DNA from: Brevibacillus brevis
Lineage (GTDB): Bacteria; Bacillota; Bacilli; Brevibacillales; Brevibacillaceae
DNA length: 64,000 nt
Reading direction: 5' to 3'
NCBI RefSeq assembly: GCF_900637055.1
Contig: NZ_LR134338.1
Location: 4,243,001 to 4,307,000, forward strand
Every line of letters begins with the position of its first letter. Position 1 is the stretch's first letter. The notes below the pieces were generated by a model that worked only from the letters and a program-made list of their open reading frames with translations, was not told the DNA's origin and did not search any database. A program made the translations under genes and the position numbers. Positions 1-64,000 of this stretch are shown piece after piece.

Positions 1-1102
1 GCGGCTTCTGCGGCCGCAACGGACTCACACGTGGAGGTGGATAGTTTGGCTGCATCGGTTGCAATGGACTTACCCGTGGCGGCGGATAGTTTGGTTGCAT
101 CGGTTGCAATGGACTTACCCGTGGTGGCGGGTAGTTTGGTTGCATCGGTTGCAACGGACTTACCCGTGGCGGCGGGTAGTTTGGCTGCATCGGTTGCAAC
201 GGACTTACCCGTGGCGGCGGGTAGTTTGGCTGCATCGGTTGCAACGGACTTACCCGTGGTGGCGGATAGTTCGGCTGCATCGGTTGCAACGGACTTACCC
301 GTGGTGGCGGATAATTCGGCTGTGGGCAAGGTGGGCATACATATGCTGGCGGTCGTGTAGGCTGTAATGGCAAGACCTGAGTCGGTGGTCTATATGGGAT
401 GTTGGGCACATTTTGATTCGGTGGAATCGCTGGTGGATATATATACGGACTCACTCTGGTTGGAGGTGGAGTCGGTATGAGTGGACGTATAGGAACAGGC
501 GGTTCCGGTGGCAGCACATTTGGCTTGCCTGAAATGTTCGGTGGTTTATACGGTGGCTTCTCAATCGGTTCTGCAGGTTTTTCAATTAGTTCTTCAATTG
601 GTCTTTCAATCGGCTCTGTTGGTTTTGGGATTGGCCGTGTCGGTGGAGGTGGCGGTAATGTTGGTGGTGCCGTTGGCCTGACTACCTCGGGTGAAACAGT
701 AGGAACTGGCGGCTTTGGCATCTCCTTGGGTGGTCTGGTGGGAATGGGAGCCGGCGGTAGGGTAGGTCTGGTCTCCTCCCTTGATTCGATTTCCACCTCT
801 CCTGATTCTTCCGGCTCAATTGGCCGCCTCTCGATTTCTTGCGGTACCTCCATCTCTTCCTCTTCCGTAATCGGTCTTTCTTTCACATAAGGGGCCGCCT
901 CACTCATTGGATGGGGGGGCGTTGTTCTTTGCGGTGGTCGGACAGGAACTTGTTTCGCCGGAATCTTGATTCTCGCTCCAGGATAAATTGTATCGGGAGT
1001 TTTTAATTGACTATTAAGGCGTAACAGTTCTTTGTAATCGACGCCATATCTTTTGGCGATCTTCCACATCGTATCGCCTTTTTGGACGATGTGTATTCTC
1101 AA
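1..1102 (-). CDS. safA: SafA-like LysM spore coat morphogenetic protein (partial, C-terminus beyond window)
   Basis: The reading frame is open from a TTG start at 1102 to the window edge, about 367 codons. The TTG has GGGAGGAG six bases upstream. Residues 2-46 form one LysM domain (IVQKGDTMWKIAKRYGVDY...IYPGARIKIP), a peptidoglycan-binding fold. An acidic stretch (about 75-110) follows, then a long Pro-rich region. The last ~110 visible residues are tandem copies of PPPRVSPLQPMQPNY; a YVCPPCPQPNY segment precedes them. SafA of Bacillus has an N-terminal LysM and lies near pheA/pheB/obg, where it guides inner coat assembly with SpoVID, which is also in this window (46-47.5 kb). The SafA name rests on domain plus position; another LysM coat protein is possible. 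Confidence 0.72.
   Translation of the reverse strand, partial: MRIHIVQKGDTMWKIAKRYGVDYKELLRLNSQLKTPDTIYPGARIKIPAKQVPVRPPQRTTPPHPMSEAAPYVKERPITEEEEMEVPQEIERRPIEPEESGEVEIESREETRPTLPPAPIPTRPPKEMPKPPVPTVSPEVVRPTAPPTLPPPPPTRPIPKPTEPIERPIEELIEKPAEPIEKPPYKPPNISGKPNVLPPEPPVPIRPLIPTPPPTRVSPYIYPPAIPPNQNVPNIPYRPPTQVLPLQPTRPPAYVCPPCPQPNYPPPRVSPLQPMQPNYPPPRVSPLQPMQPNYPPPRVSPLQPMQPNYPPPRVSPLQPMQPNYPPPRVSPLQPMQPNYPPPRVSPLQPMQPNYPPPRVSPLRPQKP
26..330 (-). repeat. 45-bp in-frame tandem repeat array (about 7 units)
   Basis: A 45-bp unit recurs about seven times with near-perfect identity and encodes PPPRVSPLQPMQPNY on the minus strand. Variation is mostly synonymous or Asn/Tyr codon wobble (CAA/CAG, CCA/CCG), and the first unit has diverged most. 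The array lies wholly inside the SafA-like gene and keeps frame. There are no spacers, so it is not a CRISPR array. The copy number is likely to vary between strains by slippage. Confidence 0.9.
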
Positions 1103-1203
1103 TGTTTTTCTCCTCCCTTGCACCAAACTCCCTAACATCGTATGCAGTCATGGGCGTTTTGCTCCTTGACGCCACTCCTTTGTTGGGAGGGAGTAGAAAA
1201 AGA

Positions 1204-1232
1204 AAAAACCAATCCCTCTAGGAATTGGTCTG
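1204..1232 (-). terminator. Intrinsic terminator of the pheB-hom-thrCB-pheA operon, containing the pheA stop codon
   Basis: On the minus strand ACCAATTCC-TAGA-GGGATTGGT is followed by TTTTTTCTTTTT. The TAG in the loop is the pheA stop codon, so the last codons of pheA form the left arm of the hairpin. Confidence 0.85.
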
Positions 1233-2081
1233 ATGCATATAAAATGGATACGTCCCGAGCTGGCGAACTTGACAACCAATAGCTTCAATCTCCGCAAACG
1301 CTCCTGGCAACAAGACGTCGTCCATCTTCTGCTCAATGTCGATGACAAAATAATAGCTTCCGAGTGCTTTCTTCGTTGGACGTGATTCGATGCGAGACAA
1401 GTTGACTTTTCTCCAAGCAAAAGCAGCCAGCACTTGATACAAGGCTCCCGGGAAATCTTCCGGCAGCGTGACCAGTATGGTCGTCTTTTCCTTGCGGGAA
1501 ACCGGCAGCTCAAGACTTTCCTGACCGACAAGAACAAAGCGCGTGTAGTTATTCGAATAATCTTGAATTTGTTCACGTGCAAACTCCAATGGATAAATCT
1601 CTACATTCAATCGAGTTCCAACAGCAGCCCACGGCTCTTCTGGATGCTCACTCACCATTTTTGCAGCCAATGCCGTACTGTTTACCGTTTCAATCGCTGC
1701 TTCCGGCAAATTCTCACGCAAAAAGTTGTGGCTTTGTGCAATCGCTTGAGGATGTGACATTACTCTCTTAATCGCGGACAAAGGCAATGGGTGCTCTCTT
1801 TTTGCCACCAACAAGTTTTGCGTAATCGGCAGTGCGAGCTCCGCCAAAATGGGCAGATCTACTTCGTGAATGAGCCAATCGAGTGTAGAGTTGACCGTTC
1901 CTTCAATGGAGTTTTCCATCGGTACAACACCGTATGCCACTTCATTTTTGGAAACAGCGTCTAGTACTTCAATAATACTTGGGTACGGAACGAAAGACAG
2001 CTTTTGTCCGAGCGACAATATCCTCGCTGCTTCTTCGGTAAACGTTCCACGCGGTCCTAGAAAAGCAAGTTTCTTCTCCAT
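1218..2081 (-). CDS. pheA: Prephenate dehydratase
   Basis: Converts prephenate to phenylpyruvate, the committed step to phenylalanine. The 287-residue protein has the catalytic periplasmic-binding-like domain (about 1-190) with the conserved TRF triad at 180-182. A C-terminal ACT domain follows, with the Phe-binding ESRP motif at 232-235. There is no chorismate mutase domain, as usual in Bacilli. ATG at 2081 is preceded by TAGGAG. It is the last gene of the pheB-hom-thrC-thrB-pheA operon, 22 bases after thrB, and its stop codon sits in the terminator loop. Confidence 0.95.
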   Translation of the reverse strand: MEKKLAFLGPRGTFTEEAARILSLGQKLSFVPYPSIIEVLDAVSKNEVAYGVVPMENSIEGTVNSTLDWLIHEVDLPILAELALPITQNLLVAKREHPLPLSAIKRVMSHPQAIAQSHNFLRENLPEAAIETVNSTALAAKMVSEHPEEPWAAVGTRLNVEIYPLEFAREQIQDYSNNYTRFVLVGQESLELPVSRKEKTTILVTLPEDFPGALYQVLAAFAWRKVNLSRIESRPTKKALGSYYFVIDIEQKMDDVLLPGAFAEIEAIGCQVRQLGTYPFYMHQTNS

Positions 2082-2103
2082 GGCTACTCCTATCCACTAT
2101 GGT

Positions 2104-3033
2104 CTATCTCTGATGGATTTCTAGCTGTACGCCATTTTCGTCCGGTTGCAAGATCATCACGCGGTACGAGATGTCGTGCCCTTTCATCACTCTGTCCACA
2201 AAAGCACGCAGCTTCTCTAATTCTTCATCCGAAGAGAAAAAGCAGAGGATCGTCGGTCCAGCGCCGCTCAAAGCAGCCCCCAGTGCCCCGTGTTCAGTCG
2301 CTTTGTCCAGGATTTCGTTCAAGCCAGGTACAAGCTTTGCTCGATACGGCTGATGCAGCCGATCCGACATTGCCCGCCCCATCAGGTCTAGTCTGCCTTG
2401 TGCCAGTGCAGCAACTAGCAAACTACTATGACCCACATTATATACAACATCCTCTCTGCTGTACACCTGTGGCAAGACGTTCCGCGCTTTTTCTGTCGAG
2501 AGCATGAATTCTGGGATCACGACAAGAGTCTGCAATCCCGCAGGGGCAGAAAACCGCACATAAGGAATGGGTTCCCCTGGTACCTCAGGCATCGTCGCAA
2601 CAATGATACCGCCAAACATCGAAGCTCCCGCATTATCCGGATGCCCTTCCAGGCGTGTTGCCTTTTCAAACAACTGTTCACGCGTAAATGGTTCGCCAGC
2701 GAGATGGTTAGCTGCTACGAGTGCACCTACAATCGCAGCGGCACTGCTACCCAATCCCCTCGTCAGGGGAGCGTCACTGGAAGCACGGATCGCGAGCTCA
2801 GGAATAGCGAGACCTGCTTCCTGAAACAAACCCGCCGCAACCTTGTACAGAAGATTATTTTTGTCCGTCGGTGTTCCTTGCAGCTCCTTGCCCATCATCT
2901 CTACCGTCGTATGATCGCTGATTTCCATTTCTACAACAGAATACAACTGGAAAGCCATTCCCAGCGCATCGAATCCTGGTCCCAGATTCGCTGTCGTTGC
3001 CGGTATGGTTACTTTTACACGTCGTCCATTCAT
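2104..3033 (-). CDS. thrB: Homoserine kinase
   Basis: Phosphorylates homoserine to O-phosphohomoserine, the substrate of the threonine synthase encoded just upstream. The protein (309 residues) is a GHMP kinase: N-terminal [15 protein letters not shown], and the ATP-binding loop [12 protein letters not shown] at about 89-100. [14 protein letters not shown] motif lies near residue 250. The ATG overlaps the thrC stop as ATGA, indicating translational coupling. Confidence 0.95.
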
Positions 3034-4112
3034 GATACAATTTCTCTCCCACTTTGACGAACCAGCTCCATCACAGCTTCATGTGTCGCCGGAACAGAAC
3101 GCGGCTCTTCACCTACCAGCTTCAAAGCGATGTTTGGATCTTTTAGTCCGTTTCCAGTCAATACGCACACGATCTGGCTGCCAGATTGAAGCCTTCCAGC
3201 CTCATGCAGCTTGATAATGCCAGCCAGCGATGCTGCCGAGGCAGGCTCACAAAACACACCTTCACTCTTCGCCAGCAAATGATAGGCATGTAAAATTTCT
3301 TCGTCCGTTACACTATCGACGAGACCGCTTGATTTCGAAATAGCATTCAAAGCGCCATCCTTGCTCGCTGGGTTGCCAATGCGAATAGCTGTCGCAATCG
3401 TTTCAGGGTTGGCTACTGGTTCGCCGTGAACCAACGGAGCTGCTCCCGCTGCCTGGAATCCGTACATCTTAGGCAAGCGACTCGATTTATTAGCTGCGAA
3501 ATATTCCTCGAAACCCTTCCAGTATGCTGTAATGTTACCTGCGTTACCAACTGGAATGGCCAAAATGTCAGGTGCGTCCGCCAGCGCATCGCACACTTCA
3601 AATGCCGCGGTCTTTTGTCCTTCGATCCGGTAAGGGTTCACGGAATTCACCAGTGTTATCGGCTCTTTCGCTGTGATTTCGCGAACGATATCCAGTGCTT
3701 CATCAAAATTACCGTCAATCGCGATGACTTCTGCGCCATAGGCGATAGCCTGTGCCAGCTTGCCCAATGCGATATTGCCGTTCGGGATCAGGACGATGCA
3801 ACGCAACCCTGAGCGTGCCGCATACGCCGCTGCTGCTGCTGACGTATTCCCCGTCGAAGCGCACATGATTGTGTTGCTTCCCTCTTCTACCGCTTTGGCT
3901 ACAGCCATGACCATGCCTCTATCTTTAAAAGAGCCGGTCGGATTGAGCCCCTCGTACTTAACGTACAGCTCCACCCCCAATTGTTTGGATAGGTTCGGGG
4001 CATGGATCAAGGGAGTGTTTCCTTCATGCAAGCTGACCAGCGGAGTTTTTTCTGTGATCGGGAGAAATTCCCGGTAACGTGCCAGGATGCCAGACTGTCG
4101 ATCAGAACCCAT
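3030..4112 (-). CDS. thrC: Threonine synthase
   Basis: PLP enzyme making threonine from O-phosphohomoserine. Length is 360 residues, typical of the short bacterial class. The PLP-binding lysine is K63 in [10 protein letters not shown], and the phosphate-binding loop GNAGN lies near residue 190. It shares one base with the end of hom (TAATG) and four with the start of thrB, so the three genes are translationally coupled. Confidence 0.95.
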
Positions 4113-5413
4113 TATTTGTCTCCTCCTTCTACACGGTAGCAGCTCTGTACAGTTGATACGATATCCATCTGCTCCATGTAAGCCAGTACCGCATCCATGT
4201 CACTTTTTGAGGACATGTGTGTAATCATGATAATCTCCGCTTCACGTCCGTTGTTAAACGGTTGCTGGATGACTTGCTCAAGGGAAATATTTTTGTCTGC
4301 CAACAGTTGTGTAATTTGAGCAAGAACACCGCGTTTATCTGCAACTACGATGCGCAGGAAGTATTTCGAGAATTTTTCGCTGTCTTCTTTCAATACTTTT
4401 TCTTTGTATGGAGCAACCATTCCGCGTCCGTTCACTCCTAGCTTTCTGTTTTTGACGACAGTGACCAGGTCAGACACAACGGCGGTAGCAGTCGGCAATT
4501 CACCTGCGCCCGGCCCGTAAAACATGGTTTCTCCTACCGCTTCCCCATGAACGTACACGGCATTAAAGACACCATTTACGGAAGCGAGTGGATGAGATTT
4601 CGGAACCAGAGTCGGCTGCACACTTACCTCAATCGCCTCTTCGTCACGACGAGCCAGTCCGAGCAGCTTGATTTCATAGCCCAGTTGCTTGCCATAGGCG
4701 ATATCTTCCTTGCTCACGGAACTGATCCCTTTTACGTCCACATCTTCGAGCTTCATCGGTACACGGAAGCCCAGCGTTGCCAGAATCGCCATTTTGCGGG
4801 CGGCATCAAAGCCCTCCACATCAGAGGTTGGGTCCTGCTCCGCATAGCCCAGTGCTTGTGCTTCTTTCAATACCTCGCTATAGTCTGCGCCCTCTTGACT
4901 CATTTTGGTCATGATGTAATTGGTCGTTCCGTTGACGATCCCCATCATTTTCGCGATACGGTCTGAGGAGAACCCTTCAACTAACGCGCGCAAGATCGGT
5001 ATTCCGCCTGCCACGCTTGCCTCGTAGAAAACGTCACAGCCCTTTTCTTGCGCTTTCTCTAAAATTTCGGCTCCGTGCAACGCCATCAGATCTTTGTTGG
5101 CTGTTACTACGTGCTTGCCACGTTCGAGTGCACCCAAAATGTATTCCTTGGCAGGGTGAATGCCGCCAATCACTTCTACGATGACTTCGATTTCCGGATC
5201 ATCCAAAAGACTAGCAGGGTCAGTGGTCAGCGTGCTTTCCATGGATGAAATATTGCGAGATTTTTCCGCATCTTGAACAAGAATACGGGATATCTCAATA
5301 CTGAGGCCGGTCTGCTTTTGCAAATCCTCTTGATGTGCTTGAATAATGCGTACGACACCAGTCCCGACTGTCCCAAAACCCATCAATCCCAATTTAATGC
5401 TCTGCTTCTCCAT
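4112..5413 (-). CDS. hom: Homoserine dehydrogenase
   Basis: NAD(P)-dependent reduction of aspartate semialdehyde to homoserine, at the branch to threonine and methionine. The Rossmann motif GFGTVGTG lies at about 12-19. The catalytic domain is followed by a C-terminal ACT domain (about 350-425), the usual site of threonine feedback control. Length is 433 residues. ATG at 5413 has GGGGAGAG upstream. It lies 37 bases after pheB. Confidence 0.95.
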
Positions 5414-5450
5414 GTCTCTCTCCCCTGCCTTTTCTTTGATTGTTTTTTGT

Positions 5451-5894
5451 TTAGCCTCTACCGACGATCATCGCTTTGCGAACGCCCGGGATCAGCTGCA
5501 AGCTATCCAAAAACTCCGTGCTAGATACGCGAAGATTAGCCATATCGACTGACATGGATATGGTAGCAATCCCTTGAAGTGGTATCGTCTGATTGATGGT
5601 CAATACGTTTCCACCTTGATCTGCTACATAGGTGAGCACTTTGGACAAGTAACCTGACATGTGATCCAAAGAGAAAGTAAACGTCATAATTTTTTCGCTC
5701 ATCATCGCATTGAACGGAAAAATGCCATCTTTGTACTTATAAAAAGCACTGCGACTCAATCCTACCCGTTCAACCGCTTCATTCACGGTATCCACTTCGC
5801 CGGATTCCAGCATCTTCTTGGCTTCAATCGTTTTGGCAATCGATTCTGGCAGGATGTCAGATCGAATCAAGTAGAATTTTTCTTCCTTTTTCAT
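5451..5894 (-). CDS. pheB: ACT domain-containing protein PheB
   Basis: A 147-residue protein, the same length as Bacillus PheB. Residues about 15-60 look like a small helical DNA-binding segment (ARTIEAKKMLESGEV-type, then VGLSRSAFYKYKDGIFPF), and the C-terminal half is an ACT domain (MSGYLSKVLTYVADQGGNVLTINQTIP). PheB is often annotated as chorismate mutase-like, but no catalytic evidence is visible. It is first in the operon, with a consensus promoter and AGGAGG site, and could act as an amino-acid-sensing regulator. Confidence 0.85.
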   Translation of the reverse strand: MKKEEKFYLIRSDILPESIAKTIEAKKMLESGEVDTVNEAVERVGLSRSAFYKYKDGIFPFNAMMSEKIMTFTFSLDHMSGYLSKVLTYVADQGGNVLTINQTIPLQGIATISMSVDMANLRVSSTEFLDSLQLIPGVRKAMIVGRG

Positions 5895-5939
5895 GCGTTG
5901 TGTCCTCCTGAGAAAAACAGTTGTTTCTTCATAGAGGAC

Positions 5940-5968
5940 ATTATAACGGAAAGCATGTAATGTGACAA
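5940..5968 (-). promoter_or_regulatory. SigA-type promoter of the pheB-hom-thrCB-pheA operon
   Basis: On the minus strand TTGTCA (5963-5968) and TATAAT (5940-5945) are separated by exactly 17 bases. They lie about 46 bases upstream of the pheB ATG. No attenuator or T-box is seen in the short leader. Confidence 0.8.
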
Positions 5969-6079
5969 TCCTTATCCGTCACTTTTTTTCATCGGATCAT
6001 ATTTGGTTTACTTTGATTACATGAGGGGGAGCTTCTTCGCGCACAATAATGCGTATCGTATGGAGGAGGTGAAAGGCAA

Positions 6080-6232
6080 ATGGCCGGACGTGGAAAGTCA
6101 GATAAATCGGAGCGCCGCAACAATCACCCAGCTGGTAAGCCAAGCAGTCTCGATCAGTTTGGCAATGACATGCGAGGTAAAAAAATGGCACAGTCCCCAA
6201 ACGTGATTGAAGACCCCAGCGGAAACGGATAA
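6080..6232 (+). CDS. Small hydrophilic protein of unknown function (50 residues)
   Basis: ATG at 6080 is preceded by GGAGGAGGTG, and the frame ends with TAA at 6230. The product is rich in Asn, Ser, Gly, Lys and Arg with no hydrophobic stretch (MAGRGKSDKSERRNNHPAGK...). A strong terminator follows after ten bases. The composition resembles minor small acid-soluble spore proteins, but no family motif is recognised. Plus-strand genes are rare here, and the RBS plus terminator support a real transcript. Confidence 0.55.
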   Translation: MAGRGKSDKSERRNNHPAGKPSSLDQFGNDMRGKKMAQSPNVIEDPSGNG

Positions 6233-6242
6233 ACAAGCACAA

Positions 6243-6272
6243 AAAACCCGGGACATCATGATCCCGGGTTTT
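6243..6272. terminator. Bidirectional terminator between the small gene and ndh
   Basis: AAAACCCGGGA and TCCCGGGTTTT form an 11-bp stem around a short loop, with A/T tracts on both sides. It can serve both converging transcripts. Confidence 0.88.
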
Positions 6273-6282
6273 CCTGATTCAA

Positions 6283-7461
6283 TTAGTATGCCAAAGAGGA
6301 CAAACCATTAATATGAGTCAAGTAGCGAACGTTACTCGCTTCTTTCATCAAGGTTGCAGGCAGGCCTTTCAGCTTCAGTTGGCTTGCACCGATTGTTCCG
6401 ATCGCGTCTTTACGGCCCAGGCTACCCAGTGTACCGGAGAATACCGGTTTGAAAGTATCCATTTTGGTGCCGTTGAAGTGCGCGAAGAGATTGTGACCAA
6501 CTACTTCTCCCATTTGCCATGCCAGCTGCGCAGTCGGAGGGAATGGACGACCTTCTGGCCCCATTACGACCGCACTGTCACCTGCGAGGAATACATCAGG
6601 GTGAGAAGTGGATTGCAGGAATTCTGTAACAGTTGCACGCCCGCGGTTTACTTCCACGCCGCACTCAGCTACTACGCGATTTCCTTGTACGCCACCTGTC
6701 CATACCATTGTTTTGGTTTCAATGGTACCGCCATCTTTCAAGCAAACCGTGGTTTCTTTCATTTCCGTTACAGGGACGCCTGTCAGGAATTGAACGCCGC
6801 GTTTTTCCAAGCTCTTTTTCGCACGCTCAACCAGGTCAGGAGCAAAACCAGCCAAAATGGATGGACCTGCTTCTACACAGTAGATGGATACGTCTGCAAA
6901 GTCTACGCCGTGTTTATGGCACAGATTTGGCAGCATATCAGCGAATTCCCCAACCAGCTCGATACCTGTCAGGCCGCCACCACCTACAACGAAGGTAGCA
7001 TCTGCTTTATTTTTGCTCGTCTTGTATTCAATCACGCGCTCTGCGAGGTGTGCACGCAGACGATTTGCTTCTTCTACAGACTTCAGTGTAAAGCTGTACT
7101 CTTGCAGACCTGGGATTCCGAAGAATGCGGTTTCACTACCCAGCGCAATAACCAAAGCATCGTATTTAATGGACTCGCCGCTCGCCAGTGTTACACGTTG
7201 GGAATCGAGACCAATGTTTTCTACCGTGTCCACTACGAGGTTAATCTCTTTGCCACGCAGCAATCTTTCCAGAGGGAGCGCCACGTTTTGTTCAGACAGG
7301 TTTCCTACTGCCAAGCGGTGCAGTTCCGTAATGATTTGGTGAGTAGGAAAACGGTTTACCACCGTGATCGACGCTTCTTCAGCCGTCATGTATTTACGTG
7401 CAGTCAATGCGCTGAGCAAACCGCCATAACCGCCGCCTAGAATCAGAATATGCTTCGCCAT
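6283..7461 (-). CDS. ndh: Type II NADH dehydrogenase (NDH-2)
   Basis: FAD enzyme oxidising NADH and passing electrons to quinone at the membrane surface, without proton pumping. The start ATG at 7461 (MAKHILILGGGYGG) has GGAGG seven bases upstream; a longer reading frame has no such site. Length is 392 residues. The FAD-binding GGGYGG lies at about 8-13, a second dinucleotide fold GGGGLTG near 160, and the FAD motif VFLAGDSA near 290. It sits 42 bases behind a DUF1641 gene under a Rex box, matching the Rex-regulated yjlC-ndh operon of Bacillus. Confidence 0.88.
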   Translation of the reverse strand: MAKHILILGGGYGGLLSALTARKYMTAEEASITVVNRFPTHQIITELHRLAVGNLSEQNVALPLERLLRGKEINLVVDTVENIGLDSQRVTLASGESIKYDALVIALGSETAFFGIPGLQEYSFTLKSVEEANRLRAHLAERVIEYKTSKNKADATFVVGGGGLTGIELVGEFADMLPNLCHKHGVDFADVSIYCVEAGPSILAGFAPDLVERAKKSLEKRGVQFLTGVPVTEMKETTVCLKDGGTIETKTMVWTGGVQGNRVVAECGVEVNRGRATVTEFLQSTSHPDVFLAGDSAVVMGPEGRPFPPTAQLAWQMGEVVGHNLFAHFNGTKMDTFKPVFSGTLGSLGRKDAIGTIGASQLKLKGLPATLMKEASNVRYLTHINGLSSLAY

Positions 7462-7503
7462 GCCCAATCCTCCGTCCTTGTCTTCCATTCCATAATAAAA
7501 ATA

Positions 7504-7959
7504 CTAGCGTTTTTGTTGTTGACGTTCTGCGGTTACTTCCAGGAATGCTTGTGCGAAACGCAATGTTTTTTGTACTTGCGGATCTTTGAGCATTTTGAGA
7601 ATACCGAACAAACCGATCGTAGACTCTTCTACATGAACACGGTCATTGGCCTCAATGGCTGCTTGCGCAATACCTTTCGCTTTATCAGAGATCGGTTTTA
7701 CGAACTCTTCCATTCCGCCTTTGATGTCGTCGATCAATACGTGATCATTTGCTACTGTTTGTACCAAATCATATGTTTTGGTCAAAAGAGTTGTCAGCTC
7801 CGCCAATTTAGGCAGGTTCGCCACCAATACGTTAAGTGACTCTTGGATTTCTGGTTTCATCAACTGATCGAGTACATCTTGTTGCTGCGCTGGTGCCAGA
7901 GTAGCAGTGCTTGCTACTTCAGCAGCAGCTTGAGCTTGTTGCGTAGTTGTTTGAGACAT
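7504..7959 (-). CDS. yjlC: DUF1641 protein, YjlC-like
   Basis: The 151-residue protein starts at ATG 7959 (MSQTTTQQAQ), which has AAAGGAGGA upstream; an in-frame upstream extension lacks a site. The DUF1641 region covers about 45-125 (LVANLPKLAELTTLLTKTYDLVQ...DDIKGGMEEFVKPISDKAKGI). In Bacillus, yjlC precedes ndh and both are repressed by Rex; the same layout and a Rex box are seen here. Molecular function is unknown; a role linked to the NADH dehydrogenase is inferred from context. Confidence 0.8.
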   Translation of the reverse strand: MSQTTTQQAQAAAEVASTATLAPAQQQDVLDQLMKPEIQESLNVLVANLPKLAELTTLLTKTYDLVQTVANDHVLIDDIKGGMEEFVKPISDKAKGIAQAAIEANDRVHVEESTIGLFGILKMLKDPQVQKTLRFAQAFLEVTAERQQQKR

Positions 7960-8113
7960 AAAAAAAACGTCCTCCTTTGCTTTGGAATAGAGGCCTTTCA
8001 TTCTCGATGCCTGTTCATACGAGTAACGGCCGCTATTCTCCCTGAAAATCCGGTTTAAAATTGCTTGTAACATTTTTCACAAAGCGAAACAGACAACGGA
8101 TTCGAATAATCAA

Positions 8114-8131
8114 AAGTGAATGATTTCACAA
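8114..8131 (-). promoter_or_regulatory. Rex (NADH-sensing repressor) operator upstream of yjlC-ndh
   Basis: The minus strand reads TTGTGAAATCATTCACTT, matching the Rex consensus TTGTGAA-N4-TTCACAA at 16 of 18 positions. It lies 155 bases upstream of yjlC. Rex control of ndh is known in Bacillus and Staphylococcus, where high NADH releases Rex. Confidence 0.75.
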
Positions 8132-8237
8132 GAATTTATTCAGGAAAGCGTACACAACAAATTCTTAAGTGAACAGGCTCGATTTAGAACTCTATGTACT
8201 CTACTATATACCTTCTTCACAGGAACATCAAAGGAAA

Positions 8238-8264
8238 AAAACCGCTTCCTTAGGAAGAAGCGGT
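8238..8264 (-). terminator. Terminator of the obg operon, containing the stop codon of the last gene
   Basis: On the minus strand ACCGCTTCTTCC-TAAG-GAAGCGGT is followed by TTTTTTTCC. The TAA in the loop is the stop codon of the PilZ-like gene. Confidence 0.87.
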
Positions 8265-8927
8265 AGTTGAGAGCTTTTTATAGTAATCTTTGATGAGTTC
8301 ATGGTGCTTTTCACTGATATCCGTAAAGATTAATTCAATGATCGATTGATTGTCTTGGAACGTTTTTTCCACGATTTTCGCCATCATGACGATCTCCTGC
8401 GCTTGCTTCGGTATCTTGAAAGACAAGTGGAGAAAATCGCCCTTCGACACATAACCGTCCGTTCCCAAAACAAGACGGGTTGGAGAGAATTTCAGCAACA
8501 CTGCCTCGCCTTTTTCTTCGATCGGTCTAGCTCCCATCACCTTGTAAGGGACAGAAATACCGAGATCGGGGGAGATGGGATCCTGCTTGCGCTTTTGTGT
8601 AATTTCTACCCCTACACTAATCGGAATCATCCCTAAAAGCTTGATCGGCCAAAGCGTTTGCTCCGAAACTACTTCCAAATCAATGGTGTTTACTGCCGCA
8701 TCCGTTTCCCAACGAATGCGTACAGTTGATCCGAGAAGCTCTGCTTTCGTTTCAGGCTTCATCTCACAGGAAACTACGAGATAACTGCCCTTTGCATGTT
8801 CAACCATAACTTGGACAGGTGTCTTCACCTGCTTGGAGATGATTAGCGGTAGCGCCGCACCGCGTTGGAGTCGTTTATCCCCCAAAAATGGGTTCAGTGA
8901 TGGGATATCAATCATGGTTTTTGTCAC
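8250..8927 (-). CDS. PilZ-like domain protein (flagellar-brake type)
   Basis: A soluble 225-residue protein. The N-terminal β-rich half (about 1-105) resembles the YcgR N-domain. The sequence ITQKRKQDP at ~110-120 sits where the PilZ Arg motif occurs, followed by a β-barrel region to ~215. The usual [D/N]xSxxG motif is degraded ([10 protein letters not shown]), so cyclic-di-GMP binding is uncertain. Its start overlaps the obgE stop as ATGA, so it is coupled to obgE. The family assignment is by pattern only. Confidence 0.55.
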
Positions 8928-10201
8928 TCCACAAAGTCAAACTCTAATTTGCCGATCCGAACGGTATCCCCGTCTTTTGCTCCCAGTTTGCGCAGAGCAT
9001 CATCTACACCCATGCTGCGCATTTGTCTTGCAAAACGCTGGGCTGCATCATAGCTGTTCAGATTCGTCATGCGTACGAGCTTCTCGATCTTTTCACCGCT
9101 GACCACGAACACTTCGTTATCACGCGTAATTTCGAATGCCTCTGGTTCTTTTTCTGCTCGGAAGACCACGCGCTCTTCCACTTCCGCAACTTCTTCGACA
9201 GCAGGCTTGTCCGGAATCGTCGCCAAGGTATCCCCGATCGCATACATCAATTCTTGTACGCCTTGACGGGTTGCAGCAGAGATCTCGTACACCTTCACAT
9301 CTGGAGCCTTTTCCTTGAAAATACGCAGGTTTTCCTCTGCTTCTGGCAATTCCATTTTGTTCGCGACTACAATTTGCGGACGATCTTCGAGCTTCAGGTT
9401 ATACATTGTCAGCTCTCGGTTGATCTGCAAATAATCCTCGTATGGATCGCGTCCATCTACCGCTGCCATGTCAATCACATGGACGATCAAGCGCGTACGC
9501 TCTACGTGACGCAGGAATTGGTGACCAAGACCCACACCTTCATGTGCGCCTTCAATCAATCCTGGCAAGTCAGCCATTACGAAGCTCTGCTCGCCCAAGT
9601 CCACAACACCCAGATTCGGTGTCAGCGTCGTAAAGTGGTACGCTGCAATTTTTGGCTTCGCCGCTGTTACACTGGACAGCAACGTGGATTTTCCTACACT
9701 TGGATAGCCAACCAAGCCCACATCTGCAATCAGCTTGAGCTCCATGACAATGTAACGCTCTTGACCTGGCTCTCCGTTCTCCGAGATGTGTGGGGCTGGA
9801 TTCGAAGAGTTGGCAAAACGAATATTGCCTCGTCCACCGCGTCCGCCTTTTGCGATCACAGCACGTTGCCCCTGCTCCACGAGATCGGCAATCACTTCTT
9901 TGGTATCATCATCAATGACAGTTGTTCCCGGTGGCACGCGCACGATCATATCTTCCGCGCCTGCTCCGTGCTGAGATTTGTTGCGGCCGTGCTCTCCGCG
10001 TGGTGCTTTGAAATGTCGTTGATAGCGGAAATCTACCAGTGTACGCAGACCTTCATCCACGACAAACACGACATCTCCACCTTGACCGCCATCTCCACCT
10101 GCTGGACCACCCAGCGGTACGTACTTCTCCCGGCGAAAGGAGACGGCTCCGTTACCACCGTCCCCGCCTTTTACATATACTTTTACCTGATCGACAAACA
10201 T
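8924..10201 (-). CDS. obgE: Obg family GTPase
   Basis: Essential ribosome-associated GTPase that links 50S maturation, the stringent response and, in Bacillus, sporulation. Length is 425 residues in three parts: the Gly-rich Obg fold (1-157, [14 protein letters not shown]), the G domain with P-loop GYPSVGKST (~165-173) and NKME (~283), and the C-terminal OCT domain (~345-425). It follows spo0B by 13 bases, the same order as in Bacillus. Confidence 0.96.
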
Positions 10202-10214
10202 GGTGTCACCTCTT

Positions 10215-10799
10215 TCATTCCGCGAATGGAACCACCAAATTCAGGACCCATTCTTCTTCCGTATGTATCCACTCGGTGACCTCCACCGTACTCTGTTCGC
10301 TTTTACGTATCAGCTTTTCCAATTCTTCCATTCCGGATGCATGAAGTACACCGGCCAGGTCAAAACGAAAATGAACGCCACACTCATCCATCTGCAAGCT
10401 TACCTGCATGCTGGCTGGTTCGTACCCGCTCTGGTCTACATGATCGTTCACTGTGCATAATATCTCTGACACCAACTGAAACAAGTCTTGCTCGCTCAAA
10501 ACTACTCGCGTGAGATCCACATGATTGCACACGTCCACTTCTAAAAGCAATTCATTGTTCAGTGCGTTAAATGTCAAGAAGAAGACGGACAACAAGGAGC
10601 TATTCAATCGGGCTACCATCGATTCCTGCATCGCCATCTGTGCGATGCGCTTCAAATGGGCCTCTCCTTGTTCAGTACGGTTCAAATGCAAATAGCCGAG
10701 CAGAACCTGAACGTGGTTCAACCAGTCATGCCGCTGCCTGTTCAGAACGGTCAGCAGTTGGTCTGTCTGATGCGTAAACAGCCTCCGCTCGTCCCCCAT
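10215..10799 (-). CDS. spo0B: Sporulation initiation phosphotransferase B
   Basis: Relays phosphate from Spo0F to Spo0A. The phosphorylated histidine is H24 in [11 protein letters not shown], matching the RHDW motif of Bacillus Spo0B. The C-terminal part is a degenerate kinase-like ATP-binding fold. A start at ATG 10799 (MGDERRLF) is preferred because an extended -10 box lies at 10838-10843, which would put an alternative ATG at 10835 upstream of transcription. The predicted length is 194 residues. Confidence 0.88.
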
Positions 10800-10837
10800 C
10801 ACATTCACCCAAGTCGATAAGAATATCTTTCCCATCT

Positions 10838-10846
10838 ATTGTACCA
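10838..10846 (-). promoter_or_regulatory. Extended -10 promoter of the spo0B-obgE operon
   Basis: The minus strand has TGG-TACAAT directly upstream of spo0B, an extended -10 element with no good -35. It abuts the end of a dispersed repeat copy. Confidence 0.5.
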
Positions 10847-10925
10847 TAAAAAAACCTCTTTCGAGGCAAAATCATAGAAGAGCGACCGCGTTTTACTGGA
10901 AGTTTTTATGCGCTCCAGAATTTTT
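10847..10925 (-). repeat. Dispersed intergenic repeat, copy A (upstream of spo0B)
   Basis: About 78 bases align without gaps to 26091-26169 at close to 80% identity, and more weakly to 52968-53040. All copies share GCGACCGCGTTTT (plus strand) exactly 36 bases after an ATAA-start. Copies A and B contain the CCTC-loop-GAGG stem followed on the minus strand by T-rich sequence. Function is unknown. Confidence 0.75.
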
Positions 10926-10961
10926 AAATTCCTCCTCGTTAAAAAAGACCCGGACAAAAAG

Positions 10962-10992
10962 AAAACCCAGCTATATCGCTGGGTTTTTCTTA
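10962..10992 (-). terminator. Terminator of the rplU-prp-rpmA operon
   Basis: On the minus strand AAACCCAGC-GATATA-GCTGGGTTT forms a perfect 9-bp stem and is followed by TCTTTTT. Confidence 0.88.
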
Positions 10993-11000
10993 ACAAATAT

Positions 11001-11300
11001 TTACGCTTCGGAAGCAACTGGCTCGATCACAACTTGTTTGCGATCACGGCCCAGACGCTTGAAACGAACAACACCATCTGCAGTTGCAAACAGAGTGTCG
11101 TCTCCGCCTTTCATTACGTTCGCACCTGGGTAAATCTTTGTTCCGCGTTGACGAACGAGAATGTTACCAGCAGTAACGAATTGCCCGTCGCCACGTTTCA
11201 CGCCCAGACGTTTGGAAATGGAATCGCGACCGTTCTTTGTGGAACCTACCCCTTTTTTCGATGCGAAAAACTGAAGGTCCAAGTTAAACAGCATGTTCAT
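11001..11300 (-). CDS. rpmA: 50S ribosomal protein L27 with cleavable N-terminal extension
   Basis: L27 lies near the peptidyl transferase centre. The start is ATG 11300 ([17 protein letters not shown]), with GGGAGGTG upstream inside the end of prp. The N-terminal LDLQFFA segment is the Firmicute pro-peptide removed by the Prp protease, encoded immediately upstream. The mature part ([14 protein letters not shown]...) is canonical. Length is 99 residues. Confidence 0.96.
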
Positions 11301-11301
11301 A

Positions 11302-11652
11302 TCAGACACCTCCCTGCCATTTACGATCATTTACTTTTACGTATTTACCGTAATTCGCCTCAACCGACAAAAGAGCAATTACCATGCTCTCTGCCAAAAG
11401 CTGTTGTTTCTCGCGTGCAGTCTCATCATCCGAAGAAGAAAGACTCCACTTCAAGAACCCACCGCCTTCTTGTGCGACAGCGACATCAGGAGTGATGCCG
11501 GTCAAAGGTTGGATGGCGTTTAATATACCAAAGCTGATGCCTGATACAGCAGAACAAACGATGTCTGCCCCATAGGCACCCGCATTGGCATGTCCGGAAA
11601 TACTAATTTCATGGATACCGTGCTGCGCACGGCTCACGATCACTTCAATCAT
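11302..11652 (-). CDS. prp: Ribosomal-processing cysteine protease Prp
   Basis: Removes the N-terminal extension of L27. The 116-residue protein has the catalytic pair H21 (SGHANAG) and C33 (DIVCSAVS), as in B. subtilis YsxB and S. aureus Prp. It sits between rplU and rpmA, so protease and substrate are co-translated. The rpmA ribosome-binding site overlaps its 3' end. Confidence 0.94.
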
Positions 11653-11665
11653 AACAAGTCACCAA

Positions 11666-11977
11666 TTAAGCGTTGATCTTCTCGATCACAACTTTGGTGA
11701 ATGGTTGACGGTGACCTTGCTTGCGACGGTAGTTTTTCTTGGCTTTGTATTTGTACACGATAATTTTTGCAGCTTTACCGTGTTTTTCTACTTTACCAGT
11801 TACCGTTGCACCAGCTACTGTAGGAGCTCCTGCAGTAACTTTGCCGTCTTTGCTTACGAAGAGAACTTTGTCAAAAGTAACAACGTCTCCTTCGTTGCCA
11901 GCCAATTTCTCGATGAAGAGAACTGCTCCCTCTTCAACTTTGTATTGCTTTCCACCGGTTTCGATAATTGCGTACAC
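11666..11977 (-). CDS. rplU: 50S ribosomal protein L21
   Basis: L21 binds 23S rRNA. The GTG at 11977 ([17 protein letters not shown]) is the start because AGGAGGTG lies six bases upstream; an upstream GTG falls within that site. Length is 103 residues, normal for the family. The basic tail [20 protein letters not shown] is conserved. It is the first gene of the rplU-prp-rpmA operon. Confidence 0.96.
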
Positions 11978-12122
11978 TGTGTGCACCTCCTATACTCAGA
12001 CTCGCCTTTACAGGTGCGTCGACGAGCGACGGCTTATGTACCTGATTCGTGCGGTTACAGTATGCACGAGGCATATCTGCATGACAACCATTAGGTTATC
12101 ATAGATACAATAGCCCAGTCAA
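11978..12122 (-). promoter_or_regulatory. Promoter and candidate L21 leader RNA
   Basis: About 115-145 untranslated bases separate rng from rplU. A TTGACT (12117-12122) lies just after the rng stop, with GATAAC/TAACCT about 16-18 bases on. Firmicute rplU genes often carry an autoregulatory L21 leader in this position, and short complementary stretches are visible (GTGCAT.../ATGCAC-like). The structure was not folded, so identification is tentative. Confidence 0.4.
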
Positions 12123-12123
12123 G

Positions 12124-13608
12124 TTATTTCGATTGTAAACGCTGTGCCTCTGCCCGATTTCCGACGTACCCAATTCGAAACTCGTCTGGGCTCATAGAAG
12201 GGACAAGCTGCTTATAGACATGGACAGGCCATGTAATTGCCTCTGCTTTTTCCCACGCCTCTATCATATCCAACAATCTTGGCGGCATGTCCACGAGAAC
12301 AGCCTCCACATCTTGGCTCTTTGCCAGTGCCGTGACTTCGGCGTACAAGCGCCGGAACAGCTCGTCTACTCGCCAAACTCTCCCTCGGCCCTTGCATGCC
12401 TCACACGGCTCCGTCAACCGCTCCATCAGGCTCGCACGAACTCTTTTTCGCGTCATCTCGACTAATCCGAGCGACGTCATCCCGAGAACAGTCGAAGGCA
12501 CAGGGTCCTTCGCCAGCTCTTGTTTCAATCGCGAGATCACTCGCTCCTTATTGCTCTGCTCTTTCATGTCGATGAAATCAATGATCACGATGCCACCGAT
12601 GTCTCGCAAGCGCAGCTGCCGGGCAATTTCAGTTGCCGCCTCCAGATTGGTCGCCGTCACTGCCTGCTCCCGCTGTTGCCCTCCCCCGCCTGTGAACGAA
12701 CCGGTATTTACATCGATGACCGTCATCGCTTCTGTCCTGTCGATGACCAAGGACCCTCCACTCTTGAGCGGCACTTGTCGATCACGAGCACGAATCAGCT
12801 CCGCCTCGACACCCAAGAAGTCAAAGAGCGGCTGTTTGCCCTGATACCAGCGAAGCTTCTCTTGTACTTCCGGAGCAAAAGCTGCCAACGCCTCTTTTAC
12901 CTGCTGATGAGTCGCCGCACCTTCTACCAACAGCTCATCCATTCCGTTTGCCAAACCATCTCGGAGCGCCACCTCGATCAACTCTGCATCCTGAAAAATC
13001 CGCCCGGTCGAGCGCAGTCCCTCCGCTGTTCGCAGCATATCCTGCCAGCGATTGCGCAAATAGGTCAGTTCACGAATGAGTGTCTGCTCTTCTGCTTCCG
13101 CCGCTTCCGTGCGCAGAATACAGCCTTCTCCTTGCGCTACTGTCGAAGAGATCACTTGTTGCAGTCGTTTTCGTTTGGTATCATCGGTTATTTTACGCGA
13201 AAGCGATATGCTTTCTTCAGTCGGAAGGTACACCAGGTAACGCCCCTGCAAGCTGATCCGCATCGAGATTTTTGGCGCCTTCATTTCCATTGCCTCTTTA
13301 GTCACTTGAACCAATACCTTTTGTCCTACGTGAACGCGTTCCGCAATACTTGGTTTCGCTGCTCCACCCGACTCTAAACCGACCGTGTCATCTACATACA
13401 AATAAGCATTTTGGCCTGTACCAATATCAACAAAGGCGGATTGGATGCCAGGCCTCACATCTGCGATCCGTCCTTGATAAATGTCACCAACACTTGCGTG
13501 TGCCCCTACATCCTGTGTACGCCATTCCTGCAATTTCCCGTTTTCTATAAATGCGATGCGGATGCTGCCACCTTGTGCACTGATCGCTACTTGCTTCACT
13601 GCCTTCAC
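12124..13608 (-). CDS. rng: Ribonuclease G/E family endoribonuclease
   Basis: Single-strand RNA endonuclease of the RNase E/G family. Length is 494 residues. An S1 domain occupies about 38-120. The catalytic Mg-binding aspartates are D299 (TVIDVNTGSF) and D344 (VIIDFIDM), and the Zn-link cysteines are C402 and C405 (CEACKGRGR). It is upstream of rplU, as in many Bacilli and Paenibacilli that have this gene. It starts at ATG 13608. Confidence 0.93.
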   Translation of the reverse strand: MKAVKQVAISAQGGSIRIAFIENGKLQEWRTQDVGAHASVGDIYQGRIADVRPGIQSAFVDIGTGQNAYLYVDDTVGLESGGAAKPSIAERVHVGQKVLVQVTKEAMEMKAPKISMRISLQGRYLVYLPTEESISLSRKITDDTKRKRLQQVISSTVAQGEGCILRTEAAEAEEQTLIRELTYLRNRWQDMLRTAEGLRSTGRIFQDAELIEVALRDGLANGMDELLVEGAATHQQVKEALAAFAPEVQEKLRWYQGKQPLFDFLGVEAELIRARDRQVPLKSGGSLVIDRTEAMTVIDVNTGSFTGGGGQQREQAVTATNLEAATEIARQLRLRDIGGIVIIDFIDMKEQSNKERVISRLKQELAKDPVPSTVLGMTSLGLVEMTRKRVRASLMERLTEPCEACKGRGRVWRVDELFRRLYAEVTALAKSQDVEAVLVDMPPRLLDMIEAWEKAEAITWPVHVYKQLVPSMSPDEFRIGYVGNRAEAQRLQSK

Positions 13609-13718
13609 TCCTTATTCCCCGTGCAAACGTTGCCCCAAAGAAGGATAACCGGGCTCATAGGAAGTAATCTAACATAGCTACCAAGTCAAGGTAAAGGAGA
13701 TAAACCATGATTCATGCT

Positions 13719-13723
13719 GGTGA
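13719..13723 (+). repeat. Target-site duplication GGTGA, left copy
   Basis: GGTGA occurs immediately before TGT at the left element end and again at 15403-15407 immediately after ACA at the right end. One copy restores the acetyltransferase frame. Confidence 0.88.
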
Positions 13724-13730
13724 TGTCCAA

Positions 13731-13810
13731 AGAAAATAAAGTATTAGACTGAAAAATAAAGTGTTAGACTCGGAAAATAGTTGAAGACTAAGAAAATAAA
13801 GTATTAGACT
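13731..13810 (+). repeat. Left-end array of four 20-bp transposase-site-like repeats
   Basis: Units start at 13731, 13751, 13771 and 13791, an exact 20-bp period. Units 1 and 4 are identical (AGAAAATAAAGTATTAGACT), unit 2 has three changes and unit 3 is degenerate. Confidence 0.9.
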
Positions 13811-14108
13811 TGCGGAAGCTTCATTAAGTTAACTGGCAGGTTAGCGTAATCATAGTGGCTAAAATAAGATGACCATTAAAATTAAAAGTAAAACCGCTGT
13901 CATTAATTCCATTTGTAGTTTGGAAAGCATAGCGGAAAGATTAAATCTGGAATAATTTGAAATAAGAGAACAACAGTATCGTTAAGCTAACGGGAAACGT
14001 TAGTTAAACGACAACAGCGGCAGTCTAAGACATCCGTCTCATGGCAGCGAGTGGGACGTGCTGTTGAGCACATCGTTTTTTTGAAGATAAGGAGAGGACG
14101 AGCGGAAC

Positions 14109-14987
14109 ATGAATGTGGAAGTGTATACGTTAAATGCGTTTTCGAAAGGGGAGCGTGGCGGTAATCCTGCAGGTGTTGTCTTAGAGGATGGCCTGTCGCT
14201 GGATGCTGCAGATATGCAGCTCATCGCGAAAGAATTGGGCCTTTCGGAGACGGCCTTTATGGAAAAATCCTTGCTTGCGGATTACAAAATCCGCTATTTC
14301 ACCCCCGCCAGCGAAGTTGATCTGTGCGGACACGCCACGATTGCTGCATTTGGACTCATGCATGCGCTGGGTTTGGCAAAGGAAGGGACCTTCTATACGA
14401 TAGAAACCAAGGCAGGGATTTTGGATGTCGATATTAGCTCCGAGGGTCTTGTTTATTTGTCACAGGCTTTACCAAAATTTCTTGAAAGGCTATCCTGTGA
14501 GGAAATAGCCCCATCCTTGGGAATGGATACCAAGGATCTGGAAACCGGGTTACCCATCCAAATTGTTTCGACGGGACTGCGGGACATTTTTATCCCGATC
14601 CGCAGCAGGAAGCTCTTGTATGAGGTTCAGCCCAATTTTGACGCTATAACCGCCATCAGCGAAAAATATGATGTGGTTGGATATCATCTGTTCACGATGG
14701 ATACTCCAGACGATGCTGCTGCGGAATGCCGGAATTTTGCGCCGCTGTACGATATTCCCGAGGAAAGCGCGACAGGAACATCCAACGGTGCCCTGCTCAG
14801 TTATTTGTACCAACATGGCCAACGATCTTTGCAGGAAGTGGAGCATGTCATGTTCAGGCAAGGGTATTCGATGGATTGTCCTTCTGAAATCAAGGCAAGT
14901 TTGCGCCTGAGCGAGAGCGGTGAAATCATCCAAGTTCGAGTTGGCGGTGCAGTGGCTGGCATTGAACAAAGACGTATCATGATATAA
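14109..14987 (+). CDS. PhzF family isomerase/epimerase-like protein
   Basis: The 292-residue protein has the two-lobed diaminopimelate-epimerase-like fold of the PhzF family. The N-terminal half carries GGNPAGVVL and the catalytic Glu in GLSETAFM (about residue 47). FTPASEVDLCGHAT follows at about 65-78. The C-terminal half has the anion-binding ATGTSNGAL motif near 220. PhzF acts in phenazine synthesis, but no phenazine genes are nearby and most Firmicute members have unknown substrates. The ribosome-binding site is weak (AAGGAGAGG, distant). It is the only gene inside the mini-transposon. Confidence 0.85.
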   Translation: MNVEVYTLNAFSKGERGGNPAGVVLEDGLSLDAADMQLIAKELGLSETAFMEKSLLADYKIRYFTPASEVDLCGHATIAAFGLMHALGLAKEGTFYTIETKAGILDVDISSEGLVYLSQALPKFLERLSCEEIAPSLGMDTKDLETGLPIQIVSTGLRDIFIPIRSRKLLYEVQPNFDAITAISEKYDVVGYHLFTMDTPDDAAAECRNFAPLYDIPEESATGTSNGALLSYLYQHGQRSLQEVEHVMFRQGYSMDCPSEIKASLRLSESGEIIQVRVGGAVAGIEQRRIMI

Positions 14988-14997
14988 GCGGAATTAA

Positions 14998-15041
14998 ATA
15001 GCCTGTTTGCAGCCACTATACTATAGGGGCAAATAGGCTAA
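14998..15041 (+). other. Stem-loop just after the phzF-like gene
   Basis: TAGCCTGTTTGC and GCAAATAGGCTA pair at 11 of 12 positions around an 18-base loop, directly downstream of the stop codon. No U tract follows, so this may be an RNA-stabilising hairpin rather than a terminator. Confidence 0.5.
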
Positions 15042-15245
15042 TTCTGCTAATGGCAAGGCAAGGATAGATAGCAGAGGATGTATGCGTGAGTAGACGGGTT
15101 AACCGTTTTTCGTCCAATCTGTCGTTTCCTTTGATTTTGATCGTTTTGCGTTCCTCGGGGCTAACGCAATGCTGGGTCGCTTGCGTTGAAGATCGTGAGC
15201 GACACATAGTTGCATTGAGATAACGGGTACGATAGCTCAATAAAC

Positions 15246-15296
15246 CAGGCCACTCTAACACTTTATTTTTGTGTTCTGACTGGCCTTTTTGTATGG
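15246..15296 (+). terminator. Terminator for the phzF-like cargo gene
   Basis: AGGCCA...AACAC pairs with GTGTT...TGGCCT and is followed by TTTTT. It lies inside the mobile element, so the cargo is a self-contained transcription unit. Confidence 0.75.
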
Positions 15297-15307
15297 AAGG
15301 ATTGAAT

Positions 15308-15402
15308 AGTCTAATATCTATTTTTCTAAAGTAAAGAGCTTTCTTAGACAGAAATAGCATCAAATCAACAACATCAGTCTAATACTTTATTTTCTCTGAA
15401 CA
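15308..15402 (-). repeat. Right-end transposase-site-like repeats
   Basis: On the minus strand, AGAAAATAAAGTATTAGACT lies at 15376-15395 and a variant AGAAAAATAGATATTAGACT at 15308-15327. The terminal inverted repeat ends at 15402. The spacing differs from the left end, so the ends are asymmetric, as in Tn7. Confidence 0.85.
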
Positions 15403-15933
15403 GGTGATCTAAAAATAAGAGCCTTATCCCCCAATGATACCACTCATTTAGTCAAATGGCTTTCTGACGAGCGCGTCTTGGCCTATTATGAAGGTCGTGA
15501 TCGGCCGCATGACGAGAAGCTCGTGCAGCAAAGCTTTTTCCCGGAAGACGATGGTGAAACTCGCTGCCTGATCTTGTACGCGGACAAACCGATTGGCTAT
15601 GCGCAATTTTATCCGCTCGATGCCCCGGAAAAACAACTGTATGGGTATGCAAAAGACGACGTCGTTTACGGCATGGACCAGTTCATCGGAGAGCCTGCTT
15701 ACTGGAATCGCGGTATCGGTACTCAGCTTGTTAAAGCCATCCTCCACTATCTTCACACGGAAAAACGAGCACAAAAAGTAGCGATTGACCCGCAAGCCTG
15801 GAATGAACGAGCCCTCCGTTGCTACGAAAAATGTGGCTTTCGAAAAGTAAAAGAGCTTCCTCTGCACGAATGGCACGAAGGAAGCATGCGTGATTGCTGG
15901 CTGATGGAATGGATCGCTCCTGCTGACTAAGGT

Positions 15934-16770
15934 CTAAAGGAGCCTGCCCACGGCGGCGTTGTGCTTTTGCTCAAAAAGAAGGGCATACAAAAGCTGTTCC
16001 TCTGCCAAGAGACCCGCCCCTTGCACGTAGAAAAGATGGGAGCATCCCCGCCGCAGCTTGTGCGAGACAGCCAGTACCGTTTCCTCGGGATGCACGCGTA
16101 TCGCTTGAACGGCAGCTTCTTCTTGCTGCCTGTCGTATTTTTCCACAAGAAAGCGAAAAAATTGATAAGGAAACCGTAAAAATGCCTGAATGTTCAACAC
16201 CAATAAATAAATCCCGATAACTGCTACGTTGTACTTCAACTCCAAGCTGGACATCCCCACCATGATCCCTGCAAACAGCGTACTCCCTGTCATCGATATC
16301 ATCGTCGCCTGCCTATATGACATAAACCAGCATAGAACGGCCAACAAGATTCTCCCGCCATCCAACGGCCAAATTGGCAACAGGTTAAACAGTGCAATCG
16401 TCAAATTGCTTACCAAGAAAAAGCGGGCCCACTCTTCTGTCCATATCCCCATAAACCAAAACAAGTACGAAGCAGCCATCATCACCATATTTAAGAAGGG
16501 CCCAGCGAGTGCCACGACAATCTCATCCATTGGGTCCGTGGCGTACGAGTCTTCCATCGTCGCTACTCCACCAAAAGGCAGAAGCTGCACTTCCTTTACG
16601 GTCCATCCGAGCTCACGCGCCATCGCTACATGCCCCAATTCATGGATCAGCACAATGACAAACAGCGTAATGACCTCCAAAAAATGGCCTGTCACCACGG
16701 ACAAGCCGATCACCGCCCAAAAAAGCAGGTGAATGCGAAACCGAATGTCGAGCCAGCCTCCCCTATTCAA
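15934..16770 (-). CDS. spoIVFB: Stage IV sporulation protein FB, intramembrane zinc protease
   Basis: Site-2-type protease that cleaves pro-SigK in the mother cell during sporulation. The zinc motif HELGH is at 43-47, and the third ligand D137 lies in NLLPIWPLDGGR; these positions match B. subtilis. Six or so hydrophobic segments cover 1-185. A cytosolic CBS-like C-terminal region follows (~190-278). Its start overlaps the end of spoIVFA by 8 bases. Length is 278 residues. Confidence 0.95.
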   Translation of the reverse strand: MNRGGWLDIRFRIHLLFWAVIGLSVVTGHFLEVITLFVIVLIHELGHVAMARELGWTVKEVQLLPFGGVATMEDSYATDPMDEIVVALAGPFLNMVMMAASYLFWFMGIWTEEWARFFLVSNLTIALFNLLPIWPLDGGRILLAVLCWFMSYRQATMISMTGSTLFAGIMVGMSSLELKYNVAVIGIYLLVLNIQAFLRFPYQFFRFLVEKYDRQQEEAAVQAIRVHPEETVLAVSHKLRRGCSHLFYVQGAGLLAEEQLLYALLFEQKHNAAVGRLL

Positions 16771-17548
16771 ACGGAATCACTTCCAAGGGATTGACAAATT
16801 GCTCATTCACTTTTGCCCCTACATACAGATGACGAGATGTCTGATCCATTACCCGAGCGGTTCCGATGACTTGACCAGGCGTTAGTACCTCGTCCTTCGT
16901 CACCCCTATACTATCGAGATTGCCCAGCCATATCTCCCGTCCTTTGGTTAGACGAACAATCACTGTCGTCCCATAATCAGGCTTTTCACCGACAAAAGCG
17001 ACCCAGCCAGCTTCACCAATCGTGATTTGATCGTTCATTCCCGTATGCAGGATCACATTTGCGCTCTCTGGATCATAGGATTTTACGACTTTCCAGCTGC
17101 TGGGAAGCTTCCACACAGCAGCTGCGTCCTTCGTTGTGCTCGTAGCTGGCACCGCAGGGGGATTGGCAGGTATCGAAGGAAGCATCGTCGGGATCGGACC
17201 AAATCTTGCTTCATACCAGTCCGCTACTCCTGAAAAATTAAAATCCCGTGTCATGACTTCCCTCGCGGAGCTTTTCCAAGAGGCAGGGATCAACGTCGTT
17301 TGAAACAAAACATAAGCAGCTCCAATCAACAAGACAGATGCTAAAATTTGTACGCCCCACTTTTCATGGGACGGTGGCTGGTCCATCATTTCGTTCTCGC
17401 GCGGCGAGTAACTGAATGGGTTTGGCGTTTCTTCGATGGGATCTTTCCAATCATCGACGTAGGGAGTATAGCTGTCTCGTGACTGTGTTCGGATTCGTTC
17501 CAAACGCTCCCTCCGTCTTTCTTTTACGCGATCTACTCTTTCAAACAT
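16763..17548 (-). CDS. spoIVFA: Stage IV sporulation protein FA (regulator of SpoIVFB)
   Basis: Membrane scaffold that holds SpoIVFB inactive until signalled from the forespore. ATG 17548 (MFERVDRVKERRRERLERI) has GGAGGG upstream. A cytosolic N-terminus rich in Arg/Glu is followed by one membrane segment near 95-115 (ILASVLLIGAAYVLF). The C-terminal region has an LytM/M23-like fold (ITIGEAGWVAFVGEKPDYGTTVIVRL...), without an evident complete zinc site. Length is 261 residues. Confidence 0.88.
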   Translation of the reverse strand: MFERVDRVKERRRERLERIRTQSRDSYTPYVDDWKDPIEETPNPFSYSPRENEMMDQPPSHEKWGVQILASVLLIGAAYVLFQTTLIPASWKSSAREVMTRDFNFSGVADWYEARFGPIPTMLPSIPANPPAVPATSTTKDAAAVWKLPSSWKVVKSYDPESANVILHTGMNDQITIGEAGWVAFVGEKPDYGTTVIVRLTKGREIWLGNLDSIGVTKDEVLTPGQVIGTARVMDQTSRHLYVGAKVNEQFVNPLEVIPFE

Positions 17549-17658
17549 GTCCATCCCTCCGCAGGCCAAGCCTTTAGTATCATCCTATGACTTGTCTACC
17601 TGCTTTATGACGACCGTTGCCCCTCTCCACCGCTACAGTGTATCGGGTGTAAATACGC

Positions 17659-17694
17659 AAAAAAGACAGTCTCCCTATTGAGAGACTGCCTTTG
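17659..17694 (-). terminator. Terminator of the cold-shock gene
   Basis: On the minus strand GGCAGTCTCTCAATAGGGAGACTGTC forms a stem-loop and is followed by TTTTTT. Confidence 0.85.
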
Positions 17695-17706
17695 AATCTG
17701 TCAAAT

Positions 17707-17907
17707 TTACAGTTTAGTTACGCTAGCAGCTTGTGGTCCACGGCTACCTTGAACGATTTCGAACTCAACCTTTTGACCTTCGTCAAGAGATTTGAAACCT
17801 TCTGACTGGATTGCGCTGTAATGTACGAATACGTCGTCGCCACCCTCAACTTGGATGAAGCCGTATCCTTTTTCTGCGTTAAACCATTTTACGATACCTT
17901 GTTGCAT
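17707..17907 (-). CDS. Cold-shock protein (CspA/CspB family)
   Basis: A 66-residue OB-fold RNA chaperone. RNP1 is KGYGFIQV (residues ~13-20) and RNP2 is VFVHYSAI (~26-33). ATG 17907 has AGGGAGG upstream. It is monocistronic, with its own terminator. Confidence 0.95.
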
Positions 17908-18150
17908 GAAACAAAACCTCCCTGAACATTACGCCCCACGAGGCGAAAGAGTGTAGCGTTAACCTCTTTTTTACAGATAAGCCTTTTGCGTCAAGGAAAA
18001 AAAGTCATACGAATTGCGATTGACAATTGGTGACGTCACTCACAATACGTACGACTCCATACCAATCAATCAAACACTATAACTTGTAAAAATGGTTAAC
18101 TTAGGATGATTTTAGCATAAGTATTTGCATTTGTCACGCATTTCGTGAGT
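17908..18150 (-). promoter_or_regulatory. Long untranslated leader of the cold-shock gene
   Basis: About 240 gene-free bases precede the cold-shock gene. A TTGACG and downstream AT-rich stretch lie near 17960-17995, and a CGCCTCGTGGGGCG hairpin lies close to the ribosome-binding site. Long structured leaders are typical of csp genes and control cold induction; the exact promoter is not resolved here. Confidence 0.4.
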
Positions 18151-18151
18151 G

Positions 18152-18206
18152 TTCAAAAAGTCATCTATTCAGCACCGAGAAAGCGGCGAGAACCAGATGA
18201 CTTTTG
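18152..18206 (-). terminator. Terminator downstream of rodA
   Basis: AAAAGTCATCT and AGATGACTTTT form an 11-bp stem; an internal GC-rich segment may make a second small hairpin. Confidence 0.7.
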
Positions 18207-18217
18207 GAACTACTCCT

Positions 18218-19348
18218 TTAATCAAAACGCAACTTGTCCTTGCGCATCCCAATATTGAGCACCACACCAATGATCAGGAAGTTGGTTACAAGTGAGCTCC
18301 CTCCATAGCTAATGAACGGAAGCGGAATACCCGTAATCGGCATCAACTGAATCGTCATCCCGATGTTCTCAAAGATCTGGAACGTAAGCATCCCTACGAC
18401 ACCCGCGACAACATAGGAGCCGAACGGATCTTTTGCCTCCATCGCAATGCGAATCATTCGGTAAATTAAAACGAAAAACAGAATCATCAGCAATCCAGCT
18501 CCGACAAAGCCCAGCTTTTCTGCAATGACGGTAAAGATAAAATCACTTTCTCCTACCGGCACCCATCCAAAGCTCGCTTGCGTCGGCGTATCAATCCCTT
18601 TTCCGAACAGTTGCCCTGAGCCGATAGCAATCAATGCTTGCTTGAGCTGGAACCCTCGTCCCATCGGTTCAAGATCCGGGTTCATCCAAAAGACAATCCG
18701 ATCCCATTGATACGGCTTGATTATCTTGAAAAAGATATCCTGCTTGTATTGATACAACAGTGTCATGGCGGCAAAAAAGCTGCCGACCAGCCCTCCCATA
18801 TACAATACATGCTTCATCCGTATACCACCAACGATTAGCATAGTGGCCAGCATCCCCGTATAGACCATGGCCGTACCCAAATCGGGCTGAACCAAAATCA
18901 AAAGCAATGGTACACCAACCAAGGCCATTACCGGAATCAGCTTATAAAAATAGTAAAACCGATCCGGATCGTTTGCCCTCCTGGACAAGAAGCGGGCCAC
19001 CGTAATGATCGTGAACAGCTTCATCGGTTCAGAAGGCTGAAACAACACAGGACCAAGGTCATACCAGCTTGTCGTATTGTTAATGGGCTTCGTTTGAAAT
19101 ACCCCGATCAAAAGAATCAGACCGAGTGCATATAAGACATAGGCCATGTTGTGGAATAGGCGATAGTCAAATAGCAATGTCACACCTAGCACAATAAAGC
19201 CGATGACATACCAAAGGACCTGCCGATGCGCCTTATCTACGCCTGCCGCAGAACCGGAAATCCCCAGATAGCTGAAGATACCCAGCCCTGCCAAAATCAA
19301 AATGATGGTCCAGTCAATGGTTTTTAAATGACGTTTTTCCAGGTCCAT
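18218..19348 (-). CDS. rodA: Rod shape-determining SEDS glycosyltransferase RodA
   Basis: SEDS-family peptidoglycan polymerase of the elongasome. The 376-residue protein has about ten membrane helices. The conserved loop QPSEPMKLF lies near 105-113. The C-terminal signature IGMTIQLMPITGIPLPFISYGGSS lies near 330-353. It belongs with the mreBCD, PBP2 and minCD genes upstream, and SEDS proteins act with a cognate class B PBP, here the adjacent PBP2. FtsW and SpoVE are similar; RodA is favoured by context. ATG 19348 has GGAGGAA upstream. Confidence 0.88.
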   Translation of the reverse strand: MDLEKRHLKTIDWTIILILAGLGIFSYLGISGSAAGVDKAHRQVLWYVIGFIVLGVTLLFDYRLFHNMAYVLYALGLILLIGVFQTKPINNTTSWYDLGPVLFQPSEPMKLFTIITVARFLSRRANDPDRFYYFYKLIPVMALVGVPLLLILVQPDLGTAMVYTGMLATMLIVGGIRMKHVLYMGGLVGSFFAAMTLLYQYKQDIFFKIIKPYQWDRIVFWMNPDLEPMGRGFQLKQALIAIGSGQLFGKGIDTPTQASFGWVPVGESDFIFTVIAEKLGFVGAGLLMILFFVLIYRMIRIAMEAKDPFGSYVVAGVVGMLTFQIFENIGMTIQLMPITGIPLPFISYGGSSLVTNFLIIGVVLNIGMRKDKLRFD

Positions 19349-19405
19349 CCGTTTCCTCCTAGAAAACGTGACTCCCCTCTATAAAAGAAGGGAGCCATGT
19401 ATTAC

Positions 19406-20200
19406 CTATTTTAATCCAAAGAATTTACGCATTTTATGGAACACGCCCGCTTTTTCTTCCAATGGTTGCAATGGAACAGCTTCACCCAAAAGGCGACGAG
19501 CAACGTTCCGATACGCGATGGAAGCACGTGATTCGTGGTTCATCACAGCCGGCTCACCTTGGTTCGCGGATTTAATGATATGATCATCATCCGGCACTAC
19601 ACCAATTAAGTCAATGGCTAACAAATCCAAAATGTCTTCTACATCCAGCATGTCGCCATTTTTCACCATATGGGAGCGAACGCGATTGATTACCAGCTTA
19701 GGCATTCCGATTTTTTCTCGCTCTAATAGTCCAATAATCCTATCAGCATCACGCACCGCAGCTTTTTCAGGTGTAGTCACGACGATTGCTTGATCAGCCC
19801 CTGCCACTGCATTGCGGAAGCCTTGCTCAATACCCGCAGGGCAATCGATGATGACATAATCATATTCCCGCTTCAGTTGCGTAATGATTTCCTCCATCTG
19901 CTCAGGAGTTACTGCTGATTTGTCTTTGGTCTGAGCAGCCGGGAGCAATGCCAGATTGTCAAACCGCTTGTCTTTGATCAGAGCTTGCGGCAGTCGGCAT
20001 GCGCCTTCTGCAACATCTACCAGATCATAAATAATTCGGTTCTCAAGTCCCATGACTACATCCAGATTGCGCAAGCCAATATCGGTATCTACCATGCACA
20101 CTTTTTGTCCCAACAATGCGAGCGCCGTTCCCAAATTGGCGGAAGTGGTCGTCTTACCCACGCCGCCTTTACCGGAAGTTACGACAATTCCAATCCCCAC
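19406..20200 (-). CDS. minD: Septum site-determining ATPase MinD
   Basis: Membrane-bound ATPase that activates MinC and places the division septum. The deviant Walker A motif VTSGKGGVGKTT is at ~7-18. A C-terminal amphipathic helix (HKMRKFFGLK) targets the membrane. GTG 20200 (MGIGIVV) is chosen because AGAGGAGG lies seven bases upstream. Length is 264 residues. It follows minC by 20 bases. Confidence 0.95.
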   Translation of the reverse strand: MGIGIVVTSGKGGVGKTTTSANLGTALALLGQKVCMVDTDIGLRNLDVVMGLENRIIYDLVDVAEGACRLPQALIKDKRFDNLALLPAAQTKDKSAVTPEQMEEIITQLKREYDYVIIDCPAGIEQGFRNAVAGADQAIVVTTPEKAAVRDADRIIGLLEREKIGMPKLVINRVRSHMVKNGDMLDVEDILDLLAIDLIGVVPDDDHIIKSANQGEPAVMNHESRASIAYRNVARRLLGEAVPLQPLEEKAGVFHKMRKFFGLK

Positions 20201-20220
20201 GTCCGTTCCTCCTCTTTCCC

Positions 20221-20898
20221 TCAACCCTCACGCTTTTTCTCACCCAAATCAGGGCGGATTCGCGACAAGTAGTTCATTTTCGCTACCAGCATGATCTCAT
20301 TTTCCAGATAGGCAAATTCTGTGCCTCCGGAATTATTCGTCCATTCCTCACCCGGCTTGCTGATCACATCTGCAATCCGCAACTGGGTAGGACTCATGAC
20401 TGCAGCCGCAATAATTACCTGTGAGTCACCGGAAATACCTGCGTGCGCGTACCCTCTGAGATGCCCCAGCACGTAGATGCTTCCTGTACTGCGAACCGTC
20501 CCCCCGGGATTGACATCTCCCAATAAGAGCAAATCACCGTCAAACTCCAGTACTTGCCCAGAGCGTACCGTATTTACCTGTATGGAAAAATGGGTTTTCA
20601 GGCGTTCAGCCATAGCTTCTTCCCGCGTGATCAAATCAGATTCGATTGTATGGATCACCAGGTTGCCCTTCGTTCGAATAATTTGAGTCAACTGCTCTTG
20701 TTGCTCGGGTGAGCAGTATCGTTTTCCCAATTTTATAGATACCCGAATGAGTGGCCCCGACAAAATCTGTTGGTGGCTATGCTCTATTTTTTCACGCATA
20801 TCGGCCAGTAGTTCGTCGAAGGAACAGGTATCATCCATAAAGAAGACGAGACCGTCTTTAGTCCCTTTGATCGTGACCTTGCTTTTCACAGTCGTCAC
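20221..20898 (-). CDS. minC: Septum site-determining protein MinC
   Basis: Inhibitor of FtsZ assembly, recruited by MinD. The C-terminal β-helix is clear (VLEFDGDLLLLGDVNPGGTVRSTGSIYVLGHLRGYAHAG). A GTG start at 20898 (MTTVKSKVTIKGTKDGL) is preferred: it has GAGGTGAA upstream and gives 225 residues, like Bacillus MinC. An upstream ATG at 20922 has no good site. Confidence 0.92.
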   Translation of the reverse strand: MTTVKSKVTIKGTKDGLVFFMDDTCSFDELLADMREKIEHSHQQILSGPLIRVSIKLGKRYCSPEQQEQLTQIIRTKGNLVIHTIESDLITREEAMAERLKTHFSIQVNTVRSGQVLEFDGDLLLLGDVNPGGTVRSTGSIYVLGHLRGYAHAGISGDSQVIIAAAVMSPTQLRIADVISKPGEEWTNNSGGTEFAYLENEIMLVAKMNYLSRIRPDLGEKKREG

Positions 20899-21049
20899 CG
20901 GTTTCACCTCGACCGATACCATTCGCCATACAGAAAGATTTTTCCTGCTCTGCGTGAAAAAATTGCCGAATCGGGTCAGATGGTGGCACTTTACAAGAGC
21001 TTGACTCCATTATTCTCTCGGGCTTAATTACCCTGGACAACCATTGCGG

Positions 21050-23482
21050 TTACTTCGAGGACGGTGGATTCGGCTTCGGAACCCCACCAGTAAGGACACC
21101 TGGATTCAGTTCATTGTAAGCTTCGAGCAATCGACGCGAGATTGGACCAGTAGCATCAGAACTGGATGTACCGTCTCTCAAACTGTTCGGCGCAATGACG
21201 ACGAAAACAAGTTGAGGATTTTCATAAGGCGCAAATCCGACAACCAGTGCATTTTCCGCTGGCTGCGACGTTTGTGCCGTACCAGACTTGGCTGCAACCG
21301 TGAAAGGCAGCCCATTGAATCGTTGAACGGTACCACCTGGCTGAGTAACCATCCGCATTCCTTCTTTTACCACCTGTATATGCTTCGGATCGATATCAAC
21401 CCGGTTGAGCACTTGTGGTTCAATAACCGAGAGCGTTTGTCCTGGTTTTTTCGGATCGGTGGTTCCTTTGCGAATTTCTTTTACAAGATGTGGGCGTACC
21501 CGATATCCTCCATTGGCAATGGTTGATACGTATTGGCCCAGCTGCATCGGCGTGAACAGATCGTATTGACCAATCATCACGTCCGCCAAGTTCCCGTAGT
21601 AAAGGTTCTGGTTTTCCCAACCGGTATGTTCATTCGGCAAATCCACACCTGTTTTCACACCAAGACCAAACTGGGCATTGTAGTAATCGTAGACAGAAAA
21701 CTGCTTCTCCCAGCCTTCTTTCCCTTTTCTTGCTAAGCGAATCGCCATTTCGTACATATACGTATTGTTCGATACCTGCAAGGCACGACGAGCGTTAACA
21801 GGTCCATGACCACTTGCCTTCCAGTTGCGTTTATACGTGTTACCGACATTCAAACCGCCTCGGTCATAAATGATCTCGTTTGGTGTAGTCAGCCCCTCCT
21901 GAAGCGCAATCATGACAGACAGCGGCTTGTAGGTAGAAGCAGGTGGGTACGGCGTATAAATGAAGCGGTTTGATTCGTTCGGCAAAATAAGCGAGGTGTA
22001 ATTCTCGTTGAATTTCTTGCGGTCGTAATACAGATTCAAATTGTAATCCGGATAACTCGCCATCGCCAATATTTCACCTGTATTCGGATTCATCACCAAT
22101 ACGTGTGCGTCCTTAAATTCTTTTGGCGTAGTCGGGCGCTTCTTGAATGCTTCTACCTCTTCTTTCAAGATGGCCTCTACCTTGCTTTGATAGCGCCAGT
22201 CCATGGCCAAAACAAGATCATTTCCTGGCTTAGGTTCCTGGTGCATCTTCTTCTCTACCGTCTCCGAATTTTTGTTCACGTGCACTTCCATAATCCCGTT
22301 TTTGCCGCGCAAATAACGTTCATAGGAGCTCTCCAGACCGGTTACACCGACACGGTCGATAGCGTTGTAGCCTTGTGCCTGATATTCTTTCAAGCTCTCA
22401 GGTCGAATCGCATTGATGTATCCGAGAAAGTGAGTACCAAATGCCGAACCATCCGGATCTTCGAAAATTTGGCGAACAGGCTCCAGCTCCACACTAATTC
22501 CCGGCAGTTCGGTGCGTCGTTCTTCGATTTGGAACATTTCCTGCTCCGTGATGTTGACCTTGACACGTCTAGGAATGTAGCTGGCCATCTGCGGTGAACG
22601 CATCTCCTGCAGCAACGAGAGCTTGTGCCACTGAAATTGGCGTTGCTGCTCTGTCAATGGCAGTTTGATATCCATGTCGAACAACGAGGCATAGCGCAGC
22701 AAATCCATGTCAGACTTTTCTGCCAAGCCTTCGGGAGTAGGCAAAACTCCGATCTGATCCTTCACTTTTTTGGCGAGGTCATTGCGATCTTCCTTGTCCA
22801 GTTTCAGAGTGAGGGTCATATTGGCGTTTATCGCCATTTTTAACAGCTCGAAGTCCGAAGTGTTCGCTTCCGTAATAGCGGGTGTACCCTTCTTGGCAGC
22901 ATTCAGTTTCTTTATAAGGTCTGCTCTCTCCTTGTCATCAAAGGGAGAACGAACGCGCATCCCAAGATAAATGGCGGTTTTTACCAGCTCAAAGTCCGAC
23001 ATCTGATCGACGGTCTCTACTTTCGGAACGGCTTTTAACTTCGTCGCAACCTTTGCCTTGAGGTCGTTTGTTTCCTGCGCATTGAAAGCAACGGGCAAAG
23101 TTGATCTCAGATCAATCGTCTTCTTTAACAGTTCCTTATCCGTACCAATTTTGCCGCCATCGGGTATGAGGATTTTTGCCAGACGGTCTGCAACTTTCTC
23201 TTCATCAATGTCCTGCCCTTGTTCTTCAACGTATTGAACGGTGTACACAGGCTTATTCGAAACGAGTACCTCGCCATTTTTATCCAAGATACGGCCACGA
23301 GGAGCGGAAATCGGCAGTTCGCGAATACTGAACTTTTCCAATTCATGTGTATACTGTTCGCCTTCCACCAGCTGCACAAAGGCTAGCCGTAAAATAATGG
23401 CGGCGAAGAACAAAAATACAATCACAAACAATATATTGAGCCGAACAGGTATGTCTGATTTCGGTTCTTTGACTTCTTCCAC
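21050..23482 (-). CDS. Class B penicillin-binding protein 2 with internal repeat insertion
   Basis: Elongasome transpeptidase that cross-links peptidoglycan. Length is 810 residues, longer than the ~600-720 usual for PBP2. A membrane anchor lies at ~15-38. Catalytic motifs are S516-TYK519, S571-NN and K732-SG(TAQ). Between the anchor and the dimerisation domain, residues ~114-300 contain four degenerate repeats of ~48 residues, each opening with [T/S]D-x-[E/D]-LL-x-x-[A/T]. GTG 23482 has GGAGAGGAG upstream. It follows mreD, as mrdA does in mreBCD clusters, and is probably the partner of RodA. Confidence 0.9.
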   Translation of the reverse strand: MEEVKEPKSDIPVRLNILFVIVFLFFAAIILRLAFVQLVEGEQYTHELEKFSIRELPISAPRGRILDKNGEVLVSNKPVYTVQYVEEQGQDIDEEKVADRLAKILIPDGGKIGTDKELLKKTIDLRSTLPVAFNAQETNDLKAKVATKLKAVPKVETVDQMSDFELVKTAIYLGMRVRSPFDDKERADLIKKLNAAKKGTPAITEANTSDFELLKMAINANMTLTLKLDKEDRNDLAKKVKDQIGVLPTPEGLAEKSDMDLLRYASLFDMDIKLPLTEQQRQFQWHKLSLLQEMRSPQMASYIPRRVKVNITEQEMFQIEERRTELPGISVELEPVRQIFEDPDGSAFGTHFLGYINAIRPESLKEYQAQGYNAIDRVGVTGLESSYERYLRGKNGIMEVHVNKNSETVEKKMHQEPKPGNDLVLAMDWRYQSKVEAILKEEVEAFKKRPTTPKEFKDAHVLVMNPNTGEILAMASYPDYNLNLYYDRKKFNENYTSLILPNESNRFIYTPYPPASTYKPLSVMIALQEGLTTPNEIIYDRGGLNVGNTYKRNWKASGHGPVNARRALQVSNNTYMYEMAIRLARKGKEGWEKQFSVYDYYNAQFGLGVKTGVDLPNEHTGWENQNLYYGNLADVMIGQYDLFTPMQLGQYVSTIANGGYRVRPHLVKEIRKGTTDPKKPGQTLSVIEPQVLNRVDIDPKHIQVVKEGMRMVTQPGGTVQRFNGLPFTVAAKSGTAQTSQPAENALVVGFAPYENPQLVFVVIAPNSLRDGTSSSDATGPISRRLLEAYNELNPGVLTGGVPKPNPPSSK

Positions 23483-23503
23483 GAACTCTCCTCTCCTTTG
23501 CCC

Positions 23504-24028
23504 TTACTGCATGTGCATTTCCTTTTTCGCCAGAATCTTGTTGCATACATTCTTGATCGGAAAGTATACCAGTAAGCCAAAAGCGAGATTAAACAGCACA
23601 CTAGGCAAAATTTGATGTGTCAAAATCCATTGAACATCGAAGGGGGCAGCGGAAAACAAGCGGAACAAGGAATACAAAAGCCACTCATGTCCGAACAAAA
23701 TCAGGAAGCTGGTAATAAAAACCATCCCGAACCCTCTCTGGAACAAAAGAACGATCATCCCTGCAAAGTAGCTGGCCACCATCATGGACATGGTATAGAT
23801 TCCAATTAGTTGCCCAAACAGGACATCTTGTAAAAATCCGAAGGCGATCCCATAATACAAGCCTTCGCGCCTGCCAAGGTACATCGATATAAAGATACAG
23901 CAGACAAGCGCAAACCGGGGTACTGTCATCCAAGACAGACCCCATGTACCAGGTGAAAATACTTGCATCACAGTACCTTCCAAAACAAACATAACCACGA
24001 CGCCCAACGTCAATAAAAACCGGGCCAT
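23504..24028 (-). CDS. mreD: Rod shape-determining protein MreD
   Basis: Membrane component of the elongasome. The 174-residue protein has five or six hydrophobic helices and the conserved YLGRREGLYYGIAFGFLQD segment (about 52-70). It overlaps mreC by one base. Confidence 0.88.
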   Translation of the reverse strand: MARFLLTLGVVVMFVLEGTVMQVFSPGTWGLSWMTVPRFALVCCIFISMYLGRREGLYYGIAFGFLQDVLFGQLIGIYTMSMMVASYFAGMIVLLFQRGFGMVFITSFLILFGHEWLLYSLFRLFSAAPFDVQWILTHQILPSVLFNLAFGLLVYFPIKNVCNKILAKKEMHMQ

Positions 24029-24993
24029 TACTGACCACCCCCGCTAGCAGGTGAAGCCGGAGGCACAGGCGTTTGCTTCTGTGTTTGTGTCTGTCCGGTT
24101 GGCTGTTGCGGGATCAATTCGCCATTGGGAGCGATCGTAAAGTCTCGTTCTACTACCATGACTTCATTCAATTGTGAAAAATCAGCGCTCGGCTGGATGT
24201 AGGCGGTTTGAGTCAAGCCATAATCATCTGGTTCAACGCGAACAATATAGCCAATCGGCAAATTGCGAGGAACAACGCCTCCCAAACCTGATGAAATAAC
24301 TTGCTGATCTTTTTTAATTGCCTGTCCCCAAGGGATTTTGCGCATGACGAGCAATCTTTCTTGCGGATCGTATTCTTCGATGACACCACTAATTGGACGG
24401 TACACAGGCTTGCCGTCGACTGTCTGCTCCGTCAAAATATCTGCTGAGATATGGTCACGTCGCTCATAGCTCGTCAACAATTCAACCGTAGCTGAAAAGT
24501 TGGCAACACTCTGTACACGGCCGATCATTCCTTTGGCTGTAATGACAGCCATATCCTTTTTGATGCCACTTTTTAATCCTTGATCGATGGTAACGACATT
24601 GTTCCATGTATCAGGGTTTCTCGCCACGACTTCCGCAAAGTGAAGATTGTAAGATTTAAGTGAATCTTTTGCCCCCACCATTTCTCGAAGGCGCTGATTA
24701 TCTGCTTTGAGTGTGTACAATTCGGCACTTAGACGGGCGTATTGATCCAAGCTTGCCTTAAGCGCCTTGTTTTCTTCATAAACACCGTACGCATCTTCAA
24801 TTTCCTGAAAAAAGCCAGAAACAGCCTGGGCAGGGCGATAAAAAAAGCCCTGCACCACGCTGAAGGTATCCTTGAAGAACATTTCTGGCCAGGTCAGGCT
24901 AACCCGTTCACGAGAAGTGAAGCCCACGACGGAGATAAGCAGGACCAAGCCTACAAGTACAATGATAAGCCGCTTATTCCCGAAAAACGACAT
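24028..24993 (-). CDS. mreC: Rod shape-determining protein MreC
   Basis: Bitopic scaffold that activates PBP2-RodA. The 321-residue protein has an N-terminal membrane segment (~7-25), a coiled coil (~65-110: EENKALKASLDQYARLSAELYTLKADNQRLREM) and two β-barrel domains. A Gln/Thr/Pro-rich tail ends it. It starts 14 bases after mreB. Confidence 0.94.
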   Translation of the reverse strand: MSFFGNKRLIIVLVGLVLLISVVGFTSRERVSLTWPEMFFKDTFSVVQGFFYRPAQAVSGFFQEIEDAYGVYEENKALKASLDQYARLSAELYTLKADNQRLREMVGAKDSLKSYNLHFAEVVARNPDTWNNVVTIDQGLKSGIKKDMAVITAKGMIGRVQSVANFSATVELLTSYERRDHISADILTEQTVDGKPVYRPISGVIEEYDPQERLLVMRKIPWGQAIKKDQQVISSGLGGVVPRNLPIGYIVRVEPDDYGLTQTAYIQPSADFSQLNEVMVVERDFTIAPNGELIPQQPTGQTQTQKQTPVPPASPASGGGQ

Positions 24994-25007
24994 GCCCTAC
25001 CCTCCGT

Positions 25008-26051
25008 TTATTTACCCCGTTTTAGTCGGGAAGAGGTGATGCCTTGCTTGGATTTGAACAGGTGAATGTTCTCCAATGCACGACCTGTTCCAATCGCTAC
25101 GCAATCCAGTGCGTTTTCCGCGACATGCACGGGCATACCCGTTTCCTTACTTAACAGGCGATCCATGTTACGCAAGAGCGCACCGCCGCCTGTGAGTACA
25201 ATTCCACGATCCATGATGTCCGCCGCGAGTTCAGGCGGGCTTTTTTCGAGTGTTACCTTCACTGACTCTACGATAGCAGAAATGGTTTCCGCCAATGCTT
25301 CGGCAATCTCTGTGCTGCTGACCGAGAGCGTTTTTGGCAATCCGGTTACAAGGTCACGACCGCGAATGTCTACGTTCTCGACCTCATCAGGAGCAATCGC
25401 AGAGCCGATCTCCAGCTTCAATGTTTCTGCTGTCCGTTCCCCGATCATCAAGTTGTAACGGCGCTTGATGTACTGAATGATCGCCTCGTCCATCTCATCT
25501 CCTGCTACACGAATGGAGCGGGAAGTAACAATCCCCCCGAGTGAAATGATTGCGACTTCTGTTGTACCGCCGCCAATGTCAACGACCATACTTCCCGTCG
25601 GTTCCCACACTGGCAGGTCTGCACCGATCGCTGCTGCAAACGGCTCTTCAATCGTATAGGCTTCCTTCGCCCCAGCCTGCTTCGTAGCGTCTTCGACTGC
25701 GCGCTTTTCCACCGCAGTAATTCCCGAAGGTACACAAACCATTACGTTGGGACGACGCGTAAACAGCCCTTGATTTTTTTGTGCTTGATTGATGAAATAG
25801 CGCATCATCGTCGCAGTAGTATCAAAGTCAGCAATAACCCCGTCTTTCATTGGACGAACCGCTACGATATTACCTGGCGTACGACCAATCATACTTTTCG
25901 CTGCATTCCCTACTGCTTCAATGGAATTGTTATTGGTACGAATCGCTACAACAGAAGGCTCACGCACCACAATTCCTTTACCCTTCACAAAAACAAGTGT
26001 ATTGGCAGTGCCGAGGTCTATCCCCAAGTCACGTGTAAATCCACCAAACAT
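25008..26051 (-). CDS. mreB: Actin-like cell shape protein MreB
   Basis: Forms membrane filaments that guide lateral wall synthesis. The 347-residue protein has the actin-fold phosphate loops DLGTANTLV (N-terminal) and [10 protein letters not shown] (near 165) and the adenosine motif [10 protein letters not shown] near 290. ATG 26051 ([14 protein letters not shown]) has AAGGAG upstream. It is the first gene of mreBCD-PBP2-minCD-rodA. Confidence 0.96.
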
Positions 26052-26090
26052 AAAAAAACTCCTTCCAAATATTAATCCAAATGACAAGCA

Positions 26091-26169
26091 TAAGAGAACC
26101 TCTATCGAGGCCTCTCCAAGGTAGAGCGACCGCGTTTTTGTGGAAGGTTTTCATGCGCACAAGAATTCA
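26091..26169 (-). repeat. Dispersed intergenic repeat, copy B (upstream of mreB)
   Basis: Aligns gaplessly with copy A near 10.85 kb at close to 80% identity, including CCTC-loop-GAGG and AGAGCGACCGCGTTTT. It lies between the radC 3' end and the mreB ribosome-binding site, so it may form part of the mreB leader. Confidence 0.75.
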
Positions 26170-26404
26170 TAAACGTATCGATGATTAATCTTGCACGTAA
26201 AAACTTGTTACAAGTACCCTTGCTCTTTGAGACTAACGTACTTGCCTTCCCCGATAATAACATGATCCAACAATGAAATCCCCACCAGTTCACCAGCGTC
26301 ACGCAATGTGTGCGTAATCGCGATGTCTTCCCTGCTAGGTGTCGGATCACCGCTCGGATGGAAATGGGTAAGTTTGCTTTGTCTATGTTAAACATCACTT
26401 AAAC

Positions 26405-26465
26405 TTATACGCATTTAGTCTCTCCCAAGAGTTACTAAATAGTCTCGTCAGTGACTAATAGTGCA
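26405..26465 (-). repeat. Short direct repeats at the right end of the radC element
   Basis: The minus strand has ACTATTAGTCACT and ACTATTTAGTAACT about 20 bases apart, followed by a shorter AGACTAAAT. They are candidate accessory binding sites for the element's recombinases. Confidence 0.45.
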
Positions 26466-26469
26466 AGGC

Positions 26470-27090
26470 TCATAACATGTTTGAAACCAACTCATCCAAT
26501 CCATTCAAAACTTCGGGTGCCTTTACTTTTGCGTAATCAGTAAATTGACCCTTTGCGACTGATTTTAACGGATCTGCAATGACTTCTTTGAACAGCGATG
26601 TTAAGTATGATGCAGAAGCCTTTACAATACCTCTTCTGGGCTCATCCTTAGAAAGTTCGTCATCTAATTGGTCGATGATCTCTTCTGCATCTTTTGCTTT
26701 CTCAACATTAAGAAGCGAGACCAATTCCCTCATTCCCTGAAATAACTTGGTGTATTCTTCAGGAGTTAAGCCACTATTATTAGTGACATTTTGGATACCC
26801 GTTGAGCTATCATAGTTATTTTGTAAGTTCTGGATGGTACCACTGTTTTGGATGAGAGTGTTAATCTGTTGAACCGGTTTAGGTTTTTCTACCATCTGTT
26901 CCAACAAAGCCATTTTTCTATCATGCTGCAATTGTATTTCCCTGGCTGCCTCCTGAATTGGCTTTAACATCTCGCCCTGATTAAAATGCCTGAGCGGATC
27001 GATGTTTATCTCGAACTTCGGTGGTTTCACATCTAATTTTTGAAAGGGCAACTTGTTAATTAAATCTTTTAGCTGGTCACCATCACTCAT
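26470..27090 (-). CDS. Protein of unknown function, last gene of the radC element
   Basis: A 206-residue hydrophilic protein with no membrane segment. The N-terminal part is charged (LKDLINKLPFQKLDVKPPKFEINI). A central Asn/Thr/Gly stretch (TLIQNSGTIQNLQNNYDSSTG, about 78-98) resembles flexible β-solenoid-like linkers. The C-terminal half is helical. No family is recognised. It starts 15 bases after the degenerate recombinase, so it is likely co-transcribed and may be an accessory factor. Confidence 0.75.
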   Translation of the reverse strand: MSDGDQLKDLINKLPFQKLDVKPPKFEINIDPLRHFNQGEMLKPIQEAAREIQLQHDRKMALLEQMVEKPKPVQQINTLIQNSGTIQNLQNNYDSSTGIQNVTNNSGLTPEEYTKLFQGMRELVSLLNVEKAKDAEEIIDQLDDELSKDEPRRGIVKASASYLTSLFKEVIADPLKSVAKGQFTDYAKVKAPEVLNGLDELVSNML

Positions 27091-27105
27091 ATGTACACCC
27101 CGTTC

Positions 27106-28332
27106 CTATTTCCGCTGATTTCCTATTTCTTCTTCCAGCAAATATTCCTCAAACTTTCCATAGCGTGCTGATTGGGTCATCGACAACCCGAATGCATCGA
27201 TTAACATTTGTGATCCAAATTCAGCTGCAATTGCATTGAAACAGGTTATCCGCAGTGTTTTAGGAGTGTAACCCGTGAGGGTCCTGACCTTATCCAATAC
27301 GAATTTTTTACTTACTGGTTTGTCCTCATATAACCCGCTATTATCCTTGCTAAGAAATAGATACTTTTTTTGCGATGAGTTTCTTATCTCAGCACGGCAC
27401 TTAGCATATTCGTTTAAGAGGCCTAAATCTTCGGCCGCTAAGAACAAAGCCGGCCTTCCAAGTATATTGATCTTCTTACAATCCAAATCAACATCAGCAA
27501 TAGTGATCATTCTTATCTGTTCACTACTTAAGCCATGAAATAAGCAAAAGCTGCTCAGTATACTACCCACCGGATCTTCAATTGCCTTTGAACTTATGGT
27601 CTGAGCAATATGAACCTGCTCTTCTAACGTTAAAAAATGTGCCTCGTTTGCAGGCAGCTCTCTTGCAGGGAAATCCATGATTGGTACATGAACGATCAGT
27701 CTCTTCTTTTTCGCAAACCTGAACAGCATGTGGAGATCTTTTCGAACTATCTCCCGGTGCCTCTGAGTAAGTGTTAACAAGAATGTGTGGACATGATGCT
27801 CCTGTACAAGGTCCCAAGAACTAACCTCTGGGTAAAATTCAACTACCCAATATACAAAACGATTGAATATAGTAAGGTCACTCAGAATTGTTTTAAGAGA
27901 TAGTGGCTTCCTCTCGTTGTTACTTATCTGCCTTTGCCTTAGCTTCTTCCGATCATTACAGTACACTTCTAAGAGGCGGCGATATCCCTTCGGGCATCTA
28001 TCTAATGCGCTACTAATTTGCTTTTCGAGTTGAGCATCTTGTGTAACGACTGAAAGGATATTTTGTTGCTCCAGAAAAATTCGTAAGCTCTTTCCTATAC
28101 CTCTTTGATGTGCCAGTTCACTAAGAGTTCGGGCAAACCATTCCTCTGTCAGCTCACCGGGTTTTCCTAACTCATTATCAACCCTCTGAAAAACGATTCT
28201 GGCCTTAGAGGTATATCGTTTGACCGTATCAGATCCAACTCCAGAACCCCGTACGAAGTCAACATAGCTAAAAAACAAGTCTTCAGCCCATTTTTGATGA
28301 AAAGCGTTTAGATTACAGTCCATTTTCATCAC
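27106..28332 (-). CDS. Degenerate tyrosine recombinase-like protein
   Basis: A 408-residue protein aligned by pattern to phage-integrase-type recombinases. An N-terminal SAM-like core-binding region (~10-210) is followed by a C-terminal catalytic-like domain (~230-400). The first catalytic Arg position is Ser (S269 in FHGLSSEQIRM). The HxxR histidine is Lys (K358, with R361 kept), and the second His is Leu (L383). The nucleophile-position Tyr (Y391) remains. It starts one base after the XRE gene ends. A structural partner of the intact recombinase is plausible. Confidence 0.7.
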   Translation of the reverse strand: MMKMDCNLNAFHQKWAEDLFFSYVDFVRGSGVGSDTVKRYTSKARIVFQRVDNELGKPGELTEEWFARTLSELAHQRGIGKSLRIFLEQQNILSVVTQDAQLEKQISSALDRCPKGYRRLLEVYCNDRKKLRQRQISNNERKPLSLKTILSDLTIFNRFVYWVVEFYPEVSSWDLVQEHHVHTFLLTLTQRHREIVRKDLHMLFRFAKKKRLIVHVPIMDFPARELPANEAHFLTLEEQVHIAQTISSKAIEDPVGSILSSFCLFHGLSSEQIRMITIADVDLDCKKINILGRPALFLAAEDLGLLNEYAKCRAEIRNSSQKKYLFLSKDNSGLYEDKPVSKKFVLDKVRTLTGYTPKTLRITCFNAIAAEFGSQMLIDAFGLSMTQSARYGKFEEYLLEEEIGNQRK

Positions 28333-28333
28333 C

Positions 28334-28639
28334 TTAAATTGGCGGAAGCTTATCTATCATTGAATCGTTCACAGCTTTGGATAAAGTGATTTTGGTACCT
28401 TCTGATTTAATGAAAGTCGGGGTGTGCTTCCACAGATCGCTCGGCGAGCACTCCAAAACTGTACATAGTGCGTCCATTGTCTCAGCCTTTACCTGCTTTG
28501 GTTCGCCAGTCATAAGGCCACTAATTGCTGGAGCAGAAAGACTATATCCCGTTTTTGCCTTCAATAATCTTCCGAGTTCAGACCCTGACCAAATACCCCG
28601 ATCAGCCATTACCTTCCTCAGTCTCCATTCCAGAGCCAT
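28334..28639 (-). CDS. XRE-family helix-turn-helix regulator of the radC element
   Basis: A 101-residue Cro/C1-type DNA-binding protein. The HTH lies at about 18-45 (SGSELGRLLKAKTGYSLSAPAISGLMTG), followed by the MDALCTVLECSPSDLW motif common in short XRE regulators. Its start overlaps the end of the intact recombinase gene by 38 bases. It probably controls the element operon through the inverted repeat at 29740-29774. Confidence 0.85.
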   Translation of the reverse strand: MALEWRLRKVMADRGIWSGSELGRLLKAKTGYSLSAPAISGLMTGEPKQVKAETMDALCTVLECSPSDLWKHTPTFIKSEGTKITLSKAVNDSMIDKLPPI

Positions 28640-29723
28640 CAGCTACACCCCCTTTTTCTTTTCCATAATCAGCAAGTTGTTTCCGCCACTTTTCTTGTGC
28701 CATTCTTACTCTTGTTTCAAGAAAATTAGATCCTGGTGTTGAATAGGTAAATGTAGTTGCGATATCTACATGACCAAGCAATGTTTTTAACGTAATAAGG
28801 TCAACGCCCAGTTCTGTTTGGCGAGTCGCAAATGAATGACGCAGCTGGTGTGGACTAAAAATCTCATCTTCGTTAAAGCCCAATTCGATTTGTCGTCTTC
28901 TTAAATTACCACGAGCTGAATCACGACCTAATCTTCTACCGTTTTCAGAGAGAAATAATGGGCCAGGTCCATCTGCAAATAAAGGGCGTACTCTGACCAA
29001 GTACCACTTGAGTAATTCTTCAACACCGTCGAGTAAAGGAACCCATCTATGTTTGTAACCAGTACCTTTAGATCCTTTGCCAAAACGAACATGTAACTTC
29101 CCTTTATCCCCGAGGTCAAAACGACAGTCTTTTACATCTAACATCACAGCTTCAAATATTCTAAGACCAGTCAGTTCCAGCATCCTAAAAAGGACATAGT
29201 CTCTTGCATAAGTAGAATACTTTCTTGCTGTTTGCATTTTTTCTTTTAAGCCATCCCAAAAGCGTAAAAGGATAATTGGATCAGGAGGGATTACCTTCCC
29301 TTCATTATCATCCTTTCTATGGTGATGACGGTTAAATTTATCGAGTACCGTTGGTACGGGCACCCTATATTTTTCCCAAATCTCATGACTATGTCTTGAC
29401 CTCAGATAGTCGAGAAACGTTGTTATGTTCGATTGGTATTTTCTTCTCGTTGAATATGCCAGCCCTCGACCTACTAACCCCAAATAAAAGTGATCAACAT
29501 CTTTAGCAGTGACTTCCCATATGAATTTACCAGCGCCATCAACAAATTCGTTAATGTTCCGTATGTTAAGAGCAATAGATGCCTCAGTGTAACCTAACAC
29601 TTTTTGTTGTTGCTCCCACATACCTATTAATTTGGCTTGATAAATCACTGATTCCTCATAAGTTATTGCCTTAATATCTTCTTTAGCAAAATTGGTCACG
29701 GCTAAATATGGTCTGTCTATCAT
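28602..29723 (-). CDS. Tyrosine recombinase (integrase) of the radC element
   Basis: The 373-residue protein is a site-specific recombinase. A core-binding SAM-like domain spans ~20-120. Catalytic residues are all present: R188 (ELTGLRIFEA), a Lys in GKGSKG (216 or 219), H292 and R295 (PHQLRHSFAT), H318 (LLGHVDI) and nucleophile Y327 (TTFTYSTP). GGAGAGG lies upstream of ATG 29723. It is the first gene inside the radC insertion and probably catalyses integration and excision. Confidence 0.92.
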   Translation of the reverse strand: MIDRPYLAVTNFAKEDIKAITYEESVIYQAKLIGMWEQQQKVLGYTEASIALNIRNINEFVDGAGKFIWEVTAKDVDHFYLGLVGRGLAYSTRRKYQSNITTFLDYLRSRHSHEIWEKYRVPVPTVLDKFNRHHHRKDDNEGKVIPPDPIILLRFWDGLKEKMQTARKYSTYARDYVLFRMLELTGLRIFEAVMLDVKDCRFDLGDKGKLHVRFGKGSKGTGYKHRWVPLLDGVEELLKWYLVRVRPLFADGPGPLFLSENGRRLGRDSARGNLRRRQIELGFNEDEIFSPHQLRHSFATRQTELGVDLITLKTLLGHVDIATTFTYSTPGSNFLETRVRMAQEKWRKQLADYGKEKGGVADGSGMETEEGNG

Positions 29724-29739
29724 CTGGCAACCTCTCCAA

Positions 29740-29774
29740 TTAAGTGCTAGTTAATATTATTAACCAACACTTAA
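29740..29774 (-). promoter_or_regulatory. 35-bp inverted repeat upstream of the integrase, candidate XRE operator
   Basis: TTAAGTGCTAGTTAATAT and TATTAACCAACACTTAA form arms matching at about 15 of 17 positions, 17 bases upstream of the integrase ATG and overlapping AT-rich promoter-like sequence. Confidence 0.55.
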
Positions 29775-30466
29775 TATAACAGAGATGTTTTAAGATATAA
29801 ACATTTTCTTTCTCCGATGGTTATGTAGGCATATCACCGATGCGCTGCTACGACGGATCGCTTCTTTAAAGACTTCTCTCGGGTGTACGATGGAAGCGTC
29901 CAGACTGCCTACGAAAATCGTCTGCTTGCCAATCACGTGGTTCTTGGTATTCAGAAAGAGACAGACAAAATGTTCCTGTGTCAAATGAGCAAGCTCTGGC
30001 GACATCAAATCAGCTACGTCCCGTGGTAAACGGATAGAAGCCCTATACTCTCGAGGCACTCCCATCAATCTACGCCCAAGCTCAAACGCAGCATGCAATT
30101 CAATCGCTTTGACTGGACCAATTCCTTTTAGCTCTGTTAACTCAGCATGAGAAGCTTGGGCTAAACCACGCAGGTCTCCAAACCTGGCTAACAAGCGCTG
30201 AGCCAGCTGATGAGCCGTCTCTTGTTCCCTGCCTGTCCGCAGTAAAATGGCAAGAAGTTCAGTATCAGACAGATGGACCGCTCCTTCGCGAAGCAGTCGT
30301 TCACGTGGACGGTCATAGTAAGGGACGTTTTTCAACAGCGTTTTGTTACAGGTATTTGTTGCCATTTTATATCCGCCTCCAGCCATATTCACATTATCGA
30401 AAACGGCTGACATGGAGATGTTCATGAGGCGTATGGCCGTCGCCGCTTGTTCCAAGCATGACAACT

Positions 30467-31054
30467 TTACAATATTGGCATCCCAAAACGTGTCAAAAGA
30501 GCAGACGTCAGGCCTAACGGAAGACCAACAACAGTGAAGTAGTCTCCGGTTATTCCTTCCACGATCGTGGCTCCAATACCCTGAATGGCGTATGAGCCCG
30601 CTTTATCCATCGGCTCACCTGTCGCAATGTACGACTTGATTTCTTGCTCTGTTAAAGCTCGAATTCTTACGTCTGTCAGACTATGTGAGACTTCCGCACG
30701 GCCTGTCTCCACATCTATCAAGGCGACTCCACTATAAACGGTATGCTCTTGCCCCTGGAGCATGGACAACATACGATATGCGTCCATTTCATCAACAGGC
30801 TTGCCCAATATTTGGCCATCAAGAACGACTACCGTATCAGATCCTAAAACGACGCCTTCCGTCAAGCGAGAAGCCACTTCCTTGGCCTTGCGCAAAGACA
30901 ATTCTTCTACTACTTCGCTCGCAGATAAATGGCCTGCTGTCGTCTCATCTACATCACTGGTGATGACGGTAAATGATAAGCCTAAAGTTTGCAGAAGCTC
31001 CCTTCGACGCGGCGAAGATGAAGCCAGAATGAGAGGAACATTTTTTTTCGTCAT
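30467..31054 (-). CDS. maf: Maf family nucleoside triphosphate pyrophosphatase
   Basis: House-cleaning pyrophosphatase that removes modified nucleotides and affects septum formation. The 195-residue protein has the N-terminal SSSPRRRELL motif (~12-21), the substrate loop SDVDET (~34-39), VLGSDTVV (~70-77) and YAIQGIGA (~155-162). It directly precedes radC, as in Bacillus. Confidence 0.94.
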   Translation of the reverse strand: MTKKNVPLILASSSPRRRELLQTLGLSFTVITSDVDETTAGHLSASEVVEELSLRKAKEVASRLTEGVVLGSDTVVVLDGQILGKPVDEMDAYRMLSMLQGQEHTVYSGVALIDVETGRAEVSHSLTDVRIRALTEQEIKSYIATGEPMDKAGSYAIQGIGATIVEGITGDYFTVVGLPLGLTSALLTRFGMPIL

Positions 31055-31062
31055 TTTTCAAC

Positions 31063-31302
31063 CTACTTTATTCGTCGATGTATCCAAAATGCGAGGGCTA
31101 AGCCTCCGATACTGGCTAGATTTAGTTTTACCTGAAAGTTCAGTTCGTACTTCAAAATTTCTAAATCTGCCGCAGGCGACCAAGTAATCTCTTTGCTCTT
31201 GGTCAAAAAAGGTAGCCAGGGACTTAAAATCTCCCCGATAATGCTGCCAAACAAAAGTCCACTCACCAACAGAAACACGAGAGTAAGCGTTTCTTTCCCC
31301 AT
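31063..31302 (-). CDS. DUF4321 membrane protein
   Basis: ATG 31302 (MGKETLTLV) has AAAGGGAGTTGGG upstream; longer in-frame extensions lack a site. The 79-residue product has two hydrophobic segments (about 5-25 and 58-74) around a short outside loop. This small family sits between maf and sporulation genes in many Firmicutes. Function is unknown. Confidence 0.75.
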   Translation of the reverse strand: MGKETLTLVFLLVSGLLFGSIIGEILSPWLPFLTKSKEITWSPAADLEILKYELNFQVKLNLASIGGLALAFWIHRRIK

Positions 31303-31460
31303 TTTCCCAACTCCCTTTTTATAAGGGATTCTCTTTTTGCCAAACATAAGTTTAGCAAATGGGGAGAAGCGAAACAATCCCTGATTGCTCCTGGTAGTTA
31401 CTGTATAGAAAGAAAAGGCCTCCTGCAAGAAAACCTTGCGAAGACCATATAAACATGCAT

Positions 31461-32753
31461 TTATGTGGATGACCGTGCATTTTGAATCCAGCTCGCGTAG
31501 CTCTCGAAAAAGGCAAGAACCCCCGCCTGTACTTGCCACGCATAGGATTCGGCGCTTTCCACCTTTTTGCCGGCGCTTGCTTCTGCCATTTTGTCCCTTG
31601 CTGCCAGCGCTTGATTCACCCCATTTACCATCCCATCTAGCAATGGCTTCCAGGCTTCCTTTGCTTCCATACGGCGGCTTTCCTCCAAAAATTGGCGGTG
31701 AATTTCTTTTAATTCTGCTGTTTCTTTTGCCGTTGGCGAAAGTTGACCCGTCGTAATAATCAGCCCTGATTGTGCCGAAAGTGTTTGGACGAGCTTGAGT
31801 CCGTGGGTGAAAAAGGCACGGATATTAGGATCAGCGGATGCGTTGGCAGCTTTTCCGACAGGGACAGCCCCCTCAAAAGCAGGAAAGGAAAATTCTTTGA
31901 CGTATACATCCATGCCTTTGTTTTTCAGACTGGAGGCAAAACCTAGCACAGCATCTCTTGTTGGAGCAGCCGCGGCGAACATGTACTGCTTGCTTGCGTC
32001 TTTATAAAGCAGATGAGGGATTCCGGCTTTCTCCAGTGGTTCTACTGCTGTTTGAGGAGATGCATCCGGCTGAAATACACCTGCTTGTGCAACGTACATA
32101 CTTACAGCTGGCAGTTGTAGAGCTACCTCTGTTTGACTCACTGCGTTACCATTCGTCGACGCACCTTGCGCTTGCTGACTGTCATCTGGCAAAGTGGGAC
32201 CTGCTACGCGATTTTTCACAACTGCTTGTTCATTGCCAGCTTCCGGCGAAGTTAATGTCTGCACTGTATCACTCAGAACATTTCCGTAAGACTCGGAAAA
32301 TTCCTTTTGGGAAAAGACCGTCAACACAAGAAATCCAAACAAGAGGCCAATTGCTACAGCCCCACCTGTTGTTAAAGTCGTGCGCCAAAAGGGCCCCTTT
32401 GGCCATAACGCTGCAAGCCGACTACCCAGGCTACTCCTGTAACCCTTTTCTTCTGTATCGTCGAAGGAATAATCGGATTCATAGGTGTCATTTGACTTCT
32501 GATCGAATTCAATGTTCGGCTTCGTTTCTTTCTCGGTAGCTCCACGTAGCTGCATCATGCGTTCCCATGCTTCGTTGCCCTTTTCCTTCAACGGGTCAGT
32601 AAACGGTAAGGGAGGAGCTTGAAAGCGAACGCGTGGCGTATCATCCTTTGGGGTGCGCTTTTTACTTGCTTCCTTTGAGATGTCGTCCCGCTTTTCATCC
32701 CAGAACCTTCCGTTCATTTTGACCGTCACACGATTTTTATTTTGTCCGCTCAT
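31461..32753 (-). CDS. spoIIB: SpoIIB-like SPOR-domain protein
   Basis: A 430-residue bitopic protein. A cytosolic charged N-terminus (1-122) is followed by one membrane helix (~124-146, GGAVAIGLLFGFLVLTVF). The extracytoplasmic part has a SPOR-like domain (~208-290, MYVAQAGVFQPDASPQTAVEPL...GMDVYVKEFSF). SpoIIB is a septal sporulation protein involved in engulfment and is found next to maf and comC. ATG 32753 has AGGAGGG upstream. Confidence 0.8.
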   Translation of the reverse strand: MSGQNKNRVTVKMNGRFWDEKRDDISKEASKKRTPKDDTPRVRFQAPPLPFTDPLKEKGNEAWERMMQLRGATEKETKPNIEFDQKSNDTYESDYSFDDTEEKGYRSSLGSRLAALWPKGPFWRTTLTTGGAVAIGLLFGFLVLTVFSQKEFSESYGNVLSDTVQTLTSPEAGNEQAVVKNRVAGPTLPDDSQQAQGASTNGNAVSQTEVALQLPAVSMYVAQAGVFQPDASPQTAVEPLEKAGIPHLLYKDASKQYMFAAAAPTRDAVLGFASSLKNKGMDVYVKEFSFPAFEGAVPVGKAANASADPNIRAFFTHGLKLVQTLSAQSGLIITTGQLSPTAKETAELKEIHRQFLEESRRMEAKEAWKPLLDGMVNGVNQALAARDKMAEASAGKKVESAESYAWQVQAGVLAFFESYASWIQNARSST

Positions 32754-32870
32754 ACGCTTGCCCTCCTAGTCACAGGCTCTTTGTACTAGCATACGTTTTG
32801 CTCGGACGGGTTATGACTCCTATCTAGTGATTCTATTAAATTTGGTTCTACTACTATTCCCCTTGCCATT

Positions 32871-33305
32871 TCAAGAGGTTTCGCTCATATACAAAATGAC
32901 AGCTAATCCAATCGTCACAAAAGGCGCGAACGGCACCTCGCATTTCATACTTACTTTTCGTATCAGCAACAAAACGAGAGAAACGAGCAAAGCTGCCAAG
33001 CTCGCAATCGTAAGAACAATTACAAAATCGCGGACCCCAAGTCCATAACAGACTAGAGCGAACAGCTTCACATCCCCCATCCCAAGCGCAAGCGGCCTGT
33101 GCCAGCTGATCCAGCCAAACACCAGTAAGCAGAGAATCGCAAAGAGTCCAGCCATCAGCCATTCCATCGGCGAAGAGAGAACATATTTCATAAAAGAAAT
33201 CAGTACAAACCCTGCACCTAATGCGCGATTGGGTATTCGTCTATAATGAAAATCTACCCACGAGAGGTAAAGGCAGAGCCCGAATAATATCACAGCGTTT
33301 GCCAT
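32871..33305 (-). CDS. comC: Prepilin peptidase (A24A), peptidase domain only
   Basis: Aspartic membrane protease that processes type IV pilin-like leaders. ATG 33305 (MANAVILFGL) has GGGGGAAG upstream, giving 144 residues. The two catalytic aspartates are in WVDFHYRRIPN (D~16) and LGMGDVKLFA. About five membrane helices are seen. ComC of Bacillus has an extra N-terminal domain with Zn cysteines that is absent here, so this is a minimal CpaA-like enzyme. Its position after spoIIB matches comC. Confidence 0.7.
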   Translation of the reverse strand: MANAVILFGLCLYLSWVDFHYRRIPNRALGAGFVLISFMKYVLSSPMEWLMAGLFAILCLLVFGWISWHRPLALGMGDVKLFALVCYGLGVRDFVIVLTIASLAALLVSLVLLLIRKVSMKCEVPFAPFVTIGLAVILYMSETS

Positions 33306-33410
33306 TTCTTCTTCCCCCAGTCGAAAACTGTCTTTAAGAATACCTTTCCGTCCTGGGACAAAAAAACTGCCCAGAATGGTCTGGACAGCCTCTTGATTTA
33401 TGAACATGTT

Positions 33411-34403
33411 TTACGGATTCCAAGGGAACAAAAGGCCAGCGTGGACGAGACCGCCGCCAAACCCATACAGCAGGATCGTATCCCCTGCCTTTACTTTGCC
33501 TTCTTTGATCCCCAAGGCGAGCGACAAAGGAATTGTAGCCGCTGATGTGTTGCCGTAGTGTGTCAGACTGTACAATGTCTTTTCGAGAGGGAACTCACTC
33601 TTCTCGCAAATGGATTCGATCATGCGCAAATTGGCACTGTGCGGGATAAACCAGTCGACATCTTCGAGCGTTTTGCCCGCCCGGCTCACTACCTCCTGCA
33701 TCCCCTTTGGAACCGTTGTTACTGCCCACTTGTACACTTCTCTTCCGTTTTGGACCATGCATCCATTCCCACTCAATTCTCGTCCGTCCATATGCGTTGA
33801 CAAGCCCGATCGGTATACATGAATCCCACCATCCCCCTTTGAACCTAAATAGGCGGACAAAAAACCTGGAGCTGTAGAGTCCTGCTCAACCAGCACCGCA
33901 CCCGCTCCGTCACCAAACAGGATGCACGTCGTACGATCCGTATAGTCGGTTACTTTTGTTAACGTTTCTGCACCTACGACCAACACTTTGCGATGCAAAC
34001 CTGAGCTGATGAGCGCATTTGCTGTATGGAGCGCATACGTAAATCCTGCACAGGTAGCCGAGAGATCCATCGCACCCGCCTGCTCGACTTGAAAATGCGC
34101 CTGGATTTTACTTGCTACGCTTGGAAATGGATAGTCTGGCGTACTGGTCGCCACTAAAATCATATCGACATCGCGGACATCCTTCCCATAATTTGCGATC
34201 ATATCGTGGATAGCAGCGATAGCCAGATCGCTGGTATATTCATCTTCCCTTGCCATACGTCGCTCATGAATACCCGTTCGTTGTAAAATCCACTCATTCG
34301 ATGTCTCCACTAGCTTTTCCATATCTGCATTGGTAAGAACGCGACTCGGCACATACGTACCGATGGCGGTAATCCGTGACTTGAAGGGGCTTGCATTTGT
34401 CAT
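33411..34403 (-). CDS. fabH: β-Ketoacyl-ACP synthase III
   Basis: Starts fatty-acid synthesis by condensing acyl-CoA with malonyl-ACP. The 330-residue protein has the catalytic triad C118 (DLSATCAGF), H255 (WFIPHSANLR) and N285 (HYGNTSAAT). It is monocistronic. A near-perfect FapR box lies upstream with a TATAAT, which indicates malonyl-CoA-responsive repression, as for Bacillus fabH. Confidence 0.95.
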   Translation of the reverse strand: MTNASPFKSRITAIGTYVPSRVLTNADMEKLVETSNEWILQRTGIHERRMAREDEYTSDLAIAAIHDMIANYGKDVRDVDMILVATSTPDYPFPSVASKIQAHFQVEQAGAMDLSATCAGFTYALHTANALISSGLHRKVLVVGAETLTKVTDYTDRTTCILFGDGAGAVLVEQDSTAPGFLSAYLGSKGDGGIHVYRSGLSTHMDGRELSGNGCMVQNGREVYKWAVTTVPKGMQEVVSRAGKTLEDVDWFIPHSANLRMIESICEKSEFPLEKTLYSLTHYGNTSAATIPLSLALGIKEGKVKAGDTILLYGFGGGLVHAGLLFPWNP

Positions 34404-34452
34404 GATCCGATCATCACCTTCCGTTTTTCATGATCTGATTATAACACTAGAT

Positions 34453-34471
34453 ATTAGTATCTAGTACTAAT
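34453..34471 (-). promoter_or_regulatory. FapR operator of fabH
   Basis: The plus strand reads ATTAGTATCTAGTACTAAT, a near-palindrome matching the FapR consensus ATTAGTACCTRRTACTAAT except for one or two bases. A TATAAT lies 9-14 bases downstream toward fabH, so the box covers the promoter. Confidence 0.85.
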
Positions 34472-34518
34472 TTTTTAGAATAAAAATCTTATGAAAGGCA
34501 TTTTGGTTTGAGTCAACA

Positions 34519-34740
34519 TAGTGGAGGAGAAGAAAAAGCACAGTTCTCTTCGACTCTGACACGCCAGCAGGGGGATTCACTGGCCGCCTCCACTACAAAA
34601 AGGGGACCGTCGAGCCAAAGCCACCCTACGGGCGGACGTTTCTCAAAGGAGAAGTGTTCGACAAGCGTGGTCCCCTTTTTGTAGTTCCGACTGGGTAGGC
34701 GTTGTCAAGGTCTACGAGCCCCGTGCTTTTTCTTCTCACC
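34519..34740. ncRNA. Candidate structured ncRNA between fabH and murC (strand undetermined)
   Basis: This ~220-base gene-free stretch has two perfect long pairings: 34527-34541 with 34723-34737 (15 bp) and 34593-34608 with 34669-34684 (16 bp). A GTCGA/TCGAC pair and two small hairpins (CACCC-TACG-GGCG and TCTC-AAA-GGAGA types) lie inside. An alternative 9-bp pairing (34519-34527 with 34587-34595) competes with the outer stem. No coding frame fits. It does not resemble 6S, RNase P, SRP or tmRNA by eye. Confidence 0.5.
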
Positions 34741-34825
34741 AGCATTGTTGGTTCATCGATACCTTTTAAAACATTAGTAGATCATCCTTAGCAGTATTAC
34801 CCAAAACTTTCCTGTAGAAAATAAA

Positions 34826-34856
34826 AAGACTTGGAAACCCGTAGGGTCCAAGTCTT
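34826..34856 (-). terminator. Terminator of folC-murC
   Basis: On the minus strand AAGACTTGGA and TCCAAGTCTT form a perfect 10-bp stem with a small inner CCCTACGGG hairpin, followed by TTTTTA. Confidence 0.88.
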
Positions 34857-34872
34857 CATACATCTCTATCCG

Positions 34873-36264
34873 TTATTTTTCTAGCTTTTCAGCCAGCCAA
34901 TATGCCGATTTCCAAATATCTCCTGCACCCATTGTCAACACGAGATCGCCCTCTTGCAATCCTTTGAAGACATGCTCCTGCATTTGTTCCTTCGTCGGAA
35001 TGTACTGTGCACGTGGGTGGCTGTTGGTGCGGATTTTTTGCACCAGCACTTCGGAGGTGACTCCTTCGATTTTTTCTTCTCCCGCTGGGGAGTAGATATC
35101 CGTGATGATCACTTCGTCTGCTTCTGCAAAGGCACGGCTGAATTCATCCATGAGGAAAAACGTGCGTGTGTAGCGTTGTGGCTGAAACACAGCGATCACA
35201 CGTCTGCCCGATGCCCTTGCCCCGCTTAGTGTGGCGATAATTTCCGTCGGATGATGCGCGTAGTCGTCTACGACCAGGATGCCTTGTGCATCTCCGATAA
35301 TTTGAAATCTGCGCTTGGCACCGCTAAAAGTAGACAGTGCCTGTGCAATTTTATCAAAGGAAAGGCCAATATCCAGGCAAACAATGATCGCAGCCAGTGC
35401 ATTTGCAATATTATGCTTGCCTGGGACTACGAGACACAATTCACCCAACCGCTCATCCTTGTGATAAATCTGGCACGTGCTGCAACGATCTCCACATTCG
35501 ATCGAAGTGGCAGAAAACTGTGCTTGTGCCACGAAGTTCGGATCGACTGCATACGTCACGACCGTTTTTTCAACGGATGGCATGACTTCACGCACATGCG
35601 GATCATCGATGCACAGGATCGCTTTTCCATCCGGTTTGAGATGGCTCAAGAACTGGACGTACGCCTGTTTCAAATTGTTGAAGTCGCCATCAAAATGCTC
35701 CAGATGATCTGGTTCGATGCTCGTCACAATTTCATACATCGGTCTGTATTCCAAGAAGGAACCGTCGCTCTCGTCTGCCTCGGCAACGACATAGTCACTG
35801 CTACCTGCCTTTGCGTTGGTACCAGCACTCATCAATTCACCGCCGATGATGAAAGTCGGGTCTACACCACACTCTTCCAGCACGTGAGAGATCATCGATG
35901 TCGTGGTCGTCTTGCCGTGTGCTCCGGCTACTGCTACTCCTGTGCGTTCATTCAATATGCGAGCAAGCATTTGGGAACGGTGCATGACCGGAATTCCTAA
36001 TGCTTGGCCTGCGATCACCTCAGGATTGTCTTTGGAAATGCTGGTGGAGTATACGATGCTGTCTGCTCCCTCCACGTGGGCAGCATTATGGCCAATATGA
36101 ATGACCGCCCCTCTTGCTTCCAGCTTTTTCGCCAAATCGTTCATGGCGACATCGGAGCCGGTTACCTTGTATCCAAGGTCGATCAAGACGCGGGCAATGG
36201 CACTCATGCCATAACCGCCGATGCCCACAAAGTGGACGTGTTGGGCCTGATCCACCCTATTCAC
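34873..36264 (-). CDS. murC: UDP-N-acetylmuramate–L-alanine ligase
   Basis: Adds the first amino acid of the peptidoglycan stem peptide. The 463-residue Mur ligase has the N-terminal Rossmann motif [13 protein letters not shown] (~11-23), the ATP loop AGAHGKTTT (~113-121) and the central [10 protein letters not shown] segment (~165-174). Its start overlaps the end of folC by 8 bases, which is an unusual pairing; murC is more often near ytpR or in the dcw cluster. Confidence 0.95.
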
Positions 36265-37630
36265 CTGCCTCTTCTACTATAGTGGGAAAGAATGCGCGTA
36301 CTTGGGCGATGAAGTAGAGCGAACCGCAGACGACCAACCAGTCATCCGCCTTCGCTGATTGCTTCTCCCGCATCCAAGAATGGAGAAACGCCCGCCAGTC
36401 TGGGACTGCATCGAGAAACTCCTGCTCCCAGCCACCGGCTATAAACGACTCTTGTAAGCTATTGGCTTCGGCTGCACGCGGGAAGTCAAAGGTTGTCACA
36501 TGCAGCTTTTTGATTTTTGACTTTACTGGTGCGAGCGACTCTGCCATTTTGGCAAGCGGCTTATCTGCCAATCCAGAAAAGAGCAAATGCAACTGTACTC
36601 CGTCCGGCAACAACCGATCCAGACTACTTACAAGCGCTTCCATTCCTTCCTGATTATGTGCCCCATCCAAGATAACCATTGGTCTTGGAGAGATGACTTC
36701 TAGACGACCAGGCCAACGTGTTTGTTGCAAACCGCGAGATATTTCTTCTTCCTCCAGCAAGAAAGAGAAGTAATTTCGCAGGATATCGATGGTCATTAAA
36801 GCAACGGCTGCATTGGTTGTTTGGTGAATGCCATTCATGGTAAGGCGGTAGGATGCTTCCGCACGACGGTGAATGCTTTTGTATCGAAACTGTTGTTCAC
36901 CCAGTTGCTCCTCTACCTGCTCTGCCTGGAAATGTTCACCTATATGGTATAGCGTACTCTTCGTTTGTCTGGCGCGCTCCTCAAAAACCGCGAGAAGTTC
37001 AGGCCTGACCTCACCTGTGACGACAGGAACACCCGGTTTGATAATCCCCGCTTTTTCCCGGGCAATCTCTTCCAAGCTTTCTCCCAACACTTGTGTATGG
37101 TCCATGCCGATATTCGTGATGACCGAAATAAGCGGAAGGACGACGTTCGTCGAATCCAATCGCCCGCCTAGTCCTGTTTCCCACACGACTACCGCTGGTC
37201 TCGCCACTCTTGAAAAATAAAGAATGGCGATCAGCGTAATCACTTCAAATTCGGTAGGAGAACCGAACTCTGTTTCTTGTTCGCATCGTTGCACCCATAC
37301 CTTGACTTCATTCACCAGCTGCAATAGATCTTCTTCCGCGATCATGCTGCCGTTGTAACGGATGCGTTCACGGAAATCAACCAAATAAGGGGAGGTAAAT
37401 GTACCTACACTATATCCGGCTTCCATCAGCATTTGCGTTAGGAATGCGCAGGTTGAACCTTTTCCATTGGTGCCAGCCACATGAATAAATGGGATTCTCC
37501 GCTCAGGATGTCCTACTTGCTCCAAAACCCACTGCATTCTCTCAAGCCCCGGCCGTTGACCGAACCTGAGCAGTCCATGCAGCCAGTCGAGCGCTTGCGT
37601 GTATTCTACAAACCCTTCTTCTGCATGCAT
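36257..37630 (-). CDS. folC: Folylpolyglutamate synthase/dihydrofolate synthase
   Basis: Adds glutamate residues to folates. ATG 37630 ([10 protein letters not shown]) has GGAG nine bases upstream. Length is 457 residues. The Mur-ligase-like P-loop AGTNGKGST is at ~52-60, and the Ω-loop [11 protein letters not shown] follows at ~80-90. DHTQVLG and the C-terminal LDGAHN motif are present. It follows valS, as in Bacillus. Confidence 0.94.
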
Positions 37631-37673
37631 ACCACAATGCTCCATTCTCAAAAATATGCGATGGTATGGCGGA

Positions 37674-40346
37674 TCATTCGCCCTTCAATTCGGCAAGTCG
37701 TGCAATCACTTTATCCCGCTTATCCATGTAGTCTGCCATCTTCGCTTTTTCCTCTTCGACTACTTTTTCAGGTGCTTTCGCCATAAATCCGGCATTGTTG
37801 AGCTTTTTCTCAATGCGCTCCACTTCGCCGTTGAGTGTCGCCACTTCTTTTTCCAGACGCTTCAGCTCTTGCTCGATATCGATCAAGCCTGCCAGTGGAA
37901 GGAACAATTCTGCTCCCGTGATCACAGCAGACATCGCTTTATCAGGCGTAGCCAGATCCAGACTGATTTCCAGACGCTCTGGGTTGCAGAAGCGAGTGAG
38001 GTAGTGTTCACCGCGTGTCAGGCGCTCAGCGGACGATGCATCGCTAGGCTTGATCAAGAGCTCAATTTTCTTGGACATCGGTACGTTTACTTCTGCACGG
38101 ATGTTGCGTACGCTGCGGATGATATCCATCAACTGGTTCATTTCGCTTTCTGCTTCAGCAAAAATCCATTGCTCGTTAACGGTTGGCCAAGGTGCTACTG
38201 TGATGCTCTCGCCTTGGTGCGGCAATGCCTGCCAAATTTCCTCCGTGATGAACGGCATGAACGGATGCAACAGCTTGAGCGTTTGATCCAGAACCGTCAC
38301 CAGAACGGATTGGGTTGTTTTCTTCGCCGCTTCATCTGTACCGTACAGCGGCAGCTTCGCCATCTCGATATACCAGTCACACAGGTCATCCCAAATGAAG
38401 TTGTAAAGCACACGTCCTGCTTCACCGAATTCAAATGCATCAGACAGACGGGTTACATCTGCGATTGTCGCTTGCAGGCGGGAGAGAATCCATTTGTCTG
38501 GTGTAGACAGCTCACCGCTCAAATCGATTTCCTCGTATTTAAAGTCAGCCAGGTTCATCAAAGCAAAACGAGACGCATTCCAAATCTTGTTCGCGAAGTT
38601 GCGGTTTGCCTCCACCTTTTCCCAATAGAAGCGTTGGTCATTCCCTGGGGAGTTCCCTGTCGCCAGTGTGTAGCGCAGCGCATCCGCTCCGTACTTCTCA
38701 ATCACTTCCATCGGATCGACACCGTTGCCAAGTGATTTGGACATTTTGCGGCCCTCGGAGTCACGAATAATACCGTGGATCAAGACGGATTCAAACGGAC
38801 TTTTCCCGGTAAATTCAAGACCGGAGAACATCATGCGAGCAACCCAGAAGAAGATAATATCGTACCCTGTTACCAGGACATTCGTCGGATAGAAGTACTT
38901 CATGTCCTCGGATTCTTCTGGCCAGCCCAATGTCGAGAACGGCCATAGACCAGAGGAGAACCATGTATCGAGAACGTCGTTATCCTGCTCCAGCTTGTGG
39001 CTGTGGCAGCTTGGGCACTCCGTCACGTCCGTACGAGATACAATCGTTTCGTTACAATCTCCGCAATACCATGCAGGAATTCGGTGACCCCACCAAAGTT
39101 GACGGGAGATGCACCAGTCGCGGATGTTTTCAATCCAACGCAGGTAATTCGTCTTGAAGCGCTCCGGGACGAATTTCACGCTCTCAGGGCTGTTTGCATT
39201 AGCCAGTGCTTCGTCAGCCAAAGGCTGCATTTTTACGAACCATTGGGTAGAAAGGTATGGTTCTACGACAGCATCGCTGCGCTCACTATGTCCAACCTGA
39301 TGAATATGCTCTTCAACCTTGAACATAACACCTTGCTCAGTCAAGTCTTTGATGATTTGCTTGCGGCATGCAAAGCGATCCAACCCTTTGTAGATACCTG
39401 CCAGCTCGTTCATCGTGCCCGTTTCATCCATGACAACGATTTGTGGTAACTGATGACGAAGACCCAATTCAAAGTCATTCGGATCGTGTGCTGGCGTAAT
39501 TTTTACAGCGCCAGAACCAAACTCAGGATCAACGTAGTCATCGGCTACGATTGGAATTTCGCGTCCTACGATTGGCAAAATCACGGTTTTGCCGATCATG
39601 TCCTTGTAACGCTCATCTTCCGGATGTACCGCTACAGCCGTATCACCGAGCATCGTTTCAGGACGGGTTGTAGCTACTTCGATATAACCGGTGCCATCTG
39701 CCAATGGATAACGCATGTGATGCAGCGCACCTTTTACTTCCTTGTAGATTACTTCAATATCGGACAGAGCTGTGCGGGCAGCCGGGTCCCAGTTAATGAT
39801 CCGGTTGCCGCGATAGATCAAGCCTTTTTCGTACAGGCGAACAAATACTTCGCGTACAGCTTGGGACAAGCCTTCATCCATCGTAAAACGCTCGCGGGAG
39901 TAATCCAGGGCAAGACCGAGCTTTTCCCACTGCTCACGAATATGCGAAGCGTAAATGTGCTTCCACTCCCATACCTTTTCCACGAATTTTTCGCGGCCCA
40001 GATCATGGCGAGAGATGCCTTCTTCACGCAAGGTAGCTTCTACGCGCGCTTGGGTTGCAATACCAGCGTGGTCCATACCTGGCAAGAACAAGGCGCTGTA
40101 GCCTTGCATACGCTTGGTACGCGTAATGATATCTTGCAAAGTCGTATCCAGCGCGTGGCCCAAATGCAATTTACCAGTTACGTTCGGCGGTGGAATGACA
40201 ATCGTAAACGGACGTTTATTCGGGTCACGTTCTGCCTTGAAAAATTGTTTTTCGATCCAATACGGATACCATTTGTTCTCTGCTGCTTTTGGATCATAGT
40301 TTTTCGGCAGCAATTGGTCGATGTCGGTTGTTGGCTGTGTAGACAT
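37674..40346 (-). CDS. valS: Valine–tRNA ligase
   Basis: Class I aminoacyl-tRNA synthetase for valine. Length is 890 residues. The HIGH-type motif is in [12 protein letters not shown] (~55-66) and KMSKS in [11 protein letters not shown] (~530). An editing domain lies between them, and a C-terminal coiled coil spans ~815-885 ([25 protein letters not shown]). ATG 40346 has AGGAGGAG upstream. Control by a T-box leader is visible. Confidence 0.97.
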
Positions 40347-40374
40347 GTACGACTCCTCCTATTAGCATAACTTG

Positions 40375-40672
40375 CTTTGCAAAAAATAAAAAAACCCTTC
40401 ATCGCAAAGGACGAAAGGATTATTTTCGCGGTACCACCTTTGTTAACACACGATAAACGTCATGCTTATGGTGTGTTCACTCTGACAAGATAACGGTTGC
40501 GAACCGGTCTCGGCTAGGCACGTGCTTTCACCGAAAAAACTCCTGGGCGACCTTCAGCCATTCATGACCTTAGAGAATCTCGCAGCTACTGATTCTCCTC
40601 TCTGCCAAGGCGTCCTGACTTACTCTTCCCACTCATCGTTCATATCGTATGTAGTTGTCTTATTGTTAGCTT
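40375..40672 (-). promoter_or_regulatory. T-box riboswitch of valS
   Basis: The minus strand contains the T-box signature AGGTGGTACCGCG (40427-40440). Directly after it comes a terminator hairpin (CCTTTCGTC...GATGAAGG then TTTTTTT). Upstream are a stem I-type segment with paired GAGAATC/GATTCTC arms and several hairpins. Such leaders sense uncharged tRNA-Val and let transcription continue into valS. The specifier codon was not assigned with certainty; GTC triplets are present in the expected region. Confidence 0.9.
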
Positions 40673-40677
40673 TCACT

Positions 40678-40707
40678 ATTATATACAATCACGCTGTTTG
40701 GCGTCAA
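40678..40707 (-). promoter_or_regulatory. SigA-type promoter of valS
   Basis: TTGACG (40702-40707) and TATAAT (40678-40683) are 18 bases apart on the minus strand. The -35 box overlaps the stop region of the STAS-domain gene. Confidence 0.82.
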
Positions 40708-41030
40708 ACCCGGGTTTCGCCCACTTTTCCAACTGCAATGCCCAGTGCTTCGGTAAAACCGAGCACGCCCAAAATATCGAGAATTTCTTCTCGGACATTG
40801 ACGATTTCTACCTGTTTGCCCATGGCCAACAGTTCTTTCGTGGTAAAAAACAGGCTTCCAATACCGGAAGAATCTACAAAGGAGACACCTTGAAAATCGA
40901 CGGTAACGGATTGATTTCGCCCTCCATACTGCTGGAGCAATTCACCTACTCGATCTCCTACAGCCATGTCCAACTCTCCGACGAAAAACAATGTAGCCTG
41001 TCCGTTCGCCTCTGTTGCGCGGTAGTCCAT
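40704..41030 (-). CDS. STAS-domain anti-sigma factor antagonist
   Basis: A 108-residue RsbV/SpoIIAA-like protein, start ATG 41030 (MDYRATEANG) with GAGAGGAG upstream. The phosphorylatable serine is in VSFVDSSGIGSLF (about residue 57). In partner-switching systems the dephosphorylated form binds the RsbW-type kinase and frees its target. Here a phosphatase and a kinase are encoded just upstream. The target sigma factor or effector is not visible. Confidence 0.87.
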   Translation of the reverse strand: MDYRATEANGQATLFFVGELDMAVGDRVGELLQQYGGRNQSVTVDFQGVSFVDSSGIGSLFFTTKELLAMGKQVEIVNVREEILDILGVLGFTEALGIAVGKVGETRV

Positions 41031-41137
41031 GCTCAAACTCCTCTCAATAGGTATCGGTACACCCAATCTGCTCGTCCTTTTACTATATTACCCATTTTCA
41101 TTCACTTGCAAACATTTGGCTTTTTGGAAATCGTTGC

Positions 41138-42376
41138 TTAACGCGAAAGGTTACATTCTAAAATAAGCTTTGTACCTGCCAGCGAGCTGCTCAAATAAAC
41201 ACGATCACAGTATTGCAGGATCACGTGAAAACCGGCCCCAAGTGAGTGGCGCGTAGAAAATCCTTGCTGTAGGGTAGCTCGTGGAATATCCTCGAGCAAA
41301 ATTCCTTGTCCCTCATCATGAATCACAGCCCGACACATCTGTCTGTCATTCGATAGGTACAACGTAACCACACCACCATTTCCGTGCTTCAACGTATTGG
41401 AAGCAGCTTCGTTGACCGCAACGAGAAACTGCAGCAATCGTTTATCAGAAATGCCTTGTGGTTCCAAAGCTTGCTTGAACAATTTACGCAGTTCTGCAAG
41501 CTGCTCCGGTAAACGGATATCGATTGCCAAGAGCTTATGCCCTTCTCGAAGCAAGAAAAATAATTCTTCATCACTAAGCAACAACAGCTTACCTTCTGTG
41601 ACCACACCCAGAATATCTCTGTAGATCTCCCATTCCCGTCTTTTGCGTTTTCGTTCTTCTGCAATAACGGCAGTGACATCAATCAAGGCGATTCCACAGG
41701 TCCGATCTGGCAATACAGATGTGTATAATTCAAATACCTTTTTGCCATCAGTGGTGACAATTTGCTCTCTCACAGGTCCGCCCGTTCCAGCCGCCTCTTC
41801 GACCAGTCGTTGCATTTCTCGCTCTACTTCCACATTCGCGCGAACGTCACCCAGCGGACGCACTTTCCCTTCATCGTAAAGATAGAGGAAAATGGTCTCG
41901 ATCTGACGCAGTATCGATAGCTTCTGAATCTCTTGTTTTATTAATCGCCCCCGCTCGTCGTCTCGATCCTTCCAATGTAACAAGACGTCTGCCGGGTCCA
42001 ATTCGCCACTCATGTGCCACGTATGAAATTCTTCCAGGAGCAATCGCTCCAGAACATCTTCCCGTCGCAAAACTTTTTCGATATCGATAATGTAGTAAGG
42101 ATCACCTGCTATACCGCGCAATCCGCTACCGATAATTCGGAAATCATAGGCGAGCTCTATTTCTATTCGTCCGTGCAAATCATGATCAGAACTGCTTAAC
42201 CCAATGGTCGTCCGGCTCACTGCTACCAGCTTTGCCTGGAACGATTCCATCGTTGCTAGGTTCGTCACCTTTACAGTGCGGGCCGGAACTACTTTGTTTG
42301 CTGCACCGCCAGAACGTAGCGCGACAAGGCAATTATCACAAGTGGGATTGTCCGGACAACGCTCACACAAAATCAC
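41138..42376 (-). CDS. RsbW-type ATPase/kinase with N-terminal cysteine cluster
   Basis: The 412-residue protein ends in a GHKL ATPase domain (~275-408) with N box NEAASNTLKHG, G1-like IHDEGQG and FSTRHSLGAGFHV. The N-terminus has four closely spaced cysteines (CERCPDNPTCDNC, residues 4-16), a possible metal or iron-sulfur site. The central region (~170-265) has a PAS-like sensor pattern (REQIVTTDGKKVFELYTSVL...GIALIDVTAVI). This is larger than RsbW (~160 residues), so it may be a redox or metal-sensing partner-switch kinase; that is inference. Confidence 0.75.
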   Translation of the reverse strand: MILCERCPDNPTCDNCLVALRSGGAANKVVPARTVKVTNLATMESFQAKLVAVSRTTIGLSSSDHDLHGRIEIELAYDFRIIGSGLRGIAGDPYYIIDIEKVLRREDVLERLLLEEFHTWHMSGELDPADVLLHWKDRDDERGRLIKQEIQKLSILRQIETIFLYLYDEGKVRPLGDVRANVEVEREMQRLVEEAAGTGGPVREQIVTTDGKKVFELYTSVLPDRTCGIALIDVTAVIAEERKRKRREWEIYRDILGVVTEGKLLLLSDEELFFLLREGHKLLAIDIRLPEQLAELRKLFKQALEPQGISDKRLLQFLVAVNEAASNTLKHGNGGVVTLYLSNDRQMCRAVIHDEGQGILLEDIPRATLQQGFSTRHSLGAGFHVILQYCDRVYLSSSLAGTKLILECNLSR

Positions 42377-42401
42377 AGTTCATCCTCCTATTCACGCGCA
42401 A

Positions 42402-43604
42402 CTACACGAGGGCTACACTCTCTTCAGGCTCAAATTGAAGAATCAACACAGAAATATCATCCGTTTGGTTTCGCTGCTGTGTTATCTCCATTAAGTAGGC
42501 CTCAACTCGATTCATCGATTCCTGCTTACTATCACCAGGCATTTTTAATAAGGAGGATAGTTCTTCTAGCCAATGCCTGCTGTCTCGAAACACTTCTTTT
42601 CTCCCTGAATCCAGCAAACCATCTGTGTAGAGCAATAGCATGCCCTCTTCTTCTAAGGGTACCTCCTCCATTTGATACGTGCTATCGGGCAAAAGCCCTA
42701 GGCCGACCCCACCCTTGCTAGCTAAAACGGTTTGATTCGACTTGGACAAATAAAAAGGCTGAGGATGTCCTGCCCTGCCAAATCGAATTTTGTGTTCCAC
42801 CTCGTCATAGACTGCAACCAGCATCGTAATGTAAGAACGGGTTTTCACTAAATCTGCATAAAGCAACTGATTAAGTCTTTCCAAAATCTCATCCGGCGAA
42901 TAGCTGGACTGCAAAACCTGCCGTACAGCAATCCTAATCCCCGTAGCCCAAATACTGGCCAAAAAACCGTGCCCGGACACATCCGCAATGATAAAACAGG
43001 TATAGCGATCATTGATTTTTCTATAGTCGATGTAATCTCCACCTACATAATCGACTGGTACGTAAACCGTTCTTGTTCGCAAACTGGTCAACTGCAATTC
43101 TTCTGTGGGAATGAGCATCGACTGCATGCGTCTAGCCAGCTTCATCTCCATCTCGATTTCTCGTTGTCCTGATGACTGGTCCTGTTGACATCTGAGGATT
43201 AGCGCCCGAATGTTCACGAGGAGCAGCCCATAAAAAGATTTCTCCAGTTCCTTTAGATCACGGTCATTGACGTTACTTTGGGCGAACAAGCGGACGTAGC
43301 GCGGTGTTTGAGGGGTGTCATACTGTTCCGAGACAACAATGCGCTCCTCTACTTCGCGCTGCACGATTGCGCTCTCTTTGTTGCCACGCTCGATCCGAAA
43401 ATAGACAGCACCTAGAGCCGATTCAAACGTGATCGACAGGAAGCAAGGCTTGTCCATTTTCACGAACCATGTATCGACTAACTCTTCTATAAATGGCATG
43501 AGACTCTCGTAATTGACTTGGCGCTTGCTTTGCTCATTGCTGGTCATCACCAGATACTCGTAATTCTGTTTCAATTCCATTAGTTTGACCAATTGATGAT
43601 TCAT
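42402..43604 (-). CDS. PP2C-type SpoIIE/RsbU-like phosphatase
   Basis: A 400-residue protein, start ATG 43604 (MNHQLVKLMEL). The N-terminal ~160 residues are a sensor-like domain. A linker helix with ARRMQSMLIPTEE precedes the PP2C domain, which carries VGGDYIDYRKIND, IIADVSGHGFLAS and YTDGLLDSGRKEVF. The enzyme would dephosphorylate the STAS protein encoded two genes downstream. The order is phosphatase-kinase-antagonist, with 25 and ~107-base gaps. Confidence 0.87.
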   Translation of the reverse strand: MNHQLVKLMELKQNYEYLVMTSNEQSKRQVNYESLMPFIEELVDTWFVKMDKPCFLSITFESALGAVYFRIERGNKESAIVQREVEERIVVSEQYDTPQTPRYVRLFAQSNVNDRDLKELEKSFYGLLLVNIRALILRCQQDQSSGQREIEMEMKLARRMQSMLIPTEELQLTSLRTRTVYVPVDYVGGDYIDYRKINDRYTCFIIADVSGHGFLASIWATGIRIAVRQVLQSSYSPDEILERLNQLLYADLVKTRSYITMLVAVYDEVEHKIRFGRAGHPQPFYLSKSNQTVLASKGGVGLGLLPDSTYQMEEVPLEEEGMLLLYTDGLLDSGRKEVFRDSRHWLEELSSLLKMPGDSKQESMNRVEAYLMEITQQRNQTDDISVLILQFEPEESVALV

Positions 43605-43846
43605 CCCCGAGCCACTCCCATACACACTTTAGCATAATCGGGAATTGGGAAAAGGGTTATGGCAATTTTCAAAAACATTGTGATCACCTTTATTCGTTTC
43701 GTCCTAGCCTTCCTGCCCTACACCTTCCCTTTTCGGGCACCGTTCAAACCACTATCTACTTTCCATGAAAATGTTTTAGGCGTTTGCTCAAGGTTTGTAG
43801 ACACTGTCCAAAGTCGCCGCGCATATGCTGAAATGAGGTGATTGTG

Positions 43847-44029
43847 ATGAATTTTCGTTGGAAGTATAACCCCACGTATTTACGGATCAAATACGGTTGC
43901 AAACAGGTGCTCTTTCCACTGTTAGTTTTTCAGTTTATCCGAACAGTTGTGTTTCCTACCTCTTTTGATGTCATCCTTCTCGGTTTGCTAGCCATGCTCT
44001 ATGTTGCCATCTCCCTCGAATGGTTATAA
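43847..44029 (+). CDS. Small membrane protein of unknown function (60 residues)
   Basis: ATG 43847 has GAGGTGATT upstream. The product has two hydrophobic segments (about 20-35 and 42-58) behind a basic N-terminus (MNFRWKYNPTYLRIKYG). A bidirectional terminator follows. It is one of few plus-strand genes and no family is recognised. Confidence 0.55.
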   Translation: MNFRWKYNPTYLRIKYGCKQVLFPLLVFQFIRTVVFPTSFDVILLGLLAMLYVAISLEWL

Positions 44030-44035
44030 AAAAGA

Positions 44036-44066
44036 AAAACAACGCCCCACGCGGTGAGACGTTGCT
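44036..44066. terminator. Terminator of the spoVID-ysxE operon (possibly bidirectional)
   Basis: CAACGCCCCA-CGCG-GTGAGACGTTG forms a stem-loop; on the minus strand it is followed by TTTTTCTTTTTT. Confidence 0.8.
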
Positions 44067-44068
44067 CA

Positions 44069-45064
44069 TTAAAAGGCTTGCTGGACCCAACGATGCAGGC
44101 GCATCAGACGGTCCATATCTTTTTCAAAACGTTGGACAGCGTAAAACTCGCTCCACTCGCGGGGATGATGATAATAAATATCCAAGTCCCTCATGATCCT
44201 CTCCGGGTAGGAGAGAAACGAAGCCATCAGTTCAATTTCTTCCGGCCGCAGCGGAAATATCTCGGCGTAGCGATGGAAAAGTTGAGATGCCCCAACCTCA
44301 TCCCCCGCCATTTGAAAATAGGTACGATAAAATAGCGTCAAATCGCGCACTGGTGTATCAAAGCTGGCACGATCAAAATTAAGCAGCCGTCCTTTTCCCG
44401 ATCGATCTGGCACAACATGCTCTGGATTCGGGTTACCATGGATCAACGATAAGCGAAAATGCGCGTGCGTCTCATGCCGCTCTCGCCAATCGGTCAATAA
44501 GTCTGTCGCTGTTTGAGCCATTTCCTCAAGAAACTCCTTGTTTGCCAAAAACACCAGATCGAAAGGGGAAGGATATTTGCGTTCCTGCGCCAGAGTTGCC
44601 GCCTTATTCATTTGGTCTTGCCAATATTGCCAACGGTTAAGCAAGGAGTCGACAAGTGGCTCTACCTGTCTCGGATCATCGTAGCGATAGTTTTGTGTCA
44701 AATGATGAAGCTCCGCCAAACGTTCCAAGGCAGGGAACGCCCAAGACAAGGGCTGCTCGGCCCACTCCTCACTTCCTGGCTGCCAAGGGGTTACGTAAAA
44801 GGCAGTGCTACCCTGTTGAACAAAAGGATCATCGTATTTCGTGTACGTAAAAGGAACGGCCCCATCCCATCCGCGGTGCTGCAATTGACGCAGCATATCG
44901 CTGACGAAAACAAGACGTTGAGCGGGTATTTGCGTTCGTTTGCATACGAAGGAGCCGTAGGGAGTCGTCGCCTTAAATACATTTGGCTCCTTTAAAACGT
45001 CAATGCTCTGGGCATACATGTCATACTCTTTGAATAAAGGAGCAATGTCATCATACCGACTCAT
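44069..45064 (-). CDS. ysxE: CotS-like spore coat kinase-fold protein (YsxE-like), second copy
   Basis: A 331-residue protein with an aminoglycoside-phosphotransferase/CotS fold, start ATG 45064 (MSRYDDIAPLF) with GGAGGGAG upstream. The catalytic-loop region reads LIHGNPNPEHV and the metal-loop region NFDRA, so the usual catalytic Asp of HGD is Asn; activity is doubtful. The order spoVID-ysxE next to haem genes is as in Bacillus. It overlaps the previous CotS-like gene by 14 bases. Confidence 0.75.
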   Translation of the reverse strand: MSRYDDIAPLFKEYDMYAQSIDVLKEPNVFKATTPYGSFVCKRTQIPAQRLVFVSDMLRQLQHRGWDGAVPFTYTKYDDPFVQQGSTAFYVTPWQPGSEEWAEQPLSWAFPALERLAELHHLTQNYRYDDPRQVEPLVDSLLNRWQYWQDQMNKAATLAQERKYPSPFDLVFLANKEFLEEMAQTATDLLTDWRERHETHAHFRLSLIHGNPNPEHVVPDRSGKGRLLNFDRASFDTPVRDLTLFYRTYFQMAGDEVGASQLFHRYAEIFPLRPEEIELMASFLSYPERIMRDLDIYYHHPREWSEFYAVQRFEKDMDRLMRLHRWVQQAF

Positions 45065-46049
45065 AGACTCCCTCCCTCCTCGAACGCTCGGCCCGCTCTG
45101 CAATATGCCGAAGCAGCAAGTCAACAGATTGTTGGCTCTGCAAGGCGTGCTCAATACCAGCGATCGACGCTTCTTGATCCAGCGATACGCGCTTCACGTA
45201 GGATTCGATACTCCTGTAGACTTCACGAGGACGAGCCATAAAGGCGAGTATCAACGAATAGTTTCCATAGGTGAGTGGCTTGATTTCTTCATAGCCGTCA
45301 AAAAAAGCGTCAATCTGCTTAAGATCCTTATGGGTTAAAAAATGATCGCGCAAAAAGGTGGCAACATCGCGTTGCTGGACAGAAATCACCGGCCTGAAAA
45401 AGCCTCTCAAGTACAGCTTCCCGTTTATCATTCCCCAGTTGTCACGCAAAAGGTCCCGATGGGATGCAGCGACCGCCTCCGGAGTAATTCGCTCATGGGC
45501 AAGCATCGCAGCGGAACGGTCCATTCTTTGCAGCATAGGGGTCATGAGTTCCGATACCCAACGATTTTCCTTAGAATCCCGCCCAGATTTGGCTCGAAAT
45601 TTTTCGACCAGCTCTTTGGCACGTCTTCCTTTTTCCTCTACTTGCTGCTTTTCCTGCTTGAGCAAATCACTTCCGGACAGTAAAGGACTTTCCTGCTGAG
45701 ACTGATGCATCATCGCGATCACGCGTCCGCATTGCCTCGCAATGTCCTCGCCATGCTGATAGTCTTCGAATTGTCGGTGATGGTCGGTCATGGTAACGCC
45801 GCGTTTACCCAAAATCAAAAATGGCTTGGTGTCTCTCGTCCGAATAAACCGCTCCACTTCTCGAAACCCCTGACGAGCCAGTCGTTCGCGCCAGGCAAAC
45901 GACCAGCGCATCACATCTACACGTGGCCAAACGTGGAGTTCTTTGGGGCCCCGGTTTGTCTCCAGTAAATAGCAATCATCAAGGGGCGTAATTCGGATTA
46001 CGCGCGCCCGATATTGCTGGCAAACCTCGGAGAGATCAATTTTATCCAC
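45051..46049 (-). CDS. CotS-like spore coat kinase-fold protein, first copy
   Basis: A 332-residue paralogue of the next gene. The catalytic loop is better kept (ASHRDLLRDNWG, H-x-D-x4-N), but the DFG-like position reads RGFFRP. A charged helical insert (EKQQVEEKGRRAKELVEKFRAK) lies near 130-155. It lies between spoVID (14-base gap) and ysxE, suggesting a spore-coat role. Confidence 0.7.
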   Translation of the reverse strand: MDKIDLSEVCQQYRARVIRITPLDDCYLLETNRGPKELHVWPRVDVMRWSFAWRERLARQGFREVERFIRTRDTKPFLILGKRGVTMTDHHRQFEDYQHGEDIARQCGRVIAMMHQSQQESPLLSGSDLLKQEKQQVEEKGRRAKELVEKFRAKSGRDSKENRWVSELMTPMLQRMDRSAAMLAHERITPEAVAASHRDLLRDNWGMINGKLYLRGFFRPVISVQQRDVATFLRDHFLTHKDLKQIDAFFDGYEEIKPLTYGNYSLILAFMARPREVYRSIESYVKRVSLDQEASIAGIEHALQSQQSVDLLLRHIAERAERSRREGVYESV

Positions 46050-46063
46050 GGTCCCCCACTCCT

Positions 46064-47548
46064 CTATTGTGGGATGTACAGAATTTGTCCTGCTACAAGC
46101 TGTTCGGAAGCTAATCGGTTTACTTCCACGATTTTGGAAACAGGCAAGGAGTATCGCTGTGAAATATGCTCCAACGTCTCATCTCGCTGAATAATGCACA
46201 TTTTCAGTTGACTGGAGCGCTCTTCTTTTTTCCGGACAAACGACGTGAGATTTTGCATAGCCTCCATCGTAGAAGCGTTGACATTCGCCGCAGATCCATG
46301 TCGCGAAGAGCTAGATGAAGATTCCGCCTCCAACGCCATCGCTTCCTGTTTGGCACGAGTCGCTTGTGAGAAGATGGAAGTAATGTTCACGCGACTTCTT
46401 TCTTCCTGAGAGGGTTTCCCTGAAATCGCCACTCGCACTTCTGCATCTTCCGCGGCAGCGTCTGGTTGTGCAACCACTGGCTCTGCTTCTTGCTCAGGTT
46501 CTGGCTCGGATACAACACTGGCTTCCACTGCTTCTTGCACTGCTTCCTGCGACTCTGCTTCGACTGATGACCCAGTAGATTCATTGGAAATTTGCTGGTA
46601 TGCGATTGCCTGTTGATCGTGAATAGCCAGTTTAGGCTCTTCATGTCCTTGATCTTTTTCGGCGATTTCTCTCATCTGCTCTTGCTCATCTGCCAATACC
46701 GTCTGCTCAGAATAGGAGTCAGAAGAATCGTACGAAGCAGATTGTTGCGAATCGAAGTCATACGAAATTGGAGCGGTCTCCCAGGACTCTGGAGGATTGG
46801 ACTGTGCCACTTCCAGCACATCGCCGTATTGCTCGTAGTATTCATCCTCATCGGATTGAGCAATAGCCGGAGTATCGAACATAGAGGGGGATTCGGTTGA
46901 TTCATAGGATGCCGGCAATGTCTGCCGCTCCAATTCCTCCTCCAGCGCACTCAGTTTTTGATCAAGGTCATCGAGGGACGTCGGTTCCGTATATTCTTGC
47001 CCATCATCCCCAGCAGCGAAGGTGTATTCCCATGCTCCTTCGCCTGGACTTGCAGCCTGCGTTTCAATCTGCTTTGCTTGTTCAGCTCTATCCCCCAAGA
47101 CTATTCCCAAAATCTTCAGATCGGCATCGATTAGCATTTGATGTGGTGATTCCAGTTTGTAGTCAAAGCTGTCCACAATGGCGTAGATGTCTCCGATCTC
47201 GGTAATCCGATCCAATGGAATGGTAATGTTTAACGGAATGCGATGACCGATCTGTTCCTCCCAGCCATAAAAGGCTTGATCCGATGCTTCCTGGCGAAAG
47301 GGAGTAAAAGTCATGGCCTCAACCAGCGATTCTCCTTCGCCGCCTGTCGCTTCTGCGGCTTCCCTGATTGGCTCGTACTTCCCTACTAATTGCAAGCAAC
47401 CTGTAATCGAGATGTAGGAATCGTTTTCCAACACTTCCACATCTGGAACCAATTCCAGCTCTTGCAATTCACCTATTCCAGCTCTATCGGATGAGAGGAA
47501 AATGGTCTCCTTGATGGCAAAAGAGAGTTGCCCATCCTGTAATGCCAT
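46064..47548 (-). CDS. spoVID: Stage VI sporulation protein D (SpoVID), coat encasement protein
   Basis: Promotes encasement of the spore by coat layers. ATG 47548 (MALQDGQLSFAIKETIFL) has AAGGAGGAG upstream. The ~155-residue N-terminal SpoVID domain is followed by a long acidic, low-complexity middle (~160-420, rich in Glu, Gln, Ser). A C-terminal LysM domain ends it (~450-494, IIQRDETLEHISQRYSLPVSKI...GQILYIP). SpoVID partners SafA, whose likely gene is at the left end of the window. Length is 494 residues. Confidence 0.88.
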   Translation of the reverse strand: MALQDGQLSFAIKETIFLSSDRAGIGELQELELVPDVEVLENDSYISITGCLQLVGKYEPIREAAEATGGEGESLVEAMTFTPFRQEASDQAFYGWEEQIGHRIPLNITIPLDRITEIGDIYAIVDSFDYKLESPHQMLIDADLKILGIVLGDRAEQAKQIETQAASPGEGAWEYTFAAGDDGQEYTEPTSLDDLDQKLSALEEELERQTLPASYESTESPSMFDTPAIAQSDEDEYYEQYGDVLEVAQSNPPESWETAPISYDFDSQQSASYDSSDSYSEQTVLADEQEQMREIAEKDQGHEEPKLAIHDQQAIAYQQISNESTGSSVEAESQEAVQEAVEASVVSEPEPEQEAEPVVAQPDAAAEDAEVRVAISGKPSQEERSRVNITSIFSQATRAKQEAMALEAESSSSSSRHGSAANVNASTMEAMQNLTSFVRKKEERSSQLKMCIIQRDETLEHISQRYSLPVSKIVEVNRLASEQLVAGQILYIPQ

Positions 47549-47614
47549 TCGTGCTCCTCCTTTCAAGTGCAGGACATTTCCCTATACTATATGGACAGGA
47601 CGAGCCGTTTAGCA

Positions 47615-47657
47615 CCGAAAAAAAAGGAAAAACCGGGGTTATCTATCTCCCCGGTTT
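47615..47657 (-). terminator. Terminator of hemE-cpfC-cgoX, containing the cgoX stop codon
   Basis: On the minus strand AAACCGGGGAGATAGATAACCCCGGTTT is followed by TTCCTTTTTTTT. The cgoX stop TAG (47643-47645) lies in the loop. Confidence 0.88.
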
Positions 47658-49052
47658 TACAGACGCAATCCATTCTGCTATTGCTTTTTTCCCCTGATCA
47701 ATACAATCTGGTACACCTACGCCACTGTACGACGCACCTGCCACGATAACACCAGGGAGTTTTTCTTTCAATTGACTGTTCACATCCTGCACCCAAGCCT
47801 GATGTCCGACAACATATGGTATGGCATTTTGCAAGCGTGATACGTTATAAAAATCCGGCTCTGCTCGAATCGTCATGATCTTGCGCAGATCGCGGAGGAC
47901 AACCTCCAAAATTTCCTCGTCCGTCTGCTCCATGAAGGATTGCTCTCCTGCTCTCCCTATAAAGCTACGCAGCAAGGCTTTGTTTTTCGGCGTCGTATGC
48001 GGCCATTTGCGGTGTGCCCACGTACACGCGGTAATTTTTGCTCCAGAATGCCGCGGTACAATAAATCCTGTCCCTTCCATACCTAAATCAATGGCTGACT
48101 CTGGAAAAGCCATGGCGATGGTTGCGACCATATGCGGCTTCGCTTGTGGAAGGGTAGGAACTTGTACATAAGGACGGAACAGCGGTTCAGCGACAGCATG
48201 TGGCACGGTAAACAGGACTGTATCCGTCTCAATCGTTTCCCCATTTTTCAATACCAAGGTGTACTTCCCGTCTGGACGTTTCACCAGTTCTTTGACAGCG
48301 GTATTTTTCGAAATAACTTCTTCAGGCAGGCTCTTTTCGATTGCCTCTACTAAGGACTGCAAGCCGTTCTTCAACGTCAGGAAGATGCCTTTTGGCTTTT
48401 CTTGCGTATTTACTTGCGGTCGAGAATGCTTCATCGCTACGATCAAGCTGCGATGCTGCTCCTCCATTTTGGCGAATTGAGGAAAACTTGCAAGCAAGCT
48501 GAGTTTGTCGAGATCCCCGGAGTAGACACCGGACAATAAAGGCGCTATAAGATTATCAATAACTTCATTACCTAGCCTACGCCGAAAAAAGTCACCCACG
48601 GAGATATCGCCGTCTCCTTTTGAGGCAGGAAGAACGAGATCCAAAGCTGCCCGAAGCTTGCCCGGCCAAGAAATGAGATCGGTCGTAACAAAAGGCATGA
48701 GCTTCGTCGGTACACCCATGACCGCTCCTTCTGGTATAGCCTTCAGGCGATCCTGATGCCAAATATAAGCTTGGCCTGTGCTGTTGCGAACGAGATCATC
48801 CGCAAGTCCCAAATCCTTTGCCAGCTCAGCCGCACTTGTTTTCCTCTCGAGAAACGAATCGGGACCTTGCTCAATCACAAACCCTTCGTGACGCCATGTC
48901 TTGATTTTCCCACCAAGTCGTCCCTGCTCTTCAAGCAGTTGAAAACGGATTGGCAAGCCTTTTGCTTCGATTTCCTTTTGTAAGTAAAAAGCAGCGGTTA
49001 ACCCTGTGATGCCGCCGCCTACAATCGTAATATGATAGGTATTATCGCTCAT
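47643..49052 (-). CDS. cgoX: Coproporphyrinogen III oxidase (HemY/CgoX type)
   Basis: FAD enzyme of the coproporphyrin-dependent haem route, oxidising coproporphyrinogen III to coproporphyrin III. The 469-residue protein has the FAD motif IVGGGITGLTAAFYL at ~9-23 and the C-terminal FAD-binding VIVAGASYSGVGVPDCIDQGK. It lies in hemE-hemH-hemY order, as in B. subtilis, 12 bases after cpfC. Confidence 0.94.
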   Translation of the reverse strand: MSDNTYHITIVGGGITGLTAAFYLQKEIEAKGLPIRFQLLEEQGRLGGKIKTWRHEGFVIEQGPDSFLERKTSAAELAKDLGLADDLVRNSTGQAYIWHQDRLKAIPEGAVMGVPTKLMPFVTTDLISWPGKLRAALDLVLPASKGDGDISVGDFFRRRLGNEVIDNLIAPLLSGVYSGDLDKLSLLASFPQFAKMEEQHRSLIVAMKHSRPQVNTQEKPKGIFLTLKNGLQSLVEAIEKSLPEEVISKNTAVKELVKRPDGKYTLVLKNGETIETDTVLFTVPHAVAEPLFRPYVQVPTLPQAKPHMVATIAMAFPESAIDLGMEGTGFIVPRHSGAKITACTWAHRKWPHTTPKNKALLRSFIGRAGEQSFMEQTDEEILEVVLRDLRKIMTIRAEPDFYNVSRLQNAIPYVVGHQAWVQDVNSQLKEKLPGVIVAGASYSGVGVPDCIDQGKKAIAEWIASVKPGR

Positions 49053-49064
49053 ATGATCGATCCC

Positions 49065-49997
49065 CTAATTCGCCAGCTTCTTTCCGACAGCATCAGCCAG
49101 ACAGGAAATGAACGCAGGTCTGGCGTTAGGCATCGGTGGACGATAGTAATGTACCCCTAGCTCATCTGTAACCGCTTTGCATTCCACATCATTATCAAAC
49201 AGAACTTCCAAATGCTCCGCAATAAATCCGACAGGACAGTAAACAAATGCTTGGTAGCCTTTCGCTTCGTACAGCTCTCTGGTCAAATCCTGTACATCTG
49301 GTCCCAACCACGGATCAGGTGTATTTCCGGCGCTTTGCCATCCGATCGCATAAGAAGTGATCCCAGCTTGCTCGGCAATGAGCTTTGCCGTCTCTTCCAG
49401 TTGCATTGGGTACGGATCACCTGACTTCAAGATTTTTTCCGGCAGGCTGTGAGCGGAGAAGATCACGACTGCTTGTCCACGCTCTTCATCCGTCATCGCG
49501 GCAAACGTCGCTTGAATGGCATCTGCCCAATATCCGATGAAGCCTGGTTCCAGATACCAGCTCTCAATGCTGTGGATGACAGGTCCCCCAATTGCCGCGG
49601 AATGCTCCTGTGCTCGTCCATTGTATTCTTTGACGCTGTAGCTGGAATAGTGAGGCGCCAGAACAAGACTGATCGCTTCCGTAATTCCATCGCGTTTCAT
49701 TTGCTCTACTGCGTCTTCGACAAACGGAGCGATATGCTTCAATCCAAGGTACCCTACAAATTCACGGTCTGGGTAGCGTTTGTTCATTTCCTGCTCGAGA
49801 GCGCGCACCTGCTCATCCGTAATGTCTGCAAATCGATTCAATCCATCTACAGCCTCATAACGCGCCATCAAATCATCGAGCAGTTCTTGTGGTGGCTTAC
49901 GACCACGGCGAATGTGCGTATAGTACGGTTCAATCTGTTCAGGACTGCGTGGCGTTCCATACGCCATTAACAAGAGTCCGATCTTCTGCTTTGACAT
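49065..49997 (-). CDS. cpfC: Coproporphyrin ferrochelatase
   Basis: Inserts iron into coproporphyrin III. The 310-residue protein has [25 protein letters not shown] at the N-terminus. The metal-site His is in [11 protein letters not shown] (~183) and the conserved Glu in [15 protein letters not shown] (~263). It is 17 bases after hemE. This enzyme was formerly called HemH. Confidence 0.95.
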
Positions 49998-50014
49998 GTA
50001 AGCGCCCCTCCTGA

Positions 50015-51052
50015 TTAGACGTCCCTTTTGTAACTATGGATGAACTTCGTCAGTTGTTGCAGTGTTTCTACTTTGGCATCAGGGAATACGCCGTGTCCCA
50101 AATTGAAAATGAAGCCTGGCTGTTTTGTGCCTTCATCCAAAATTTCCTTCGCCTTCGTTTCGAGCTTCTCCCAAGGAGCCAAAAGCAGTGTTGGGTCCAA
50201 ATTGCCTTGCAGTGTCTTTGTCACACCCATTTCACGAGCAGTCGTAATCGAAGTACGCCAGTCCAGACCAACCACATCAACAGGCAAGCGGTTCCAATCC
50301 ATCAAAAGATGACCAGCGCCGATACCAAAATAGATCGTTGGCACGCCAGTATCTTTCAGTGCGTTGAAAATACGCGTCATGACTGGTGTAATGTACTCGC
50401 GGTAATCCTCGTCATTCAATGCGCCGACCCACGAATCAAATACTTGTATAGCTTGTGCACCTGCTTTAATTTGCGCTTTGAGGTAGATGATAGTCATATC
50501 GCCCAGTTTTTCCATAAGCGCCTGCCAAGCAACTGGCTCGGTGTACATGAATGCTTTTGTCTTATGATAGTGCTTGGAAGGGCCGCCCTCGATCATATAG
50601 CTAGCCAGTGTAAATGGTGCACCCGCGAAACCGATCAATGGAACAGATAATTGCTGACGCAAAATTTTAATGGACTCAAGAATGTACGGCACATGTGTTT
50701 CCGGATCGAGCTCAAGCAGACGCTCTACATCCTGTAAGGATTCGATTGGGTTTGCGATTACAGGACCAATGCCCGATTCGATATTCACATCCACGCCAAT
50801 CGGTTTTAGTGGCGTCATGATGTCTGCAAACAAGATTGCAGCGTCAACGCCCAGTTGCTCAACAGGCAAACGTGTTACTTCCGCGCAAACTTCCGGTATG
50901 TAGTTCATTTCAAAAAAGCTATGCTTCGCGCGGATGGCGCGGTATTCTGGCTGATAACGCCCTGCCTGGCGCATGTACCAAACCGGGACATGCTCTGTCG
51001 CTTCACCGCGACATGCTTTCAAAAACGTATCGTTAAAAGTTTTTGCGGTCAT
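50015..51052 (-). CDS. hemE: Uroporphyrinogen decarboxylase
   Basis: Converts uroporphyrinogen III to coproporphyrinogen III. The 345-residue TIM-barrel enzyme has the signature [15 protein letters not shown] (~24-38), catalytic Asp in ADIMTPL (~77) and [16 protein letters not shown]. It is first in the hemE-cpfC-cgoX operon. Confidence 0.96.
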
Positions 51053-51190
51053 GAATAAACCTCGCTTTGCACAATTATGTTTCCTTCAATATGATACCAT
51101 TCGTCATTCGACAAGTAATGTCTCTTTTGTGTCAAAATCTTTTCGTTTCTTCCGTTTCCAATCCTAACCATCAGTGTTTCCAAACTTATC

Positions 51191-52039
51191 CTATTGAATG
51201 CGAACGTCCCCACTAGAACTTCGCACAGTCATTTTGGGTCCACCTGATCCAATCGATGCCTTCACTTTGTATTCCTCGTTCTTTTCATAAGAAAGGTTCG
51301 ACCAGGTGGTTTCGATGGCTCCTGTATCTGTCGTTACTTCTAGCTGTGCTGCAGCAGGCTCCTTGGCTACCGTCACTCGAATATCTCCCGTGTCCGTTCG
51401 AATAGAAACGTCATGGGTCAGCTCTGGCATTGTCAGTTTATCAATCTCGCCTGTAGAGCTTTCAATGACAACGGCCGAGCGAACATTCACCAGATTGATA
51501 TCTCCTGTAGCTGTCTGGACGTCAAGAACTTCTCCCTCATAGCCCGACACGTCCACATCTCCATTGCCGCTGGATATTTTCGTGTTCTTTGCACGCAGCA
51601 TCCCGCTCTTGATATCCCCTGTCATCGTTTCAAGCTGGACTTGCTCATACACTTTTTCTGGCAGGAAGAGCTCCAGCTTTACCTTCCCATTGCGAGGATA
51701 AAACATATTGACGTGAGGGCGTTCACGCAGTTCTACAAGCAGCGTACCATCTGGTGAGACTACACTCCGAAACTCCAGTCGCTCCTGCTGTTGTTCGGAT
51801 ACTTCCCCGACCATCCGTACACTCGCTTTTGGTTGCTTGCTTGCCATGATTTCCACATCAACCGCTTCCGTCAGCACCTCAATCGCTTTTACCTCTTGTT
51901 CGATCATGCGCTCTTCATTGACTTGTTTTAACGAAAAGGAGAAATTTTCTTGCTTCGTAAAGAGCCAGATGATTCCGCATATACCGATGATGAACAAAAG
52001 AAGACTTATGCCAAAGAGTCTTTTCCCTAAATTTCGCAT
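51191..52039 (-). CDS. DUF4097 β-helix membrane-anchored protein
   Basis: A 282-residue protein with one N-terminal membrane helix (~9-27). The rest is a DUF4097/LiaG-like β-solenoid with recurring TGDI-type turns (MTGDIKSG, SGNGDVDVSG, TATGDINL, SSTGEID, TDTGDIRV, SSSGDVRI). It probably lies outside the membrane. It is third in a PadR-HAAS-DUF4097 cassette common in Bacilli, often linked to envelope stress. Confidence 0.82.
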   Translation of the reverse strand: MRNLGKRLFGISLLLFIIGICGIIWLFTKQENFSFSLKQVNEERMIEQEVKAIEVLTEAVDVEIMASKQPKASVRMVGEVSEQQQERLEFRSVVSPDGTLLVELRERPHVNMFYPRNGKVKLELFLPEKVYEQVQLETMTGDIKSGMLRAKNTKISSGNGDVDVSGYEGEVLDVQTATGDINLVNVRSAVVIESSTGEIDKLTMPELTHDVSIRTDTGDIRVTVAKEPAAAQLEVTTDTGAIETTWSNLSYEKNEEYKVKASIGSGGPKMTVRSSSGDVRIQ

Positions 52040-52040
52040 C

Positions 52041-52592
52041 TCATTTCCCCCTGATCATCTTTACGTTGAACTGGAGATAACGCAAGAACTGGCGATACAG
52101 CCATTTCGTCAATTTCAGCAAGCCGATGGCAAACATTCCGCCTAATCCTACGGAAACCATGCTGGAGAACAACAAGAAAAGCCGCTCTTGAGAAGGGGCA
52201 GGAATCCCGTAATCCAAGAATATTCCGACTGGCGCGACCAAAAGCGCCGCAGTCATCGCATACAACCCCATTAGTATGCCGATCAGGCCTAGAAATGGCC
52301 CCAAAACGAAGACGAGATTGAAAAATCCCAAGCTGATCGTCGCAACAATCGCCCTCGTCATATTCCCTACCGATGCATTGGACTGTGCCTGATCAATTCG
52401 GTAGCCAGCCAAAAGCTCACGTGCCACTACTTTTGGACTTCCCAATCCTTCTGCAATTTCATGCTCGGTCTTTCCTTGTTTCAATCCCATGAGAAAATGC
52501 TCTGTGTAATCGGCAAGGATGTCTAAGCGTTCTTTATCTGGCAAAGCGCTAAGCAAAGCATTTAACTCATCCATAAACTCACGCCTTGTCAT
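52041..52592 (-). CDS. HAAS/DUF1700-family membrane protein
   Basis: A 183-residue protein with an N-terminal HAAS domain (MTRREFMDELNALLSALPDKERLDILADYTEHF...GLGSPKVVARELLAGY, 1-65) followed by three hydrophobic segments. Such proteins are encoded next to PadR regulators and form transmembrane sensing or antagonist modules. Its ATG overlaps the end of padR. Confidence 0.85.
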   Translation of the reverse strand: MTRREFMDELNALLSALPDKERLDILADYTEHFLMGLKQGKTEHEIAEGLGSPKVVARELLAGYRIDQAQSNASVGNMTRAIVATISLGFFNLVFVLGPFLGLIGILMGLYAMTAALLVAPVGIFLDYGIPAPSQERLFLLFSSMVSVGLGGMFAIGLLKLTKWLYRQFLRYLQFNVKMIRGK

Positions 52593-52908
52593 ATCCGAGT
52601 CCCTCCTCTATGATCTCATTTACTCCGCGGTTAAATATTCGCCACTCCAAGACGAGGTCATTCATATATTGACGTCCGCGACTTGTCAGCTGGTAATATT
52701 TCCGTGGAGGTCCCTCTTGTGATTCCGCCAAATAGGTCGTAAAAACTCCTTCCTGGGTCAATCGGCGAAGCAAGGGGTAAACCGTTCCTTCAGAGATATG
52801 GAATTTTTCTGAGATGCTCGCAACCAGTTCGTAGCCGTATCTGTCCTGCTTAGCTGTCAAGACGAGAACACACAGCTCCAGAACCCCTTTTTTAAACTGT
52901 ACGTTCAT
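52579..52908 (-). CDS. PadR family transcriptional regulator
   Basis: A 109-residue winged-helix regulator (subfamily 1). ATG 52908 (MNVQFKKGVLELCVLVLTAKQDRYGYELV) has GGGTGAT upstream. The recognition motif SEGTVYPLLRRL lies at ~40-51 and the C-terminal dimer helix is short. It begins the PadR-HAAS-DUF4097 operon, which it likely autoregulates. Confidence 0.92.
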   Translation of the reverse strand: MNVQFKKGVLELCVLVLTAKQDRYGYELVASISEKFHISEGTVYPLLRRLTQEGVFTTYLAESQEGPPRKYYQLTSRGRQYMNDLVLEWRIFNRGVNEIIEEGLGYDKA

Positions 52909-52967
52909 CAACATCACCCATGTCAAAGCTTATCAAATAGCTACTATATATTGCAAGGTACTTCATA

Positions 52968-53040
52968 ATAACAAAACCACTTTTCACAGGATGCGAAGGA
53001 GGTGCGACCGCGTTTTAAAGGTAGGATATTCAGTCAGATC
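52968..53040 (-). repeat. Dispersed intergenic repeat, copy C (upstream of padR)
   Basis: A more diverged copy of the element at 10.85 and 26.1 kb. ATAA and GCGACCGCGTTTT are kept at the same 36-base spacing, but the CCTC/GAGG stem is lost. Confidence 0.5.
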
Positions 53041-53051
53041 CCGTAAAAAAT

Positions 53052-53081
53052 GGACAGGGAGGTTTTTCTCCATCCCTGTCC
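53052..53081 (-). terminator. Terminator of the 5'-nucleotidase gene
   Basis: On the minus strand GGACAGGGATGGAG-AAAAA-CCTCCCTGTCC is followed by ATTTTTTA. Confidence 0.85.
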
Positions 53082-53090
53082 GGTCAACCC

Positions 53091-54965
53091 TTATTTTACT
53101 TCAACAATGCGGCCTTCTACTTTTGGATTGACAGTTTTACGCTTGATCAAGCCTTCCTCCACAATGCTGTACATGGACAAGCCTGTGTTGAAGAATGGCT
53201 TTTTCAACGATTCGTAACCATCTCCACCTGCTGCCAGGAAGTCGATCGTTGCCATTTTATAGGTTTTGGTCAGGTCAAGCGGCTTGTCGCCAACTTTTAC
53301 CTCTACTACACGCTCGCCTGCTGGCTTGGATGGGTTGTACGTGAAGCTCATGCCGCTCACTTGCGGGAAGCGTCCTGCTCCCTCTTCTACCTTGCTCACG
53401 CCGTTTTCGAGGGCTTTCTTCAGCTCTTCGCCTGTTACTTCTACGACTGCCAGTGTGTTGTTCTCGAATGGCAGAAGCGTGTACAGACCTTTTTTCGTGA
53501 TATCGCCTGCTGGCAGCTGTGTACGGATGCCACCGCCGTTCGCCAGTGCTACATCTGCCTCATAGCCTTTGATGGACTGCGTTCGCTCCAGCATGATATC
53601 TGTGATCAGGTTACCTACGTTTGTTTCTTTCGTACGAACCAGTGCACGGTCACCATCGAGCGGCACTTCGGATTTCGCAATGACAACATTCATTACCGTA
53701 TCGATCTTGCCTACGATTTCTTTTACCATTTTATCTACGTCTGGATCAGCCACAACTGCTTCATCGTACTCTTTCAAACCGCCGCTGAATGCTACCAGTT
53801 CTTTGCCGAGGTAGTAGAGGTCAGCGCGTCCGAGAGACTTGCCGTACTCCCAGTCTTGTACGATGTACGTGCCGTTTACGAGTTCAGGTGCTTTCAGCGG
53901 AGTATGGGAGTGACCACCAACAATCAGGTCAATGCCAGGAACGTTTTTCGCGATTTCACGGTCTACGTTCACTCCGATGTGGGAAACAACAATCACGTGA
54001 TCTACTTCTTTTTTCAGCTCAGGTACAAGTACTTTCGCCACTTCTACCGGGTTTTTGAATGTCAGCCCTTTTACGTTGTCAGGGTGAGTCAATACAGGTG
54101 TGTCTTCCGCTACGAAACCAACAAAGGCGAATTTCTTACCGCCAATCTCCGCCTTGAAAACAGGTGGCAGCAATTCTTTTCCATCTGACTTGAACACGTT
54201 AGCAGAGATGACTGGATGCTCGAGCATGTCACGCAGCTTCAGCAATTGCTCATAACCGAAGTCAAACTCGTGGTTACCTGCAGCCATTACGTTGTAGTCG
54301 AGGCTGTTGAGGATCGGAACAACAGATTCGCCTTTGAATTGGTTCACGAAAACGGTACCTTGGAAGGTATCACCAGCATCCAAGAGCAAGAAGTTTTCGT
54401 TCTCTGCACGCCATTCCTTGAGCAAGGTTGCGATTTTGGCAAAGCCGAATTCTTTTTGGTTCTTGTCTTCTTGAATATGACCGTGTGTATCGTTGGTGTG
54501 GGCAATCGTTACATGTGTGGTAGCCGCATCACCCAATGCTTGGAAAAATTCACCACGCGTTACAGTTGCTTTGTTATCAAGCTTTATTTTGTAGCCCAGT
54601 TTATCAGCCATTTGTGCCAGTTTAGCAGACGTTACGGCTTGCGCAGGGTTTTTATAGTCGTCTTGTGTGAGAGCACCATGGCTCTTTGCCCAGTCGAAGT
54701 AAGGAGTAGACCAATGAGCACCTTTAGCGGCAGCTCCCACTTTTGCCTCTTTCAATTTGGAGAAAACAACAGTAGCTTCCGCGAGAGTCACGGCACGATC
54801 CAAAGCAAGATCGCCATTTTGACCAGCGGATACAATTGCCTTTTTCACCATCCAGTCAACGTGCTGTACGGGATGCAATGGTGCTGCAAATGCTGAGGAA
54901 GACATCAGCGATGCAAATACGATAGATGCAAACGCCGTCATCGTAATCCGACGTGCCTTTTTCAT
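53091..54965 (-). CDS. Secreted 5'-nucleotidase/UshA-like phosphoesterase with SLH-like N-terminus
   Basis: The 624-residue protein has a Sec signal peptide (1-27, ending SSAFAAP). Residues ~30-150 contain two SLH-like segments (ALDRAVTLAEATVVFSKLKEA and NKATVTRGEFFQALGDA), which suggest cell-surface attachment. The metallophosphoesterase domain has HTNDTHGH (~157), DAGDTFQG, AGNHEFDFG, SHIG and GGHSHT. The C-terminal 5'-nucleotidase domain has NVGNLITD, ANGGGIR and TIDFLAAGGDGY. It probably releases phosphate or nucleosides from extracellular nucleotides. Confidence 0.88.
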   Translation of the reverse strand: MKKARRITMTAFASIVFASLMSSSAFAAPLHPVQHVDWMVKKAIVSAGQNGDLALDRAVTLAEATVVFSKLKEAKVGAAAKGAHWSTPYFDWAKSHGALTQDDYKNPAQAVTSAKLAQMADKLGYKIKLDNKATVTRGEFFQALGDAATTHVTIAHTNDTHGHIQEDKNQKEFGFAKIATLLKEWRAENENFLLLDAGDTFQGTVFVNQFKGESVVPILNSLDYNVMAAGNHEFDFGYEQLLKLRDMLEHPVISANVFKSDGKELLPPVFKAEIGGKKFAFVGFVAEDTPVLTHPDNVKGLTFKNPVEVAKVLVPELKKEVDHVIVVSHIGVNVDREIAKNVPGIDLIVGGHSHTPLKAPELVNGTYIVQDWEYGKSLGRADLYYLGKELVAFSGGLKEYDEAVVADPDVDKMVKEIVGKIDTVMNVVIAKSEVPLDGDRALVRTKETNVGNLITDIMLERTQSIKGYEADVALANGGGIRTQLPAGDITKKGLYTLLPFENNTLAVVEVTGEELKKALENGVSKVEEGAGRFPQVSGMSFTYNPSKPAGERVVEVKVGDKPLDLTKTYKMATIDFLAAGGDGYESLKKPFFNTGLSMYSIVEEGLIKRKTVNPKVEGRIVEVK

Positions 54966-55000
54966 GATAATTTCCCCTCTCGTCTATGTATAAATAAATA

Positions 55001-55022
55001 GGATAACGTTTTCATTATAGCA
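55001..55022 (-). promoter_or_regulatory. Extended -10 promoter and cre (CcpA) box of the 5'-nucleotidase gene
   Basis: On the minus strand TGC-TATAAT (55014-55019 for the hexamer) is an extended -10. Overlapping its end, TGAAAACGTTATCC (55001-55014) matches the cre consensus TGWNANCGNTNWCA at 13 of 14 positions. Catabolite repression is therefore likely. Confidence 0.65.
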
Positions 55023-55053
55023 AAATTTGCTAGGACTATGGTGTGATATTTGT

Positions 55054-55845
55054 TTACTTTTTGTTTAGAAAGCTCTTGAAGGCTTCTGCCATTTTCTCTG
55101 GTGCCTCTACCATGCCCATATGTCCTACATCAGGCAGCAACACTTGCTCGACGTTGTTTTTATTTACTGTGAAAGTTTTTTCAGCAGGAATGATCTGGTC
55201 CTCTGTTCCTGCGACTAATAGCACAGGCAATGTCGTTTCTTGCAGCACATGATTGCGATCCACTCGATCACGCATGGCGATTAATGTTTGGATGGCTCCG
55301 ACCGGGCTCGTCGCAAACCCAATCTCTTTTGCCCGCTGGACTTCTTCTCTCAACGTGTCGATATGAGAAGGTGCGAACAGCTTCGGTACGAGGGCTTTGA
55401 TAAACGGCTCCATGCCATTTTGCCGAATGTTGTCTGCGCCTTTATCGCGGTTTGCCTTGGCAGTTTCGTCATCCGGATAAGGGGTCGAATGGATCAGCCC
55501 AAAGCTCGCCAGCTTGTCCGCATATTGATTTGCAAACGCCAAGGTCACATAGCCACCGAGCGAATGTCCAAACAGATGAATCTTCGCTAAACCCAGTCCT
55601 TCCACAAACAAACCCAGATCATCAGCAAAACGCTCCATCGAATACGGTTCATCAGGGGCCGAGCTGTCTCCATGTCCACGCAAATCGATCGCAATGACGC
55701 GATGCGTTTCGGACATGAGTGGCACTAGCTTATGCCAGTAAGATGAGCTTCCGCAAAAGCCGTGGATCAAAACAAGCGGCTCCCCCGTCCCTTCTTCTAC
55801 ATAGGCTATTTTGATGCCGTTACTGAGTTGGACTTCCTTTTTCAT
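55054..55845 (-). CDS. α/β-fold hydrolase
   Basis: A 263-residue hydrolase, start ATG 55845 (MKKEVQLSNGIKIAYVEEG) with AAAGGAG upstream. The oxyanion segment is HGFCGSSSYW, the nucleophile is Ser in FGHSLGGYV (~95) and the triad is completed by Asp in AGTEDQIIP and His in DVGHMGMVEAPEKM. The substrate is unknown. It is transcribed away from the next hydrolase gene. Confidence 0.85.
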   Translation of the reverse strand: MKKEVQLSNGIKIAYVEEGTGEPLVLIHGFCGSSSYWHKLVPLMSETHRVIAIDLRGHGDSSAPDEPYSMERFADDLGLFVEGLGLAKIHLFGHSLGGYVTLAFANQYADKLASFGLIHSTPYPDDETAKANRDKGADNIRQNGMEPFIKALVPKLFAPSHIDTLREEVQRAKEIGFATSPVGAIQTLIAMRDRVDRNHVLQETTLPVLLVAGTEDQIIPAEKTFTVNKNNVEQVLLPDVGHMGMVEAPEKMAEAFKSFLNKK

Positions 55846-55955
55846 CGAATCATGCTCCTTTATCGTTTGTTTACTTCTTGTCAACAAGTGCTTCCGACCC
55901 TTACGATTGGAAAATAACCCCTGTTCCGAAAAACATGAAAGAGGTGCATATGTAG

Positions 55956-56636
55956 ATGGTATACCCAAAAACAGGTTCCGTGATCGTCAGGGATGGGAGA
56001 GAAATGACGTACACGCACATTCAGGCAAATCAGACACCATCTCGCTCCGTCTGTTTTTTCTTTCCCGGAGCAAGCTATTCTTTCGACAGGCCTTATCTGT
56101 ATTATTCTACCATGCTTTTTTTGAGTAAACAGATTGATCTCGTCCATGTACACGCTGCGTATGGAAAAGACATCCCGGATTTCGAAACCAGTTCATTCGC
56201 AAAACGCAGCGCTTGGATCAGCGAGGATGTGAAAACGGTTGTCTTCCAGGTACTAGATCAGCAGGAGTATGAACATGTCTTCTTTCTCGGGAAATCACTC
56301 GGAACAGTTCCGATTGCATGTTCCTTGCTCAAGGAACCTCGTTTTTCCCGTTCGTCTGCAATCCTGTTGACTCCGTTGCTGAGGGAGGAGTTGGTCGTGG
56401 CAGACTTGCTTGCGCTGGAGCAAAATGTCTTTCTTGTCTCAGGTACTGCCGATCCCCACTACCATCAGCCTACACTCGAAAGAATCATTACATCCAAGCC
56501 AAATATTCATCGGTATCTGCCACAAAACGCAAAGCACTCCTTAGACATTGGTCTGCAGGTTGACCTTTCCCTGCAAGTCTTGCAGTCTATTATGGATGAA
56601 CTTGGTTGTTTCTTGGACAAGTCGCTGGACATTTAA
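55956..56636 (+). CDS. α/β-hydrolase-like protein
   Basis: A 226-residue protein, ATG 55956 with AAGAGGTG upstream. The pattern is FFFPGASYSFDRPYLYYS (oxyanion region), LGKSLGTVPIA (nucleophile Ser, ~111), SGTADPHYH (Asp) and NAKHSLDI (His). This is a small family of soluble hydrolases in Bacilli. The substrate is unknown. It converges on the hyper-basic gene, sharing 4 bases at the 3' ends. Confidence 0.78.
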   Translation: MVYPKTGSVIVRDGREMTYTHIQANQTPSRSVCFFFPGASYSFDRPYLYYSTMLFLSKQIDLVHVHAAYGKDIPDFETSSFAKRSAWISEDVKTVVFQVLDQQEYEHVFFLGKSLGTVPIACSLLKEPRFSRSSAILLTPLLREELVVADLLALEQNVFLVSGTADPHYHQPTLERIITSKPNIHRYLPQNAKHSLDIGLQVDLSLQVLQSIMDELGCFLDKSLDI

Positions 56637-57454
56637 GCAAAACGCTTCGATACCCGTTTCAACATTTTTTTCATTTGCTTGCGTCTGCATTGCAACACTT
56701 TTTGGATGAATTTTTTTTCGGACTTTTTCAAACATCCTTTCGGTACCCTTTTGATCGCTCTTTTGATTTCCGATGTAGGCAAAGATTGGATTTTTTTCAC
56801 CATCTTGTCAAGCTGCTTTCGATTTTCCCGCGTAAACCGCTTCAATCCGTAGGGAATTCGTTGCTTCTTTTTATCTCCGGTATGCAAGCAAAATTTGTAT
56901 GCTTTTTTACAGGAGAACTTATTCTTTGCTCTGCGAAGATTCCATTTAGAAGGATTGCCAAACAATGATAGGCCGTGATCGATGCCATACCATTTGTATT
57001 TCTTCCATGATTTTCTTCGGTAGAGAATCAAGTTGTGATTCGAACGGTCCGGGTTGAGAATCCATGCATCGAAAGCCACCAAACGCGCTAATTTTTTGGC
57101 ATTCTTGATATATTTGTGGGGTTTTTTCTTTACGTATGACTTCGCCTTTTTCCAAGGAATAACCTTCCTGGCATTGGCTTTAACAGAGACAAGACCGCGC
57201 TTAATGTACCCTCGTGGTCCTCTTACATGAGCCTGTAATACTTTTGCAACGGGTAACCCGAGTTTTTTGGCTAAGTAGGCAGCAATGTATTCGTTCGCGA
57301 CAAGAATGCGATAACTCTTGCGATGATGTGCCCGGACATTCGTTTTAAAGTATCCTTTCCGGTTTTTCCGTTTGCGAACACTCCAAATCAACCGACCGTA
57401 ACGCTTGCGCAAGTGCTTTCGATAACGCCATTTCAATTTCACCACACTTGTCAC
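56633..57454 (-). CDS. Hyper-basic HipA-like kinase-fold protein
   Basis: The 273-residue protein contains 87 Lys+Arg (32%) and only 9 Asp+Glu. Motifs of HipA/atypical kinases are present: LVANEYIAAYLAKKLGLPVAKV (~51-72), FDAWILNPDRSNHN (128-141, with D136 and N141 as catalytic-loop candidates) and YGIDHGLSLFG (157-167, D159 as metal ligand). Such charge would favour binding DNA, RNA or an anionic polymer. No HipB-like antitoxin gene is adjacent. Toxin function is not supported; a substrate is unknown. Confidence 0.7.
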   Translation of the reverse strand: MTSVVKLKWRYRKHLRKRYGRLIWSVRKRKNRKGYFKTNVRAHHRKSYRILVANEYIAAYLAKKLGLPVAKVLQAHVRGPRGYIKRGLVSVKANARKVIPWKKAKSYVKKKPHKYIKNAKKLARLVAFDAWILNPDRSNHNLILYRRKSWKKYKWYGIDHGLSLFGNPSKWNLRRAKNKFSCKKAYKFCLHTGDKKKQRIPYGLKRFTRENRKQLDKMVKKIQSLPTSEIKRAIKRVPKGCLKKSEKKFIQKVLQCRRKQMKKMLKRVSKRFA

Positions 57455-57505
57455 CCCTGTCCTGTTTTTTACAGTATACGAGTCTGGATTCCAATTGGTG
57501 AAACC

Positions 57506-57553
57506 AAACGGCCAACACCTCCCGTTTTTGGGTATAGCAGGTGTTGGCCGTTT
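57506..57553 (-). terminator. Strong hairpin downstream of the GyrI-like gene
   Basis: AAACGGCCAACACCT and AGGTGTTGGCCGTTT form a perfect 15-bp stem with a ~17-base loop. The following sequence is only weakly T-rich on either strand. Confidence 0.7.
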
Positions 57554-57577
57554 AGAGGTGTTGCTTCTTTCGTTCTT

Positions 57578-58054
57578 TTACCGAAGCGGGATAAAAATTT
57601 CGTACGTGTTCTCGACCCGAGCAGACTCATGCACAGAAGGAACGTACCGTTGATCATAGCGCTCCATGCGAAGAGCTTGCTCGTCCACCTGATGGCCATT
57701 TTCGTTGAGCCAGCCAAACAGGCCGTGGTATGTGTTTTGGACCTGTTCCATCGGTCCTGTGTGGGTAAAGCGGGCGTATGTCTTCGCTGGAATCGTGAAC
57801 CCGACCATGCCCTCAGGGATATGCTCGAAACGCTCTACTTCCACCACAATATACTCGGTATACATTTGGTACGTCTGATTCTCGTCGCTGATGTCATAAC
57901 GAACATCTGGTGAAATGACGAGAGGAATCTCATCCTGACGCTTCAAAAACGTCTCCCACAGCTTTGGCATGTATTCTACAAGCATGGGAAACGAACCAGA
58001 GAAGCTAAGCCCAACCAGATGCTTTTGCGGTACGTGAATGATCGTCCCTTCCAT
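57578..58054 (-). CDS. GyrI-like/AraC effector-binding domain protein
   Basis: A 158-residue stand-alone SOUL/GyrI-like small-molecule-binding domain. The pattern EGTIIHVPQKHLVGLSFSG at the N-terminus and YIVVEVERFEHIPEGMVGFTIPAKTYARFTHTGPMEQVQNTYHGLFGWL in two spans is typical. Members bind amphipathic ligands or drugs. No DNA-binding domain is present. Confidence 0.8.
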   Translation of the reverse strand: MEGTIIHVPQKHLVGLSFSGSFPMLVEYMPKLWETFLKRQDEIPLVISPDVRYDISDENQTYQMYTEYIVVEVERFEHIPEGMVGFTIPAKTYARFTHTGPMEQVQNTYHGLFGWLNENGHQVDEQALRMERYDQRYVPSVHESARVENTYEIFIPLR

Positions 58055-58126
58055 GTCTCCACCTCATTCATCTGCATTTTCCTTCGTATTTTGACAAGGG
58101 GTGGAAAAATCCTGCAAGAAGGCAAA

Positions 58127-58160
58127 AAAAGCACCTCCTGCATCAGCAAGGAAGTGCTTT
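58127..58160 (-). terminator. Terminator of the hemAXCDBL operon
   Basis: On the minus strand AAAGCACTTCC...GGAGGTGCTTTT is followed by TTTTGCC. It lies just after hemL and marks the operon end. Confidence 0.85.
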
Positions 58161-58175
58161 CTTCTTTTCATTGCT

Positions 58176-59465
58176 TTATTCAAACGCTTTTTTCATCGCT
58201 TTGTAGCTAGCTTCAATCGTCCGTTCGATATCTTCATCAGTATGAGCCAAGGAAACGAACATGCCCTCAAACTGGGACGGCGGGATCATGACGCCTTCCT
58301 CCAGCAGATAGCTAAAGTACGCAGAGAAACGCTCCAGATCGGAAGTTTTCGCTGTTTCGTAGTTGATAACCGGCGTTTCTGTGAAGAACAGACAAACCAT
58401 CGAACCAACGCGATTGAGCGTGTGCGGAATCCCCAGCTTCTTGGCATTGTCAGCCAAGCCTTCAGCCAAACGAGCAGACATCTTCTCCAAACGCTCGTAA
58501 GCGCCTGGTTTGCTGAGCTCTTGCAAGGTAGTCAAGCCAGCAGCCATCGCCAAAGGATTACCCGACAGCGTCCCTGCCTGATAGATTGGTCCTGCTGGAG
58601 CCACTTGCTGCATGATCTCCCGTTTGCCGCCGTACGCACCGACTGGCAAGCCACCGCCGATGACTTTTCCCATCGTTGTCAAATCTGGGGTAATGCCGTA
58701 CAGCTCTTGTGCACCGCCCAATGCTACACGGAAGCCAGTCATGACTTCATCGAAAATAAGCAGAGTCCCATGCTTCTCCGTAATTTCACGCAGTCCTTCG
58801 AGGAAGCCTGGCTGTGGAGGAACAACCCCCATGTTGCCGCCGATTGGCTCTACAATAACTGCTGCCAGATCATCGCCAAACGCTTCAAATGCCAGTTTGA
58901 CGCTTTCCAGATCATTGTAAGGAACCGTAATCGTGTTGTGTGCCGTTCCTTCAGGTACGCCTGGGCTGTCTGGAAGTCCTAGTGTAGCCACACCGGAACC
59001 CGCTTTGATCAACAGGCTGTCGGCATGACCATGGTAGCAGCCTTCGAACTTCATGATTTTGTTGCGTCTGGTATAGCCACGCGCGAGGCGCAGAGCGCTC
59101 ATCGTCGCCTCTGTACCGGAGTTTACCATGCGCACGACTTCTACAGATGGCACAATCTCACAAACGAGCTTTGCCATTTCTGTTTCCCGCTCAGTCGGTG
59201 CACCAAAGCTTGTTCCAAGCGCAGCTACTTCCGTAATCGCTGCAAGGACACGCGGATGCGCATGACCCAAGATCAATGGACCCCACGAGCCGATATAGTC
59301 AATATAGCTGTTTCCATCCACATCAAAAATGCGGGAGCCTTCTCCCTTTGCGATGTAAACAGGATTGCCTCCAACACTCTTAAAGGCACGAACCGGACTG
59401 TTTACTCCGCCTGGTATGTAATGCTGTGCTTCTGCAAATAACTGAGTAGATTTTTCTCTATTCAT
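58176..59465 (-). CDS. hemL: Glutamate-1-semialdehyde 2,1-aminomutase
   Basis: PLP enzyme making 5-aminolevulinate in the C5 route. ATG 59465 ([28 protein letters not shown]) has GAGGTGAG upstream. Length is 429 residues. The PLP lysine is in [18 protein letters not shown] (~265). It is the last gene of hemAXCDBL, seven bases after hemB. Confidence 0.96.
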
Positions 59466-59472
59466 CTCGTGC

Positions 59473-60447
59473 TCACCTCGCCAGCCATTTTGCAACATCT
59501 TTTGCATGGTACGTAATGATCAAATCTGCACCTGCGCGCTTGAAGCCAACCAATGTTTCCATAACGATACGCTCTTCATCGATCCAGCCATTCAGAGCTG
59601 CCGCTTTTACCATGGAATACTCGGCACTCACATTGTAAGCCACAATTGGCAGGTTGAAGTTCTCACGCAGACGAAGAACCATGTCCATGAAGGCAAGACC
59701 TGGCTTCACGATTAAGAAGTCCGCGCCTTCTTTTACATCGGAAGCTGCCTCGCGCAGACCTTCACGTGCATTGGCCGCGTCCATTTGGTAGCTTTTGCGA
59801 TCGCCGAATTGTGGAGTCGAGCCTGCCGCATCGCGGAACGGCCCGTAGAAGGCAGAAGCGTATTTCACCGCATAGGACATGATCGGAATGTGTTCAAAAC
59901 CAGCCTCGTCCAAAGCTTCACGGATTGCCATCACGAAACCGTCCATCATGTTGGAAGGTGCAATAATATCTGCTCCAGCTTTTGCTTGGGAAACAGCGGT
60001 CTGACCCAAAAGCTTCAATGTTTCGTCATTCACGACTTCGCCTTCGTGAATGACACCACAGTGTCCATGATCGGTGTATTCACACAGGCATGTATCAGCA
60101 ATCACGATCATTTCCGGATAGGCTTCCTTGATCAGACGCATCGCCTGTTGGGTGATCGCATCATCATTGTATGCCTCTGTTCCGCATGCGTCTTTATGCG
60201 TTGGTACCCCAAACATCAAAACAGCTTGAATTCCCAGAGCTACGATTTCCTTCATCTCTTCTGCTAGTGTGTCCAAGGAGAGCTGATACACGCCTGGCAT
60301 GGAAGGAATCTCATTCTTAATACCGGTTCCTTCCACTACGAACAACGGATAAATCAAGTCTTCCACCCGTACGTGGTTCTCCCGCACCAGATTGCGCATA
60401 GCCGCGCTTTTACGAAGACGGCGATGTCGGTCAAATGTTTGTGCCAT
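59473..60447 (-). CDS. hemB: Delta-aminolevulinic acid dehydratase (porphobilinogen synthase)
   Basis: Condenses two 5-aminolevulinate molecules. The 324-residue TIM-barrel enzyme has the zinc-type cysteine motif [14 protein letters not shown] (~118-131), one Schiff-base Lys in [19 protein letters not shown] (~194) and another in [11 protein letters not shown] (~247). Its start overlaps the end of hemD by 17 bases. Confidence 0.96.
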
Positions 60448-61243
60448 GTCGATTCCCTCCCAGGTTCTCTATAATAGCTGCTAGTAATCCTTCCACGGTG
60501 TACTCACTCGCTACGACATGAACAGAAAGCCCGTTTTGTTTTGCTGTATCTGCCGTTATTGGTCCGATACAGGCTATCTGAACGTGCTTGAGCCAGTCAA
60601 ACGATGCATAGGGCTCCATCGCTGCCATAAAATGCGTCACCGTTGAAGAGCTGGTAAACAAGATGATATCGATGAGACCTTGCTGGAGCTTTTCCGCTGC
60701 GTCTGGAGCCTGCTCTTCATCAATGACAGTGTGATACACGTCTACCTCTGTCACAGCAAGCCCCAAGCGGGCCAACTCCTTTGGCAGTGCCTTGCGGGCA
60801 ATATCTGCACGAGGCAGCAGAACGCGCTGACCAGGAAGCAGCTGATCATACAGGCTCGACAGCAAGCCTTCCGCCACGTAATCAGACGGAATGACAGCTA
60901 CTTCGAGCCCGTGATGCTCAAGCGCCTTGGCCGTCTTCGGACCGACCGCAGCAATTTTGCCAGTGAACGCTTCGAGTCCTGCCCCGACCTCGCGCATGCG
61001 CTCCAAGAAGAAGCGCACGCCATTCACACTCGTGAACACCACCCAGTCGTATGTTGGCAACTGGGTGATGGCTTCGTCGAGCTTGGCAGTGTCCGTCGGC
61101 GGCATCATTTTTAACAGGGGAAATGCGTACGCTGCTCCCCCTAACCGCTCGATATGTTCAACGAGCTCGCGAACTTGACTTCTTGCCCGCGTGACCATGA
61201 TGCACTTGCCAGTCAGCGGCTTGTGCGATCCATGGACAATCAT
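60431..61243 (-). CDS. hemD: Uroporphyrinogen-III synthase
   Basis: Cyclises hydroxymethylbilane with ring D inversion. The 270-residue two-lobed protein has the weakly conserved family pattern ([74 protein letters not shown]). Identity is secured by position between hemC and hemB. It overlaps hemC by four bases. Confidence 0.93.
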
Positions 61244-62169
61244 TGCTCATTCTCCCGCAATACTTGCGCAAGTACATCTCCCGCTCCCTGCGCCAGAAGG
61301 GCTTCCGCCACTTGAATGCCCAGTGCTAACGGATCTTGGCCAGTCGCCGTGTTTTTGAATATTTGCTTCCCATCTGGGGAGCCAACCATTCCTGTTAAAG
61401 TAATTTCATTGTTCTCTCCAACTGTCGCATATGCACCAATTGGCACCTGACAGCCGCCTTGGAGTTTGTGCAGGAAGCTGCGCTCTGCTGTTACCGCCAA
61501 ACGCGTCGGTGCGTCATCAAACTGCTTCAAGAGAGCGAGTGTCTCCTTATCGTCTGCACGGCATTCGATAGCAAGCGCTCCTTGACCGACTGCCGGCAAG
61601 CTGATTTCAACAGGCAGGAATTGCGAGATGTTGCCTTCAAAATTCACGCGCTCAAGTCCAGCCGCAGCGAGAATGATGGCATCAAAATTGCCTTCCTCCA
61701 TTTTGCGTATGCGCGTATCAATATTTCCACGCAGAGATTCGATCTGAATGTCAGGGCGATGTGCAAGAATTTGTGCAGAACGGCGCAAGCTACTGGTCCC
61801 TACCAAAGCTCCTTGCGGCAATTCATCCAACGTCTTGCCGTCCTTGGAAAGCAGGACATCCCGAGGATCAACACGCTTCGGAATCGCGCCGATTACCAAG
61901 CCCTCTGGCAATTCTGCCGGCATATCCTTCAAGCTGTGTACCGCAAAATCGGTTTCCTTATCGAACAAGGATTGCTCGATTTCTTTGACAAACAACCCTT
62001 TTCCGCCTACTTTGGACAAGGTTACATCGAGGATTCGATCGCCTTTTGTCACGATTTCATGCAATTCAAAATCAGCTTCAGGCGCGAACCCCTTCAGTTT
62101 ATCTACGACCCAATTCGTTTGAGTGAGCGCCAATTTGCTGCGACGCGTTCCCACTTTCCATTTTCCCAT
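61240..62169 (-). CDS. hemC: Porphobilinogen deaminase (hydroxymethylbilane synthase)
   Basis: Polymerises four porphobilinogens on a dipyrromethane cofactor. The cofactor Cys is in FLHKLQGGCQVPIGAYA (~240). Arg-rich substrate motifs GTRRSKLAL (N-terminal) and SSLRRSAQIL are present. Length is 309 residues. It starts 24 bases after hemX. Confidence 0.96.
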   Translation of the reverse strand: MGKWKVGTRRSKLALTQTNWVVDKLKGFAPEADFELHEIVTKGDRILDVTLSKVGGKGLFVKEIEQSLFDKETDFAVHSLKDMPAELPEGLVIGAIPKRVDPRDVLLSKDGKTLDELPQGALVGTSSLRRSAQILAHRPDIQIESLRGNIDTRIRKMEEGNFDAIILAAAGLERVNFEGNISQFLPVEISLPAVGQGALAIECRADDKETLALLKQFDDAPTRLAVTAERSFLHKLQGGCQVPIGAYATVGENNEITLTGMVGSPDGKQIFKNTATGQDPLALGIQVAEALLAQGAGDVLAQVLRENEQ

Positions 62170-62193
62170 GACAGCCTCCTTGATGAACAGCCC

Positions 62194-63012
62194 CTACCAC
62201 CAGTCGTGAAATGTAGAAGTAGTGAAGCCTAAAAAATTGATAAGCAGTAACAAAAACGCCAGGACGTTCCACTGCGCGAGTCTGCGCATCTGCACCGTAT
62301 CCCGATAGCGTTGGTACAGCCACAGCGAATAAATCGCAAGAACCAGCACGGAGAGCAATACTTTTGAATCTAGCAGAAATTTCTCCGGCAAAACCATTTT
62401 ACCCCAAATGATCCCTAATACAATCGAAAGCAAGAGCATCGGTACACCCAGCATGTTCATACGGTACGCGTAGCCTTCCAATTGATCGAGGCTGGGCAAA
62501 CGCCTGAGCAGCGGCGACCAGCGTCTTCCCTTGAGCATTTTGTGCTGAAGCAAGTACATGGCCGAGAAGATCATGGAGAGCGAGAACGCCCCGTAGCTGA
62601 ACATGGCCAGTGTTACATGCGTCAACAATAGCTCAGAGGTCAAAATGCTCGATACAGCCTCAATCGGCGTTTCCGGCAAAAACATCGACATGACGAGCAC
62701 GACGAACCCGATAATATTAGTAAAAAAAACCAGCAAATCAATCCGAAAAAAATAGTGAATGGCAAGCGACAAGCCTACCAGCACCCATGAATAAAAAAAG
62801 AGCGTCTCAAACAGCGTAATGACTGGAAAATACCCCTTCATGACTGCTTGCGAGACAAAAAATGCGGTTTGCAAGGCCCAAACGACAACAAGCAACCCGA
62901 AAGCCAGACGATTGACTTTCCGGTTGCTTTGCAAGAAGTCGTTAAAATAGAAGAGAACACTTGCAGCGTAGAGAAAGATCGTCAAGTCGTAGATCCATCT
63001 CACCTCGGCCAT
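62194..63012 (-). CDS. hemX: HemX membrane protein (cytochrome c assembly-like)
   Basis: A 272-residue polytopic protein with about eight hydrophobic helices, start ATG 63012 (MAEVRWIYDLTIFLYAASVLFYFN) with GGGGGAGAGAG upstream. It has the CcmC/CcsA-like fold pattern. In Bacillus, HemX lowers the amount of glutamyl-tRNA reductase, whose gene lies directly upstream here. Confidence 0.9.
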   Translation of the reverse strand: MAEVRWIYDLTIFLYAASVLFYFNDFLQSNRKVNRLAFGLLVVVWALQTAFFVSQAVMKGYFPVITLFETLFFYSWVLVGLSLAIHYFFRIDLLVFFTNIIGFVVLVMSMFLPETPIEAVSSILTSELLLTHVTLAMFSYGAFSLSMIFSAMYLLQHKMLKGRRWSPLLRRLPSLDQLEGYAYRMNMLGVPMLLLSIVLGIIWGKMVLPEKFLLDSKVLLSVLVLAIYSLWLYQRYRDTVQMRRLAQWNVLAFLLLLINFLGFTTSTFHDWW

Positions 63013-63074
63013 GCACTCTCTCCCCCACTTTCCCAATCGGTTTCTAACAGTAGCAGATAGATTGTCAGGTCAGC

Positions 63075-64000
63075 TTAGTCAGGGAACCGGGAAGCCAATA
63101 CCTGCTCCCGAGAAGAAGATGTCTGTTTATTTTTATCGTTAGCCCAGATTGCTTCCTGTTCTTTTCGCTCCAGGATTTCCTCCAACGCAAACATTTTCTC
63201 GAAAATATCCAGTACTTCTTCCCCATCTTTGGTAGCTGCCATTTCTTTTAAACGCACGACCGGATCGTGCAACAGTTGATTGACAATGCCCTTGGTTGTC
63301 TTGCGGATGATATGCATCTCCCGCTCAGACAGGTTCGGCAGCTTGTTTTCGATTTTCCGCATCGCTTCGCTTTGAATCGTGTTTGCCTTGTCACGCAGTG
63401 CTGCGATGAGTGGCGCCACGCCAAGCGTCTGGTACCAGGTCGTGAATGCCACGATCTCTTCTTGAATCATGACATCCAGACGTTCCGCTTCACGAGAACG
63501 TTCCGCTACGTTACTCGCAACGATTCCTTCCAGATCGTCAATATCATATAAAAATACGTTATCAAGATCATGCAAGTCAGGATTCAAGTCGCGAGGAACC
63601 GCGATATCCACCATGAACAACGGACGATGCTTCCGTTGTTTCATGATCGGAGCCAGTTCTTTTTTGCCGAGGACATAACCTGTCGCTCCAGTCGAGCTGA
63701 TGACGATGTCTGCTGTGAGCAGTGCCTCTGGCAGCTGCTCCATCGTACAGGAGTCACCCTTGAACTTTTCTGCCAAAAGCTGCGCTCGCTCCAATGTACG
63801 ATTCGCTACCATGACGCGTTCCGATCCATTGGCGTGCAGGTGTTTGGCGGTCAGCTCGCTCATTTTGCCCGCTCCGACGATCAGGACAGACTTCCCTGCG
63901 AAGGAACCGAAGATCTTTTTCCCCAGCTCGACAGCAGCGTAGCTGACAGAAACCGCATTTTGTCCAATCGCTGTCTCTGTATGGGCACGCTTGGCGAACG
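63075..64000 (-). CDS. hemA: Glutamyl-tRNA reductase (partial; N-terminus beyond window)
   Basis: The frame is open from the window edge to the stop at 63075, about 308 residues. Visible are FAKRAHTETAIGQNAVSVSYAAVELGKKIFG, the NADPH-binding VLIVGAGKMSEL, and the C-terminal dimerisation region (LRDKANTIQSEAMRKIENKLPNLSEREMHIIRKTTKGIVNQLLHDP in segments). The catalytic Cys region lies outside. It catalyses the first committed step of the C5 haem route and heads hemAXCDBL. Confidence 0.96.
   Translation of the reverse strand, partial: FAKRAHTETAIGQNAVSVSYAAVELGKKIFGSFAGKSVLIVGAGKMSELTAKHLHANGSERVMVANRTLERAQLLAEKFKGDSCTMEQLPEALLTADIVISSTGATGYVLGKKELAPIMKQRKHRPLFMVDIAVPRDLNPDLHDLDNVFLYDIDDLEGIVASNVAERSREAERLDVMIQEEIVAFTTWYQTLGVAPLIAALRDKANTIQSEAMRKIENKLPNLSEREMHIIRKTTKGIVNQLLHDPVVRLKEMAATKDGEEVLDIFEKMFALEEILERKEQEAIWANDKNKQTSSSREQVLASRFPD

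Follow-up and report, generated by a model that had tools for sequence, protein, structure and literature searches.

A cargo-only Tn7-family transposon of Brevibacillus brevis and its putative gene-cassette slot

The window, a stretch of 64,000 nt of Brevibacillus brevis DNA, holds an element that is firmly identified as a cargo-only transposon of the Tn7 family. Comparison with its relatives makes it likely that this non-autonomous transposon has a cargo slot whose content is exchanged by site-specific recombination at a short motif, termed B. The genome of the window is referred to as G000, relatives by further G numbers and the extracted loci by L numbers.

Borders, content and insertion site of the element

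Features of the element are collected in table 1. The TGT..ACA termini, inverted repeats of about 28 bp and GGTGA duplication described in the initial annotation were all present, the terminal arms measuring 29 nt with 93% complementarity in a repeat search. A position-weight scan placed forward 20-bp sites at 13731, 13751 and 13791 and reverse ones at 15252, 15308 and 15376; a further left site at about 13771–13790 is a damaged copy below the scan threshold and was recognised by eye. The layout first described, four contiguous sites on the left and two spaced sites on the right, stood for the left end, with one of the four degenerate, and for the spacing on the right, where three sites were found instead of two. 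The 17-nt core of the site, allowing at most one mismatch, occurred 16 times in the genome and not once when read backwards as a control, and the sites are therefore not due to chance.

Table 1. Features of the element in the window.
Feature	Positions	Strand	Remark
Cargo-only Tn7-type element, TGT..ACA termini, 1,679 bp	13724..15402	+	terminal repeats, flanking duplication
Target-site duplication GGTGA, left copy	13719..13723	+	single copy in 7 relatives
Target-site duplication GGTGA, right copy	15403..15407	+	single copy in 7 relatives
Tandem-end TnsB-type sites: 13731-13750, 13751-13770, 13771-13790 (degenerate), 13791-13810	13731..13810	+	
Spaced-end TnsB-type sites: 15252-15271, 15308-15327 (weak), 15376-15395	15252..15395	-	
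Motif B (core 13829-13839, TTAACTGGCAG), where cassettes are presumed to be exchanged	13822..13845	+	
Remnant of a further spaced end: motif A palindrome (13981-14009) and start of inner TnsB-type site	13981..14029	+	
Segment shared with another element in G012 (L073:1996-5262, duplication AAAAC), other locus, 96.4%	14029..15269	+	
phzF-family isomerase gene, 292 aa	14109..14987	+	
Motif A of spaced end, palindrome TTGAG..CTCAA	15215..15240	+	
Intrinsic-terminator hairpin and T run, enclosing the inner TnsB-type site	15247..15290	+	z -3.4
GNAT acetyltransferase gene, interrupted within codon six by the element; continues at 15403-15930	13707..15930	+	

As annotated, the phzF-family gene (PF02567, E 3.8e-54; TIGR00654) is the sole gene assigned inside the element; no open reading frame for TnsA, TnsB or TnsC was found there and none for a recombinase was noted. 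With a passenger gene between cognate ends and no transposase, the element works like the mobile insertion cassettes (MICs), and, encoding no TnsA, TnsB or TnsC, it is not an autonomous Tn7-family transposon. Rfam searches gave no match in window positions 13000–16500 (E up to 0.1), and a T-box in L303 was the only match in L295, L301, L303 and L073.

The right flank was matched in 18 of the 26 genomes of the genus that were searched (its own included), and 18 homologous loci besides that of the window were compared at the insertion point. Seven of them (in G012, G018, G013, G004, G005, G003 and G014) are continuous, with an uninterrupted acetyltransferase gene and one GGTGA, the empty site that the initial annotation had proposed to look for, and their flank alignments overlap by exactly the five duplicated bases. 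Two loci in G019 are likewise continuous and differ at one base of the 5-mer, and the remaining nine were too diverged at the insertion point to be judged. The second phzF element, in G012, encodes a protein 98% identical to that of the window and shares 96.4% identity over 1,241 bp; its insertion site was continuous in all seven other genomes examined. A third phzF copy, in G013 (91% identity), stands in a row made up of the end of a GNAT-like gene (recognised by eye), a spaced-end fragment that includes motif A, a gene some 320 codons long and phzF. The GNAT-like gene recurs, with 98% identity over 98 aa, as cargo of a lone mini-element in G019 (L124, duplication ACAGT). Two near-identical copies in G012 (at 3,834 kb and 5,155 kb) might have pointed to recent jumping, a reading that was dropped because the repeat in which they lie (2,411 bp) is longer than the 1,077-bp element.

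Tn7-type ends and the family of cargo-only elements

Facing pairs of these ends were collected from G000 and its relatives. Exact 5-bp target-site duplications (TSDs) flank 19 of the 44 pairs (18 of them distinct, against about 0.04 expected), and three further pairs have a TSD with one mismatch. Solo and damaged ends exist in G000 as well, and they would suit the view, raised in the initial annotation as one that would overturn it, that the repeats are coincidental intergenic sequences and that no transposition took place. That view has practically no probability and is refuted by the seven empty sites with their exact 5-nt overlap, by the second empty site and by the distinct exact TSDs of the facing pairs. 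Among 23 elements that were oriented by the tandem end, 12 have spaced-end sites about 8, 76 and 131 from the terminus, six have a subset of these and five the outermost site only.

A search for tns-bearing elements with the same ends, suggested in the initial annotation, was successful. Full elements bounded by the same 20-bp sites were found in G016 (Brevibacillus invocatus) and in G048, which belongs to another family, adjoining open reading frames that we take from their sequence to be glmS; the loci of the full elements are L072 and L080/L148. The G016 element (TSD AAAAT) encodes TnsA, a Mu-transpos_C TnsB, TnsC (AAA/TniB), TnsD/TniQ and TnsE, all assigned by Pfam, and its Tns proteins are 100% identical to those of Brevibacillus invocatus JCM 12215. 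The G048 element (TSD GGTTG) encodes TnsA, C, D and E by Pfam, together with a TnsB in two pieces, 63–64% identical to that of G016 and with a stop inside the second piece. In 17 ends from genome contigs the tandem sites adjoin tnsA, and the tandem end in the window is equivalent to the tns-proximal end of Tn7.

The TnsB/TniA-type character first ascribed to the ends was upheld as far as TnsB is concerned; they belong to Tn7 proper rather than to Tn5053, because the same sites bound glmS-adjacent tns elements and the layout is that of Tn7. In the available text on Tn6171 and Tn7, four overlapping sites are given for the tns end and three separated sites for the other (PMC8190619). The window element shares with these transposons the TGT..ACA termini, inverted repeats of about 28 bp, a 5-bp TSD and four tandem plus three spaced sites, one site at each end being degenerate or weak, and it has the same ends as tnsABC(DE) elements. 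Its full relatives also share with them a tnsABCDE set next to glmS, and the element itself has no tns gene.

A full mobilising element elsewhere in the same genome, as first proposed, was not borne out in the single 6.73-Mb contig searched for G000. With TnsB of B. invocatus as query, 11 of 60 genomes gave a match, weak ones counted, and G000 gave none; TnsC matched two of eight genomes, with none in G000, G012 or G013, the three genomes that have this phzF. The mobiliser would therefore have to come from outside, or perhaps from an extra plasmid. The sole Mu-transpos_C protein of G000 was rejected as a candidate, being the transposase of a Mu-like phage (DDE_2, PF02914); the AAA protein next to it resembles MuB, and no 20-bp site lies in the surrounding 19 kb. 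When a full element is present, its TnsA and TnsB would cut the mini-element out and TnsC with a target selector would insert it elsewhere, and with no full element the mini-element would be stranded. G000 contains a second mini-element with an exact TSD (TTTGG, amidase cargo, L018) and several damaged or unpaired ones (with an EamA transporter, a glyoxalase and others).

Two perfect tandem sites were found in 110 stretches among 84,980 species genomes, mostly of Paenibacillus, Cohnella and Brevibacillus. From 111 tandem ends, 41 were dropped for having too little DNA inside, leaving 70 for assessment: tnsA was adjacent in 17, 15 belonged to mini-elements with an exact TSD, 18 had a facing end without an exact TSD and 20 had neither. 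Ends without tnsA thus outnumber those with it by 53 to 17, damaged ends included. A passenger element with a single enzyme had been thought unusual; judging from these ends, cargo-only elements of this type are common in Brevibacillus and Paenibacillus. Counts of cargo and motifs were made on 37 mini-elements (33 with an exact TSD, four without). Their longest open reading frame (at least 95 aa) points towards the spaced end in 28 and towards the tandem end in seven, and two have none. Ten cargo proteins that were scanned comprised an amidase, a glyoxalase, an EamA protein, an acetamidase, an aldo/keto reductase, a SnoaL-like, a VanZ-like, an MFS and a beta-lactamase-fold protein, and one without a match. 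The first forward reading frame starts 150–390 nt from the end in 24 of 34 mini-elements and in 11 of the 17 full ends the tnsA match starts 208–241 nt away from the array; by these distances the cargo slot appears to sit at the place of tnsA.

The terminator first credited to phzF itself turned out to be part of the transposon end, a hairpin around the inner TnsB-type site. This site was recognisable in 28 of 38 elements; a hairpin with a T run surrounds it with z < -3 in 21 of these 28 spaced ends, and z is above -2 in six, among them the full element L072. The arms vary between elements (AACAGCGGC..GCCGCTGTT in one, CCAGGCC..GGCC in another) and the pairing is kept. RNAalifold gave no common structure for the 28 spaced ends, and single-sequence z-scores were used instead. 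The spaced end would thus supply a terminator for the cargo slot.

Motifs A and B at the cargo slot and in arrays

Two motifs bound the cargo, neither of which was mentioned in the initial annotation. Motif B lies directly inside the tandem array in many mini-elements, which share ATTAAGCTAACGGGCAG, and the spaced end has on its inner side motif A, a palindrome around CTAACGGG..CGWTAG. Covariation between the arms of A and B was absent beyond the shared consensus, with no specific pairing. The stretch between B at the tandem end and A at the spaced end is the proposed cassette slot. Counted with at most two mismatches and within 60 nt of the tandem array, B was present in 23 of 37 mini-elements and in 39 of the 89 contig ends that lack tnsA, two sets that overlap. 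None of the 17 tnsA ends had it, and 30 of 4000 random 60-mers did. Distances of 15–18 nt from the array are the most frequent. The tandem end in the window has motif B, its core with two mismatches to CTAACGGGCAG, unlike the 17 tnsA ends examined.

The window copy is not a simple example of such a slot. No B lies directly upstream of phzF, so there is no clean B-gene-A cassette, and motif A occurs twice, at the true spaced end and in the relic end upstream of phzF, part of which is 95.6% identical to a spaced end on a Paenibacillus plasmid (L025, 5372–5416). The relic end at 13981–14029 and the shared segment that begins at 14029 suggest that the copy was remodelled by fusion of two elements. 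The glyoxalase cargo in G000 is 97.4% identical over 729 bp to a Paenibacillus copy, the match starting only about 50 nt inside a poor B.

Motifs A and B also occur far from TnsB-type sites, between genes, in the order A, hairpin, B. The start of B follows A by 56–100 nt in 43 such array units, and the central hairpin of the A..B units has z < -3 in 48 of 73. In six genomes of the Paenibacillus group (G060–G065) the B pattern was found 111, 124, 45, 43, 9 and 6 times, against 0–2 in the reversed control; seven genomes of the window's family have one to six each. G000 has one exact B pattern, and since it occurs there just once the genome has no array. The survey of arrays covered 55 regions, most of them chosen for B matches, with 223 B-like cores. 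All cores lie on one strand in 35 of 36 regions with at least three B. The longest open reading frame has the orientation of the sites in 108 of 122 B-to-B intervals of 250–2500 nt and the opposite one in 13, with none in one interval; the median spacing from B to B is 943 nt.

These data bear on the improbable alternative that the element is a decayed, deletion-derived Tn7-like element that lost tnsABCDE and kept one cargo gene, A and B being mere conserved end sequence and the cargo varying by deletion and homologous recombination. The ends and their site layout equal those of full elements, 14 of the 37 mini-elements have no good B (the phzF element L073 among them), and the relic end in the window element itself suggests deletion and fusion. 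Yet the presence of B in 23 of 37 mini-elements and in none of the tnsA ends argues that the mini-elements are not simple deletions of the full elements seen; moreover, A and B recur away from TnsB-type sites and the breaks in homology described below fall at the 11-bp core. A slot loaded at motif B is likely on this evidence from sequence comparison, the cargo slot behaving like a cassette slot. Genes would enter and leave it by site-specific recombination at the B core, and the same event would build the A-hairpin-B arrays of Paenibacillus.

Homology breaks at motif B, a candidate recombinase and known systems

About 260 windows centred on B were compared, and pairs had to align in gap-free register. 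Downstream of B, 23 pairs were homologous, and in 18 of these the upstream DNA was unrelated; the other five were not broken, with upstream identities of 0.60 and 0.64 in two, an upstream BLAST match in two and a shared Tn7-type end in one. At nine control offsets (from 100 to 500 nt on the downstream side and at 250 and 400 nt on the upstream side), most of them points inside cassettes, 0 of 43 pairs were broken. The 18 broken pairs do not represent 18 events, because pairs share members and several lie within one genome (G060); four of them set a Tn7-type end against a copy of the array type. The homologous stretch starts with the first or second base past the 11-bp core and extends for 75 to 1,789 nt, several pairs being common only over the first 75–216 nt. 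Between PL91 (L167) and FJAT-28004 (L325), 329 of 330 nt agree after B, and before it only TTAAG is common. The far border was inspected in 13 of the 23 pairs, in one of which homology runs to the end of the available DNA. In six of the 13 at least one copy has this border no more than 25 nt from where the next A or B starts, and other pairs have it elsewhere. In two pairs homology covers the first 17 nt of the next B in both copies, which indicates a whole cassette present in two places.

The pattern of breaks is what exchange at the B core would be expected to leave. It was also weighed against a still less probable explanation than deletion, namely that the A-hairpin-B units would be repetitive terminators or palindromes of an ordinary kind, the breaks being due to RecA recombination between repeats. 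The central hairpins are indeed terminator-like and fall into a few similar families. However, identity begins at B and amounts, in ten aligned pairs, to 0.38 at 11–20 nt before B and about 0.3 further out; the paired loci can differ in species and context, and sites and genes keep to one strand.

For exchange at B, a Xer-like tyrosine recombinase encoded in the arrays is the candidate enzyme. One family of tyrosine recombinases was found in B-bearing regions of G060, G061, G062, G063, G064 and the Brevibacillus genome G018, and none in the examined stretches of G012, G016, G030 and G065. Its gene lies inside arrays, at no constant platform position, and in several genomes it is broken or incomplete; a reading frame of at least 277 aa stays open only in L294, L305, L325 and L340, the other copies being split or partial. 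The main matches are 63–94% identical to the L294 copy. A fragment lies in a damaged element of G000 (L116), remnants in L222 and L258, and a split copy in P. jilunlii (L213) stands after a Tn7-type end. The protein matches PF00589 and scores 184.8 bits with the NCBIfam XerD model (cut-off 329.6), its best PDB match being 1a0p (XerD), and relatives about 50% identical are found on Peribacillus and Sporosarcina plasmids. Its role as cassette-exchange enzyme is proposed from these occurrences.

We give somewhat better than even credence to a wider reading, in which Paenibacillus and Brevibacillus share an independent gene-cassette system. It would comprise the A-hairpin-B site, probably a Xer-like recombinase of its own, arrays of more than 100 sites in some Paenibacillus and cargo-only Tn7-type elements with B as loading dock, cassettes leaving the arrays and spreading through Tn7 machinery in trans.

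Class 1 integrons ride on Tn402-type elements, which offers a parallel to a cassette slot between Tn7-type ends. The core consensus of integron attC sites is GTTRRRY; the bottom strand of the B core fits it in 3 of 223 sites. The array recombinase scores 83.2 bits with the integron integrase model TIGR02249 (cut-off 265), outside the IntI type, and no fixed intI-attI platform was seen in the arrays. Co-oriented arrays apparently exchanged at one conserved point are present in Paenibacillus and have no counterpart in the genome of the window. The arrays would thus work like an integron and lack its IntI-type integrase and attC core. According to the accessible parts of two accounts, the likeness extends to co-oriented single-gene cassettes, two-half sites of about 100 bp around a hairpin and apparent exchange at a short core, as in integrons and CALIN (PMC9024848, PMC8618304). 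The former, in the same parts, gives a few CALIN in Firmicutes and only occasional integrons there (PMC9024848).

The MICs and TIMEs known to us are built on IS or Tn3 ends, and the window element differs in its Tn7-type ends, several TnsB sites and apparent cassette slot. It resembles them, as far as the available text of PMC4133298 describes them, in having transposon ends around a passenger gene without a transposase and in being a mosaic. A large survey of Tn7-like cargo began, by its available text, from tns genes, and elements without such genes would therefore escape it (PMC8649781). Among the matches listed in the open-access literature there were no cargo-only Tn7-like elements of this type and no Paenibacillus cassette arrays, which is weak evidence of novelty; the accessible portions of PMC10293859, PMC10969869 and PMC4909258 contained no match to these elements or arrays.

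If the cassette slot is real, Gram-positive soil bacteria would have their own counterpart of mobile integrons, and its sites would provide a direct handle for listing the mobile gene pool of Paenibacillus and Brevibacillus.

IS110-family insertions at TnsB-type sites

The TAGACT core of TnsB-type sites was occupied by IS110-family elements in three regions, L064, L212 and L072, the last of which carries a full tns element. The right junction AGGATAGACT was common to the L064 and L072 insertions, and a further end was located at 17889 in L072, at a TAGACT just beyond the element boundary. Tn7-type ends are perhaps the target of an IS110 element.

IS110-family elements occupying the TAGACT core of TnsB-type sites
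Feature	Position	Orientation	Basis of assignment
IS110-family element	L064:420 (same place as L268:2547)		PF01548, PF02371
IS110-family element	L212:6231		matching end solely
IS110-family element	L072 ~2100–3700	reverse	PF01548, PF02371

Shared cargo, upstream hairpin and repeats

The glyoxalase cargo of a damaged element in the B. brevis genome (L020:5233–5961) and DNA of Paenibacillus sp. PL91 (L323:6954–7682) were 97.4% identical over 729 bp in a match that excluded the element ends, which suggests a recent movement of this cargo between the two genera. In the window, a terminator-like hairpin (GTGCT..AGCAC, then T7) was recognized by eye between the putative fusion point and the start of phzF (14029–14108), and is a possible attenuator. 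In G012, a Brevibacillus relative, a candidate element of 1,077 bp was present twice, inside a 2,411-bp repeat (L131 6377–8787 and L132 6161–8571, 99.8% identity).

In the B. brevis genome, a damaged Tn7-type element at G000:C1:4170300–4173700 (L116 ~5300–8700) contained a fragment of the Xer-like array recombinase, adjoined by an ORF that we take to resemble a serine recombinase. A Mu-like prophage at ~465–476 kb of G000:C1 (L030) encoded an AAA protein together with a Mu transposase that has DDE_2 and Mu-transpos_C domains.

Motif B strand and relatives of the array recombinase

Among the matches listed for the Paenibacillus-group genomes G062, G060 and G063, B motifs occupied the plus strand to one side of a mid-chromosome point and mostly the minus strand to the other (in G062, plus at 2.75–2.83 Mb and minus at 3.26–3.31 Mb), as if ordered by replication direction. 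Recombinases 51–53% identical to the array recombinase were encoded on plasmids of Sporosarcina psychrophila (L350), where a divergent row of small genes followed the recombinase, and Peribacillus simplex (L349), possibly representing related systems in other Bacillales.
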